Position numbers and translations under genes: made by a program. A stretch of DNA of 64,000 nucleotides from Quercus robur (lineage: Eukaryota > Streptophyta > Magnoliopsida > Fagales > Fagaceae), in the NCBI RefSeq assembly GCF_932294415.1, contig NC_065535.1, forward strand, positions 81,923,862 to 81,987,861, written 5' to 3'. This document shows positions 1 through 64,000 of this stretch, in pieces (position 1 is the stretch's first letter; each line of letters opens with the position of its first letter). The notes under the pieces are model-generated. The model was not told the DNA's origin and did not search any database. It saw only the letters and a list, made by a program, of their open reading frames with translations.

Positions 1-150
1 TCTATTTGGAGGCTGTCCTCTGTACAAAAAATTATTAAAAATAAAGATTTCCATTTGGAAGGGCAATTTTGTCTTTATGCAGTGATAGATTAACATTGGG
101 TATTTGAAAATTCTCTAACTTTGTGTTTGTGGGTATAATCTGATGTGCAG

Positions 151-609
151 CTGAGCATGATCTTGAATGAGTCCTTGCGATTGTACCCTCCAACAATTGC
201 GACGATTAGACGAGCCAAAGTTGATGTTGACCTTGGGGCCTACAAGATCCCACGCGGGACAGAGATTTTGATTCCAATCCTAGCCATTCATCATGATCAA
301 GCAATGTGGGGCAATGATGCTAATGAGTTCAACCCTGCTCGGTTCTCCGAAGGAGTGGCACGTGCCGCCAAGCATCCGGTGGCATTCATCCCCTTTGGAC
401 TTGGGGTCCGCACGTGCATCGGACAAAATCTAGCTCTATTGCAAGCAAAACTTGTGCTTGCTATCCTATTGCAACGCTTCTCCTTTAGGTTGGCCCCAAG
501 TTATCAACACGCACCAACGGTGTTGATGTTACTTTACCCACAATATGGTGCACCCATCATTTTCCAACCATTGTCCCCTCCAGCGGTCCCCAAAGATCAA
601 GGGTCCTAA
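151..609 (+). CDS. CYP734A: Cytochrome P450, CYP734A-type, terminal exon (gene continues upstream of window)
   Basis: This is the last exon of a microsomal P450. Positions 1-150 are intron and the acceptor ...TGTGCAG ends at 150. The exon gives 152 residues and a TAA stop. Visible landmarks: the ESLR of the K-helix ExxR motif (exon residues 7-10), the FNPARF segment equivalent to PERF (60-65), and the haem-binding loop FGLGVRTCIG with the axial Cys at about residue 89. The C-terminal run YQHAPTVLMLLYPQYGAP is characteristic of the CYP734A (BAS1) clade. Known members hydroxylate brassinosteroids at C-26 and so inactivate them, acting at the ER membrane. The assignment to CYP734A rests on recalled motif similarity; the membrane anchor, substrate-recognition sites and I-helix lie outside the window. 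No frameshift or stop is seen. A related CYP72-clan enzyme is the main alternative. Confidence 0.88.
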   Translation: MSMILNESLRLYPPTIATIRRAKVDVDLGAYKIPRGTEILIPILAIHHDQAMWGNDANEFNPARFSEGVARAAKHPVAFIPFGLGVRTCIGQNLALLQAKLVLAILLQRFSFRLAPSYQHAPTVLMLLYPQYGAPIIFQPLSPPAVPKDQGS

Positions 610-2500
610 ATCTCTCCCAATATGTTACTGTCTATATAGAGGCCAAACATTTTAGTGTGTGAGCATGCTTATGCTACAAAAATGTTGAGTGACGAAAATA
701 CCCATCATTCCCCTTCCCCTCCCTTCCCGAGAATTATTATAGCAACTAAAAAGAGATATCTGCAAGAAAGAAATATCATATTTTGATATTTTTCCCTTTA
801 CCTTTCTCTACTGACCTCCATGCCCATGGGTTTTTTTTTTTTTTTTTTTTTTAAAACTATTTTACCCCCTCCCAAAAAAATGTTGCCCTGGCATGTAAGC
901 TTTATTTTAGTTTTAGGATTTTTAGTAAATGGCTAACAACTAGGTAGCTCATCATATGTATATGTATGTATTGTATATTTTGCTCTATTCCTCACAGTTT
1001 TGTGATTTTATTATGCTTTCATGAATATTAATTGGTTATTTATTGGTCTCTGCAAAAAGTTTTCCGTGTTAAGCAAGGATGTGCTTCATGCTTCCTGGGG
1101 ATTAAGTTTATTATTTTTATTTTGTTTTTTGTTTTTGTTTTTGTTGAGTAATTATTAATTAAACAAGTGTGATCAGTGAGCCCCAAATTCAGCGTTTTTT
1201 GCGGATGGAGTTATGCAACAAGCTACGTACATTTAATTTTTGTAACTGAAGAAGATGGTAATTGGTGGCAATCATTTCTTTTTTTCCTAAATTTAACTGA
1301 TGGCAATTAATTCTCCTTTAAAGGGCATGATGCAATTATGGTCAGGTAATTTATTTTTTGAGTAATAAATAGGAATTTTTATTGGGTAATTTATGACCAC
1401 CACAAAGACAAAGTAGAAAGTTATTTAATTCAATGCTTTCGTTAGTCACATTAATGATGAATTTTAATGTCAACTTAATTCATAAGAATTATTATTATGT
1501 GAGAGAAAGAGATATTACTTTCTTATTGGGTAATTTATGACCGCCACAAAATGGAAAGTCATTCATCAATTCAATGCTTTCATCACTCACATTAATGGTG
1601 AATTCTATCATCAATTTAATTTGTAAGACTTATTATTATGTGAGAGAGAAATATTATTTTCAAACCATAGAATACTTACCCTCATCGTCAAGCCTGAAAG
1701 GGCCAAAACATACAAAGATGACATATATTGAAAACTGCTCTTTGTTGCTTAAGAGAAAAAGTTCCCCTCTAATTGCCCCGCCTATCTTACATCTAAATAA
1801 AAATTGAAAGAGGTCTTTCCTCGTTGCTTAGCATATAGAATAGTGGGTTATTTTTAGAGGGGATAGAGAGGAGTATTTTGTAAGGGACATTGCTGTCTAT
1901 GTATAGAATGGGTGTCTTGGCTGCAATTGACAGGAGGGGCTCAAGTTTTACATGGAGATTTACATTATATTCCACTTACCAATGCATAGACGTGCACATT
2001 AAATTTTGCTGGTTTCATGGGTTGTCGTTGATTTTTATACTTGGGCTAATGGTTACCAGTTAAGATTGCGAAACCCCATAGAAATTGCTAGGTTTCTAAG
2101 CTGCTTCATTTTATGTTATTTATACTCCATTTTGAGCATTGATGTGCGCATCTTCCATTATCGACCAATAGTGCAGCTCTCTTTGCAATAAAATACTCCT
2201 ATGATCCTCTTTAAAACCATTATTCCTTGGTAGAGAAACTCAAATGGATCATAAACGTATTATATGGCTTTTCTTAACTATGCCTTTAATACACAGAGTT
2301 AAGATGCACTTAATATTACAATAAATAATATCTTTTTTAGAAAATTCAAATTATGCTAAATATATCTTCAAAAAAAAAAAAATTATGCTAAATATCAGGA
2401 AAACACGCATCATAATGAATATGTGTATGAAAACCAATGAATTATTGATAGATCCATTACATGACGGTGTATAATCAAGTATTTATTATTTTTTAATTTG
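610..2500. other. 3' flank of the P450 and AT-rich intergenic DNA
   Basis: The first few hundred bases after the stop are the likely 3' UTR. Beyond that the DNA is AT-rich with homopolymer runs (T run near 831-852). Short open frames at 1574-1807 and 1793-1975 have no recognisable domain. A pair of similar segments near 1376-1440 and 1528-1590 share a stretch beginning TGGGTAATTTATGACC, an old local duplication. No gene is supported. Confidence 0.4.
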
Positions 2501-2519
2501 TTAACTTAGAACACTCGTT

Positions 2520-3545
2520 ATCAAAATCTTTATAAACACATGTTGGGTTAACACGGACACGACCCTAAACCATTTTCAATCAATATAATCCAAAAATGAC
2601 AACTATGATAACTAGCATATCATTTTTTATGAGGTGTTGTCTCAATCATGTTCATATTGTGTTGAGATAGAAGTATCGTCTAAATGGTTCATACAAACAC
2701 AACTCATTTAATAATCGTGTTAAAACCTTTCAACTCTATCATGTTATGTTGACTAAGCGGGTTAATATGACATGACCCATGTAATATGCTCAACAAATAA
2801 GTCATGTCGGGTTGACACAAACATGAATAATTTCAATACGTTTATAAAAAAATTAATACTAAATTTTTTAATTTGCATAATGACAACTTTTAACAAGAGT
2901 GGGCCATGGGATCAAATTGACAACAAAATGGCAACTTTTGATGATGGATTTGACAAAATTGGATCTTTAAAATTGGAAATGACTTGCTTAAATTTAAAGG
3001 ATAGGATGACTAATTTGACAACAAATAGGAACTGTGATGATCAATTTGAAAAAGTTGAAATTTTAAGAATGAAAATGACAATTGGCTTAAATTTAGATGT
3101 TGTAATTTGGATTTTAGCCAAAATGAAATGAAGTGAGATTTTTTTTTTCTTTTTAATTTTTCAATATTTTGGCTTGAAGAGTTTAAAGTGACAGAGAAGA
3201 ATTTACCAATATGACCACTAAAATTCGTTTAATTACTCAATTTTATTTATAAAATTCAAATTCATTTTGGATAAAATTAAATTTTCATTTATTAATATGG
3301 ATTCAATGGGAATTGTGTCAAATATGAGTAGGCCTATTTAATTTGACACAAATAATTGACCAAGTCATTTCAGCTTGATTGCAGGTTAAATACATCAAAA
3401 CAAAATTGGCACATTTATTAATCATGTCAAATTGTTTTGACCCATTTTAACATGAACACATTTACACTAAATATCAACTTGCAAAAATAGTAAGTTATGT
3501 TTGAGGGTCATGTCAAATGTTGTGACAATTAGCGTTGTCCTATCA
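2520..3545. repeat. Degenerate dispersed repeat with GGGTTAACACGG/TTGACCCATTTTAACATG motifs
   Basis: The interval opens with a GGGTTAACACGGACACGACCC-type phrase and carries repeated variants (GCGGGTTAATATGACATGACCC, TCGGGTTGACACAAACATG, TTTTGACCCATTTTAACATGAACAC). These phrases are typical of old, widely dispersed plant DNA-element remnants. No intact TIR pair or TSD could be fixed, so boundaries are approximate. A 119-codon open frame at 2772-3131 within it has low-complexity composition and is not treated as a gene. Confidence 0.3.
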
Positions 3546-6500
3546 AAATAGTTTTCTAATTAATTAAAAAATTGTTGATTTTCATATGATGGGACATGGC
3601 TTTATTGTAATTGGGATGCCATTAAAAATAAATAATAACTCATGCTGCCAGCTTTCAAGTAATTAAAAATTTTAAAATCCTTATAGGTTAGAAGAAATAA
3701 TACATATATAGTTTACTTTTTACTTTTCTTTACTATGTTAAGAGACATGTTTCCTTGACTTTACTACCAAAAACAAACACTCAAACAGCATGCTACATGC
3801 TATTAGGAAACTCAATTTTTCATTAGTTTGAAAAATATTTTTCCTAATAGCATTTTATTGTGTGTCCAAACATTCTCCAAAGGAAAGATTTCAATAATCC
3901 ATAGGAAATGGAAAAAGGGATTTTCCACAATCCAAAGAGAAGTTTCCATCCCTTAAAGATTGGGGCAAGTTGCATCTTCATTAAAATAAAACACTTGGGC
4001 ACCCAAATGAGTGAGCTTTGTGTTACTACAAGATTAAAAAGCAAGGACAAATGCAGTACCCAAGGCATGAAATGTTCTTTAAAAGCAAAGGTAACAGTAG
4101 TCCAGCATGCAAATGTACTTCTTTTTTTAATTTTATAATTACATTCTATTCTCCTTTATGGGGCTTAGGACTTTGAGTTTTAAGTAAATTAAGAGAGTAA
4201 GATTTGAGATAAACAACATTTCATTTTTGTATTAGTTTTTTGGGATCTTCTAATGCATGCTCTTGTGGGGAAGCTCTTAATTTTGGAGAGAGCTTTGATG
4301 GTCCCCAGGAAGCATGTGGTTTTGGGGTAGATCTCTCTCCTGTCTTCTATTTTGGTGTTTCTTAGCTTTTGTCAAAGGAATCAATAGCATGCTATCAAGC
4401 ATGTGATCTCATCCATAATTACCTTATGAACCTAATTTTCAATTACTTAAAAACCACCTCTTTCGGCATGTACATCCTCTTTTTCTCTCCCTACCTCTCT
4501 TTGCAGAGACACATCGTGTGGTTATTAATGGTGATTATACCCTGTTTATTCTTCCTTATCACCTTGCTAATCTTGAACTATGTGCTACAAGGACATTGGC
4601 ATTATTACTAGCTACTACTATTATTATAAATTATCTGCATAATTATCATTTCCTTATTAAGGGCCTGTACTAGAAGAGGCAGCTAGCATTGCCTTTAGGA
4701 TTCTCCAATCACATAAGAAAAGAATATGTTTCACGTACTCATGATTCTTCATATATAAACCCCATTTTCTTTATTGCAGTAACCCATGTCATAATCTTAG
4801 TTGCTGATTTTTTTTTTTTTTTTTTTCTTTTGTCATTTTTATAGGGAGCCTTTTGCTCGTTTTTGTTCTATGTCTTAAGCATGCTTCCACGGTGGCACAG
4901 CACATAGGCAGTGTCTCCTTCCAACTTGCTAGATGACAAAGTTTACATTCCAATAGATCTATCTTAAAAGGTCAAGGTACATTAAAAATGTATTACTACT
5001 TCGGCTTGTGGTCCTCTTACCTCTATATATGAGACATGAAAATATGGACATAATATATATATTTTTTTTTTCATAAAAAAATGGAAGCTAGGTTTAATTT
5101 TTATTTTATAATATCACACCATTTAATGAAATTTGATTGTATTGGTTTTTTTTTTTTTTTTTTGAAACCTATTATCATAATATAATATGTTTGTCCATCA
5201 TACTTGTCAAATATCAAAATGATTGGATAATAAAACATTTCATATAAAAATGCTTAAAAAATATATATATAACTTTCTTACATTTCAAAAATCTACTAAA
5301 TATATCAATTTCAAATTAGACAATAAGTGAATAAATGACATTTAATTGACATGATTTTAACATACATGTTAAGTGTGGGGAAGACTTTTACAAAGAGTTA
5401 TAAGAGTTTTGAAACCTTAATCTATCTAAGTGGATGTCCGTACGTGTCTTTCTTGATACCATTTATTAATTGACTAGTTAATTTAGAAGTCAACTAGGGT
5501 ATTTTTAACCATATGATTTCACTCTGTTTCTTTAATTTACAGAGCATGTTCTTGTTCCATGAAAGGTCCTTAATGTTGACCCTAAGGTACAAGCGGAAGT
5601 TTAGTTGTGACACATATGGACAAATGTTATTCAGCTCCAAGGCTCATATTGAGAGTCTAATAACTTTAATCTAACAAATAGACTTGAAAATAGCTTGACA
5701 AAAGTTTGATAATTGAGAGCCATCTGGTTGAAAACTGTTGTCTAAATGTCCAAACGTGCTAGCTTATGGTATTATCCTATAGGAAGTATATAATAAAATG
5801 GGGTTAGTTATATTTAGCAGGACCCATGTATATATATATTCTCAGTTTATTGAATTGAAGCTCAAATTCCTAGTAAATGGTTAAGAACTACATGTCTATG
5901 GTAGAGGTAGAGTGATATATATAAACGAAAAACCACCTTAAATTAATCTGGAATGTCCCCTAATTTTACACTAATGCCAAAGCAATTGAGCTGGCTAATG
6001 TCTGCCCCTTGATTAATGAAACTTTGTCGGTCTGTCATACAACAAAATTCAGAATTCAGAATTGGCAGAAGCTTTGGCTCTCTCTCATCTGTTTCGCATG
6101 ATTAGCCAAATTGTGCTCCCGTGAGCATAGAGCATTGAACATGTCATTTCTCTATTAGTCCACGTATCCATATCTTACTGTTTCAGTGAGCACAGAAATC
6201 TCACTCCATATGATTGATTTCTTGGAGATTACTAAGAATGAAAGACTTTAGCTGAATTTGGCAGTATACCAGATGTAATTATGTTAGTTTTCAGAGGAAA
6301 AAGGGTACAATGAGGGTGCTCTCATTCAATTTACATCGAGCACGTTCTCCTGCAGGCATTGATGAATTAAAACACTATGTGATGTACGAATGTACAAGCA
6401 GATCCCAAGATCTGCTCCTGTGTCTTATTCACATAGTGAAAGAGATTTATCAGTAGGGTTGGGCTTCAATCAAGCCCTATTAAATAAATAAAAATTAGAA

Positions 6501-7900
6501 TATTTTCAATAAGGCTGTGTACCTGTGGTATAAGAGATTATCTTCACTAAATGCAATGAAAAACCATAGTCGACAAGGCGAAATTGAAAATAGAGCAAGG
6601 GGCACGTTAAAGCCTAACAAGAAGGTTGGCTAAGAATGGGGGTGACTTGGACATCATATTAGACCTGGTGGATGTGGCCCCAACATGTGTTGAGAAGGAT
6701 CCAAATCTTCGTCCTAATATCCATCCTCTCATCACTACTCTTAGTAATTTTTAGTAGTTCAGTAGAAAGTACTGACCTATAATTTTGAGAAATCTTGCAT
6801 CATTACTCTAATGTTCAATTGTATAAAGTACTATACTACAATTTTGAGATTTGTGTTTGGATTGCATGATTTGCGAATACCTTGTTTGGATAATTTTTAA
6901 TATTCAATAGATAGTACTACATTTAGATTGCATAATTTGGGAACACTTTGTTTGGATAGTTTATACAAGCATTAGTATTGGGTGTGCCAAAACCCTTCAA
7001 ATTGCTAAAATAGCAAATACTATAATAACAAAGTGGTAAAACACACTTCCACCCAATGAGCTATTTTAGCTAAAATTATGCGACATGCTATAGTAAATTG
7101 CTAAAAATAGCTCTTTATAATCTAAGTAGACGAAAAACATCCATCAGCATACATCATGATTACACACAATAATTATAAATTATTGACCGCCCTCACATAG
7201 AGAAATGATCCAGTGAGGGTAACATACATGGGTACAAATCTCAAGACGTTTATCCAAAACCATAACCATGACACTTCTACACCCCACTTACAAAAAGTGG
7301 AGGAAATCATGAAAATCACAAATGCATTGTATAAATTAACCCCAGACACAAACTTGTCAAGGTGTGAGAGAAATTCCTAAACACTTCGACATTTGCGATT
7401 TTGGTATTATGAGTGACAACTTAAGTATCAAGGGAGTTTTGGCCAATGCCACACTAATGTCCCTCTAATTTAGTGTGTTCACCTTTGACAAATCTTCTAG
7501 AGATCATTCAAATGAGTGACTCACTGAGATTATTTGAATCATCATATGCTTTGCAAGCTTAATCCACAGTCTCTACATGAAAGTTATTTTCTCGTTATCT
7601 TCATGGCTAATAGTTTACATGTCTGAAATCTTCAAGTGTTTCTCTGAGCCTAACCCAAGATATGCCACTTGGCATGTCGAATAGAATGAACGAGGTTGGA
7701 TGCAAGAAGAGCTGGTTTTGACTTGATGTTAAACAAAATAGATCCTACTCTGCTCACTAGCTCTTACCAATAACTCTATTCGACCTACATCTATCATGTT
7801 GTATTGTTATGAAACTAGAAAATGTTCACGGCTTCATGTTACACACAAGGAAGGGGAACCCTCCTTAGGCTCCTACACCTAATATGTTCAAAATATTGAC
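3546..7900. other. Gene-free intergenic DNA
   Basis: No coding exon with domain motifs or consistent splice sites was recognised on either strand. The sequence holds T-runs (4810-4826, 5040-5072, 5145-5163) and scattered short open frames (for example 3908-4138, 4369-4611) without motifs. A phrase around 6830-6960 is repeated in part (TTTGGATTGCATGATTTG...), and 6960-7110 (AATTGCTAAAATAGC...CATGCTATAGTAAATTGCTAAAAATAGC) looks like a small MITE remnant. Confidence 0.35.
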
Positions 7901-7908
7901 AATCTATA

Positions 7909-8360
7909 GCTTGTTTGGATAGAGGGGGTGGATGGGAAAGTATAGGGAAGAGGAGGGGTGTGGTTTTATAAATCTTGTTTGAATGTTTTCTGTGGGGGAG
8001 GTGGGATTTAGAGGGGTGTCCTACCCCTCCTAAGTTGTCCTTTTAAATTCCGCCAAATTGGAGGAATTTATGAAGTGAGGAGGGGGCCAAGGGTTCCATT
8101 TATATTAAAAGAATGTCGAGTTTGCTCTTATGGTATCAATTTATATCTATTCTTTAAAATTAGTAAAGGAGAACCATAATTATCATTTTATATGACTATT
8201 GTTCTTTCATCTTCTCCCTTTAATTTTTAAAATATCTAAGAATGCATTAAAAATAAAAGAGAGATATCCATTCTCATTCACTCTACGTAATTTTTAAAAT
8301 ATTCAAATAAAACCATTCCCCTCTCCTCTCATTTCTATCAAAACTTATAAACACAGTTAG
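7909..8360. repeat. MITE-like purine/pyrimidine-asymmetric repeat
   Basis: It starts CTTGTTTGGATAGAGGGGG with G-rich blocks and ends in C-rich blocks (CCATTCCCCTCTCCTCTC). That G-rich start and complementary C-rich end is the usual layout of small non-autonomous plant elements beginning TGTTTGG. Similar composition is seen at 56872-57330 and 57457-57914. No TSD was identified, so the call is tentative. Confidence 0.3.
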
Positions 8361-10204
8361 TTTAGTTTAGGAATTTGGACTATTTACCATTCCAATCAAA
8401 AGCTAATTTACTTCTCTCTCTTGCTCTCACTCAGAGGCATCATCACATGGGAGTTCCAATCATGAAGGAAGTGAATGAGACAATGGCCGAGGATTTGGTG
8501 GAGCCACATAAATGCACGACTCATTTGTAGGCTTCATATCCATCAACCCCACCTTTTGAGTCTCGAGGACTTATAAAAAGAGGGAACCCAATCAACCTCA
8601 AATAAATAAGGCATTTATAAGTAAGGCATCTGAGCAGTCCATTTACAATTGTGTGCGTCTTATAATGTAGCATATACTGCACAATGAATGTCAACTTGGC
8701 ACTTTGTTGGTCATTTTAGTGGCAGAACCACCTGTCCTATTACCCTCCTAATTAATGTTTTCTTCAAGCTTTTATATGAAGGAAAAATTTTCCAATATAA
8801 AAAGGACTAGTACATTCTGCAATAAAAAAATAAAAAAATCCAAGTTTGTGCATTAAGCTGCCAATACCCACATTTGTTTCCTTGATTCAGCTTTAATGGA
8901 GGGATTAGAGTAGCTGTCTCATGCCTGGCTATGTAAAATAATATAAACCCATACTGTACAACAAATATCGTGGACATTACATGATCATTGGGCGTTATAT
9001 TCTTGGTTAATTATTCATGTTAAGATTCATTTTTATAATATTTTATTTTATTTCAAGTCATGGGGACCAAAAGAGGTGATCCTTATTGAATACCAACTCG
9101 GTGACTAATATGATTTTGAAGCAGGGTAGCAGCATCCCATATGTTTTTCAGGGCCCAAGATTATTTTGGGCCGAATGGTAAAGTATTGGAGCTCAGAAAT
9201 ACACCCACAAAGTGGAAGTATTGACAAAGTTATCAATAGGCCTAGATTGAGACTACAAAGATGTTCAAAGCCCAAGGCCCATGTGTTTTTAGCAGAGAAA
9301 AGGGGTTTGCCTTTGGAAAAGACTGATTTTAGCTTTAATCACGAACTTAAAAACTAACAGCTGATCTTAAGCCATTTTTATGGATTGCTGGGGGAGAATA
9401 CTAACATTAGATAATTTAAGAAAAATTATTTTTATTACTGTTATTATATTTGCAAAAGAAATGGGAAGATGTGGACTATGGTCTTCAACTTTTTTGGGGT
9501 TTAATGTAAAGGGTCACCAAATAGCCTATGATCCACAATCCGACTTAGAAGTCTGACGGCCTGCCTGTTTTTATTAAGGCTCATGGGTAGCCTACTAGCC
9601 CAATAGGTCAAGTCATGGGCTAGTTTTTATGCCCATGGGTGTCCAATGGGCTAGCCTATCTCGTTGCCTAGCTCAATAACTCATAATTCATAACAAAAAT
9701 ATATAAGAATATGAAGGATTGATATTAAGACATTATAGATGAATTTCTTAAAAGAACTCCTCCAACCACTAAGATACTTAAAGTGATTGTGTTAAACTTA
9801 GTTTACTAAAAATATATTTTTTTAGTAGTCTAGCAACTTTAAATTAACCATTTGACATTTTTTATTATTAAAGATAAAAATAAAAAAAAACCATTTAAAG
9901 CCTTAACAAAAAAAATTAAATAGGTTTCCATCAACAAAACAAAAAATTAAATAGTTTTGACTGTAAATTTTTTTAATTAAATATTAAATTCTTTGAATCT
10001 TTCCTTTAAAAAAATTAATTGATTGTTCCCTTATAAAAATTGATTCTTTCCTTATAAAAATAATAAATAATATGCTAACATAAGTCCATGAGTAACTCAT
10101 TAGGTCCAACTTGATGGCCCAACTAGCTAAAGACAAAATGGACATTGCCCATTGGTTGGGGTTTTCTCTTTCAGCCCGGCCCGACTCGACTCGACTCGTT
10201 AACT
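8361..10204. other. Intergenic DNA with a TGGGCTAG/GGCCCAA-rich repeat
   Basis: No gene was recognised. From about 9535 to 10200, and resuming at about 10430-10490, the DNA is rich in phrases such as AGCCTACTAGCCCAATAGG, CATGGGCTAG and CAGCCCGGCCCGACTCGACTCG. This looks like one older repeat that was split by the MITE at 10205-10425. The open frame 9166-9357 has no recognisable motif. Confidence 0.35.
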
Positions 10205-10425
10205 AGGCATGTATTTGCCTATAAGTTATATTGTGTTTTGCGTTTTTTGTTGGGTCCCACGGTACTGTTCACAACTTAGCCAAGCTTGTAAAAAACGCAC
10301 ATAAGTAGTAAATCTGGGTACCACGGTACTATTCATATTTTAAAAATTATTTTGCTATAGTTTTTTCAGTAATAAATTTTCAGTTTTCAGCAAAATAAGC
10401 GGTATCCAAGCAGACCCTAGTTAAT
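10205..10425 (-). mobile_element. Small MITE, family A copy 1 (minus orientation)
   Basis: Read on the minus strand it begins GGGTCTGCTTGGATACCGCTTATTTTGCTGAAAACTGAAAA and then carries the CTGTT/TGAACAGT hairpin-like segments also seen in the copies at 19036-19244 and 24616-24795. The shared core is TTTGGATACCGYTTATTT(T)GCT(G)AAAACTGAAAA plus a pair of 'ACTGTTCA/TGAACAGT' blocks. It is non-coding and under 250 bp. It appears to interrupt a GCCCAA-rich repeat, which implies it is the younger of the two. The outer left boundary is uncertain. Confidence 0.5.
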
Positions 10426-10889
10426 AGCCTACTATGTCCAGCCCATTGTGCCCTTAGGCTAGTCTAGCCCACTATGAGTGACAATACCTAAATGCATTAG
10501 AATTTTTAGCTTGTGGGCAAAGCTACTTTGATTGACATCAAACTCAGAAGTTTGGCGGAGGATTCCTTATCGTTTAATGTGGAATGTACATTGCAAGAAA
10601 GGAATACTAGAATCTTTTGAGAGATGTGAAAATATTTCAAATCGTGTCCATTTGGGTACTTTGCAATTTTCAATAGCTTATGTGCATAATATTTATTAAG
10701 AGATACAGGTTTTTTGTAATTTTTGTATTAAATATGTGACAAACTAATTAGATTTGATCGATTATTGTAATTTTAGAGTTTCATTGTGGGTATACCTATT
10801 ATATATTTCCCGTGTACTTGGCCCCTTTGTTACTTATCCAAAAATAAATAAATAAATAATCCTATCCAAGCATCCCAAGAAATCACTAT

Positions 10890-13830
10890 TTTTCATTGTA
10901 TTCTCAAATACAGATACTCTGTCCCTATAAACGGTGGCTTCCTCAGTTTGTTTCAAATGGTGGTATACATACAACCATCCTAGAAAACTAAAAGGAGAGC
11001 CAGGCTGAAGTACACTCTCAAATTGGATAAACAGTCAAAAGGCCAACACTCTTAGGGGATGGAGGCCAACAGGGTAATAATAAATAGCTGAAAATCTGTA
11101 GACTGCAATTGCCAAGACAATGGTCAGGGGTTCTTTCCTCTTGAAAGCAAAAGGGTTTGATAAATGGAGAAAATATCATTCACAGCTTTTGTGATGAGCT
11201 CCATACTCCACATTGGTTTTAAAAACCAAGCCGAAGGTAACATTTCTGACAAAAACATCTGCATTGGGAACCATAAGAAACATTAGATCATAACTTTTGA
11301 AATTTAGTAATAAATTCTAAACTCTGTTAACAAAAATATGTTCATGGTTAGTTGAAACAACATGAGGATAGATCTAATGTTTCTTATGGTTTGTTGACAA
11401 TGTGTGCATTTTGTCAATTATCTAAGGTGCCACTAGTACACATAAGCTTGTACTGCAAACCAAAAAATAGTTAACAATCATAATTTCTTATCGCCCTAAC
11501 AGTTATTTTCACTTTTAGTTTGATTTAATCCAAATATGGAAGCAAACCAGTGGGTTCAAGCAAAGAAACTAATTAACATGGCTAACCATTATGTATCTAC
11601 CTAAAGATAAGGGGGGTAAAAGATGGTTCATGCGTGTGCTAGGTGTAGAGTTCCACTGTCGAATATACCTACAACATATTCTTCCACATTCAAAGCAATT
11701 GTTGAAGTGGATTATTGGCTCCAGGCCAAATGACCAGAGCTTAAGAAAAGAATTAAAAATTGAGGATTAATATTGATCCATCAAACTCATCCAGTCAGAT
11801 CACTAGTAATTCAAAACATAGAAAACTGCAATAAATAGAAAGAACTGAGCTTTTAGCAGTTAAAACAGCCTGATAGAGAAACAGGACATAGTTACCTGCT
11901 TCACCAGGGTAGTTGGCCACTTTCCTACCAAGCTGCAGATCAACAAATTTAAGGTGGACGCAACCCCTATTTGGAGATCTGGATACGTAGATCAGCAGAT
12001 CATTTATTATTTACGTTTATCATTCCTAGATGCCAATCATTAAGCTAAAACTATATTTTCATGCCTTAGTTAACACATTGTATTCAACATGATTTAGTTA
12101 TTAACAAGCACTACAAGTACTTGCATGAAATATACACATGTAATTACATGTAGAAGTCTAGACTCTAGAGGTTGTCTGGACCAAATACCAAGTCATGCTC
12201 TTGCTAACAACCTTATGACCAGCATTTCTTACATGGTAGCATCTAGCATGTGCTCTTACAAACTTCATGTCTGGGGTTTCTCAGAAGGTAATATACCAGA
12301 AATACGAAAGCAGCAGTATGAGCCTTGAGCTAGAAGCTGGAAATTAACAGAAGAGAAACAGGCATACCTGACTCAGATGGTGAGCATAGAGAAAACATGC
12401 GAATAAAAAGACTTGTATCTGTAGTTGAATCATAGAACCTTCCATGGAAAAGAGTTCAGAGACAACACTAGGTGAACCACATTAATCCAAAGCCAAGGTA
12501 CATTCAAACTGCAAGTGAGGGGACACCCTAAGAGAATCAATAGATCATGGAATCCTAAGTTCACACACGCTAAAAGTGCAAGCTTCAGTACTGGTTATCA
12601 AGTATGATAATGAGGACTTACCATTTGCATACATCTATCTAGACCTAATAAGTAATATTAATTTTCCAAAGCAACAGAGTATTTCCATTAATCAGTATCA
12701 TCAAAATTTGTAGCTATGATCCACAAGAACACTGCTTAAAAGCTATGCCTCCTGCTACCTGCCAAAAGTTACTTAGACTTAGAAGCATTGCCAACATATG
12801 GAATAATAGTATGGTACCCAAAGAGGGCACAAATAATCAATAAACTATAAGATGGGTCTCAGGACTTGTTATGTTCCAATGATTAAATGGGTGTCAAGTA
12901 GATCTTCACAAATTTTGTTTAAATATATCAAAATTTGAAAGATGTCTTTGGATGTGTTCTATTAAAGGAAGATAAATAGTAAGCAATAATAGGTGGCATT
13001 GTGAATTGAAAAGAGAATATCATCACCATAATTGAAGTCTTAAATAAATTTCCCAAACGTGCAAAAAAATTAAACATGATCATGTTACATTTTAACATGC
13101 ATTGGCCTTCCAAATAGGTATTTGGTTTTTTTTTTTTGGGGGGGGGTGGGGGGGTGGCATAATTCCTATTTGCAAAATTTGTTGCTTGTTGAATTCATAA
13201 TGACATGCATCTTTTCTAAGACTATAACCTATTTGATTTGAAATTACAAGATTCATAACAGCTTCTGTGCCCTTATTGACAGTGCAGTGCATGCATATGG
13301 AGAGAAATACACAATCTGATAGTGTCTTAAACAGAATTCACCCAATGGTCATAAAGCACATGGTCCAAAGCGTGCATTCGAAATTTTGCAGGACCCTCAA
13401 CCAGGCTTCAAAATTTTTCAAATCCTTTTAGGATTCAAGTATAAAGAATAAAAAAGTAGGAAAGTTACGTTTGATCAATTAAAAAGAATGGTGAATAAAA
13501 CACACATCAGCAAGTAAAAAAAAATGTTATATAAGGATGAACTGAATCAAAGGTTTGAAACAAAACCTTTCAATCATCCACATAACAGGTCATCCTGTGG
13601 CAGCCACAAGATTCTGGTCTTACATCGTTCATCAACACAGATATCTAAGGCTCACAGGTGGCCTGAAATGGAAGAATGCAGTGACCACAGAAAATAACAA
13701 AATCAGTGGCTCATCTTCAGCTGTTCCAGAAATTTCAGACCGAGAGAAAGGTGGCAAACCCCAACATCATCTTTAGAAGTTTGGGAGTGAGGTGCACAAG
13801 CCTCCTACTTCGGCCCTGGAAAATGCAGGG
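10890..13830 (-). other. Exon-like segments of an unassigned minus-strand transcript or long spliced 3' UTR
   Basis: Several segments on the minus strand are bounded by good splice signals: an acceptor at TTTTCCAG before 13815; a donor CAG|GTATGC after 12368; an internal 83-bp candidate exon 11978-11896 with TATCCAG before it and CAG|GTAAC after it; and an acceptor AATGCAG before 11258 opening a last segment running to about 10900. Joining 11978-11896 to 11258 leaves a frame open into a stop with C-terminal residues AHHKSCE, but the alternative frames are also open, so coding status is undecided. The strand matches the Agenet-ENT gene immediately upstream, so these may be its alternative 3' exons. 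No family was recognised. Confidence 0.3.
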
Positions 13831-14518
13831 GAAGCATCAATAATGTCCTCAAATGTAATTGCTTACACTGCCAAATGGTATAGAGATAACTGAGTTCAAA
13901 GGATAAATCAAGCAACATATGCATATAAAATTTAGAAAGCATGGAACTGCTTTGTTACTCCTCAAGGAATTCCGAAATAAAACAATCTTTCTAACTCCGT
14001 TATTATGAAAGAAGTGGGAAAGATAAAAATGACACATTTGCAGGGAAGTCATGAGCACACTTTTCAAAGGCCTCAAGTGACCAAGTAAGATCCTTTTATA
14101 TCACAAAAGTACAAATTTCAGCAATAAACTGATGTAGTACAGAAGAAATCTGATCTGGCATGTCTATTATTCTACAAATCCTTAAAGATACAACAGGATG
14201 GTCAGATATGACATTCTCATTATCTGTCATTTGTCTGCAAATTTAAGGTGTACTATTTTGGTAACATAAAAGATACTAAGCATAATGATGTGCATGATAA
14301 TACAGGACCAGAAGAAAAATAAAAGAAAAACTGATACACAAGGATGAACTTAGAAAAATCCATTGCTTGACATGTTTTATACTTTATGGTACATACACTT
14401 CAAACATCTCATCTTACTTCTTACAATGCGTGAGGCCATTAATGAAAATGTCTATCAGATCCTACATCTAGAGGGAAAAAGATATCAATTCAATGAAAAA
14501 ATTTCCCAGATTTCACTG

Positions 14519-15616
14519 TCATCTAATGGGAATGTTGGTAACACCAGAACCTAAGTTTCTTAGCTCCATCAAATGTTCATCGTTTGATATATGGAGCGAA
14601 AGACGAAGATTTGTCACCAATTCTTCCTGTTCCCAACTTAAAGGTCCACAAGCATGAAATGCCTCTATAGTGCAACGGTAGGCATGCAACTCTAACCTAT
14701 GGATTTCAGCTGCTAGTTCCTCTTTTGTAGGAAGGAGAAAATTTACTTCCTTGTATCCCCTCTGACTAAAAGATTCAGCATCACTAGAATGATCATCATC
14801 ATTATCAATACGGCCTCCAGAAAGATGAGGCAACTTATAGGAACAGTTGCTAGCGACACTACAACTACCAACAGAGGATGTAACACTATCATCATAATTT
14901 GATTCTAAGTTTATTGCAAATGAACAACCAACAGCGCCAGTTGGTTTCCTCCTTTCTACATCCACTTCAGAAATCCCAGTTGTTTTGTTGTTAAAAGAAG
15001 CATTTATGCATTCTTCACCCACCATGTCTCTCTGGAAAGCATCAGCATCTACCTGTTTGGGCAATGTGGATGAATTGGCAGCATTCAATCGGTGACACCT
15101 GCCCTCTTTTTCTATTGCTCTAAATTTCTGGGCAACTCCAGCATATGCTTCAACTCCAGAGTAGCAGTAGGGCGATCCTCTCTTCAAAGTTTTAGAAGAA
15201 ACAATGTGGGAATCTGGGAAATTCATTCTGTTCTTAACAGGAAAGCAGTCATCTTTTACACGTATTTTTATCCTTATGGTTCTATTGTGAACTTGTGAGC
15301 TTAAATTTAGATTGTATTTCAGAGTTGAATTTTCATCATGTTTTCCATCTTCAAAATTGCCAGAACCCTGCATGCAGAAGCACAGAATAAACAAAAAAGT
15401 TCGCACATTAAACAAATATATAAAACTCATTTTCAGTCTGCACTCATTTGTATAAAATATATAGCAGTTGGAAATTACAAGGTAACTAGATGTATAGCTC
15501 TACAGTCCTAAATGGCTTGAAAATTTCATACAACATTCACTCAAAAAGACAGAATCTATCTCAACTTCAGGTCATTATTTATGGGACTGTACATATAAAT
15601 AGATGCCAAACCCCAC

Positions 15617-15664
<48 letters not shown>

Positions 15665-16120
15665 ACTGGGAATTTTAAAGAAGAAATTGCAGATTAAAAT
15701 AGATTCATACTAAATTACCTTTCCAATCACAACCCATTTGTTGTCTTGCCAAGACTGCCTCACCCGGATGTCAAACTTTAAGACTTCAAATTCCTGAGAG
15801 GATCCAAGTATCCTCACCTTATAATAATTTTTCCCCAAAACCTGTGAAATTGTTGACATTTTCCAAGAAAAATTGTCAAACACCTCCACAACATCACCAG
15901 GAACCCAGCTCCCTGAAATTTCAAGTGGAGGAGGGCAAGGCCTAATAGCCTTCCTGGATACCCTCTCCAAAACAGTCTTGCCATTGGCCTGCTCATACCC
16001 GTCATATCTAATGGTGTAGTTGTGGCCATTACCGCAGATAATCTCAGCACAACGCCAGGAGCCTGAAGGCACCTCCCTTTTGCTTAATACTTCCACTTTA
16101 TTCCCTTTCTTAAATCTCAT
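14519..16120 (-). CDS. Agenet (Tudor-like) plus ENT domain protein
   Basis: Two coding exons are visible: 16120-15719 and 15367-14519, phase 0, with donor AAG|GTAATT and acceptor ATGCAG|GGT. They join to 416 residues. The start is the first ATG of the Agenet module (MRFKKGNKVEVLS); the upstream in-frame ATG at 16156 lies next to possible acceptor sequence and I did not use it. Residues about 3-63 and 68-125 form a tandem Agenet/Tudor-like region. The middle is Ser-rich and low in order. Residues about 348-406 form an ENT (EMSY N-terminal) domain with LHAYRCTIEAFHACGPLSWEQ. Agenet domains bind modified histone tails or RNA and ENT domains mediate protein contacts; a nuclear chromatin-reader role is inferred from those families. 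The 5' UTR probably lies near 17.2-17.34 kb. An alternative is that the CDS splices before the TGA at 14519 into downstream exons. Confidence 0.82.
15622..15660. repeat. (CA)n microsatellite in the intron of the Agenet-ENT gene
   Basis: About 19 CA units lie uninterrupted between 15622 and 15660, inside the intron between the two coding exons. The open frame that reads His-Thr repeats across it is an artefact of the dinucleotide. Confidence 0.95.
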
Positions 16121-17089
16121 AATTGATGATACTGGCGTGGAATAACTGTTATTCAAAAATCATACAATGAATGTAAGAAACTAGGCAAAACGAAGATCAT
16201 TCAATATATATATATATTCAGCATTTGAAAAATGAGACATGAATATTGTAAATATTGTAACATTTCAAAGGAAGGAGTAGACACAAGGTTCACAATGATA
16301 AAACCATTGGAAGATAAAGCAAACAAATGAAAGATTTTACTAAGGCCATGAATTTGATAAAATCTATATTTGCAAAAAAAAATTAAAAAAAAAAAAAAAA
16401 GCATTTGCGGAAATATAACTAGTTTTATAAATAAAATTTTGAAATTTTTCTTTCCTAATTTGATTTGGATTCTCAATAGCCAATAATAACTAACCCCCCA
16501 CCTCCCCCGAAAAAAAATAAATAAATCACCAAGACCGAGTCAAGAGAGGTAAAATTTGATTTCCTATTTAGCAATAGATGATCTAAAAAAATAAAAATAA
16601 TCAATTTCCTTTTCCTACCTTTTCTCAGCAGCCAAACAGAGCATCAAGCATAACTACACAAAGAGCTCCTTTAATTTGACACTTATCTTTATAATTAGAA
16701 AAAATACAAGAAACATGAGAGAAACAGAAACAAACACACATACACATTCACTCACATGATCAGAAAACTAAATGACACTACATAAAATTCTGCTATGTTA
16801 GGACGCTGAGAAAATAGAAGCAATACAAAGAAATCAGAATAAAATTTCGGAAAATTTTTCACTCCTCAAAAAAAAATTGGCAAAACATAATAATGTCACT
16901 GAACTAAGCTTAACAAAACTTCTGCTTCAGTTTCACTTTCTTCCTTTTTTTTTTCTTTTTTTTTTCTCCAAGACAAATAGAAACAGAAAAAAGCATAAAC
17001 ATAAAAAATAAATAAAAAAACAGAGGAATTTTTTTTTTCCTGCTTTTTCTCAGCAACCAAACAAAGGGTCCAACAAATTGGACTCAAAC

Positions 17090-17345
17090 ATTAAAAATCA
17101 AAACTTTCCCAGAAAAACAATAATAACTCACACCCATAACAAAAACAAATTGAACCCATTTGAAAAAAAAAAAAAAAAAAAAAAAAATCTGAAAAGACCC
17201 AGATTAAGGAATTGAAAAACATAGATGAAGAAATTTCACTGACCCTTTTTTTTTTTTTTTCCTTTTCCTCAGAGCCCTTTCTTCTCTAATCACAAAAATT
17301 TCAGTCTCTTTGGGATTCTTGTTGTCGTTGTAATTGTTTCTACGT
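17090..17345 (-). promoter_or_regulatory. Likely 5' UTR/promoter-proximal region of the Agenet-ENT gene
   Basis: The minus strand here is purine-rich (the plus strand shows long T and CT runs at 17245-17290), as is common in plant leader sequences. The coding start is about 1 kb further along the minus strand, which leaves room for a 5'-UTR intron ending at the ACAG/CCAG acceptors just before 16120. No TATA box was fixed with confidence. Confidence 0.3.
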
Positions 17346-17574
17346 GTTTTTATTGCTTATTACTAATTGAGGTATTTATTTTTTTGGTTTAAAAAAACAA
17401 AAAATAAATATAAATAAATATAAGTAGTAGTATTTAATTAAGAGGAAAATAAACTTAATAAACAACGAATAAGGTATGCTTTCTATGCCAAGTTGCCAAC
17501 CGCCCAAGAATAGCTTGTTGAGGTGGGCATTTAACTGTTACTTACAACAATCTTATTATTTTCTTCAATTAAAA

Positions 17575-17613
<39 letters not shown>

Positions 17614-19035
17614 CACACACAATCTTATTGTTTGGATTTTTTTTTTAATAAACTTATTTGATTTGTTTAGATTTGAAAGGTAGGGTGTTCACCATGCACC
17701 CCTTTCAATTTTTAATTCTCCTACAATTTTGTTTTAAAAATTTTATTATTATTATTAGGAGAAATATAATTTTAACTTCTATCTTATAAGAACAGTTTTA
17801 AATTAACGTTCTTTTTGTTTCGATGGAAAACATTGTATAAAGATAATTTTTCGTATTTTTCAATATTTGATAGTATCAGAAAAAATAAGTCAATGAAAAA
17901 TTATCTTTAATCAACATAAAAAGCATAGCTTATTTTTAGAAATTATTTTCTATTAATTTTTTTATTTAAAACAACTTTATCTCACTACAAACTAAATAAG
18001 GGAAGTTAGTATATTATATTTCAACTCATTTAAGATTACTACCAAACATAGGAAAATGAGATAACTTTATAGAAAATACTTTTTAAAAAATGACTTATTT
18101 TCTATAAAACATCTGGAACAAATAGAGCTTAATCCCTATAATTTTATAAGTTTTGAATTAAAAATTTAGAAATTTTTAGACTATTACGAATTAAACTCTA
18201 AATTTTTTTTTTAGTTTTAATGGAACTTTGGAAATTAAAAATAGTATCAATCTAAACCCCTAATAGAACTTAAATCTATTCCTAAATTATAGGGTTTAAA
18301 ATAATAGTTATCCTTATTATTAGAAGTATTACTAATTATTGTTAGTAGTAAAAGTTTTTTTTTTTAAAAAAATCAGATTTTATGTACTAATTTTCTAATT
18401 TTCTTTCTTTCTTTCTTTCTTTTTTTGGTGTTATTTTTTTATTTTTTTATTTTTTTTTGTTTTTGTTATTTTGTTTTTGTGTGGCTATAATTATATTGTG
18501 AAGGATGGATTGAGGATTGGATTTGGTTAAGTCACGCCAATGTAATTAGTGAGTTTTATAAATCATTATTTCAATAGATTATGGTTGTTGAAGCATTAAC
18601 GAAATTGGATATTTCCAAATCCCGAATTTGCCTCTATTTATATTTTGGAATGGCCTTGCAATAAGTATTTTATTCTCTGAAATCAACACATTTAATGGTC
18701 TCACTAGCAGATACGTATATTATAAAGTAAGTTATGCAATAGTAGTTTCTCAAGAAAATATAAAAAGTTATGCAATACTATGTATTGTTAATAACCCCAA
18801 AAAACTATGTAAATCATAAAGCCTTGGCGTTAGTTACAACTAATATTTGTGCATCACAATGCATTAGGTGGGGCCCATTATATTATTGGTCTAAAGATGT
18901 TCATTATATGGATTAACCTCGACTTTTCTATGTTAGGGGTTTGGTAATTTTTTTTTATATTATACAACAGAGGGAGAGAGATGTAAACTTTTGATCTTTT
19001 AAGGTTTGGAATTGTTTTCATTTTAGTTCATAAAG
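17346..19035. other. AT-rich intergenic DNA
   Basis: No coding segment was recognised. It holds an (AT/TA)n run at 17583-17607, a TTTC-type tetranucleotide run at 18402-18422, and a degenerate element-like stretch at 17860-18125 with AT-rich inverted phrases (GAAAATTATCTTT / TGACTTATTTTCTATAAAAC). Confidence 0.4.
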
Positions 19036-19244
19036 CGTGCGTTTGAATACCGCTTATTTTGCTAAAAACTGAAAACAATAAAAAAAATAATTAAAAAGTT
19101 ACTGTTTAAGCTTTGGTTACTGTTCATATGCTTGATTGCACTGTTCATGTCACATGAACAGTGCAACAGGCACCGGACTTAAAAAAAAAAAAAAAAAAAA
19201 TGCAGACTTGGAAAACGCATACGCCAAATCCAAACAAATACTAA
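19036..19244 (+). mobile_element. Small MITE, family A copy 2
   Basis: It begins GCGTTTGAATACCGCTTATTTTGCTAAAAACTGAAAA and ends ACGCCAAATCCAAACAAA. The ends are imperfect inverted repeats (GTTTGRATNNNGC / GCNNNATYCAAAC). The centre holds a complementary pair CACTGTTCATGTCACATGAACAGTGC that can form a 12-bp stem. Non-coding. It shares its core with the copies at 10205-10425 and 24616-24795. Confidence 0.55.
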
Positions 19245-22200
19245 GTTTGAGATTTTTCATTTTTATCCACCAATTTTGATTTTGTTTTCAAAGTAGTCAT
19301 TATGTCCATTTTGGTCACTAATCTAACCATTAAAAGATAGAACAAAGAGGAAATGACGCTATTTTGTTGGTATTTTGAAAATGTATCAAATTTGGTGGAC
19401 CAAAATGAATAGTCTCAAGGGACCATAATGAAGCAACCTCAAAACATTAAAGGTCAAAAGTATAATTTAGTTTAAGATACGTTTAGGATAGAGTCTTGTT
19501 TGCACCAATATGTTTTGGCATGATGGTAAAGTGAAATCATCGTAGAATAGACACCATAAGTTCAAATTATATATATTTGGGTTCAAGTTACACCTATTGT
19601 AACTTTAAAGAATATTACATCACCTAATAATTTCCTATTGAATTAATAAATTGAAAATCCCACCACTAGATTACATATTATTTATATTCTTAATATGTAT
19701 GCCAAATTTGGTATCAATTGGATTTTATTTACTATTTAACTCATAAATTCATCTTTGATACATAATTTTAAATTATAATATTTGAGTTTTAAATATTTGA
19801 TTGATAATATAGATACTAATATTTGATTGTCTTAAAATTTTATAAGTATAGAGAATATACAAAAATAATGTAATTCAACGATGGATTTGCAAAACTTGCC
19901 TCTAATAAAAAGATATAAGGTGGTGTAACATGAACGCATAACACACATATATACATATAGAACGAGTATGTTAATATTTGAGTGGATTATTCAGTGACTT
20001 GAAAAAGAAAAACTTTTGAGAGGATGACATGTCAGTGATTATGAATCCCATGTATGGTATCTCAGGGAGACTAAACAATATCACTAGAGTGAAAGGCTCT
20101 TAACACTAAACTTAAGAACAAATGTCTTTTGAAGATTAATAATATTTTTTTCCTAAAATATTTTCTTATGAATCTGTTACATTAATAAATTTATCATGTT
20201 ATTTGTAAATAATTCTACAATTTTTTTGTGATAAGATAATTTTACAATTGCTTAGGTAGACCATCTCCTGCTTTTTAAAGAACTCTGTTTCGGTGATGAA
20301 TTCATTCATTTTAAAACTAAATTAAGCACATGGAGTTATACAAATTAGTCAATTTCCAAAAAATAAATCTTCAAAAGTGTGCTATACGAGTCTCAAAAGA
20401 AATTCATTTACAAAGTATCTCTAATGTGTAATGGGTCAAACTGTCTCTGGGACTAGTTTGAAATTAGAGTGGCAGCTAATTTTCCCATTTGACTAGGTGC
20501 TTCTGAATATGTCAACACGTACATTCATCTTTAACAAAACAAACAGTGAAATTCAGCAAAAAAACAAAACAAACAGTGAAAGAACAAGAAGGATGATATA
20601 GCTAGTATTGCAGATTAATTTCTGTGTATAAAGCTACGTATATACGAATAAATGTATAATTGTCAATTGCCAGAAACCATAATGATTGTTTGTTTTAAAG
20701 GTTTTTCTACAAATCATCTCTGCAGTTGGAAATGGAGTCATCCCACTTTTCCATTAACATCAAATTTGGGTGGTCCTTTTTTTTTTTTTTTTTTGTTGAT
20801 AATTTGAGTGGTACAATTTATGTGTGCATATTGCATATTAGCTATATATCCATGCTATGCTTAGATTAATTAAAATAATTCTTCAAGAACCATACCATTA
20901 GTCACAACTTGTTAAAGCGATCGACAGTGAGTGGTGGACAATTATTTTTACGTAGATCTATCACTTTTTTTCCATCATTCATACTTGACCACATTAAAAC
21001 TGTGATAAAAGTTGCAGCACAAAAATTGTACTCCTAAACTTTCTCTAATTCAAAATTTTATGTAAATTTAGAGAATTTTTTTGGTATAAATGTAAGGGAA
21101 ATTGAACAAAAAAATATTAGTTAATAAAAGTAAAATAAAATATTACTTTAAGTTATATAACTCAAATAAGGTGGATTTATTTTTATCTAGTGGGTGATTA
21201 AAATAAATTAAAATACCCAATCAAATTGATTTTAAATTATTTCGAACTTTTAGTAATAGATTTTTAACTGAAATAGTAATATAATTTTTTTGAAACTTTA
21301 GTGCACTCAGATTTTGAGTAAAATTATCTTAATAATTTTGGTATATTTACATTACACTCTTTTATTGGTTACGGAAAAAAGAAATCCTAAAGTGGCGGGT
21401 ATAAAGAGTAATTTAAAAAAAAAAAAAAAAATTATAAAGAAAAAAGAGAGGGCATCCACTTGCGTAACTTTTTTTTTTTTTGATAGGTATCCACTTGCGT
21501 AACTTCTTTCAAATAATAACATTTCAATTTGATTCTCTCCTTTTACTTTTTCAGTTTGAATACCAAAATGTTCACTAGGGGAGGGGTCATGACTATGTAA
21601 TACAACGTGATTTTGAGAGTGACATTTGCCTTTACTTTAAAGGGAAATAAATAAATAAATAACATTTACCTATTGGGTCAATTTTTTTTTTGTTTTTTTG
21701 GAGAGAGTTTTAATCCATAGTCTCTGCTCCTCCTGATGATAGCTCTTTATCATTAAACTGAGACACTAATTAGTTTTTTGGTTTAGACATGGATTGAATC
21801 TCAGATCTCTTATACAATTATCAGAAATTTTACCAATTGAGGTAACTGAAACCCACAATCAAATATTCTTATATGATAGAGAGTAGACAAAAAAGATAAT
21901 TGCCAAATTATATACAATGGACAAGACACTTTTTTCTGTCAACTTGAATGAAAGAAATCTCCTCTAAATTATTACACAATGTTTCATCACATCATATTTG
22001 TATGCTTTTATCACATGATTTATTATATTATTAAAATAAATTGCACAGCTATGAAAAAAAAACTCAAATGCTTAAATGTATATAGATGGTCATTTGGATC
22101 ACATAACTACTAGTAGGGTAGAGAAATTTTATGCCCACCCCTTTTACTTTAAATTGAAAATTTATATTTTAGTTTGTTAAGAGACTATTTATTGCACCAG

Positions 22201-22682
22201 GAGACCCACATATTATTCAGTAGTCCTCTCATCCACTAATATAATTTCATTTGTTTAGATTAATTAAATCAAAATTCAAGTGACATTAGTCCCAAAAAAT
22301 TAAAATATTACAAAAATTTAAACAAAAAAACAATGATGGTCTCAGTGAAGTAGTTGTCTGGATTTATTTCTTTTATTTTTGGATGGTCATGGACAATTCG
22401 GTTTAGAGGTCGTCAATATTGAATTTCCTCCATCTTCTAAGATGGCAATTGACGGTTGTGATGAAGTTGTTGGCTATTATGATTAGGATTTTGACAAATA
22501 ACAATGCATGATATTATTGGATGGAAAAACCACTAGATTTGAAATTGACTTCCCAATTAATGTAGTGAATAATTTTTATATCTTTTTCCTGTTACCACTT
22601 TTTTTTTTTTTTTTTTGAGAATACTAAATATTTTAACACACACACACGAAAAGAGAGGAAAAAGTCTTAAAGAATAATAAAG
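19245..22682. other. AT-rich intergenic DNA
   Basis: No gene was supported on either strand. Short duplications are visible: ATCCACTTGCGTAACT occurs at 21454 and 21488 and flanks a T run, and AAACAAAACAAACAGTGAA is duplicated around 20536-20580. The open frame at 21314-21502 runs through homopolymers and is not considered real. Confidence 0.4.
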
Positions 22683-23113
22683 ATATGTTTGGTAATTGTT
22701 TTTTCTCCTTATTTTCTGTTTTCAATAACAATTTTCTATTTTTTAAATTAAAAAACTTGTTTGACAACCCAAAATGAATAGAAAACAAAAATTGTTCTCA
22801 AAACTCAATTTGTAAAGGAAACTGAAAACATGCAAAAAGCTGTTTTCAGTTTCTAATTTTCAAAAATCAATGAAAATACGCGTTTAATTTAATGAATCTA
22901 TTTCATTTAATGAGTTAGTATTAGAGTTCAAATCCTAGTAATGACATATTTTAGTATTTTCTTTTCTTTTTTTCAAAAAACTATCTTTTTTTTTAATTTT
23001 AACTAACCAAACATGTTTTTGGTTTCGAAAATACAAAAAAAAATTGTTTTTTCTTTATATTCCCAAAAACAAGTTTTTAAAAATAGAAAACAAAAACAGT
23101 TACTAAACATAAC
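22683..23113. mobile_element. MITE with ATATGTTTGGTAAT-type terminal inverted repeats
   Basis: The left end TATGTTTGGTAATTGTTTTTT pairs with the right end AAAAACAGTTACTAAACATAA. The interior is T/A-rich and partly self-complementary (AGAAAACAAAAATTGTT / AACAATTTTCTATTTT). It is non-coding and about 430 bp long. The family cannot be named from sequence alone. Confidence 0.5.
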
Positions 23114-24615
23114 CTAAGTATTTTCTGATTACTACTTAGTCATGCCTTTGGTGAGAGTTTGGTTTCACACTTTCCGGCTTCTCTGCATGAATTCTATTAT
23201 AATGTCACCACTAACTCACACCTTTGCTATTATATCTATTAACACCCAAAAAAAAAAAAAATTTTAAGGGACAAAATAATGAAATTCACAGAGTGTGACG
23301 GAAAAGAAAAGCTTTTGGTGGATTTTTGGTTGGTTATTAGTAAAAAATTCCAACACAAGAACTATCCTTTTTTTAACAATACCTATCCTAATCGTTTAGA
23401 CATTGCAAATATTATATTCGTAATTATTACGTTATTATAACATTCCAGTAGAATTTCTCCAGAATAAAAAACAATTGAACAATTGGAACATTCTAGCTAA
23501 GACGATATATTATTATTAGTGATTTGCCATATATGTATATATCTTGTGTAGAACATGCATAACAAATTTCACAAAGTATTTTTATAATTGTTATCCCCGA
23601 TATGTTATGATTAAAGTAATACTATATACCACTAATTATACAATTTTTATTGAACATCAGTCACAAACCGTACCTCAACCGTTATGAAAAATATTATACG
23701 GGAAAAGAGGGATAATTTTTTAAGAAGAAGATAACAAATTTCACAATTTTTTAATAATTGCAAAGGGATTATAATTGATGTTCCATAAAAATAGTGCTAA
23801 TATATGAAAATAATATGATGCATATTATTGGGTATTTCCCTGATCGGTTGAGCACTTGAGGTAGCAATTAAGGGGATGCATTTTTTTTTTTTTTTGTACC
23901 ATAGATATTTTTTTTATATTTGTTTGATATATAGAATTTTTCCTAGCCACCAGTTGAGTTTATAGATGTCAGTTGCAATTTGTCCATACTTGCCCAACTA
24001 ATTATCAATTCCTTAGTCCTAACTAAAATACGCCAAAAGTACCTGTAGCTAAAATTTTGTTGAAAGTCATACCAAAAATTGTGTCTCTACTTTTTCAGTT
24101 TTCACATGTTTGCTGCAGTAGCTTCGACCCTGTCTTTATTCTCTTTCTCTCTCTCACACACACATCCCTCTCTCTCCAAAACAATAAGTTCGTTTGACAC
24201 AATTTTCATTCTTCTGTTTTTTTATTTATTTATGTATTTATTATTTTTTTATAGCGGTTTAGATGGTATTTTGTTATTGGTATATTGTGATTGTGTGCGC
24301 AATAAAAATAGATGTGTTTGTGTGAAAATTGATGTTACATTGATCACAAATTTACAATAACAAATTCTAAAATAGATCATGAAAAATTATATTCTTAATA
24401 TTGTTTACCTCATGATATTTAAAATAAAATTAAAAAAAAAAACGTTTATGGTTTAAATTTCCTCTGCTCTAATTATCAAATTATCAAAAAAAGAAAAAAA
24501 AATTTAATTGTGTGTTTCGGAAGTCGACCAACAATTATTCATGGCTAATTGGTTAGTCTTAAATCTGAATTAAAAGTAAAAAAAATGAAAACATCCAATA
24601 AATAGCAAATTTATA
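23114..24615. other. AT-rich intergenic DNA
   Basis: Nothing gene-like was recognised. A CT/CA-rich patch at 24140-24180 makes the open frame at 24079-24360 look coding, but its composition is hydrophobic low complexity and no homologous domain was recognised. Confidence 0.4.
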
Positions 24616-24795
24616 GTATATTTGGATACCGTTTATTTGCTGAAAACTGAAAACTTATTATTGAAAATACTGTAACAAAATAATTTTAAAATATGAACAA
24701 TAGTTGTGGGTCCCAGTTTTAAAACATTGCAATGGGTCTTCATTTTAAAATGTGAACAGTAGTCATGGAAAATGCACCGTGCAATCCAAACTTAC
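24616..24795 (+). mobile_element. Small MITE, family A copy 3
   Basis: It begins TATTTGGATACCGTTTATTTGCTGAAAACTGAAAA and ends GTGCAATCCAAACTT. It contains the duplicated phrase TTTTAAAAYATGAACARTAGTYRTGG that this family shows in place of a perfect hairpin. It matches the copies at 10205-10425 and 19036-19244 over the first 35-40 bases. Confidence 0.55.
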
Positions 24796-25970
24796 AATTA
24801 GTTGATTTTGCAAAATGTTATATTAAAAATGGTAAAAGGCTAAAGGCTTTTTTTTTTTTATAAAAAAAAAATTTATATAGATGTGAATAAGAAATGATTT
24901 GAACGTTGAAAGTATCTACTGAAAAGACTAGGAATATGAGGTATTATACTATCCAATAAAGCTAATGACAAAAAAAAAAAAAATTCACAACACTTTTAAA
25001 TTAGTCTACTAGCTCACCCATGAAACAACCCCTCTTTCCTCTCTCAACACACACAATGTGCAATTATTTTTTTAATAGTGCATGTATAACATGATAGGTT
25101 AATCTGTTGTGAAATTGTTGTGAAGTTTTATTCTGTTTCTAAAAAGGACTTTATAATATAAGGTCATAATTAGATCCCTTTTTTCTTGTTTAAACCAGTC
25201 CTCTTTTTATTTCTTTTGGTTGAAGTTCAAATATCGCTTCTTGCCAGCTATCTTTTATTTTTTAATTTTTAATTTTTTTATCTGTATTATTATGTTGCTT
25301 GGAAGCAAAAGACTGGTTTAGACGCAAAGGAACACATTGCAAGCTTTTATAAGTTTTAACAACCACATAGCACAAGGCGCGGAGTAGGAATTAGGATCGC
25401 AGAATCAAATACGATTAGCAAATATGTACGCGTGATTGATAGGACAATTTCCTTGGCCAAATGGAATATGGAAAGATGCCTAATCCTCTTATTACGTTGC
25501 TTCTCATGTACATATATGATGATCTCTCTGACTATTTCGCACCAATATTTCACCTTGTTACATCTTTGTCAGGACCATTGTGGTCTTGTCACAAGTCTTG
25601 GGATCTAAGACAATTCACATCTCATTTTTTAAAATTTTGTCAATTTTTGAAAGGAAAAAATAAAATAAAAAATTATTTATTTAAACTACCTACTTTTTAA
25701 ATATGCCCACACTAGAGAGAATAAAAATCTTAAAAAAATAAAAGAAAAAAAAAATTGATAAAAGATGTTACGATAACTATGATATGAACCAGGATGCTAT
25801 TGCTAAATGTAAAGATAGTTTAGACTATTCTAGGTGACTAGGTTGGGCCTTTTTCGAACATTAGAAGGAGAAAAGAATTTGAGGACTAATTTTTTGCTTA
25901 CTTTATCATTATTCATCTTACCCCTTTAAAGTTTAAACACAATTGGAATATAGGCAGATAATAACAATTA
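24796..25970. other. AT-rich intergenic DNA
   Basis: No domain-bearing reading frame or credible splice chain was seen. The overlapping frames at 25356-25553 (minus) and 25461-25700 (plus) are short and featureless. Confidence 0.4.
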
Positions 25971-26540
25971 AATTTGAAATCAAACCAACTGATAATACCT
26001 GTAAGGACCGAGTTTGAATCCCAAACCCAAAGAATGAATAGGCTCGGGCCCAAAATGCCCAAAACAATAAATTTGTAGAGAGTGGGTTAGAAAACTGGGC
26101 TAGAATGAGTTGGATGGCAAACAAAATGGATTCAAATGACAAGAGCAGAAAGGTAGATGGATTCCAACTAAAGAAAGTCGTCCTCGGATAGATATGAGGA
26201 GATCAATTCTTGTATATTTATCTTAAGTATGGGAAAATAGAGAGAGAAATCTAAAGAGAGACGTTGTAGCAATCAGGAAATAAATATACAAGAACCGATC
26301 TCCTCAGATCTGTCCGAGGACGACTTTCTTTAGTTGGAATCCATCTACCTTTCTACTCTTGTCATTTGAATCCATTTTGTTTGCCATCCAACTCATTCTA
26401 GCCTAGTTTTCCAACTCACTCTCTACAAATTTATTGTTTTGGGCCTTTTGAGCCCGAGCCTATTCATTCTTTGGGATTGGGATTCAAACTTGGTCCTTAC
26501 AATACCTATAGGTATTATTAGTTGGTTTGATTTCAAATTG
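25971..26540. repeat. Palindrome of about 62 bp split by a fold-back insertion
   Basis: The outer parts 25971-25999 and 26507-26539 are reverse complements of each other with one mismatch. Without the insert and the second ATACC they would read as one hairpin centred on ATACCTATAGGTAT. The insert at 26000-26501 sits exactly at the centre, flanked by ATACC on both sides. Confidence 0.75.
26000..26501. mobile_element. Fold-back element with TG...CA ends and ATACC target duplication
   Basis: The element starts TGTAAGGACC and ends GGTCCTTACA. The arms 26000-26220 and 26281-26501 are near-identical inverted copies, with a spacer of about 60 bp. The 5-bp flanks 25995-25999 and 26502-26506 are both ATACC. 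TG...CA ends and a 5-bp duplication are the signature of integrase-mediated (LTR-type) insertion, yet the body is a palindrome. Phrases inside the arms (CAATAAATTTGTAGAGAGTGGG, CTCGGACAGATCTGAGGAG) resemble LTR segments of the Tat element in this window, so the arms look like two LTR 5' ends joined head to head. No coding capacity. Confidence 0.75.
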
Positions 26541-26586
26541 ATATATCAATAATCCTATAGCCTAGGCTTTCTTAAGATAGTTCTAT

Positions 26587-28071
26587 TGATGAGAATGCAA
26601 ATTGTCATATTTTTCTCCCTTAGTGTTTAGTCTTTTATATTTATTTGGTGCCTAAATGTACTCATTATTCTTATATTTTGATTTAGCATACAAATGGAGG
26701 CATTAAGTGTAAAACGTAGCTAATTGGGCGATTTTGGACAGCTTTGACATCGCTTCGTAATCTGGGCATAACTCTCTCATCCGGGCATAACTCTCTCATC
26801 CGGGCATAACTCTCTCATCCAAGCTCCGATTGAGATTATTCAAGATTCTATGGAACGCTAAGACAAAGCTCTACAACTTTCATGTTTTGAGTTTTGAGAG
26901 ATACGGGCTGGATCAAGGTCGAAATCGGGCTTGAAGTTGCTGCACCTGCACTGCTGACGTTCTGGAATGTTCCTTTGCCTGCAATTCTAATACGCAGATC
27001 TGATGGCGTTTATTTTCAGAAGCTTCCAGATCTGGTGCACGAAATTTCCAGCTGAAAAACACCACTTTCCTAGTTATATTAGGACTTTGTTTTATTTTTA
27101 ATATTTTTCCTTAATTAGTTAGATTTGGATATTATTATTGAGAATATTTTTAGGAGATTTTGTAGGCTTGGGAAATGGGAAATTAACGTGTCAAAGGGGG
27201 AGGAGAAATCAAAATTGGACACACACGCCTCTCTCTCCCCTCTTCTCTGATTTTTTCCTTTGAGTTTTCATCATGGTCCTACTTGGCTAAACTTTTATAC
27301 TTGGTCGAAGGAAACTAAAGCCTCAGAATCAATAAAACTGTGAGATCTAATTTGTTTTTATTGTTCAATTTATGCTTTGAATATTGGATGTTCTTCTGTG
27401 CCTAATTTCATGATTGTCTCGTTTAATTACTAGGAGGCCTACTAGTTTATTGTTCGTTGCAATCTACTGCTAGGTTAGATATCAAATCCGTAATTGTTTG
27501 ATCTCTCTAACTTGTGAAGCAACCAAGATTTAATGATTTGCTGCGTTAGAAATTATTAGATCTTAGGAAGAATGCTCGACTAAATTAAATGCAACTGCTT
27601 GTGTTTATGTTGTTTAGTTTCATCGATCTTTTTAATTCTTAAGGCTGCTACTAGATTAAACCTTTAGCGCTTGTCTTGGGTTGTTTAGTAGTTAGGGTTT
27701 ATTAGATCGCTTGTTTTCTAATTAACTACGACTAAGGAGAGATAGGAAAATAGTTTCAATGGTGAATATTCAAAGTGTGAATTGATATATACTTGCATCG
27801 ATGATCAATTGTAAAATTCCGATGGTGGATGTTGACTTAGACCAAGGTTTGTTCTTTTGATTAATTTTGATACTTTAATTTGAATTGTTCTTTAGTTGTT
27901 TTTTTTTTTTTCTTAAAATTGTTTTCATTATACTCCACCCCCCCCCCCCTCCTTGTTCACGTAGCATAAAACTAGGCTAGATACTTTCCATGGGAACGAT
28001 CCTTACTCGCACTACTACATATATTTTTAGGAGTGTAGGTTTTATTTTTAGTTGTCTGCGACAGCACACCA
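26587..28071. mobile_element. Solo LTR (Ty3/gypsy, Athila-like), 1,485 bp
   Basis: It starts TGATGAGAATGC and ends GACAGCACACCA. The 5-bp flanks are identical, TCTAT at 26582-26586 and TCTAT at 28072-28076, as expected for an LTR left after unequal recombination. Internal phrases (GGGCATAACTCTCTCATCC, CTACAACTTTCATGTTTTGAG, CCATGGGAACGATCCTTACTCGCACTACTAC) are ones I associate with Athila-like plant LTRs. No internal domain or second LTR is present. The lineage is inferred from motif recall; the LTR structure itself is read directly. Confidence 0.8.
26764..26820 (+). repeat. Three tandem copies of a 19-bp unit in the solo LTR
   Basis: The unit GGGCATAACTCTCTCATCC occurs at 26764, 26783 and 26802 with no divergence, which suggests a recent slippage expansion within the LTR. 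Confidence 0.9.
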
Positions 28072-28750
28072 TCTATCGCTAAGCCTAAATTCAAATAACA
28101 ATTCATCCAAATTCAAATAATCTAATTCAAATAATAATTCATCCACCATATCATCCGAGTCATTACGAAAGAAGTTAATATTTTATGGGTATCGGTCGTA
28201 ACGAGAAAATATAACAAATTAGACATTAAACTAGTATGGTAGTACCAGTACTTCTCTAAAATGTACTGGATAAAATATTAGGTTATATCAACTTGTACCG
28301 AGGATATTTCGGATGTTTTAGTTGATATTGGTGTTTTGGTCTGAACAATAAAAAAATTTTAAAAAAATTGTTAAAAAACATGTTATGTAATCTAAATTAG
28401 CTATTATATTGGGTTAACGTACTTAGGCTAATATTTAGGCTTATAAAATATGTGGATTTTAAATTTTAAGTTGATAAATATAAAAATTATTTAATTCATA
28501 CTTATTCAAATAAATACAAACATATATATATAGCGGTAATCTTGAAATATTACCACCGATATCAACCGGTACCAAAATATTTCATTTTCTCTTACTAAAC
28601 CGCAATAGCCTAAAGTAAAAAATTGACTCCCTTGGTCATAACAAACTAATTATGTAGTAAACGAGTCAATGATTTTTTTATCAATGTGCGGGGTGAAAGC
28701 TAGCTGGATGAAGCATAGCTTTTGTATGTTAGCAATAGTTTGGCTAAAAA
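28072..28750. other. AT-rich intergenic DNA
   Basis: No gene seen. A phrase around 28180-28330 and 28540-28600 (GGTATCGGTCGTAACG, TATCAACCGGTACC) resembles the end motifs of an old dispersed repeat, but no boundaries could be set. Confidence 0.35.
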
Positions 28751-28879
28751 AATATGATATCAATAATCGGCCCACATTTAGCAGGGTGCCATAGCTTATG
28801 CAGTAATGGCACAAATTGTTCAAGAACATGTATGCCATTGTTGATGGTTCATTATCTCAAATTTAAATTTTACATTGGA

Positions 28880-29005
28880 AAACTTGCTTACCAACTACTA
28901 CTAGAACAAGAACTTGCTGTAAGGAGAGGCCTTCGTTTTGCTTTGAGTTTCCAAGAAGTAATTTTAGAGAGAGATTCAACTAAGATAACGAAGAAAACTC
29001 CATTT
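28880..29005 (+). pseudogene. RNase H-like fragment of a retroelement
   Basis: The plus-strand frame reads ELAVRRGLRFALSFQEVILE followed by RDST. This matches the helix-strand-Asp segment of the plant RNase H-like domain (the usual pattern is AxALAxRRGLxFAxxLGFxxVxLEGDS). The Gly-Asp of the last motif is changed to Arg-Asp and a residue or two are missing before the strand. No catalytic Asp-Glu-Asp core precedes it, so it is a short relic of a LINE or domesticated RNase H-like sequence. The open frame around it spans 28754-29026. Confidence 0.45.
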
Positions 29006-29346
29006 GTACAAGTGAACTTTTCCTAAAGTCCCGAGAATCGAGATATTCATGTTTATTATTATAGACCATTATTAATTCTTGAAAAAAATGCAGGCATCAG
29101 TTAGTACAAGAATTGGCAGGTTACGACATTTTAGTAACAATTAGCAAAGTACTTTCTTTCTCCCCCTATTCTCTTCAATGCATTGCCTGGACAATCTACA
29201 AGTGAGCAAGTCTCTTTTCACATTTGCATTGAAAATCAATACGCAGTTGAGAAACAAGAAGTACATTACTAAACAAGAAGAAACAAAGCAAGAAAGAAGT
29301 TATATTTATATTTGAGTTACATAGATCTCATCATTCGACTCATACC

Positions 29347-29601
29347 TTAGATGACTGGATGGGAAAAAATCCAAAGAATGAAAACACATAGAATCAATAC
29401 AAGTGGAATAATGTGAATGGCATTCTCTCCTGAGGACTTACGATAGAGAGCAATATCTTTTTTTGTTGCATCAGAAATGGAGTTATACATTGGCAAGTCA
29501 TTGGAAGTCGCAGCCTTCAAAGGTGGGGAGTCCATAGCAGGAGGCAAAAGGTTGACCAAGAACTCATCCGAAGCTCGAGATGTGCTTGATGACCTGTGCA
29601 T
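29347..29601 (-). CDS. Small tail-anchored membrane protein of unknown function, 84 aa
   Basis: The chosen start (ATG at 29601) gives MHRSSSTSRASDEFLVNL as the N-terminus, a Ser-rich patch. The open frame extends 12 codons further upstream, but those codons look like leader sequence. The C-terminal 22 residues form one hydrophobic helix (IHIIPLVLILCVFILWIFSH) with almost nothing after it, the layout of a tail-anchored protein. The segment DLPMYNSISDATKKD precedes it. I recognise this as a conserved plant protein type annotated only as an uncharacterised or transmembrane protein, and no function is claimed. It is a single exon here. Sequence to about 29100 is the likely 3' UTR. Its composition differs from the surrounding AT-rich non-coding DNA, which supports a real gene. 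Confidence 0.65.
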   Translation of the reverse strand: MHRSSSTSRASDEFLVNLLPPAMDSPPLKAATSNDLPMYNSISDATKKDIALYRKSSGENAIHIIPLVLILCVFILWIFSHPVI

Positions 29602-30040
29602 TATTGAGGAAAAAATATAGAAGGAAGAAGGAAGCAACGCAGCAATGAGAGATATAGAAGAAAAGCCAAGACCTACCTCATCTTATAGGAAGGTCAAGTG
29701 GGGAAAAAATTGAGATTTTCTTGTGATCTTTGGAGGATTTTTTTTTAAAGAATCAAAGCCTAAAGTTAAGGAAATACAACCTATCTTGCGGAGCCAATAA
29801 TGTGTATAGACTAAGGAGAGGATTAAGTGCGTGGGTCTTAGACTTTCCTTGAGTTGACCATTGAATTTATATATATGTTTTGAGCTTGAATGGTAGTACA
29901 AGTTAGGCTGTAAGCTTTGATTTGAAGCAGCCTTACAGAGTAGTTAAAGGCGTGCTTGTTCATGTGATGTAGAAGTCTAAAAAAGGAGTTAAGCGTGTTT
30001 GGCTAAAAAAGGAATCATCAAAAAATAAATAAATAAATAA
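29602..30040. other. Upstream region of the small membrane-protein gene
   Basis: This is the probable 5' UTR and promoter of the 84-aa gene read on the minus strand. A short frame at 29683-29901 has no motif. No TATA box was assigned confidently. Confidence 0.3.
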
Positions 30041-30046
30041 ATGATT

Positions 30047-30200
30047 TTATTAATGTGTGTCTTAAAGGCACACATTAATTTTCATTTTTGGAAAAAAAAT
30101 TTCTTGAGAATTGAAAAAGTGATGATAGTTTTTTCAATTTTCGAGAAAATATTTTCAAAAATAGAAAGCTTAATGTGTGCCATAAGGGCACACATTAACC
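30047..30200. mobile_element. Short MITE with AATGTGTGYC...GCACACATTAA ends
   Basis: Each end contains its own hairpin: TTAATGTGTGTCTTAAAGGCACACATTAA on the left and TTAATGTGTGCCATAAGGGCACACATTAA on the right. The middle also folds (TTTTCTTGAGAATTGAAAAA / TTTTTTCAATTTTCGAGAAAA). It is non-coding and about 150 bp, and looks like a Stowaway/Tourist-size MITE; the family is not assignable by eye. Confidence 0.5.
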
Positions 30201-31790
30201 AGACCCATAAATAAATAAAGGCTGAGTAGGTATGGAGATTGCAAGAGATAGTTATCTATAACAGTAGGCACAAAAGAAGTGTTATTGATTACCCACGATT
30301 TATATCAAGTCAAATTGTCAAATAGTTTTTAAGTGTATATATGAATATTTGATACCAGAAAAGAAGGCACTTTTTAATCTGCAGGTCTCCAGTCAATTCC
30401 TCTCTCTCTTTTTCCTTTCTTTCTTCTTCTTTTTTTTTTTTTTTTTTAATGCAATGATTTCATTGGAAAATGTGGAAAAGATGGTAGGGAGACCAAAAAG
30501 AGCTTTTCCAAACCTAAACTTAAACCTATTTTAAATTGTATGAATTCCATTCCAAACCCATCTCATTTATATTTTAAAAACCCAAATTCATCGGTTTATC
30601 TTACCATGAATCGGATCAAACAAATCAGATTAACCTTAAATTGTAGGCCTAAAATATTATTTTACAAAATTTAAGTATTAGTACACACTTTACACTAAAT
30701 TAGACAACATTTTAAGAGGGAAAGAGAGGAAAACTTACTTATATTAGAAAAGCCCTAGTATTTTTTTTTAAGAAAATTAATAATAGAGATATTTTAGTGA
30801 TTTAAATATATAATTAAGTCGGGTTCTTACCGTATTAAAAGTAAAAACCAAACACTTCCCAAACCTAGGAGCCTTTCAATATAGTGCTTTAAAAGCACCA
30901 AAAATACAAAATAGATCTACAATAACACAAAATCACAACAAAAATCACTCACATCCAATGATGTATTTTGCATTTTCGAATACAACATGCTATAGTAAAC
31001 TTTCAATCATATATATCCACTATAGTCTGTAACTCATCTATCAAAAAATCATTTTTCATTTATCCCTCTCTCTCTCTCTGTTTGCTTATCATTCTTCCCG
31101 TCGATGACGCCAAAGGCCATTACAAGTGAGGTGGAGTAAGCAGCCTCATAGATCTTTGGGAAGGAGTTGATTACGGCGGAAGAGTCAAGATAGGTCACAA
31201 TGTTGGAAGGTTGCTTGCAGGTCAAGGTGTTAGTAGTCATCAATGCAAGGTGGTGGTGAAAAAGGCTGCAAGATTGATTTTGTATTGTGAACCTTTTCTC
31301 TCTCATCAAATCTTGGTTGGGATTGATTTTGTTCTTCTTGTTGTGACTTTTTTTTTTTAGTTTAGTTTGTAGAGAAAATATATAAAAATAATTAATTAAA
31401 TTATTTTAATATGATATAGTGCAAAATGAAGATGGAATGTAGAGTATGTTGTAAAAGTGGAAATGTAAAATGGATAATCAACTTTTTGAAGAGCTAAAAT
31501 ACTCTTTTTTTTTTGGATGACCAAATAAGAATGCTTTAATGGATTTAAAAATGTGAACCCAGGCCCACCTCAAACCCATTTTAAAAAGGTAAAACTTAAA
31601 TACAATACATCAGTATTTAGTTACCCTTTTAAATTTTTTGATAAATGTCTACATAAGAAAAGGGTAAAAAAAATTTGAGAAAAAGGACCGATATGAATAT
31701 TATTAAGATGTTGGTAAATCAATAACAACAAAGTTATCTATACCAAATGGAACAGACTGCATACAAACTAAAAAAATGGGTAAATAATAT
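30201..31790. other. Intergenic DNA
   Basis: No supported gene. CT- and T-rich runs occur at 30400-30447. A short element-like stretch lies at 30885-31030 (GCTATAGTAAAC motif, as also at 7075-7090). The frame at 31049-31309 is Ser/Thr-rich without any recognised motif. Confidence 0.35.
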
Positions 31791-32135
31791 AAATGGTCTC
31801 TATCCTTTACACAATTTTTCAATTTGTTCTCTAACCTTTCAATTTGTTAATTTGGTCTTTAATATTTCAATGTCGTGTTAATTTAGTCTCTGGCTCTCTG
31901 CTGTTATCTCTTGAATGAAATTGCTGACATGGCAAACAGTCAAAATAAAAAAAATTAGTCTATTACTACGTCAATAGAAACTGATTTTTTATTTTAGTCG
32001 TCAGTCACATAAGCAATTTACATTTAAGAGATAACGGCATAAACTAAATTAACACAATATTAAAAGGTTAGGGACCAAATTGAAATATTATAGACCAAAT
32101 TAAAATATAGTATAAAAGATAAAGACCAAATACCT
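31790..32135. mobile_element. Fold-back MITE with TTTGGTCYYTAAYMTTTCAA arms
   Basis: The left arm holds TTGTTCTCTAACCTTTCAATTTG and TTTAGTCTCTGGCTC...TGTTATCTCTTGAATG. The right arm holds the reverse complement: AAGAGATAACGGCATAAACTAAATTAACACAAT and AGGTTAGGGACCAAATTG. The two arms pair over most of the element. Non-coding. This is a common plant MITE layout, but the exact ends are uncertain. Confidence 0.55.
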
Positions 32136-32169
32136 ATCAATTAATATATTCAGCACACATGGTTAAAAC

Positions 32170-32300
32170 TTACCAGTCTCTTTGTATTTTCTTTTTCTTT
32201 TCTTTTTTCTTTTTCCCCCCTGCCTGCGAGAAAACTTAGGTCTCTTTGTATTTTCTTTATCTTTTTCCCCCTGGCTTGCGAGAACCACATCGCATAAGTA
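32170..32300. repeat. Local tandem duplication of about 65 bp
   Basis: Two copies of TAGGTCTCTTTGTATTTTCTTT...TTTTTCCCCCTGSCTKGCGAGAA follow each other, separated by CT-rich sequence. No function is suggested. Confidence 0.5.
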
Positions 32301-32429
32301 CTGAAATAAAACTTAGCTCCAGTACGTGTAGGTTGTTTGATGCCTTGTGTGAAGAAGAATTTATGAAACGTTATATCCAATCAAGCTTTGGTCAGCTGAG
32401 CGATTTTAAGAAGGAATAGATCCAATAAA

Positions 32430-32722
32430 GGGTGAATATTCTTGAAGCTTTGGTATCTTCACTCTTGTCCTTTTGCATATTGCAACTCCAATGGTTGAAC
32501 GCAAACCCAGCTCTTCATCCAAAAACTCCAACCCCTGTAATAAATCGCCATAGAGGCATAAGACTACACCCCAGAAATCTGCAGCCATCGCCCAATCCAA
32601 CACCATCACCCTTGCCTTTGATCACCACGGCAGTGCTAAGTGGCGCACCACCACTTGCTTCCTCCACGGCACCTTCAGCACCCTCAATCATTGCCCCCTT
32701 GGGCTATCAGGTTTCTCTTGGT

Positions 32723-32753
<31 letters not shown>
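32430..32753 (+). other. GC-richer island ending in a 26-A tract
   Basis: The interval has clearly higher GC than its neighbours, encodes a Pro/Ser/Thr-rich frame (32432-32902), and ends with an uninterrupted A run at 32728-32753. An exon-like island with a 3' A tail could be a retroposed cDNA fragment, but no parent gene was recognised and no flanking duplication was found. The minus strand is also open over part of the interval (32406-32609). Confidence 0.25.
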
Positions 32754-32899
32754 CGGAACAAAAGAAAAAGAAACAGGAGATGGTGTTGTTAACTTCATTT
32801 GCTGACATAAGTAATTACACAAGTTGCGGGAGATGCAACTGCAAGTTTCTCCTAGTTTCCATGTGCAAGAGACACTTTATAGTAAAAATAAAAAAATTT

Positions 32900-33878
32900 T
32901 AAAAACTAACATAAAACTAACTGCATTATCGGGGTACTAATTTTACTAAGAGTCTCCCTTTTTCCTCTGAGAAAATAGTAACTGTTGTCACAAGAGCTTG
33001 TAAGACTTGCAGCCATGGAAGACAACCATATGTTCACTGTGAATCCAGTATGGCGATTTCTTCCCAACAAAGGTTAGCTGTTGTGCTATAAACATTTGTA
33101 TACAATTACAAACCCATAATGAGAAGATTGCAGGCTTTGACATAATGCTGTAGAGACAAAATCCTGATGAAGTTGATATCTAACTTATCATTACAAACGC
33201 AACATTACAACAAAAAAAGAACATTCCAGAGGAAAAAATGGCTGCCAAACTCCCAGGAACTCAAAAGACATGATAAATAGGACCAGCTAAATCTTAGAAA
33301 CCATTCAGCACTGAAACATATCTCCTGGAAGTGTTCCTTACATTCAGATTCCAGACACTGGAAACTAGAAAAAATATTGTAGTAACAGAACTACACAGTA
33401 TCTTCTTATAAAAAAACTACAAAGAAAATCCAAAAGATTGTCATACACGCTCATCTGCAAACAAATCATATATAGATTGTCAGGTTCCAACAAAGAACAT
33501 TATATTCAGCAAATTATATTATATGCCAAACACATACTAGAGAATTTTGAACCACAAGCTCATGCTCACACACATCCAGAAGCACCCAACCTTTCTCAAC
33601 AATAATGGGTCTACAACCTATAGAATCAATTTCTGAATTCAGGATGGCTGAATTATTTTCTTAACATTTACTTGTAGTTTCATATGGTCAAGGGGGGGGG
33701 GGGGGGGGGGAGAGAGAGAGAATCAGACTAAACCAAACATTTGGGTCAGCTATATTCTTGCATGCAAAAGAGATCATGGCAATATAAACACATTATGTCA
33801 TGAAACTTGTAACATCAAGGAGGTAATAGATGTACCTTTGATTATGTTAAAACCAAAGTAAGCTATTTATCTTCCTTC
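32900..33878 (-). other. 3' flank of PRMT10
   Basis: This region follows the PRMT10 stop codon on the minus strand and probably holds its 3' UTR and terminator. It contains a homopolymer of 19 G at 33692-33710 followed by (GA)n, a strong candidate for polymorphism and for sequencing error. No other gene was recognised. Confidence 0.4.
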
Positions 33879-38671
<4,793 letters not shown>

Positions 38672-39035
38672 GTCACTGCTAAAACACTAGAGGCGCTACC
38701 AAAAAAGAGACAGAGACAGAGACAGAAGAAACTTTGGGTTGAGTTTGAATAAATTTGATTTCTTTCTTAGGTTTAGGGCAACATTGGTTGCGGCCACTTG
38801 GGCTGCGTTGCTGATGAGTTCAAAAGTTTGTTTTTTTCCAAAAAGATAATAATTCTTGCCATGTCAGCGCCACGTTGGAACTTCAGGTGGTCCACAGATA
38901 AGGTAGACCCCACCTTTCAAAAAATTTTGGTCATTTTTTATTTGTTTGTACTGTGTGTGATGTTATTTTTTATTATAGGAGTTTAGTGACTACAATATTT
39001 TCAGAACAATTTTACAGTATATCGTAGATGGTAGG
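38672..39035 (-). promoter_or_regulatory. PRMT10: PRMT10 upstream region, shortened by an LTR-element insertion
   Basis: Only 364 bp separate the PRMT10 start codon from the Tat element's 3' LTR. The interval includes the likely 5' UTR and proximal promoter. No clear TATA box is seen on the minus strand. Original upstream sequence presumably resumes at 49724, beyond the insertion. Confidence 0.5.
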
Positions 39036-39714
39036 TGTAGTTGCACGATTTTCCTGATCCAAATCCTACTGATCAGGCCTTGGCCCAAGGTGCAACACAC
39101 AATAAATCTTTGTAGAGGATGGGTCAAAGAACTTAGCCTCAGTGAACTTAGCCGGTCTGACGCATGAACAATGTTATTGCATAAACAAAAAACACAAGAA
39201 TGGATGTCTAACAGAAGATTCTATTTCCTGGGCACAGATCATACATTTTTCGTCCCTCTCTTTGAGGGACTCCACTACATTATATAGGTCTCTCATTCTT
39301 ATCTGAACCTTACACTTGTTGATTATCTAAGCCCCCACTTGAGCACCTGTCCTATTAGACACCCTTATCACTCCCTTGTGAGTTGCAGTGGCCAAGGTAG
39401 CACTATTCAGGGGTCTTTTCCTCATTAATGCGGCCAAGAGGGTGGTTGTGACATATTTAATGTGGTGGTAGCAGCTTTCCATGAGATATTTTGGGTTTTA
39501 TTCTTTTTTATATGCTTGGAGGATGAACTGCAATGGTTGGGGCGAGCTCTTGATCCGGACTTCGTAATGTCTGAGGAGGAGTTACTCCTCGGACAGGTTT
39601 CTTTTACCGCAATTGGGCTTAAATAATGTTTGGGCTATGACTTCTCCTCGGACAGGATTCTTCTCGGGCGGGCCCGTAGTTTAATTAGCCCATTATTTTG
39701 GGCCGGACCCCACA
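39036..39714 (-). repeat. 3' LTR of the Tat element
   Basis: On the plus strand it begins TGTAGTTGCACG and ends GGACCCCACA. It is collinear with 49045-49723 over its full length. It carries a minus-strand TATATAA at 39286-39280. The sequence immediately inside (39715 on; minus strand ...TTTTGAGGGGCTAT) is the likely polypurine tract. Confidence 0.93.
39280..39286 (-). promoter_or_regulatory. TATA box candidate in the 3' LTR, facing PRMT10
   Basis: TATATAA on the minus strand. The same motif is kept in the 5' LTR at 49295-49289. In the 3' LTR position it would direct transcription out of the element towards PRMT10. Confidence 0.45.
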
Positions 39715-39970
39715 ATAGCCCCTCAAAACTCCGGTTTTTATTTCCTTCCGAGGAGAAAAGCGGGGTTTTGACGTTAGTGAGGGTGGAAGTAAGGAGGGTT
39801 TGGGGCGCGCGTGCGGGCAGTTACTTTGGACGCGCTACAATTTACGAGGCGCGACCATTTACTCTCGGAGGCTTTATGTCCCCTTCATCCAACGGTGAGG
39901 CGTGGATCGGACGGCCAGCATTTTTTCTCGAATTTTTAGGCGGGAGCAATCTTTTCTCTCTCCTCCCGGC

Positions 39971-39977
39971 TATATAA
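39971..39977 (+). promoter_or_regulatory. TATA box candidate of the antisense gene
   Basis: TATATAA in the context CCCGGCTATATAAGACGTCAG, about 280 bp upstream of the antisense-gene ATG at 40255. The leader between them contains a possible small intron (AAG|GTATCAG near 40157 to CCTCCAG or CTCAG just before the ATG). Confidence 0.55.
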
Positions 39978-40254
39978 GACGTCAGAGAGATTCAGTTTTC
40001 TTTTTATCGGCATCTCATAAACTCCAGAGGATTCCAGAGAACTCCATCGAACTCCAGAGATCTACGAATACTTGCGTCCGTTAAGCCTCCACAGCCGTTT
40101 TCGTGAAGCGTCTCCTCCAAGAGAGATTTCCAGGCATCCCATTGGGCGTTTTGTGAAGGTATCAGTAAATTTCGTTCATTTCGCTGTTTCGATTCCCTCC
40201 TCGGACTTTACTTTTCTCCTCGGTCTTTATTTTCATTCCTCCAGTTCAGCTCAG

Positions 40255-42683
40255 ATGGGTAGATTCAAAAAACTAGTAAGTACTTCGACCGCTATGGAGG
40301 CCTTTAGGGCAAAATACCACATTCCCCCGGGGGTGGGGCTGCAGTACTGTCCTCTTGAAGGAGTATTGACAGATAGAGGCGAGGGAGAAATTGTTATCCC
40401 CATGATTGCTTTCATAGAGGGAGGGATGACACTTCCCATGCGTAGGATTACAAGGGAATACCTGTTCAACCATAGGTTGACGCCGCATCAGTGTGCCCCA
40501 AACATGTTCAAGATACTAGGCTGTGTAGACGTCCTAGACGAGCGGATGAATCTAGGCCTTACCTGGCACAATGTGGTTTATCTGTACGAGCGTCACCACA
40601 TCGAGAAAGGAGGGTATTATCTTAAATCCTGATCCGAGGTCGTTAGGTTGATCTCTTGTCTCCCAGTATCCAATAAGACCGTGAAGAAGGATTTCCTTAT
40701 TGCTTCAAGGGAGTGGAGCAATGGTATTCATTGTCCAACTCGGGCAGGAGTCCTAGGTGCGGCGTGTTTAGGGCCAATCCTTTTCGGGAAAGGGTTTAGT
40801 ATTGGGGGGTTATTTTTCTCGCTTTCTGTACAATTGGAAAATTTCGTGAACTAATCCCATTCCTTTTGGATGTTTGTAGATAAAGTTCATGTCGCTCCTC
40901 GACTAAGCCTCGTGAATGTGCCGGCGTTGAACTACCTTCTAAGGTCGGAAATTTATGCTACTGAGGATGGACAGTTACGTGCAGCTCATCTGGTTCTGGG
41001 CTATCAACCTCTAAGCCGCTCTTTCCAAGCTATCGGTCACGCCATAAGAGCTAGCAATCCGAAGTTGGCTAGGATTGACGTGTCTAAGACCGGGTTCCTA
41101 GCTCGACGTGATCTTCCACCAGTCGTGCTACCTGGCATTCGAGATCCCTTGCTAGCAGAGCAACTACCTCTGCCAGACGACCCTGACGTTGCCGTTCCGG
41201 TTGAAGGGGAAACCGAATCATCTCGTCTTTCCCTTGAGGAAGAGATAGACGAGTTTTATTTTGAGGAGGAGGTTCAGCAAGCCCCCTTAATTGAGCTTTC
41301 GGATCCTGAAGGAGAGCAGGATCGACACTCCGCAGCTGGCACTCCCTTAATCATAGCCTGCTCGGACAACCCTTCGGACGAAAAGATAGACCCCATGGCC
41401 GGTAAGGGAAAAACTTTACGGGAGTTGATGGCCTCCCGAAGGAAAGGTCAATCATCAAAAAGTCAGTCATCAAAGGGACCAACTCAGTCACAGGCCCAGA
41501 CCCTTCCTCTTGTGGTCCCTCAGGATCCCTCGGACCATGGCCTCAAGGTTAATCCGGACCTGAAGAAGAAAAGGCCGGTTGACGCTCCTGAGGAGGGTGA
41601 GGTGGTTGCCCAGCCGACTAAGCAGCAAAAAACCACCCGAGCACCGAGAAGCAGAAGGGGTGACTCCGTGGAAAGCCGGGATGAGGAGAACCGTGCTGAG
41701 GTGCGCGCTACCCCGCGTACATGGAGCCCCAAGCTGGAGCTAGATGGGGTTGCTATCCCCTACAATGCGTCGATCCGAGACTATAACCGGGGCCGAGCAG
41801 GGTACGTAGCTGATGCCTTGAAGCAACCCCTACTCCTTCCTCGAGATATGGAGGCCTACAGGCGGTTCTTTCAGCCCGAGATTTTCCTATCCCTCAAAAG
41901 GGATCTCGCGATGGTAAGTGACCCTTTTACTATTTTATTAAATTAATTTATTTAACCCTGTTAAATTCTAAACCAATCTTGTTTTGTTCGCAGATTACTC
42001 AGCAGGTATTTGTGGCTGAGGAGTTTTGTCATGATAATCGCAGTCGGGCTGAGGCTGAGACCCAGTCTCAGACGGAGATGGAGAAAGCCTTGGGGTCCCT
42101 CAAGCACGATCACCTTGAACTCACGGAGAAGTTCAAGGAGTCGGAGAAATGGCGCAAGAGTGCAGAGGCCGATTTAAAAAGTGCCGAGACCCAAGTGGAG
42201 GATCAGCGCAAAGAGCTGTACGCGACCCAAATCAACTTTGCCACCGAGAAGCAGGCAGTGCTGGATCTCAAGACTGTCCTACAAAAAGTCGAGGATGAGC
42301 TACGGCGGGTCAAAGAGGAGGCTCAGCTGATCCGAGAGGTTGCAGAGGCTGAAAAGAATGCTTCTCGCCAGCTCGGGGTCCAAGAAACAGAGGCCAGGCT
42401 ATCCGAGGAGATCCCCGAGGTGTGCAGGGACTGCTGCAGCATCTCATGGGCTCGTGCCCTTGATGCTGCAGGAATTCCTGCGGATTCGGCGCTGAGACTG
42501 CCCGAGAACATCTTCTATCCTCAGGAGATCCGAGAGAATCCTGATGGCGCTCAAGCGGCTTTGGAGCAGGATCTGGCGGTGCCTGATGCCGTCCCTGTGC
42601 TTGTCCTCAGCCAGAGCAAAAAAAAGATCCTCCTCATCAGCCAGAGCAGAAGAAAGATCCTCCTGTTAAGGCTTAGCTTTTAG
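40255..42683 (+). pseudogene. Antisense gene (aORF) of the Tat element, one internal stop
   Basis: It lies between the 3' end of pol and the 3' LTR on the strand opposite to gag-pol. It starts MGRFKKLVSTSTAMEAFRAK at 40255 and runs in frame to a TGA at 40630-40632. The same frame then continues with SEVVRLISCLPVSNKT. A further segment opens after an acceptor-like TTTGTAG at 40879 (KVHVAPRLSLVNVPALNYLL). The clear intron is 41914-41993 (ATG|GTAAGT ... GCAG|ATTACT, phase 0). The last exon encodes a long Glu/Lys-rich coiled coil and ends at 42683. The middle is acidic and then basic (KKKRPVDAPEEGE). Proteins of this type appear in Fagaceae annotations as uncharacterised or putative plant transposon proteins. 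The function is unknown. The single TGA probably inactivates this copy. Confidence 0.7.
41914..41993 (+). other. Spliceosomal intron in the antisense gene
   Basis: It is 80 bp with donor ATG|GTAAGT and acceptor TTGTTCGCAG|ATTACT, T-rich in its body, phase 0. Reading through it hits a stop at once (TTTTATTAAATTAA), while removing it joins KRDLAM to ITQQVFVAEE. Confidence 0.8.
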
Positions 42684-42831
42684 GCTTTTAATTTTTGTAT
42701 TCCCCTTTTTTTTTTTGAATGAGAGTCGTCCTGTTTTTGAGTTCTTTTGTAAGGACCTCTCGTTGTATTGACCTCGGAATATTAATATAGAGTGTTTGCT
42801 TTGCTTTCTATGGATGTATGCTAGTACCACT

Positions 42832-42870
<39 letters not shown>

Positions 42871-42979
42871 GTTTGCAACGACATAAATAAATATAAGCGG
42901 TCGAGATAAAAAGGATGTTGTGCAACGAATTTGAATGAGGGTTGCAATGGTGCTAGACTGCGCGCACGCCTTAAAATGA

Positions 42980-43576
42980 TTTCCCTTAAGTAATAATTTC
43001 CCAAACTGTCATAAGTAATAATTTCCCCTAAGTCTGTGGTCTGAGGAGCCATGCAGGACTTAGGTTCTGTTTAAAACTTGGATAAATTGTCATAAGTAAT
43101 AATTTCCCCTAAGTCTGTGGTCCGAGGAGCCATGCAGGACTTAGGTTCTGTTTAAAACTATGAATAGTTGCCATAAGTAATAATTTCCCCTAAGTCTGTG
43201 GTCCGAGGAGCCATGCAGGACTTAGGTTCTGTTTAAAACTATGAATAGTTGCCATAAGTAATAATTTCCCCTAAGTCTATGGTCCGAGGAGCCATGAAGG
43301 ACTTAGGTTCTGTTTAAAACTTGGATAAATTGTCATAAGTAATAATTTCCTCTAAGTCTGTGGTCCGAGGAGCCATGCAGGATTTAGGTTCTGTTTAAAA
43401 CTTGGATAAATTGTCATAAGTAATAATTTTCCCTAAGTCTGTGGTCCAAGGAGCCATGCAGGACTTAGGTTCTGTTTAAAACTATGAATAGTTGCCATAA
43501 GTAATAATTTCCCCTAAGTCTGTGGTCCGAGGAGTCATGCAGGACTTAAGTTCTGTTTAAAACTATGAATAGTTGT
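42980..43576. repeat. 81-bp tandem array, seven copies, between pol and the antisense gene
   Basis: CATAAGTAATAATTT starts at 43010, 43091, 43172, 43253, 43334, 43415 and 43496, each 81 bp apart, with a partial copy near 42986. Two unit types alternate irregularly: one with ACTTGGATAAATTGT and one with ACTATGAATAGTTGC at the same place. The unit carries TAAGTCTGTGGTCCGAGGAG and CATGCAGGACTTAGG, whose CCTAAGT/ACTTAGG parts are inverted. Such 3'-region arrays are known in Tat elements as seeds of satellite DNA. Confidence 0.95.
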
Positions 43577-43634
43577 AAATAGACCGGTGGGCACAGGATA
43601 ATCACGAAACAAAACATGGGCAAAGCCATTTTCA

Positions 43635-44348
43635 TTAATAATAGTATCTTCTTAGGTTATTTACATTCCATGGTCGATGTACAGTTTTTTCATCCAAATC
43701 TTCTAGATAATAAGCGCCTATCCCGGCCACGGATGTGATGCGATACGGTCCTTCCCAATTAGGCCCCAGCTTGCCCCAAGAGGGGTTTTTTGCGCTGCCG
43801 AGAATTTTTCTCATTACGAGATCGCTCGGACTTAAAGGTCGCAGTTTAACATTGGCATCATATCCTTGTCTTAGCTTCTGATGATAATAGGCCATATGGA
43901 TCGTTGCTTTTTCCCTTATTTCCTCGGCTAGGTCTAGACTTCTTCCCAATAACTCGTCGTTACTGTTTGGGGTGAATGAGCTAGACCTCAGTGTGGGAAA
44001 GTTGTTCTCGATTGGGAGCACGACCTCAGCCCCATAAGTCATCGAAAAGGGGGTTTCACTGGTTGACTGTCGTGGCGTTGTCCGATAGGTCCATAAGACA
44101 TGTGGGAGCTCTTCTACCCATCTCCCCTTTGCCTCATCCAGTCTTTTCTTCAGTCCGCTCACTATGACCTTGTTCATGGCCTCGGCCTGCCCATTTCCCT
44201 GGGGGTAGGCGGGAGTGGAGTATCGGTTAATGATCCTAAACTCGCGGCAATACTCCCTAAAGTTCTTGCTGTCGAACTGGAGACCGTTGTTCGAGATGAG
44301 TGTGTGTGGAGTTCCGAAGCGGGTAATAATGTTCTTCTAGATGAATTT
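43635..44348 (-). pseudogene. Integrase C-terminal part and chromodomain-side region of the Tat element
   Basis: The frame 44177-43635 encodes LDEAKGRWVEELPHVLWTYR, a typical late integrase-core segment, then PFSMTYGAEVVLPIE and a GPYRI-type C-terminal fold ending VHRPWNVNNLRRYY. Between 44348 and 44178 the frame holds two in-frame TAG codons at ...GCCTAGAAATTCATCTAGAAG where Trp (TGG) is expected, then resumes. No intact product is possible. Confidence 0.85.
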
Positions 44349-45458
44349 CTAGGCATCCACGTCCCTAATGTTGGCCAAAAGTTCAGCCTCCACCCATTTG
44401 GTGAAGTAATCGGTTCCAACTATTATGTATCGCTTGTTTCCCGCAGCTTTGGGGAAGGGACCGACAATATCAAGACCCCATTGTGCAAACGGCCAGGGGC
44501 TAGAGAGGGGGTTGAGGACTCCTTCGGGTTGGTGGATATTCGGGGCGAATCTCTGGCACTGATCACACTTCTTGGCGTACTCTTGGGCCTCTCTTTGCAT
44601 GTTCGGCCACCAATATCCTTGGGTGAGTGCCTTGTGTGCTAGCGACCTTCCTCCGGTGTGACTTCCACAAATCCCCTCATATAACTCTTCAAGTAGAGAC
44701 TCAGACTCTTCTGGATGTATGCAGAGTAGGTATGGCCCAGAGTAGGAGCGCCGATATAGCTTGTAGTCCTCTGATAGCCAGAACCGAGAAGCATTCCTCC
44801 GTACCTTCTCGGCCTCCAACTTTCCCTCTGGTAGGATGTCGTCTTGGAGGAAGTTTTTTATGGGATCCATCCAGCTGGGGCTCTTTCTGATCTGATGGAC
44901 CTGGGCCGGGTTTCTTCTAATGGGACTTGCTTGGACTAGATCTTCGACAAGGATCATTCGCGGTAGATTATGCGCTGAGGACGTGGCGAGAGTGGCCAGC
45001 GAGTCTGCATTGGTGTTTACACTCCTAGAAATGTGCGTCAGATTGAAGGATTCAAAACTCGTCTGTAAGCGTTTAACTTGTCCTAGATACTCTTGCATCC
45101 TAGCATCTCTAGCTTCCAGCTCACCCATCACTTGGCCGACGACCAACCTGGAGTCCGAGAATGCTTCTATTACTCTTCCGTCCAATCTTTGAACCATCGT
45201 CATCCCTTGAAGTAAGGCTTCGTATTTGGCTTCATTGTTCGTAGCCGAGAACCCGAGCCTCAGTGATTTTTCAATGGCAGCACCGTCCGGTGATATCAAA
45301 ACTATACCAACTCCAGATCCCCTCTGGTTGGCCGCGCCATCCACGTAGACCTTCCAATGCAAGGTCCCCCCTGCTGAAATTGTACCAACCGATTTTCCAT
45401 CCATGTTTTTCTTCTCGGTTATTATTTCTATAGAGGGTTCAGCAAACTCCGCGACCAA
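44349..45458 (-). pseudogene. Second (archaeal-type) RNase H and integrase of the Tat element
   Basis: The frame carries WKVYVDGAANQRGSGVGIVL (first catalytic Asp), NNEAKYEALLQG (catalytic Glu) and DSRLVVGQV (second Asp): a complete second RNase H. After a linker comes the integrase zinc finger (GSHTGGRSLAHKAL...CDQC) and the start of the catalytic core (WGLDIVGPF, then GTDYFTKWVEAE). The second RNase H is the diagnostic Tat feature. The frame ends at a stop inside the integrase core and continues at 44177 after mutated Trp codons. Confidence 0.9.
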
Positions 45459-45470
45459 GTCTGCGAGGAC

Positions 45471-46680
45471 CTAACCTTTGACGGAGGATCTGGGCATATA
45501 TTTAATATCAAAGGTCCCCAAAAGTGCACTCCACATGGCGATCCTTCCTGTGTAGTCGGCACTTCGAAGCACCACTCGAAAGGGGAGCTGAGTTAGAACA
45601 ATGATCGTATGCACCTGAAAGTAGTGAGGGAGCTTCTGCGTGGCGTGCACTATCGCCAGAATTGCTTTTTCCAAGGGTAGGTATCACACCTCAGCCTCAT
45701 GTAATGACTTGCTCACATAGTAAACCGGTCGCTGCACCCCATTATCATCCCGTATCAGTATCAGGCTGACAGCATGGGGGGCTACAGCGGCGTATGCAAA
45801 CAGTACCTCGTCTGCCTCAGGGCTGGACATGATGGGTGGTCGTGATAGGTATTCCTTAAGCTGCTGGAAGGCCCGAACACAATCCTCCGACCATTCAAAC
45901 CCTTTCCACTTATTTATCAAGAGGTAGAAAGGTCGACATCGATCCGCTGATCGTGATATGAACCTGTTTAACGCTGCGATCATGCCTGTGAGCTTCTGCA
46001 CTTCTTTTGGATTCCGAGGAGCATACAGGCTGTTAATTGCTTTGATCTGATCGGGACTTACTTCTATTCCCCTGTGGGTTACCATATACCCCAAGAATTT
46101 CCCAGACCCGACCCCGAATGAACATTTAGAAGTATTGAGCCGTAGCTTGTGCTCCCTTAGGACAGCAAAGATTGTTTCGAGGTCTTTCACGTGCTCGGAC
46201 ACCACTTTACTCTTTATGACCATATCATCTATGTAGACCTCAATGATTTTGCCCAGCTGTGGCTCGAACATCCTGGTCATCATCCTTTGGTAGGTTGACC
46301 CCACGTTTTTCAGTCCAAACGGCATCACCTTATAGTGATAGTTTCCGACGAGCGTCATGAAAGCTGTCTTCTCCTGGTCTTCTAACGCGAGGGGTATCTG
46401 GTGATAGCCCTGGAAGGCGTCCAGGAAACTCATTCGAGGTTGACCCACGGTTGTGTCCAACAATCGGTCGATTCTGGGTAAGGGAAATGGGTCCTTTGGG
46501 CACGCCTTGTTCAGGTCCGTGAAGTCCACGCAGACTCTCCACTTCCCTGTCTTCTTCCTTACCACCACCGTGTTTGCCAACCATTCGGGGTAAAAGACCT
46601 CTTTGATAGCCCCCGCTTTTTTCAGTTTTGCCACCTCGTCTCTTACGGCACTAGCATGTTCCTTTGAGGGACATCAGGAT
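45471..46680 (-). pseudogene. Reverse transcriptase and first RNase H of the Tat element
   Basis: The frame 46634-45684 encodes the RT: WRVCVDFTDLNKACPKDPFP, FQGYHQIPL, the catalytic YIDDM box in EVYIDDMVIKSK, then FLGYMVTHRGIEV. The frame 45674-45471 continues with EKAILAIVHATQKLPHYFQ of the first RNase H. A TGA where CGA (Arg) is expected (between 45684 and 45674) and a TAG where CAG (Gln) is expected (just before 45458) split it. Upstream of 46634 the frame is lost near 46670, probably by an indel. Confidence 0.9.
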
Positions 46681-47396
46681 GGCTGCTTCTTCGGAGTGGA
46701 AGAGGGGTTAACATTCAGGTGGTGACAAATAAGGCTAGGATCAACTCCCGGGGCGTCGTAGGCGTTCCATGCAAACACATCGACATTTGCTCTGAGAAAT
46801 CTGACCAGTTCCTCTTTTTCTTGAGAAGGCAACTTGGAGCCGACCTGAAAAAACTTCTCCGGGTCGCTGTTGACAGCGAATTTATCTAAACTTTCACACC
46901 TTATCTCCTCGGCTAGTCCATCGCCTTGCCCTGCTGAGGCGGCTGGTTGCTATAAGCTCTCAGGGGCCAAGGACTCAGCACGGGGCCGATGTAAGATGGC
47001 GGCCACCATACACTGCTTGGCCATGGCCTGATCTCCTCGGATCTCTTCTACTTATCCTCTGGATGGGTATTTTACTTTTTGGTGGAGTGTGGAGGATACG
47101 GCTTCTAGGGCGTGGATCCATGGCCTGGCAACTATCGCGGTGTAGGGTGAGTAAGCGTCGACCACGATAAAATTTACCTCCACCACCTCCAACCCAGTCT
47201 GTATGCGTAGTCGGATCTGCCCCTTTGGCGTAACAATCTTCCCTTCGAAGCTGAGAAGGGGGGAGTCATAAGCTGCCAAATCTTCCGGCTTCAAGTTCAG
47301 ACCCTTGTATAGATCAGGGTACATTATCTCTACCGCACTTCCTGAGTCTACCAACACCCTTTTCACATCGAAGCCTCTAATTCTTAACGTAACCAT
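46681..47396 (-). pseudogene. Aspartic protease region of the Tat element
   Basis: The frame 47396-47052 holds the catalytic box RVLVDSGSAVEIMY, with DSG at the active site, and the later strand NFIVVDAYSPYTAIVARPW. It ends in a TAA where CAA (Gln) is expected. The frame can be followed on through VEEIRGDQAMAKQ to about 46925, where another TAG stands for a Gln codon. The 46.7-46.9 kb part is the protease-RT linker. Confidence 0.85.
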
Positions 47397-47423
47397 TAAG
47401 GCATCGTTGTGAGGTTGAATAGT

Positions 47424-48991
47424 TCATCTCTTATCCTTGTCCGAGAATCCCAGTATCAAAGAGCTTCCCTTTTTTGACCTTTTGGGTTCCCTTTGCCTAT
47501 CCTCGGAGGGGAGCCGATCAACAGCCAGTACCCTGGGAAGGGGTGGCCTAGTTCTTCCTGGTGCGGCGAGGATGACATGTATCGTTCCGGTGGGGGGTCT
47601 TAAGGACACATCCTTTCGAAACTCTTGTATTGCTTGAGCGGGATGACCGTTTGAGGGGTGCAGAAAGTGACGTAACTTCCCTTCTCGGACCAACTGATCT
47701 AGGTGATTCCATAGATTCCTGCAATCCTCAGTGATATGCCCATGGTCCTGATGATAGTGGCAGTACAAGTTCTGGTTACGTTTGGAAGGGTCTCCAGCCA
47801 TCTTTCCCGGCCATCTGAAATAGGGCTCGTGCCTTACTTTCTCCAGCACCTGTTGTACTGGCTTCTTGAATACGGCATTCACTGTCTGCGGGTTGCTCTG
47901 TCCAGCCTGTCGCGAAAAATCTCTCCTCGGCTGGCCGTGGTCGTAACGTTCCGACCTAAAATCATTTGCTTTGGGAGGAGTGATCTTCTCCTTTCCCCTT
48001 CCTTGCAGCTGATCTTCTTCTACCCTTTTGTACTTGTCGATCCTATCCATCAACTGATGAACGTTGGCAACCGGTTTACCAGTGAAGGATTTCCTTAAGC
48101 CATGCTCGGTGGGGAGACCGCTTTTGAATGTGCTGATAGCAACATCATCATGGTTGTCATCTAACTCGTTATGCACCTCCCAATATCTATCCGAATATGC
48201 TTTCAGGGTCTCTCCTTCGTGCATGGATAAGGACAATAGCGAACTGAGGGGTCGAGGGACTCTGGTGTTTGTAATAAAGCGGGAGCAAAAGGCCTAAGTG
48301 AGCTGCTTGTATGAGCCTATGGAATTGGTCTTCAAGCTGTTGAACCACCTCATCGCCATTGATCCCAAGCTGGATGGGAAGATTTTGCACATTAGGGCTT
48401 CATTCTGCGAGTAGATCGCCATTTTTTGGTTAAACTGACTCACGTGCTCTACCGGGTCTGCTCAGCCGTTATAGATGGCGAACGTCGGTTGGTTGAAGTG
48501 TCGAGGCAACTTAGCCCCTTCGATTCTATACGTGAAGGGTGAGACCTTGAAACCTGGTCTAGCGCCCTCTTCATAGCATCGTTTCCCGAACCCTTGCTGG
48601 ATGGGCTCTCATATTTCCGTACAGAGCATGGTTCCCTTTCGTAAGAAAAGGTTTCACTTGGGGGGGTCCTCTACCTCCGTCGGTAACTCGCATCCTCCGC
48701 ATTAGAGGACTCGTCTGAGCCAGAGGGAGATCGTTTTCGCTGCACACGACGCAACTTCCTTTTCAGGTCATCTATCTCTCGCTGCATGGCCTGATGACTA
48801 TTTCGCCTCTGGGACACGTGACTACCTGTCTGAGTGTGACTCTGGCTCGTCCAGATAGTATGCACACTTCCCTCACGATTCCTTCTGCCGCCTAGGTTGG
48901 CAGGGTTATTTTGCCTTTGGGACTCAACCGGTTGTGTCTGTTGGGAGTTAGCCTGGTGAGGATTCTCCTGGTGTGGACCTAGTTCTGCCAT
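47424..48991 (-). pseudogene. Gag region of the Tat element
   Basis: The frame 48236-47424 includes LSMHEGETLKAYSDRYWEV (capsid), KSGLPTEHGLRKSFTGK, and a CCHC-like knuckle CHYHQDHGHITEDC. It ends in a TGA where CGA (Arg) is expected, and the same frame continues as TIQPHNDALMVTLRI into the protease, so gag and protease were one frame. The N-terminal part (48991-48671) is Gln/Arg/Ser-rich and is separated from the capsid by a stop and by broken sequence at 48237-48670. Confidence 0.85.
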
Positions 48992-49024
48992 GCTCGACCG
49001 TCGTGCTAGCTAATACCCTAGTTC

Positions 49025-49042
49025 TCCCCACAGACGGCGCCA
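49025..49042 (-). other. Primer binding site of the Tat element
   Basis: Directly inside the 5' LTR, with a 2-base gap, the minus strand reads TGGCGCCGTCTGTGGGGA. The TGGCGCC start is complementary to a tRNA 3' end ending in GGCGCCA, the layout of Tat/Athila-type elements. The exact tRNA is not assigned here. Confidence 0.8.
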
Positions 49043-49044
49043 AT

Positions 49045-49723
49045 TGTAGTTGCACGATTTTCCTGGTCCAAATCCTACTGATCAGGCCTTGGCCCAAGGC
49101 GCAACACACAATAAATCTTTGTAGAGGATGGGTCAAAGAACTTAGCCTCAGTGAACTTAGCCGGTTTGACGCATTGACAATGTTATTGCAGAAACAAAAA
49201 ACACAAGAATGGATGTCTAACAGAAGATTCTATTTCCTGGGCACAGATCATACATTTTTCGTCCCTCTTTTTGAGGGACTCCACTAAATTATATAGGTCT
49301 CTCATTCTTATCTGAACCTTACACTTGTTGATCATCTAAGCCCCCACTTGAGCACCTGTCCTATCAGACACCCTTATCACTCCCTTGTGAGTTGCAGTGG
49401 TCAAGGTAGCACTGTTCAGGGGTCTTTTCCTCATTAATGCGGCTAAGAGGGTGGTTGTGACACATTTAATGTGGTGGTGGCAGCTTTCCATGAGATATTT
49501 TGGGTTTTATTCTTTTTTATATGCTTGGAGGATGAACTGCAATGGTTGGGGCGAGCTCTTGATCCGGACTTCGTAATGTCTGAGGAGGAGTTACTCCTCG
49601 GACAGGTTTCTTTTACCGCAATTAGATTTAAATGATGTTTGGGCTATGACTTCTCCTCAGACAGGATTCTTCTCGGACGGGCCCGTAGTTTAATTAGCCC
49701 ATTATTTTGGGCTGGGCCCCACA
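49045..49723 (-). repeat. 5' LTR of the Tat element
   Basis: 679 bp, collinear with the copy at 39036-39714. It contains the minus-strand TATATAA at 49295-49289, which should drive gag-pol transcription. Most LTR-LTR differences are C/T or G/A transitions. Confidence 0.93.
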
Positions 49724-50099
49724 GTAAGTATTATAAAAACTCCAAACGGCAGGTTCTTATTGACTGTTAATGGTGATTGTTATGAAATTGTTGCACTTCT
49801 CATAAGAATTTAGGGGAGTTTCAAGTTCGACAGTTTTAAACCAATCCCAATAAGGTTGGGAAACCACCCACCATCACACAGTGGAGGAGGTTGGAATGTT
49901 TGCAATGGTTTCAATCAGTTCAGTTGAATAGTTGACAATATGTACCCGTTTGGTTCAACTTTTAGAGCCTAAAAGTTGCGTTTTGCAAAACGCTGGCCCA
50001 AAAATTGCGTTTGGTAATAACAAAACGCAACTTTGGGTCAAAAGTTGCGTTTTAAAAAACGCCCAAAACGCGCATCAGCCCTTATGCGAAGCATCAGGT

Positions 50100-51330
50100 C
50101 CATTTTCCAAAAGTCCTTGGGCGTTTTGGGGTATCCGTTGGGGTGAGCAGGCAATTACGAAATTACCCTTCAAATGCTCATGTCTTCAGAGATCGCACAG
50201 GCACTTCATTTCACTTTGGGTCTCTCTGCTCTGCGCAAGCTCCTTCGTTCCTCTCATCTCTGTGCTGCTACAAGTAACAACTTTCCGCTCGTAAGTCTCT
50301 CTTTTCTTTTGTCATCCGTTGGTCGTCTTCTTCCTCTTCTTCTTCTTCTTTCTTCGTCTTCTTCAACGGGCCTTCCTCTGTAATTTTTTTTTTTTTTTTA
50401 TTTGTCTAATCTGATCTGAGAAATACATTTTGCAAGTAGAGTTTTGATCAAAAAAACCCCAAGCAACACGGATCTGCTACCCAAAGCCACCAGGTACCAA
50501 CATTGATCTGGAATTTTTTTTTTTTTTTTTACCAAGCTGAAAAAAAGAATTTTCAGATCTTGCATGCTTTGTTCTTGCTAAAGATATATTTGTTCTCTTG
50601 CCGGGTACTGAAAAAGCTTTATGGGTACATGCTTCGTAATTTATTTATTTTTTATTTGTGTTTTTGTGGATGCTCTGTCTCATGCGATATCTGATTTGGG
50701 TATTTTATTAGTATGATTTGGGTATTTTAGAAATATAAAGAATGAGAAGGAAAGAAGAATTTTCAGAAGAAATATAAATATTTTTGATACTGGTTGATAT
50801 GGTTCGTTGTGTATGTGACATTGTGGAATATTGGCTTTGTTGGTTGCTACATGGTGAAGTGCTGATGGGGTGTTGATTGGAAATGGATGGTAGAGATGTT
50901 GTTGTTGCTGGATGCATAATATTTTTATTTATTAGTTATTAGCATGAACTGAAATTAGTTTTGTGTAAATTTTAGTTTTTGTTTTTATCCTTTTTGGGTC
51001 TAACTTGTGATTGGTTTTAAGGAATCTTTCTAATTTTGGTCCTTGAATTTAACATAAACTAGTAAGGTTTTTTACTAAATTTGATATTTCGTATTCATTA
51101 ATGGCCGTATAGGAAAGGTAATGGAGCCAAGGAGGTTGTACAGAGTAATCACGAAGTAAAAGTCTATAATGGTGTGGACAAATATTACAAATTGTAATAA
51201 AATGATAAGAATTAACCTCTTGGACAATAGCCTTGCACTAGTATTATTTCATAGTGCCTTGCAAACTAAAATGAAATAATTATAGTCAGTAACTTAAGAC
51301 AACTCCCTTTTTTTGTTAGTAATTATAGAT
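50100..51330 (+). other. Harbinger 5' subterminal and leader region
   Basis: After the GTTGCG-rich end there is a more GC-rich, CT-rich stretch (50165-50385) with an exon-like segment ending in a good donor (CCGCTC|GTAAGT at about 50290). It is followed by AT-rich, intron-like DNA up to an acceptor-like TTATAG just before 51333. This looks like a leader exon and a long 5' intron of ORF1. The short frame 50174-50383 has no recognised domain. Confidence 0.4.
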
Positions 51331-51352
51331 GGATGATGATGAAGAAGAGGAC

Positions 51353-51655
51353 CCGCACACAGTGCAGCAGCTGGTCTAGCTGCTGCACTGTGTGCAGCTT
51401 GGGCTGCTGCACTGGGTTGCACACAGTGCAGCAGCTAGACTAGCTGCTGCACCTGTGTGCAACCCAGTGCAGCAGCCCAAGCTGCACTGGCTGCTGCACT
51501 GTGTGCAGCTTGGGCTGCTGCACTGGGTTGCACACAGTGCAGCAGCTAGACTAGCTGCTGCACCTGTGTGCAGCCCAGTGCAGCAGCCCAAGCTGCACTA
51601 GCTGCTGCACTGTGTGCAGCTTGGGCTGCACACTGCACTGGCAGCTAGTCCAAGC
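51353..51655. repeat. Palindromic 111-bp tandem array rich in CTGCTGCAC/GTGCAGCAG
   Basis: The phrase TGCTGCACTGTGTGCAGC starts at 51381, 51492 and 51603, exactly 111 bp apart. Each unit is internally self-complementary (GCACACAGTGCAGCAGCTAG against CTAGCTGCTGCAC...), so the array can fold into nested hairpins on either strand. 111 is a multiple of three, which is why both strands stay open across it. It is GC-rich in an otherwise AT-rich region and sits just upstream of the ORF1 start. Confidence 0.95.
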
Positions 51656-51756
51656 TGCAACATGGATGATTATAATTCTATTTTTTGCATTCTATTTTTT
51701 GCATTCCCGGCTGGAATTCTATTTTTTGCATTTCTTATGGTTGGTTAACTTTATAG

Positions 51757-52772
51757 ATGGGTAAAAAGACTACTTCCAACTCTGAGGTAAAAAAGGCTAG
51801 AGCAGACTGGGATATTAATCCAACGTGGACAACTACCTTTTGTAACATTTGTGTGGAACAAATTCAAGCCGGGAATAGAACAAAAGGTGCTGGCTTTAGT
51901 ACCAAAGGTTGGGTCAATTTGGTGACCAAATTTTGTAATGAGACCGGTCTAAACTATGATAAGGACCAATTAAAAAGTAGGTGGGATGTATTGAAAGGTG
52001 ACTGGAGAGTGTGGGAAAGATTGAAGAATCTTGACACAGGTTTAGGTTGGGATGCAGAGAAGGGAACGATTGCTGCTCCTGATGAATGGTGGGACCTAAA
52101 GTTGAAGGTGAGTTGAGTATTTTATTAATATGTAGTTAGTTGAAGATAGTTTTTTTTATATTATTGTTATATGAGTGAAATTACAATTACATATTGTAGG
52201 AATTACCCAAAGCCAAAAAGTTTCGAGAGAAAGGTCCACAGAATCTAGAACAACTTGATATAATGTTTAGAGATGTTGCAGCAACTGGGGTAGCTGCATG
52301 GACCCCTTCTTCAAATTCACTCCCTCCAACAATGCCAGAAGAGGGTGCTGGTGATTCAGATGGTAGCTCCGAATTTAAGGATAACCAATGTGACATGAGT
52401 TTAGACATTGATAGTTTGCAGCAAGGACAAACTAGTCAATCACGTAGTTCAGGACAAAAGCGAACTAGTGTATCAATACCCTCACAGAAGAAAAAGAAGA
52501 AGATAGGAGGAGCTGCAATGTTGGACGATCGTATGTGTCAATTAATAACTGCATGTCAAAATAGGTCTGAAGGTACTTCTCGAGAGTCACCAAGTTCAGT
52601 TGATAATGTTATGACGATTGTGAGAGCACTTCCTGGAGTGGAAAGTTCGTTCGTGGTTCAAGCTTCCTATATCTTACTAAAAAAGTCACGTAGGGAGATG
52701 TTCCTAACTTTTAAGGACCCAGAGGTACAGCTAGAGTGGCTACAAGGAATGATTTATAACCAAAAGAAGTGA
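51757..52772 (+). CDS. Harbinger ORF1: Myb/SANT-like DNA-binding protein
   Basis: Exons 51757-52107 and 52200-52772, intron donor AAG|GTGAGT and acceptor TTGTAG|GAA, phase 0, 307 residues. The N-terminal 100 residues form a Myb/SANT-like (trihelix-type) domain: ADWDINPTWTTTFCNICVEQ, then GWVNLVTKFCNETGLNYDK and LKSRWDVLKGDW with the spaced Trp residues of this fold. A Ser-rich linker and a basic stretch (QKKKKKIGG, a possible nuclear signal) follow, then a conserved C-terminal helical region (VVQASYILLKKSRREMFLTF). In Harbinger elements this protein binds the ends and helps bring the transposase into the nucleus. The gene lies 283 bp upstream of ORF2 on the same strand. No damage is visible. 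Confidence 0.9.
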
Positions 52773-53055
52773 ACAACTTTATGTTGTATTAACTTTAAAC
52801 TAAGTTAGCTATGTTGTATTAGCTATATTGTATTAACTTTAAACTAAGTTATGTGACATTTAGTATTAGCTTTGGACTAATATGTGTAATGTAAACACAT
52901 TTGAAATTTTCATTACAATGTTATGTACTTGATATTTTAAATTGTCTTGGTATGTTTTGAATTGTCTTGATGTTCTGATTATTATGTTGATCTATATTAA
53001 AATAGTATTAGCAAGGGTTGACTATTTGTTACTTTGTTGTGTAGCTTAAACCAAT

Positions 53056-54604
53056 ATGGATGATTATAATGGTACTCATGAGAGTGGCCATTTTATGGAA
53101 CTATTAATGGATGGAGATTACAGAAATTACTGTGATGATTTTGATGATGGTGATTATAACAATGTTGACAATAATGATAATGGTGATAACAATGATGATG
53201 ATGATGGTGAGAGTAGTGACAGTGATGATGACAGTGATAGTGATTCTGATGATGATGATAGTAATGATGATTCTGATGAAGAGTTTTACCAGCTTGTGGC
53301 AATTACTTGTGAAGCAGTTGTGACATATTTCAATAAGTACATTAATAAGACTCCTTGTTATGATTCTGAACAAACAGGGTGGGTTTGGGTGAGACGTTGT
53401 ATGGAAGGTAATGAGAAATTGTGTTACAATATGTTTAGAATGAAAAAGGAGGTGTTTCATAATTTGTGTCAAGTTTTACAACATGATTATGGACTTGAAC
53501 ATACAAGGAATATAAGGTTAGAAGAGTCAGTGGCAATCTGTTTACTGATACTTGGTCATGGAACATGTAACCGAATGGTTCAAGAAATATTTCAGCATTC
53601 AGGTGAAACCATAAGTAGGCATTTTGAGAAGATGATAACTCTGTTGGGTGCTCGCTTTGCAGCTGCATATGTAAAGCCTTCGAATCCAACTTTTAGTGAA
53701 GTTCCAACCAAAATACAAGACCATCCAATTTATTGGCCACCTTTCAAAGTATGTGTACTATTGTATATTTGAATAAGTACTATTGTATAATACAATGCAT
53801 GTGGAACTGAAAACTATTAATGTTTTTATTAGGATTGCATCGGTGCGATTGATGGCACACATGTGATGGCGGTTGTACCTACTGAGAAGTCCATTCCGTA
53901 CTTTGGAAGAAAGGGATATCCAACCCAAAATGTGATGGCTGCATGTGACTTTGATATGTTATTCACATTTGTTTTGCCTGGATGGGAAGGTGCAGCACAC
54001 AACACCTCTATTTTTCTTGATACTATTCGTAAACAAAGTAACAACTTTCCGCACCCACCACCAGGTTTGTGCCATGGTTAATCAATTCTTCATTATAATG
54101 ACATATTGTGTGTGTGTTAATACAATTGAATTTTCTTTTCTAGGAAAATATTATGTAGTTGATTCTGGATACCCAATGATGAAAGGCTATTTGGCACCAT
54201 ACAAGGGGATATCATACCATCTTCAGGAATTTCGAAGGAGAGGTGGAAGCCCTAGAACTAGACATGAAAAATTTAATCATGCTCACTCATCTCTTCGATG
54301 TACGATTGAGCGCACTTTTGGTGTGTGGAAGAATAAATGGAGAATTATCATAAACATGCCATCTTTTCCATTCCATATCCAAATACTTATTGTATCTGCT
54401 ACTATGGCTCTTCATAATTTTGTTAGACTAAATGATAGGGATGATATGGGCTTTATAAACGCCACTCAAGATTCAATTTCTAGAAGAGAACATAATAGTG
54501 AAGCAGGTAGCAGTTATGAGCAGAATTCAGGAACTTTAACAGACCCTGCGATGGTGGTTCTTCGTGATTCCATTGCTAATTCCATTTGGGAGGATAATAA
54601 TTAG
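53056..54604 (+). CDS. Harbinger ORF2: DDE transposase (HARBI1-like, DDE_Tnp_4)
   Basis: Exons 53056-53748, 53833-54064 and 54144-54604, with GT-AG introns (FK|GTATGT to TTAG|GAT; CCAG|GTTTGT to TCTAG|GAA). They join to 461 residues with no stop. Residues about 20-75 are a very acidic Asp/Asn/Ser run (GAT/GAC repeats). A helix-turn-helix-like region (LEESVAICLLILGHGTCNRM, then IFQHSGETISRHF) precedes the catalytic core. The DDE triad is visible: Asp238 in GAIDGTH, Asp315 in VVDSGYP, Glu364 in TIERTFGVWKNKW. The enzyme cuts at the element ends and joins them to TWA targets. The acidic tract probably mimics nucleic acid or tunes partner binding, which is inference. The minus-strand His-rich frames over the GAT repeats are artefacts. 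Confidence 0.95.
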
Positions 54605-54920
54605 TAGTTGTCTTTTCTTTTTTTTAATATTATGTAGTACAATTTAAACTTGGGTTATTGGTATGTATTTTATCATATTTTTTTACATTTTTATGTAGTA
54701 CAATTTAATCTTGGATTATTGGTGTATATTTTATCTTTTTACATTTTTATTTTGTGCTTCATGATGATGAAAATTATTTAGATTTAATAATATTGATAAG
54801 AAGTCAATAATGGTAATAACAAATAATTATGACACTAAAAAAGAAAAATTACCTAAACATTATTAAAATAATACCAATTATATATATTATTATTATTTTT
54901 TTTAGTAAGTATATGAAATA
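54605..54920 (+). other. 3' flank of the transposase gene
   Basis: AT-rich DNA with two near-identical phrases (TATGTAGTACAATTTAAACTTGGGTTATTGGTATGTATTTTATC and its copy about 65 bp later) that probably hold the polyadenylation region. Nothing else was recognised. Confidence 0.4.
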
Positions 54921-54921
54921 G

Positions 54922-55408
54922 TTGATTTAAGTATGAAATAAACTCCTTATATATACATTGTCCTTTTTGGTAATTTACCCTTCAAACTGCAACTTTTATA
55001 GTGCTAGCCAAACACTCAGCTTTTTCAAAAAGCACTTTTTAACAGTTTTTACCAAACACTCAGCTTTTTGAAAAATCACTTTTTCATTATGCACTTTTTG
55101 AAAACTCAACTTTTTAAAAAAGTTCAACTTTTGAAAGTCGAACCAAACTCACCCTATATTGGATCTGCCTAAGGGTGAGTTTGGTTCAGTTTTTTGAAAA
55201 AAGTGCATAATGAAAAAGTTGAGTTTTCAAAAAGTGCATAATGAAAAAGCGTTTTTTCAAAAAGCTGAGTATTTGGTAAAAGTTGTTAAAAAGTGCTTTT
55301 TGAAAAAGCTGAGTGTTTGGCTAGCACTTATAAAAGTGACAGTTTGAAAGGTAAATTACCAAAAAGGACAATGTATATATAAGAGAGTTTATTTCATACT
55401 TAAATCAA
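54922..55408. repeat. Long fold-back inside the Harbinger element (arms about 235 bp, loop 16 bp)
   Basis: The left arm is 54922-55155 and the right arm 55172-55408, nearly identical in reverse complement. The pairing runs from TTGATTTAAGTATGAAATAAACTC at the outer end to GAACCAAACTCACCCT at the loop. A transcript would form a long, nearly perfect hairpin. The inner ends (GGGTGAGTTTGGTTC) look like TIRs of a small element, so this may be two copies arranged head to head. Confidence 0.9.
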
Positions 55409-55415
55409 TATTGTG

Positions 55416-55800
55416 AAATTATTTTTTTCTCACCAATATTAGCTAATAATAACCTACCACTTAAGATTTATTATGAAAGTATTGTGAAAATATTGTGATA
55501 AAAATTGATACTGATTTTAATTTTAACGTGCTATTAAAATTATGTTTTTCTCTTTCTAAAAAAATTATTTTTTTCTCACCAATATTAGCTAATAATAACC
55601 TACCACTTAAAATTTATTGTAAAAATATTGTGAAAATATTGTGATAAAAATTAATACTAATTTTAATTTTAACATACTATTAAAATTATTTTTTTCTCTT
55701 TATAAAAAAATTATTTTTTTCTCACCAATATTAGCTAATAATAACCGACCCCTTAAAATTTATTGTGAAAAAATTGTGATAATATTTCATTATTCTTTTT
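55416..55800. repeat. 146-bp tandem repeat, about 2.6 copies
   Basis: CTCACCAATATTAGCTAATAATAACC starts at 55429, 55575 and 55721, each 146 bp apart. The units include TAAAATTTATTGTGAAAATATTGTGATAAAAATT. AT-rich, non-coding, and directly next to the fold-back. Confidence 0.9.
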
Positions 55801-55904
55801 TTCCTTTTTTTTTTTCACTCTTTTTTTATCCTCTACACGACATTTCTTTCTTCTTCTTTTTTTTCCCACTAAATTTCTCCTCCACACATGTACCCGTTTT
55901 GTTT

Positions 55905-56100
55905 TCTTTTTTAATCCTTCTTTCCTCCTTTCTTTATTCCTTCCCTGCCATTCCTCCAAACACCAGAACATTCTCCTTCTTCGTCTCTTTTTTTTTTTTT
56001 TTTCCTTTCTCCCTTTTTTAATCCTTCTTTCCTCCTTTCTTTATTCCTTCCCTGCCATTCCTCCAAACACCAGAACATTCTCCTTCTTCATCTTTTTTTT
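55905..56100. repeat. 107-bp direct duplication, CT-rich
   Basis: AATCCTTCTTTCCTCCTTTC begins at 55913 and again at 56020, with the following 70 bp almost identical (CTGCCATTCCTCCAAACACC, AGAACATTCTCCTTCTTC). It lies in the pyrimidine-rich stretch before the GC-rich island. The open frames over it (55641-56021 and the minus-strand Lys-rich one) are composition artefacts. Confidence 0.85.
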
Positions 56101-56139
56101 TTTCCCTTTTCTCTTAGCACTTCGTTTGTTGGTTCTTGG

Positions 56140-56360
56140 CGGAATCGATAGCATCCCACTCAGGTTCTGGCGATGTAGAATCCATCGGAGTGCGCGACGA
56201 AGATGAGGCGGTGGAGTTCGGAGACGGCGAGTGGCTGAGAGGGAAGGGCTTAGAGATCGAAAATGGGGTCGGAGTCGGAGTCAGAGTCAGAGTCGTCCGG
56301 GTTTGATTGGGAGGGGTTCGCCGATTTGATCGAACCCAGAGCTCGGTATTTTTGACGCTT
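56140..56360 (+). pseudogene. GC-rich coding-like island, possible captured host exon
   Basis: This stretch is much richer in GC than the rest of the element. One frame reads DVESIGVRDEDEAVEFGDGE with a further acidic tail. A second frame opens at 56263 with MGSESESESESSGFDWEGFA and then DLIEPRARYF and a stop at 56355. Together they look like the N-terminal exon of an acidic host protein with a frame change between the halves. A long CT-rich leader-like stretch precedes it. No parent gene was recognised. DNA transposons including PIF/Harbinger types are known to carry host fragments. Confidence 0.4.
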
Positions 56361-56469
56361 TGGCTTCGATTTTGTCCTGTAATTCTCTATCATTTTGCTA
56401 TATTTTGATTTTTTTTTTTTTTTTGTTTTGCATTTTGAGGAATCCTAATTTGCAAGGAATTTTTTTTTT

Positions 56470-56620
56470 TTTCCTTAGCTGGTTTGGAAATTTGTTATAG
56501 ATTTTTTTGTGTTTGGATTTGGAAATTTGTTGGGGGAGCAGAGAGATGATTTGGGAATTTGTTATAGATTTTTTTGTGTTTGGATTTGGAAATTTGTTGG
56601 GAGAGTAGAGAGATGAGATG
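56470..56620. repeat. Tandem duplication of about 70 bp in the Harbinger 3' region
   Basis: AATTTGTTATAGATTTTTTTGTGTTTGGATTTGGAAATTTGTTGGG occurs twice in succession (from about 56488 and from about 56556), each followed by AGAGAGATGA. Non-coding. Confidence 0.8.
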
Positions 56621-56871
56621 AGAGCTGATGATTTATCAAGGGTAATTTGGTTATTTTTGGAAGAGCCCAACGGATCAAAATCAAAACGCGCATGAGCTTT
56701 TTGTTTATGGACCTTCAGAGCTCCATAAACTCAAACGCGCGTTTCTTCACAAATATAAAACGCACCTTTTTCCAAAAAGTTGCGTTTATTACTTACCAAA
56801 CACTATTTTCGGGCTGGCTTTTTTGAAAACACGCGTTTTGAGCTGAAAACGCTGAAACAAACGGGCACTAA

Positions 56872-57456
56872 TGCTTTGTTTGATTCATGGATGGAAAAAG
56901 TGGGGGAAAGAAAATGGTGGGTAATAGAAAAGTGAGAAAATAGAACATGTAGTTTGGTTGAGTGGATGAAAAACTCTTTTATTTCATTGAAAGGAAAAAT
57001 AAGAGAATATAAAATATTGTTTGTTTAAATTTAATCACGTGCCCAATGCCTCTATTACATTAAAAAAAAAAAAAAAATTTAAAAGATAAAAAAAATTAAA
57101 AAAAAAAAAAAAGAAACACCTACCCCTCTAGGCTCTAGGTTTTTTAAAAACATAAACAAAACAACAATAATTCTAAAAGGAGGAGATAGGATAAGGTGGG
57201 TAATTTTCCATCAAGACCCCTCTCCTCCCCCATTTTCTCCCCAAATCAAGGGATAGGAATTTAGTGAGCCCAATGAGAAAACAATCAAGCCCAACCTTTT
57301 TCCCTCCCTTTCCTCCTTCTAACCAAACAATCTTCTCACCTAAAATCCCTCCTATGTTCTTTCCTCATTTTCCATCCCCCTCAAATCACCCTAGCCAATT
57401 GGGGTAAAAGAGAGGAGGGAAATAATTGAGAAGAGAACCAAGCATCAATCATCAAG
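56872..57456. repeat. MITE-like repeat next to the Harbinger end
   Basis: It begins CTTTGTTTGATTCATGGATGG, is G-rich at the start and C-rich at the end (CCCTCTCCTCCCCCATTTTC, TTCTAACCAAACAATC). The layout resembles 57457-57914 and 7909-8360, though the ends are too diverged to define a TIR. Confidence 0.35.
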
Positions 57457-57914
57457 CTATGTTTGGATTGGAAGGAATAGGAGGGAAGAGAAAAGATATT
57501 GAGGGAAGGGATTTCTTTTCCTTTGTTTCGTTGCATGAGGGAAGAGAAAAGAAGAAAAATTGGATTTAAAATATTTCCATGGGGCCTAGTTCTTGCTATC
57601 AACCCAAATTGGGCGGAAAGAGAGAGAAATATGAGAGGACTTTTGACTTTTATATCATAAATTACCGATATGCCCCTCATAATTTAAAAGTGTGTTATTA
57701 TGTGATTTTTTCAAAGGCTACAAATGTAAAAACACACTTTTCATTTCTATTAAACCAAACAAAAGAAAGATAAAATTCTCAAATTTGCTTCTTTCCTTTT
57801 TTTTTCCTAAATCCAAGCACACCAAATGGAAATATTTTCTTCTCTCTCTCCATTTTCTTTCCCTTCCATTCCTCTTTTCATTTCTCTCCCTTCCTCATTT
57901 ACAACCAAACATAG
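57457..57914. mobile_element. MITE with CTATGTTTGG...CCAAACATAG ends
   Basis: The left end CTATGTTTGGATTGG and right end CAACCAAACATAG are inverted repeats of at least 10 bp. The interior is G/A-rich on the left and C/T-rich on the right, so it can fold broadly. The 8-bp flanks (TCATCAAG and TGTCAATG) are not identical. Non-coding; a hAT-type MITE is my guess. Confidence 0.55.
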
Positions 57915-58729
57915 TGTCAATGTCAAGGAAAGGCTGATGAGGTGAAAAGTGAAAAAAAAAAAGGGTAACAGGAGTACTTTCCCATTTTATGTACATGTGT
58001 TTCACAATTTCTCCTCCTAAATTATAAAATTGAATAATGTCCCCTTTTAATTATTGAAAATGATTAAATACCCCCTATTATTAGTTGACATCTGAACACA
58101 ACTTAATCTTTTGATTCTTGTAATCTATATATATAATAATAGGTGAAGTTAAGAGAAACTCAAATTAGAATTCCAAATTAGAGTTCCAATTTTGAGCCAT
58201 GTATCCTAAATTATTTATTCTTAAAGAGTTTTATTTCTTAATTTTAGAATAAAACGTAGGACAATATCATAAATATTCATCCAAGTGAGTTATTAAGTAT
58301 AAAAACCAAAGAGTCTAGAATAAATGAATCTTAAAAAAAAAAAAAAAAGTGCTTCACAATAATTTTAAAATATATATATATATGGACAATTTACATTTTA
58401 TACCTAATAATATCCTTACAAAAAATTTTAAAGATTTAACAAAATATAAAAATGACTATTAATAGTATTTAAATTATATATATAGGAATTATATTATATA
58501 TCTTATTGTATATTTTTAAGTGTTTTCATGCATATGCATGGGGTTACAAGCTAGTATTATATAATGAAATTATCACAATACTCTTGGGAGTTAAATTGCA
58601 AATGACTCATTTGTTTTGGTTGATTGACTTTAGGGTTTTGGAATATTGGAATTTTAGATATAAATTTTTGACAGACATATTATATTTAGCATAGTAAGTT
58701 TTTGTGAAAATGTCCAACCAAGTCACAAT
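57915..58729. other. AT-rich intergenic DNA
   Basis: No gene recognised. (AT)n runs occur at 58124-58135 and 58369-58382. The frame 58506-58694 is AT-rich with no motif. Confidence 0.4.
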
Positions 58730-59299
58730 TAGACATGACAAAATGGGTCAGAAAATTCTGAGCCGACCCGACTCGAAAAAACCTAACCCGAACCCGATTT
58801 TTTTTACCCGAAGCAAAAACGGGTTGACCCGTGACCCGACTCAATTTTTTTGCAACTCAACCTGACCCGACTTGGATAACCCATGACCTAACCCATTAAA
58901 AAAAATTCGTTAAAAAAATATTTAGACTACGTCTTGATACTAGGTGCATAAAGCACAAAGCACCAAACTATAGTTGTCAAATTGTAAATTGATTTTTGAT
59001 TTTTCTGTATCGTGTATCGTATTAAATCTTGTATCATAAGTTACACAAACATGTAATAAAATTATAAAACAATTATAAATATACATATATAAAAAGTATA
59101 TTTATTATAAATTCAAAATATATTCAACTAATGACCAATTTAATCATTACTTATGTAATAAAATTTAACAAAGCTAACTAAATAAATCAAATTAACTTAT
59201 ATTTATAACATGACCATTCAAATTGATTAAACTTAGAAGTAATACATGATATATGAACCAAAAGAATAATATCTTTTCATCATCTTGGTTAATCAACTC

Positions 59300-60096
59300 T
59301 GTACGGACCAATAAAGTTTGCGGCCCAAGCCCACTTAGAGTAACGGGTCATAGCCTTCAAACTTAGCCCTAAGTCAATAAAATTTGTAAGAGATGGGAAA
59401 GAACAACAACAATGAGCTCTGCCTGAGGACAATTATGGGGAAGAATCAGATTTGTATTCAAATATAAATGAGTATCAAGCTTCATACAAAGACCCCCAAG
59501 GAGGCAGGATTCATGTAGAAAGTGATATTGTTCCCCTCTCTCTTTCAATGCACTCCTCTCTATTTCTCTTTTTCTCTCTGCTTTCTCCTATCCATCTTCC
59601 CAATGCCCCTTTCCTTTCATTTTATAGCACTCTTCCATCGCATCCTCACTATCCATTTCTAACTAACCCCCCTCCTTTTCCGACACTTGTTACCTTTCAC
59701 CTCTAAAGAAGATGGTGGCAGAGACCTGCTTAGCTGTGACCTATACTGTTCAGATCATTTCCTCATTAATGCAGCTGATAAAGCTATTGTCTTCCAATTA
59801 ATGCGAATGCAACAGGCTACACCAGGCCTAAAGCTTCCCTACTGCCCACTGTCTTCCACTCTTTTCTGACCCTAACTTCCCTTAGAATGCCTCGGAGTAC
59901 CATGACTCGTTTCCTCCCCTCCTTGGGTGACTTCTTCCCTTGGGCCCGTGGCTTACAGCATCTTCGCGTCATTGTTGCGACCCTTTAGCTTCCTCCTCGG
60001 TCCTCGGGCCAACATTGCTATCCTTTAACTTCCTCCTCAGTCCTCGGGCCAATATGGCAACCCTTCAACTTCATCCTCGGTCCTTGGGTACCCACA
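59300..60096. mobile_element. Solo LTR, 797 bp, with AACTC target duplication
   Basis: It starts TGTACGGACCAATAAAG and ends GGGTACCCACA. The flanks are AACTC at 59295-59299 and AACTC at 60097-60101. The phrases CAATAAAATTTGTAAGAGATGGG and CCTCGGTCCTCGGGCC recall the Tat LTRs elsewhere in this window. A unit of about 48 bp (CTTCCTCCTCGGTCCTCGGG then CCAAYAT) is repeated near its right end (59988-60090). The open frames 59452-59706 and 59940-60212 inside it are not genes. Confidence 0.8.
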
Positions 60097-60099
60097 AAC

Positions 60100-60930
60100 T
60101 CCTTCTAAGTCAATGTTATCATTATGTTCAGCATCTTACAAAATTATTTTTTCATAAACACTTTCTTCATTATTATCAACATATACTTTTTTTTTGTTTT
60201 TTTTTATTCTAATAATTTTTCTTTTTCTTTTTTCTTTGCATTCTATCTTTTTAGACTCATAATAATAATAAAAAAATAAAAAATAATAATTATATTTTCA
60301 TTTAATACATTATTAATAGTATAGGAAATAAATTTGCACATATGAAAGTGAGTGTTATGAGTATAGTCTAAATTTTGTAGAAGTGTGAGATGGAAGGAAA
60401 AAAACTCAAGGACTTGCTATTTTATTATACTCAATTAAGTTCCCTAATAATTTTGTGTTAAAAAAGTCTAACAACTTGTTTAAACCAAATAAAATCACAA
60501 ATTTTAACCCAAAAAAAAAACCCTTTTTAAACCCACATGTCTATGTATCGTACGATATGTACGATTCACCAATACAATACAATTCATACGATACGCACCT
60601 ATGTATCGGACGATTCATGAGCACTTACGAGACACCTTTACAATATGAAACTTTTTGTATACGATACGATACTGACAACAGACAAGACAAGACAATAGCT
60701 TCACATTCAATTTGACTATTTGAGCTTCACAACCAACAAGAGCTTCACAAATATGAGAGAATGAGACAAGACAAGACAACCATTAAAAAAAAAAAATTAT
60801 AAATCTCATTTTATTTCACTAGCTAACTAGCTGTAGTCCAAAGGCACAAACGTGAAACGTGACAAATCACAAAGGCCAAAGCTTCCTCAGTTCCTCTACT
60901 CTTGCACCTCTACCCTTCTTTTCACACTTT
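60100..60930. other. Interior of the hAT-like element, no gene
   Basis: AT-rich DNA followed by a patch with several variants of GTATCGTACGATA / ATACGATACG (60545-60680), related to the TGTATCGTGTATCGTATTAAATC phrase at 58985-59030. The frame 60455-60715 covers it and is not considered coding. The phrase TTCACACTTTCACAC occurs at 60920-60935, with a similar one at 63070-63085 after the Ogre-like LTR. Confidence 0.35.
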
Positions 60931-61017
60931 CACACTATGAGAGACCGGGAAAATTAGGCCTCTAAAAAAAGAGAGATTTTTTAGTGCTTTTTAGGGCACC
61001 TCTCTTTTTGGGTAAGT

Positions 61018-63063
61018 GGTGTAGAGTCGCCATTTATTTTTATTTTTAATACAAAAAATAAGAAAAACTAAATATAAATACATGACTAAATTGTTCCTTT
61101 ATCATTGATTGAATAAAAAATTACATATTTGAAAAATTGATAAGCTTTGGGTCCTAGTTACAATCTAACCAAAATAAAACAAAGATAGGTTAGATCTACC
61201 TATCCAAAAGACCTAAATTCGAAGGTTAGGTTACGGAATGGGAATGTGTTAGGCACCCATTCCGCCCAGACAAAGTCTGGTCTTCTAGACTTTTGTGACC
61301 TATATACCCCTTTTTTGCATGCTATGATTGATATGTTGTACATGTGAACAAAACTAAATCACACAAATTTATTTATGAATGCATCCTCTTTTTTGTTAAA
61401 AAATTCAAATCTGTTGTTGTGAGTAAAAAAAATTGATTTTGGTTTAGAAAAAAAATCAGATCTGTTTTTATTCTGTAAAAAAAAAAAAAAGATGTTTTTT
61501 GGAGAGAAAATTCAGATCTGTTTTTTTAATGAGAAAATTTAGTTTTGTAGAAACTCAAAAGAATCAGATCTGTTTTTGAAAACTAAAAAAAAAAAATTGG
61601 TTTTTGATTTGTATCAGATCTGTTTTGTAAAAAAAAAAAAAAAAGATTTGTAAATTAAAAAAATCAAATCTATTTTTATATGTTCAAAATATGAAAGAGA
61701 TTTTTTGAGAAGAGGATTTCATTCATGAAATAAATTTATGCTACATGAATTAAATAAAACAAACGCAACCATTCATGATCTTTTTCTTTATTTCAAAATT
61801 AATCAAATTTGTTTCTAAGGAAGATACAAATCAGTTTTTGATTTAAGAAAAATTCAGATTTGCACCTAAGGAAGATGCAGATCGTTTTTTATTTGAAAGA
61901 AAATTCAGATATGCATCTAATGAAGATGCAGATCCGTTTTTATTTGAAGAAAAATTCAAATCTACATCTAATGAAGATGCAAATCCATTTTTATTTGAAG
62001 AAAAATTCAGATCTACATCTAATAAAAATACATATCTGTTTTATTTTAAAGAAAAAGAATTGTCAATGTGTAGATTTTTGAAAATAAGAAAGAGATCACA
62101 ACAATACTAGAAGAATTAAGGACATGTTTTGACACAATAAATTAACAATTCATGATATGAGTACTTGAAATAACTAAACTAAAAAAAAAACATACGTCAT
62201 CACCATGAGAGAAGCTTAAAGAAAAGAAAAGGGTATTGAAAACAACCTCTTGCATTGAGCACTTCTTGTTCTTGAGAGGAAATTTTAGGGTTCAAACAAA
62301 TTTATTCAATTATCTTTGAAACCTAAAAACCCTAATTTAAGAGAAAATACTAGAAAAGGGGAGTGAGAAATTTGAGAGTGTCCAAAGGTGTCTCTCCTTG
62401 AGCGTAAAAGAATGTCTAAGAGGGGTCTGAATGTTGGGAGGCATCTCCTATTTATAGAGGTGTTAATTGCTTAGAAAATAAGCTAGGTTTGCTTAAAAAT
62501 TAAGTCCAATCAGCTTAAAAAATAAGAAAAAAAACGTATGGGGGAAAATCCTTTAAAAAAAAGGAGATTTGGATAAAAGTAATCTAATTTTTCATATCAA
62601 AACTATCTCAACAACTTTGCCAAAAATAGCCTAGTCTGAATTTTGAGTTCTACTAGGCCAAAAGTGCCTTGGAACTTGAATTTGAAATCTATTACTTGAT
62701 TAGCACGTTTTTGAAGTGTTTTCCAACCCTAAGACTATATTTGGACGAATTTCAGAGTTATTTTCACGATAAACCTCATTCCAAAGTGATAATTATGACT
62801 TTTAAAATAATTATTTTGAATATAATTATCCCAAAAGCCTAATTATCCACAATCTTTAAATATTATCAACTTATTTGTTTTAATCCTATGCAACAAATCT
62901 TACTTTAAGAAAAATACTCCACCATTAGAATCTCAAGATCATTTTTATGATATGCAATGAATGAATTAATGCATGTAATGTAGTCATGATTTTTGGGGTA
63001 CATAGATGGTCACTCTAGTTGTCTTCCTTGATTAAATCATGGGTGCAAAATCGAGTGTCTACA
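61018..63063 (-). mobile_element. Ogre-like Ty3/gypsy LTR fragment with PBS
   Basis: On the minus strand it begins TGTAGACACTCGATTTTGCACCC at 63063, a start I associate with plant Ogre/Tat-type LTRs. About 2 kb later it reaches TGGCGACTCTACACC near 61032-61018, which resembles the primer binding site of Ogre-type elements. The segment AAGGTTAGGTTACGGAATGG and TTAGGCACCCATTCCGCCC (plus strand, 61218-61266) is a block often kept in such LTRs. About 90 bp of possible leader sequence follows, then the similarity stops. No gag-pol and no second LTR, so it is a fragment. Confidence 0.55.
61855..62055. repeat. 51-bp tandem repeat in the Ogre-like LTR
   Basis: GAAGATGCARATC occurs at 61871, 61922 and 61973, with a decayed fourth copy about 51 bp on. 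The unit is TTTTTATTTGAAGAAAAATTCAGATCTACATCTAATGAAGATGCAGATCCG-like. 51 is a multiple of three, so the frame 61860-62081 shows a 17-residue periodicity without being a gene. A looser CAGATCTGTTTTT repeat precedes it (61390-61680). Confidence 0.9.
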
Positions 63064-63833
63064 CACACATTTCACACTTTTTCAGTTTCACACAAAGCTT
63101 GCGCCTCTACCTCTACCTCTACCTCTACCCTTTCAGCTTTTCTCCGCCTTTGACTATGCCTTTACTCTTTTCTTTTATCTTCTCTTCTTAGTTCTTTCAG
63201 TCCTTAAATCTTCAAACCAATCTTTCTCTTTCTCGGCATATATGCTCCACACTCCACTGCTCTGCTTTCTCACTTCTCTGTTTTGGTGGTCTTTAAAGCT
63301 GATTAAGTTGGTCTTGCTAGCTACTATTGGGTGGCCTTTCTATATACTGGTGCAGGACAATGAATTGTACAGTCAATATTCAGATTAGCTGACTTTATTG
63401 ACTTTTGCATCATTAGTAAAGTTGATTAAGATGGTTTGCTAGTTTACTTGTTTTGTTTGTTTTAAGATCTATCTCTTTTTGAAGCTGTAAACTTGTAATT
63501 ATATGCATTTTGATAGTGAACTATTAACATTAGAGACTTTTTCCATCATGAATTTATGACTATAAATAATTTTTGTCATGCTTAAAATTGTCAAAATTGA
63601 AAGGATATTAACAAGTGGCATTAAGTGCAATTCATTTCCTTAATTGATTTTATTCATTCTCTCTAAATAGGTTGTTATTGATTTGTTTTTGTAATTGAAA
63701 TAAGAAAAAGCTTGTTTGAAAAATACCGGTCAACTCGACCTGCCCCGTGACCCAATTGACTCATTTAAAAATGACCCGTTTTGACTCGCAACCCGATTGA
63801 CCTGTTTAAAAATGACCCGTTTTGCCACGTCTA

Positions 63834-64000
63834 GTCTCACAATAGTATTATGGTGCATTCTTAAGAAATTGGTGTAATCACAATAGCATAATAGTTCATA
63901 ACGGTTTGTTTTTTTGTGGACGTGAAAATGCCATATTCAAGTAACAGACTTGCCCAAGGGGTGCCAGGGCCCTTACCCCACCCAAGTTCCCGAGTTAAAA
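63834..64000. other. Window end, no feature
   Basis: DNA following the hAT-like element. The last 60 bases (GACTTGCCCAAGGGGTGCC, then CACCCAAGTTCCC) may start another repeat but are cut by the window edge. Confidence 0.3.

Follow-up and report, generated by a model that had tools for sequence, protein, structure and literature searches.

Within the 64,000-nt stretch of Quercus robur DNA that we analysed (contig NC_065535.1; hereafter the window), the inverted repeat at 26000-26501 is probably the relic of a faulty round of reverse transcription, in which a U5-R strong-stop DNA was turned back on itself and integrated via two U5 ends. Both ends of this insert are of the U5 type, a 5-bp duplication borders it, its two halves overlap by 2 bp where they meet, at an inferred cap site, and its relatives elsewhere in the genome, judged by sequence, are ordinary LTRs. 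The origin as strong-stop DNA is drawn from the first and the third of these observations.

The insert is 502 nt long, with arms of 222 nt (26000-26221 and 26280-26501) around a 58-nt loop. The arms are identical at 210 of 222 positions, with 12 mismatches and no gaps, and the RNA fold of the insert (-375.9 kcal/mol) lies far below that of 100 shuffled sequences (mean -120.6, sd 6.3). Its termini are TG...CA, and perfect copies of ATACC stand on either side (25995-25999 and 26502-26506, + strand). The initial annotation had described an LTR-derived, head-to-head inverted repeat with these ends and flanks, inserted as a unit, and our analysis agrees with it on each of these points. TG...CA termini together with a duplication of 5 bp, the length seen in the relatives, are the marks of an integrase product, and integrase was presumably the enzyme involved.

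Relatives were sought in the whole genome (785.7 Mb, 42 contigs). With the insert as query, the best 40 of 1,684 first-look candidates were scored, and 40 LTR copies were parsed besides the insert; since these are the best 40 scored, the family may well be larger. When the U5-R part of L004, a close relative, served as query (best 40 of 1,407 scored), both insert halves and all of the parsed copies except L035 were recovered. The relatives are LTRs of ~800 bp. An exact copy of the 5-bp flank follows the terminal CA at 793-816 bp in 11 of the 40, and a copy with one mismatch was observed in L012 (at 821 bp) and L032 (at 800 bp). L035, the LTR of which carries an insertion, has an exact copy at 986 bp, and the remaining 26 have either no such copy or looser matches. 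At L003:1441-1510, two related LTRs have their U5 ends turned towards each other with GTTTG in between; one LTR was inserted immediately next to the end of the other.

In five of the 40 relatives, an antisense TGGCGCC-type primer site directly adjoins the TGTAAGGACC end (exact in L018, L019 and L040; one base off in L010 and L033), and therefore this end is U5. Both termini of the insert are of this type and neither is a U3 terminus, which in 12 solo LTRs is mostly TGTAGGGATAAGGGCC or near it. The U3 and U5 termini of the family are alike (TGTAGGGA / TGTAAGGA), so that two U5 ends would be plausible substrates for integration. A reading of the insert ends as U3 ends was rejected on the basis of a minus-strand gypsy-type element in the window and of the primer sites of the relatives. 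We also rejected a solo LTR, which is similar to the insert in its LTR sequence, TG...CA termini, 5-bp duplication and missing internal region, but has one U3 and one U5 terminus where the insert has two U5 and no U3. The junction of a 2-LTR circle would be U5-U3. As both insert ends are U5, such a junction was discarded as the source, and the self-integration at a palindromic junction put forward in the initial annotation was not borne out.

The window itself provided two yardsticks, the first of them for the orientation of U5. The element at 39036-49723 (- strand; LTRs at 39036-39714 and 49045-49723, differing at 23 of 679 positions, with a primer site beside 49045) is a distant relative that we take to be of the gypsy type from the order of its domains. 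It has reverse transcriptase, RNase H and integrase zinc-binding domains on the - strand in a Pfam scan of ten window reading frames, seven of which matched; the matches also include P450, ENT, DDE_Tnp_4 and Myb/SANT-like. The left arm aligned to the LTR of this element with a score of 39.5 (maximum of 29.5 in 1,000 shuffles), and none of the 336 control windows reached this value. Their maximum, 38.0, came from windows containing a solo LTR at 59300-60096 (- strand; duplication AACTC at 59295-59299 and 60097-60101), which is related to the insert and resembles the ends of its arms; other control scores were 35.5 at 19 kb, 32.0 at 2.5-2.8 kb and 30.0 at 57 kb. Because these controls score near the gypsy-type LTR alignment, we built our inference on the genome relatives.

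Several other repeats were observed in the window. At 18901-19950, two overlapping 700-nt windows gave the score of 35.5 against the left arm, for which it should be kept in mind that the shuffle maximum of 29.5 was made on another target. An 81-bp tandem repeat (x7) lies inside the gypsy-type element at 43003-43571, and an inverted repeat with 142-nt arms, 81% complementary, at 35712-36120. A GC-rich 111-bp tandem repeat, with units rich in inverted repeats, is present at 51362-51629, just upstream of the Myb/SANT-like and DDE_Tnp_4 reading frames (51757-54604), which are presumably PIF/Harbinger-like. The large fold-back at 54922-55410 (arms 54946-55115 and 55213-55383), perhaps a MITE, has a longer symmetry of its flanks by eye.

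Alignment to the relatives accounted for the whole insert. Counted from the U5 end of the native LTR, the left half (26000-26232, sense on the - strand) is native 1-233, consisting of U5 and part of R, and L004 aligns to it over 1-233 unbroken at 93%. The right half (26231-26501, + strand) is R-U5 in sense; it begins at the inferred cap (GGGAAAATAG) and ends with the U5 terminus. It equals native 294-1 minus 23 nt (271 + 23 = 294), and L004 1-291 aligns to it at 84%. This half turns at ..CTATTTTCCC, and comparison with L004 and L010 places the turn-round point at 26231-26232, where a GG is common to the left half (native 232-233) and to the cap end of the right half; the halves overlap by these 2 bp. 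The 23 nt missing relative to the relatives (native ~223-245) map to the point 26279-26280, and in 18 of the 21 copies compared, alignment to the right half with the loop required 23 or more gap positions. The left half, being unbroken to 233, still has native 223-233. The sum of the parts is 233 + 294 - 2 - 23 = 502, with no remainder.

The position at which the right half turns, native 294, is a putative RNA cap site, which we infer from its distance to the TATA box and from L018 rather than from transcripts. The turn-round stretch and TATATAA are both present in 14 of the 40 relatives, and the other 26 are without one of the two marks, many owing to a shorter stretch there. The distance from native 294 to the first T of TATATAA is 35 nt in nine copies, 36 in three, 34 in one and 41 in one (L031); thus it is 34-36 nt in 13 of the 14 measurable relatives. 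Plant RNAs usually begin ~30-35 nt from the first T of the TATA box. An independent mark comes from L018, which consists of an LTR, followed by a primer site and leader (~140 nt) homologous to five other copies, and then by an R-U5 piece that ends within ~3 nt of native 294. From this arrangement, L018 too apparently looks like strong-stop DNA that was joined to a wrong template. It is a compact element (L018:982-2232, G000:C39), the two U5-R pieces of which differ at 22 of 222 sites, and (AT)n flanks make its target duplication unreadable.

We propose the following origin of the insert. A tRNA-primed minus-strand strong-stop DNA, made of U5 and then R and halting at the RNA cap, would have failed to transfer to the 3' end of the RNA. 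Its own 3' end (..TTTTCCC) would have paired by CC with the GG at native 232-233, ~61 nt upstream, on the same strand or on a second strong-stop strand. Extension of the paired 3' end by reverse transcriptase back to the U5 end would give U5-R/R-U5, and this molecule, once duplex, would carry a U5 terminus at each end. Integrase may then have treated it as an ordinary element and inserted it, with duplication of ATACC, at a target site that was probably a short palindrome already. The 23-nt deletion would postdate the copying, because the left half, copied from the right one in this model, keeps native 223-233. The 12 arm differences would also be later, if both arms came from one molecule.

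Several points count against this model. Pairing over no more than 2 bp would have had to prime the copying, and because a hairpin is open at one end only, the step from hairpin to two-ended duplex has to be postulated. When ten native U5-R strands were folded as DNA, they had no stem in common that would bring the 3' end to the priming site; such a stem would be a supporting, not a necessary, feature of self-priming. Self-priming of HIV-1 strong-stop DNA was reportedly described by Guo (1997) and by Driscoll and Hughes (2000). This self-priming is TAR-dependent and is described as competing with strand transfer (PMC4668388). The insert is similar to that product in the copy-back from a 3' end near the cap, which leaves U5-R inverted on itself. 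The HIV-1 case is described as a product of reverse transcription, whereas the insert is chromosomal, belongs to a plant LTR family, and has a 2-bp overlap and no predicted stem. No integrated U5-R/R-U5 element was found in a literature search conducted mostly at the level of titles and the first lines of abstracts, in which subscription journals were thinly covered.

Two RNAs are packaged per particle, and the insert could instead stem from two separate strong-stop DNAs that were co-inserted, each by one U5 end into one of the two target strands, after which the inner ends were end-joined with a 2-bp overlap. Both U5 ends and the 5-bp duplication would follow from this with no need of a step from hairpin to duplex, and such an origin fits the fact that only one half reaches the cap; on the other hand, one half must have lost 61 nt. 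The kinship of the arms has a bearing on both sides. Both arms fall into one supported clade with L003 and L004 (96/89), which speaks for a single source, but in the best tree the right arm groups with L004 (96/45), and the two arms were joined in 4% of 200 bootstrap trees. A constraint making the arms sisters costs 0.47 log units and is not rejected (AU p 0.215). The two arms differ at 12 of 222 sites (9 of them transitions), compared with at least 13 between either arm and the 21 copies compared, and their divergence is also below that of four presumed LTR pairs of single elements (17, 17, 19 and 23 differences at 218-222 sites). Such low divergence fits arms that were identical at birth, without proving it. 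We consider two co-inserted strong-stop DNAs unlikely, and both arms may come from a single parent molecule.

We also scanned the genome for the U5 end pattern with up to two mismatches and obtained 126 matches (0 for the reversed control). Among the 100 matches listed, the insert itself is the only pair on opposite strands within 20 kb, and that a single such element was seen also counts against the proposed origin. Exact-pattern scans of viral contigs and of genome contigs gave no match. The rarity of the arrangement bears on a third explanation, namely that two ordinary LTRs were inserted at one spot in opposite orientation and then lost their inner U3 parts. Adjacent LTR ends do occur, as in L003, where two U5 ends face across 5 bp. 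However, this explanation requires two insertions with one common duplication as well as a deletion that ended at the cap site by chance, and the insert is the sole inverted pair of its kind among the ends listed; we therefore hold it to be very unlikely. A MITE or another terminal-inverted-repeat DNA transposon with TG...CA ends is hardly credible: the insert has the overall shape of MITEs and foldback elements (short, non-coding, with long inverted arms and a small loop), but its arms are LTR sequence, its single-orientation relatives have a primer site and a TATA box, and no second inverted copy was present among the 100 listed of the 126 ends.

The insert is itself surrounded by a smaller palindrome. 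The left arm at 25971-25999 is an inverted copy of the right arm at 26511-26539, with 1 mismatch in 29 and no other match in the genome, and the tip TATA lies at 26507-26510. When the flanks were rejoined and one ATACC was removed, a 62-bp palindrome with a 29-pair stem (one G-T) and a 4-nt loop was obtained. It scores 28; the highest value among 9,115 positions sampled across the window was 23, at a repeat near 51.5 kb. The hairpin of about 62 bp formed by inverted flanks, as claimed in the initial annotation, was thus confirmed, with the correction that the right arm starts at 26511 and not at 26507. The insertion point, placed at the very centre of the palindrome in the initial annotation, is off-centre: 5 bp separate the axis from the midpoint of the duplicated ATACC. 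The rejoined flanks (84 nt) matched only their own two flanks in the genome (2 first-look candidates), which speaks against the outer arms being part of a larger repeated element, and no empty allele turned up in this genome search.

Integration into a cruciform or hairpin tip had also been suggested. Palindrome scores were obtained for the 13 of 40 relatives in which a duplication, perfect or with one mismatch, lies near the expected LTR length; the other 27, including L035 and some with looser matches, were dropped. All 13 sites, together with the solo LTR at 59300 (joined-site score 3), score 2-7 versus 28 at the insert, bearing in mind that L008 and L012 among them have like flanks and may be one duplicated event. 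The common 5-bp duplication suggests a continuous duplex target, and with these low scores elsewhere, integration into a cruciform or hairpin tip is not supported. Published surveys describe a slight palindrome preference among 14,813 plant LTR elements (PMC6911290) and mixed effects of cruciform motifs for retroviruses (PMC9962126). On this one case, the double palindrome is most likely a coincidence.

Alternatively, the flank palindrome could have arisen later, through template switching at the base of the inserted hairpin, so that the right flank became an inverted copy of the left one. This would agree with the absence of any other genome match to the palindrome, and a single-stranded insert would bring both flanks together. 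The axis, however, omits the second ATACC, as expected for a palindrome split by a 5-bp duplicating insertion, and later copying would need to start 9 nt beyond the insert. We judge this order of events decidedly unlikely and keep to a palindrome that probably preceded the insert. We set aside an insertion by one end with subsequent replication around the hairpin, as the inverted flank should then abut the insert, but ATACCTATA intervenes. We also considered that the outer palindrome might be an element of 52 bp with TG...CA ends and a duplicated AATT (4 bp), but dropped this as weak, AATT being self-complementary.

If transcribed, the insert would yield an RNA hairpin whose stem measures 222 nt. 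It has at least one exact 21-mer in common with 35 of the 40 relatives and an exact 24-mer with 29 of them, and on this ground it may, by analogy with Mu killer, have a role in silencing. Mu killer of maize is likewise an inverted duplication of a transposon's own sequence that could yield a family-matching hairpin RNA (PMC3440606). The insert differs in its proposed origin by reverse transcription and in that its hairpin RNA is only predicted. We give little credence to a bolder view, in which self-priming of strong-stop DNA would be a live side-route of retrotransposition, integrase would take two U5 ends and plant family-silencing hairpin genes, and palindromic cDNA would favour palindromic targets, making the nesting causal.

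Self-primed strong-stop DNA has been described as abortive; a chromosomal copy with a clean duplication would mean that it can serve as a two-U5 substrate of integration. Long inverted repeats built from LTR sequence could then arise simply by two-U5 insertion, and in plants such repeats could supply RNA silencing directed at the parent family. A U5-R/R-U5 structure turning at the cap site would also be a signature that can be scanned for, through which the rate of failure of first-strand transfer may be followed across genomes.
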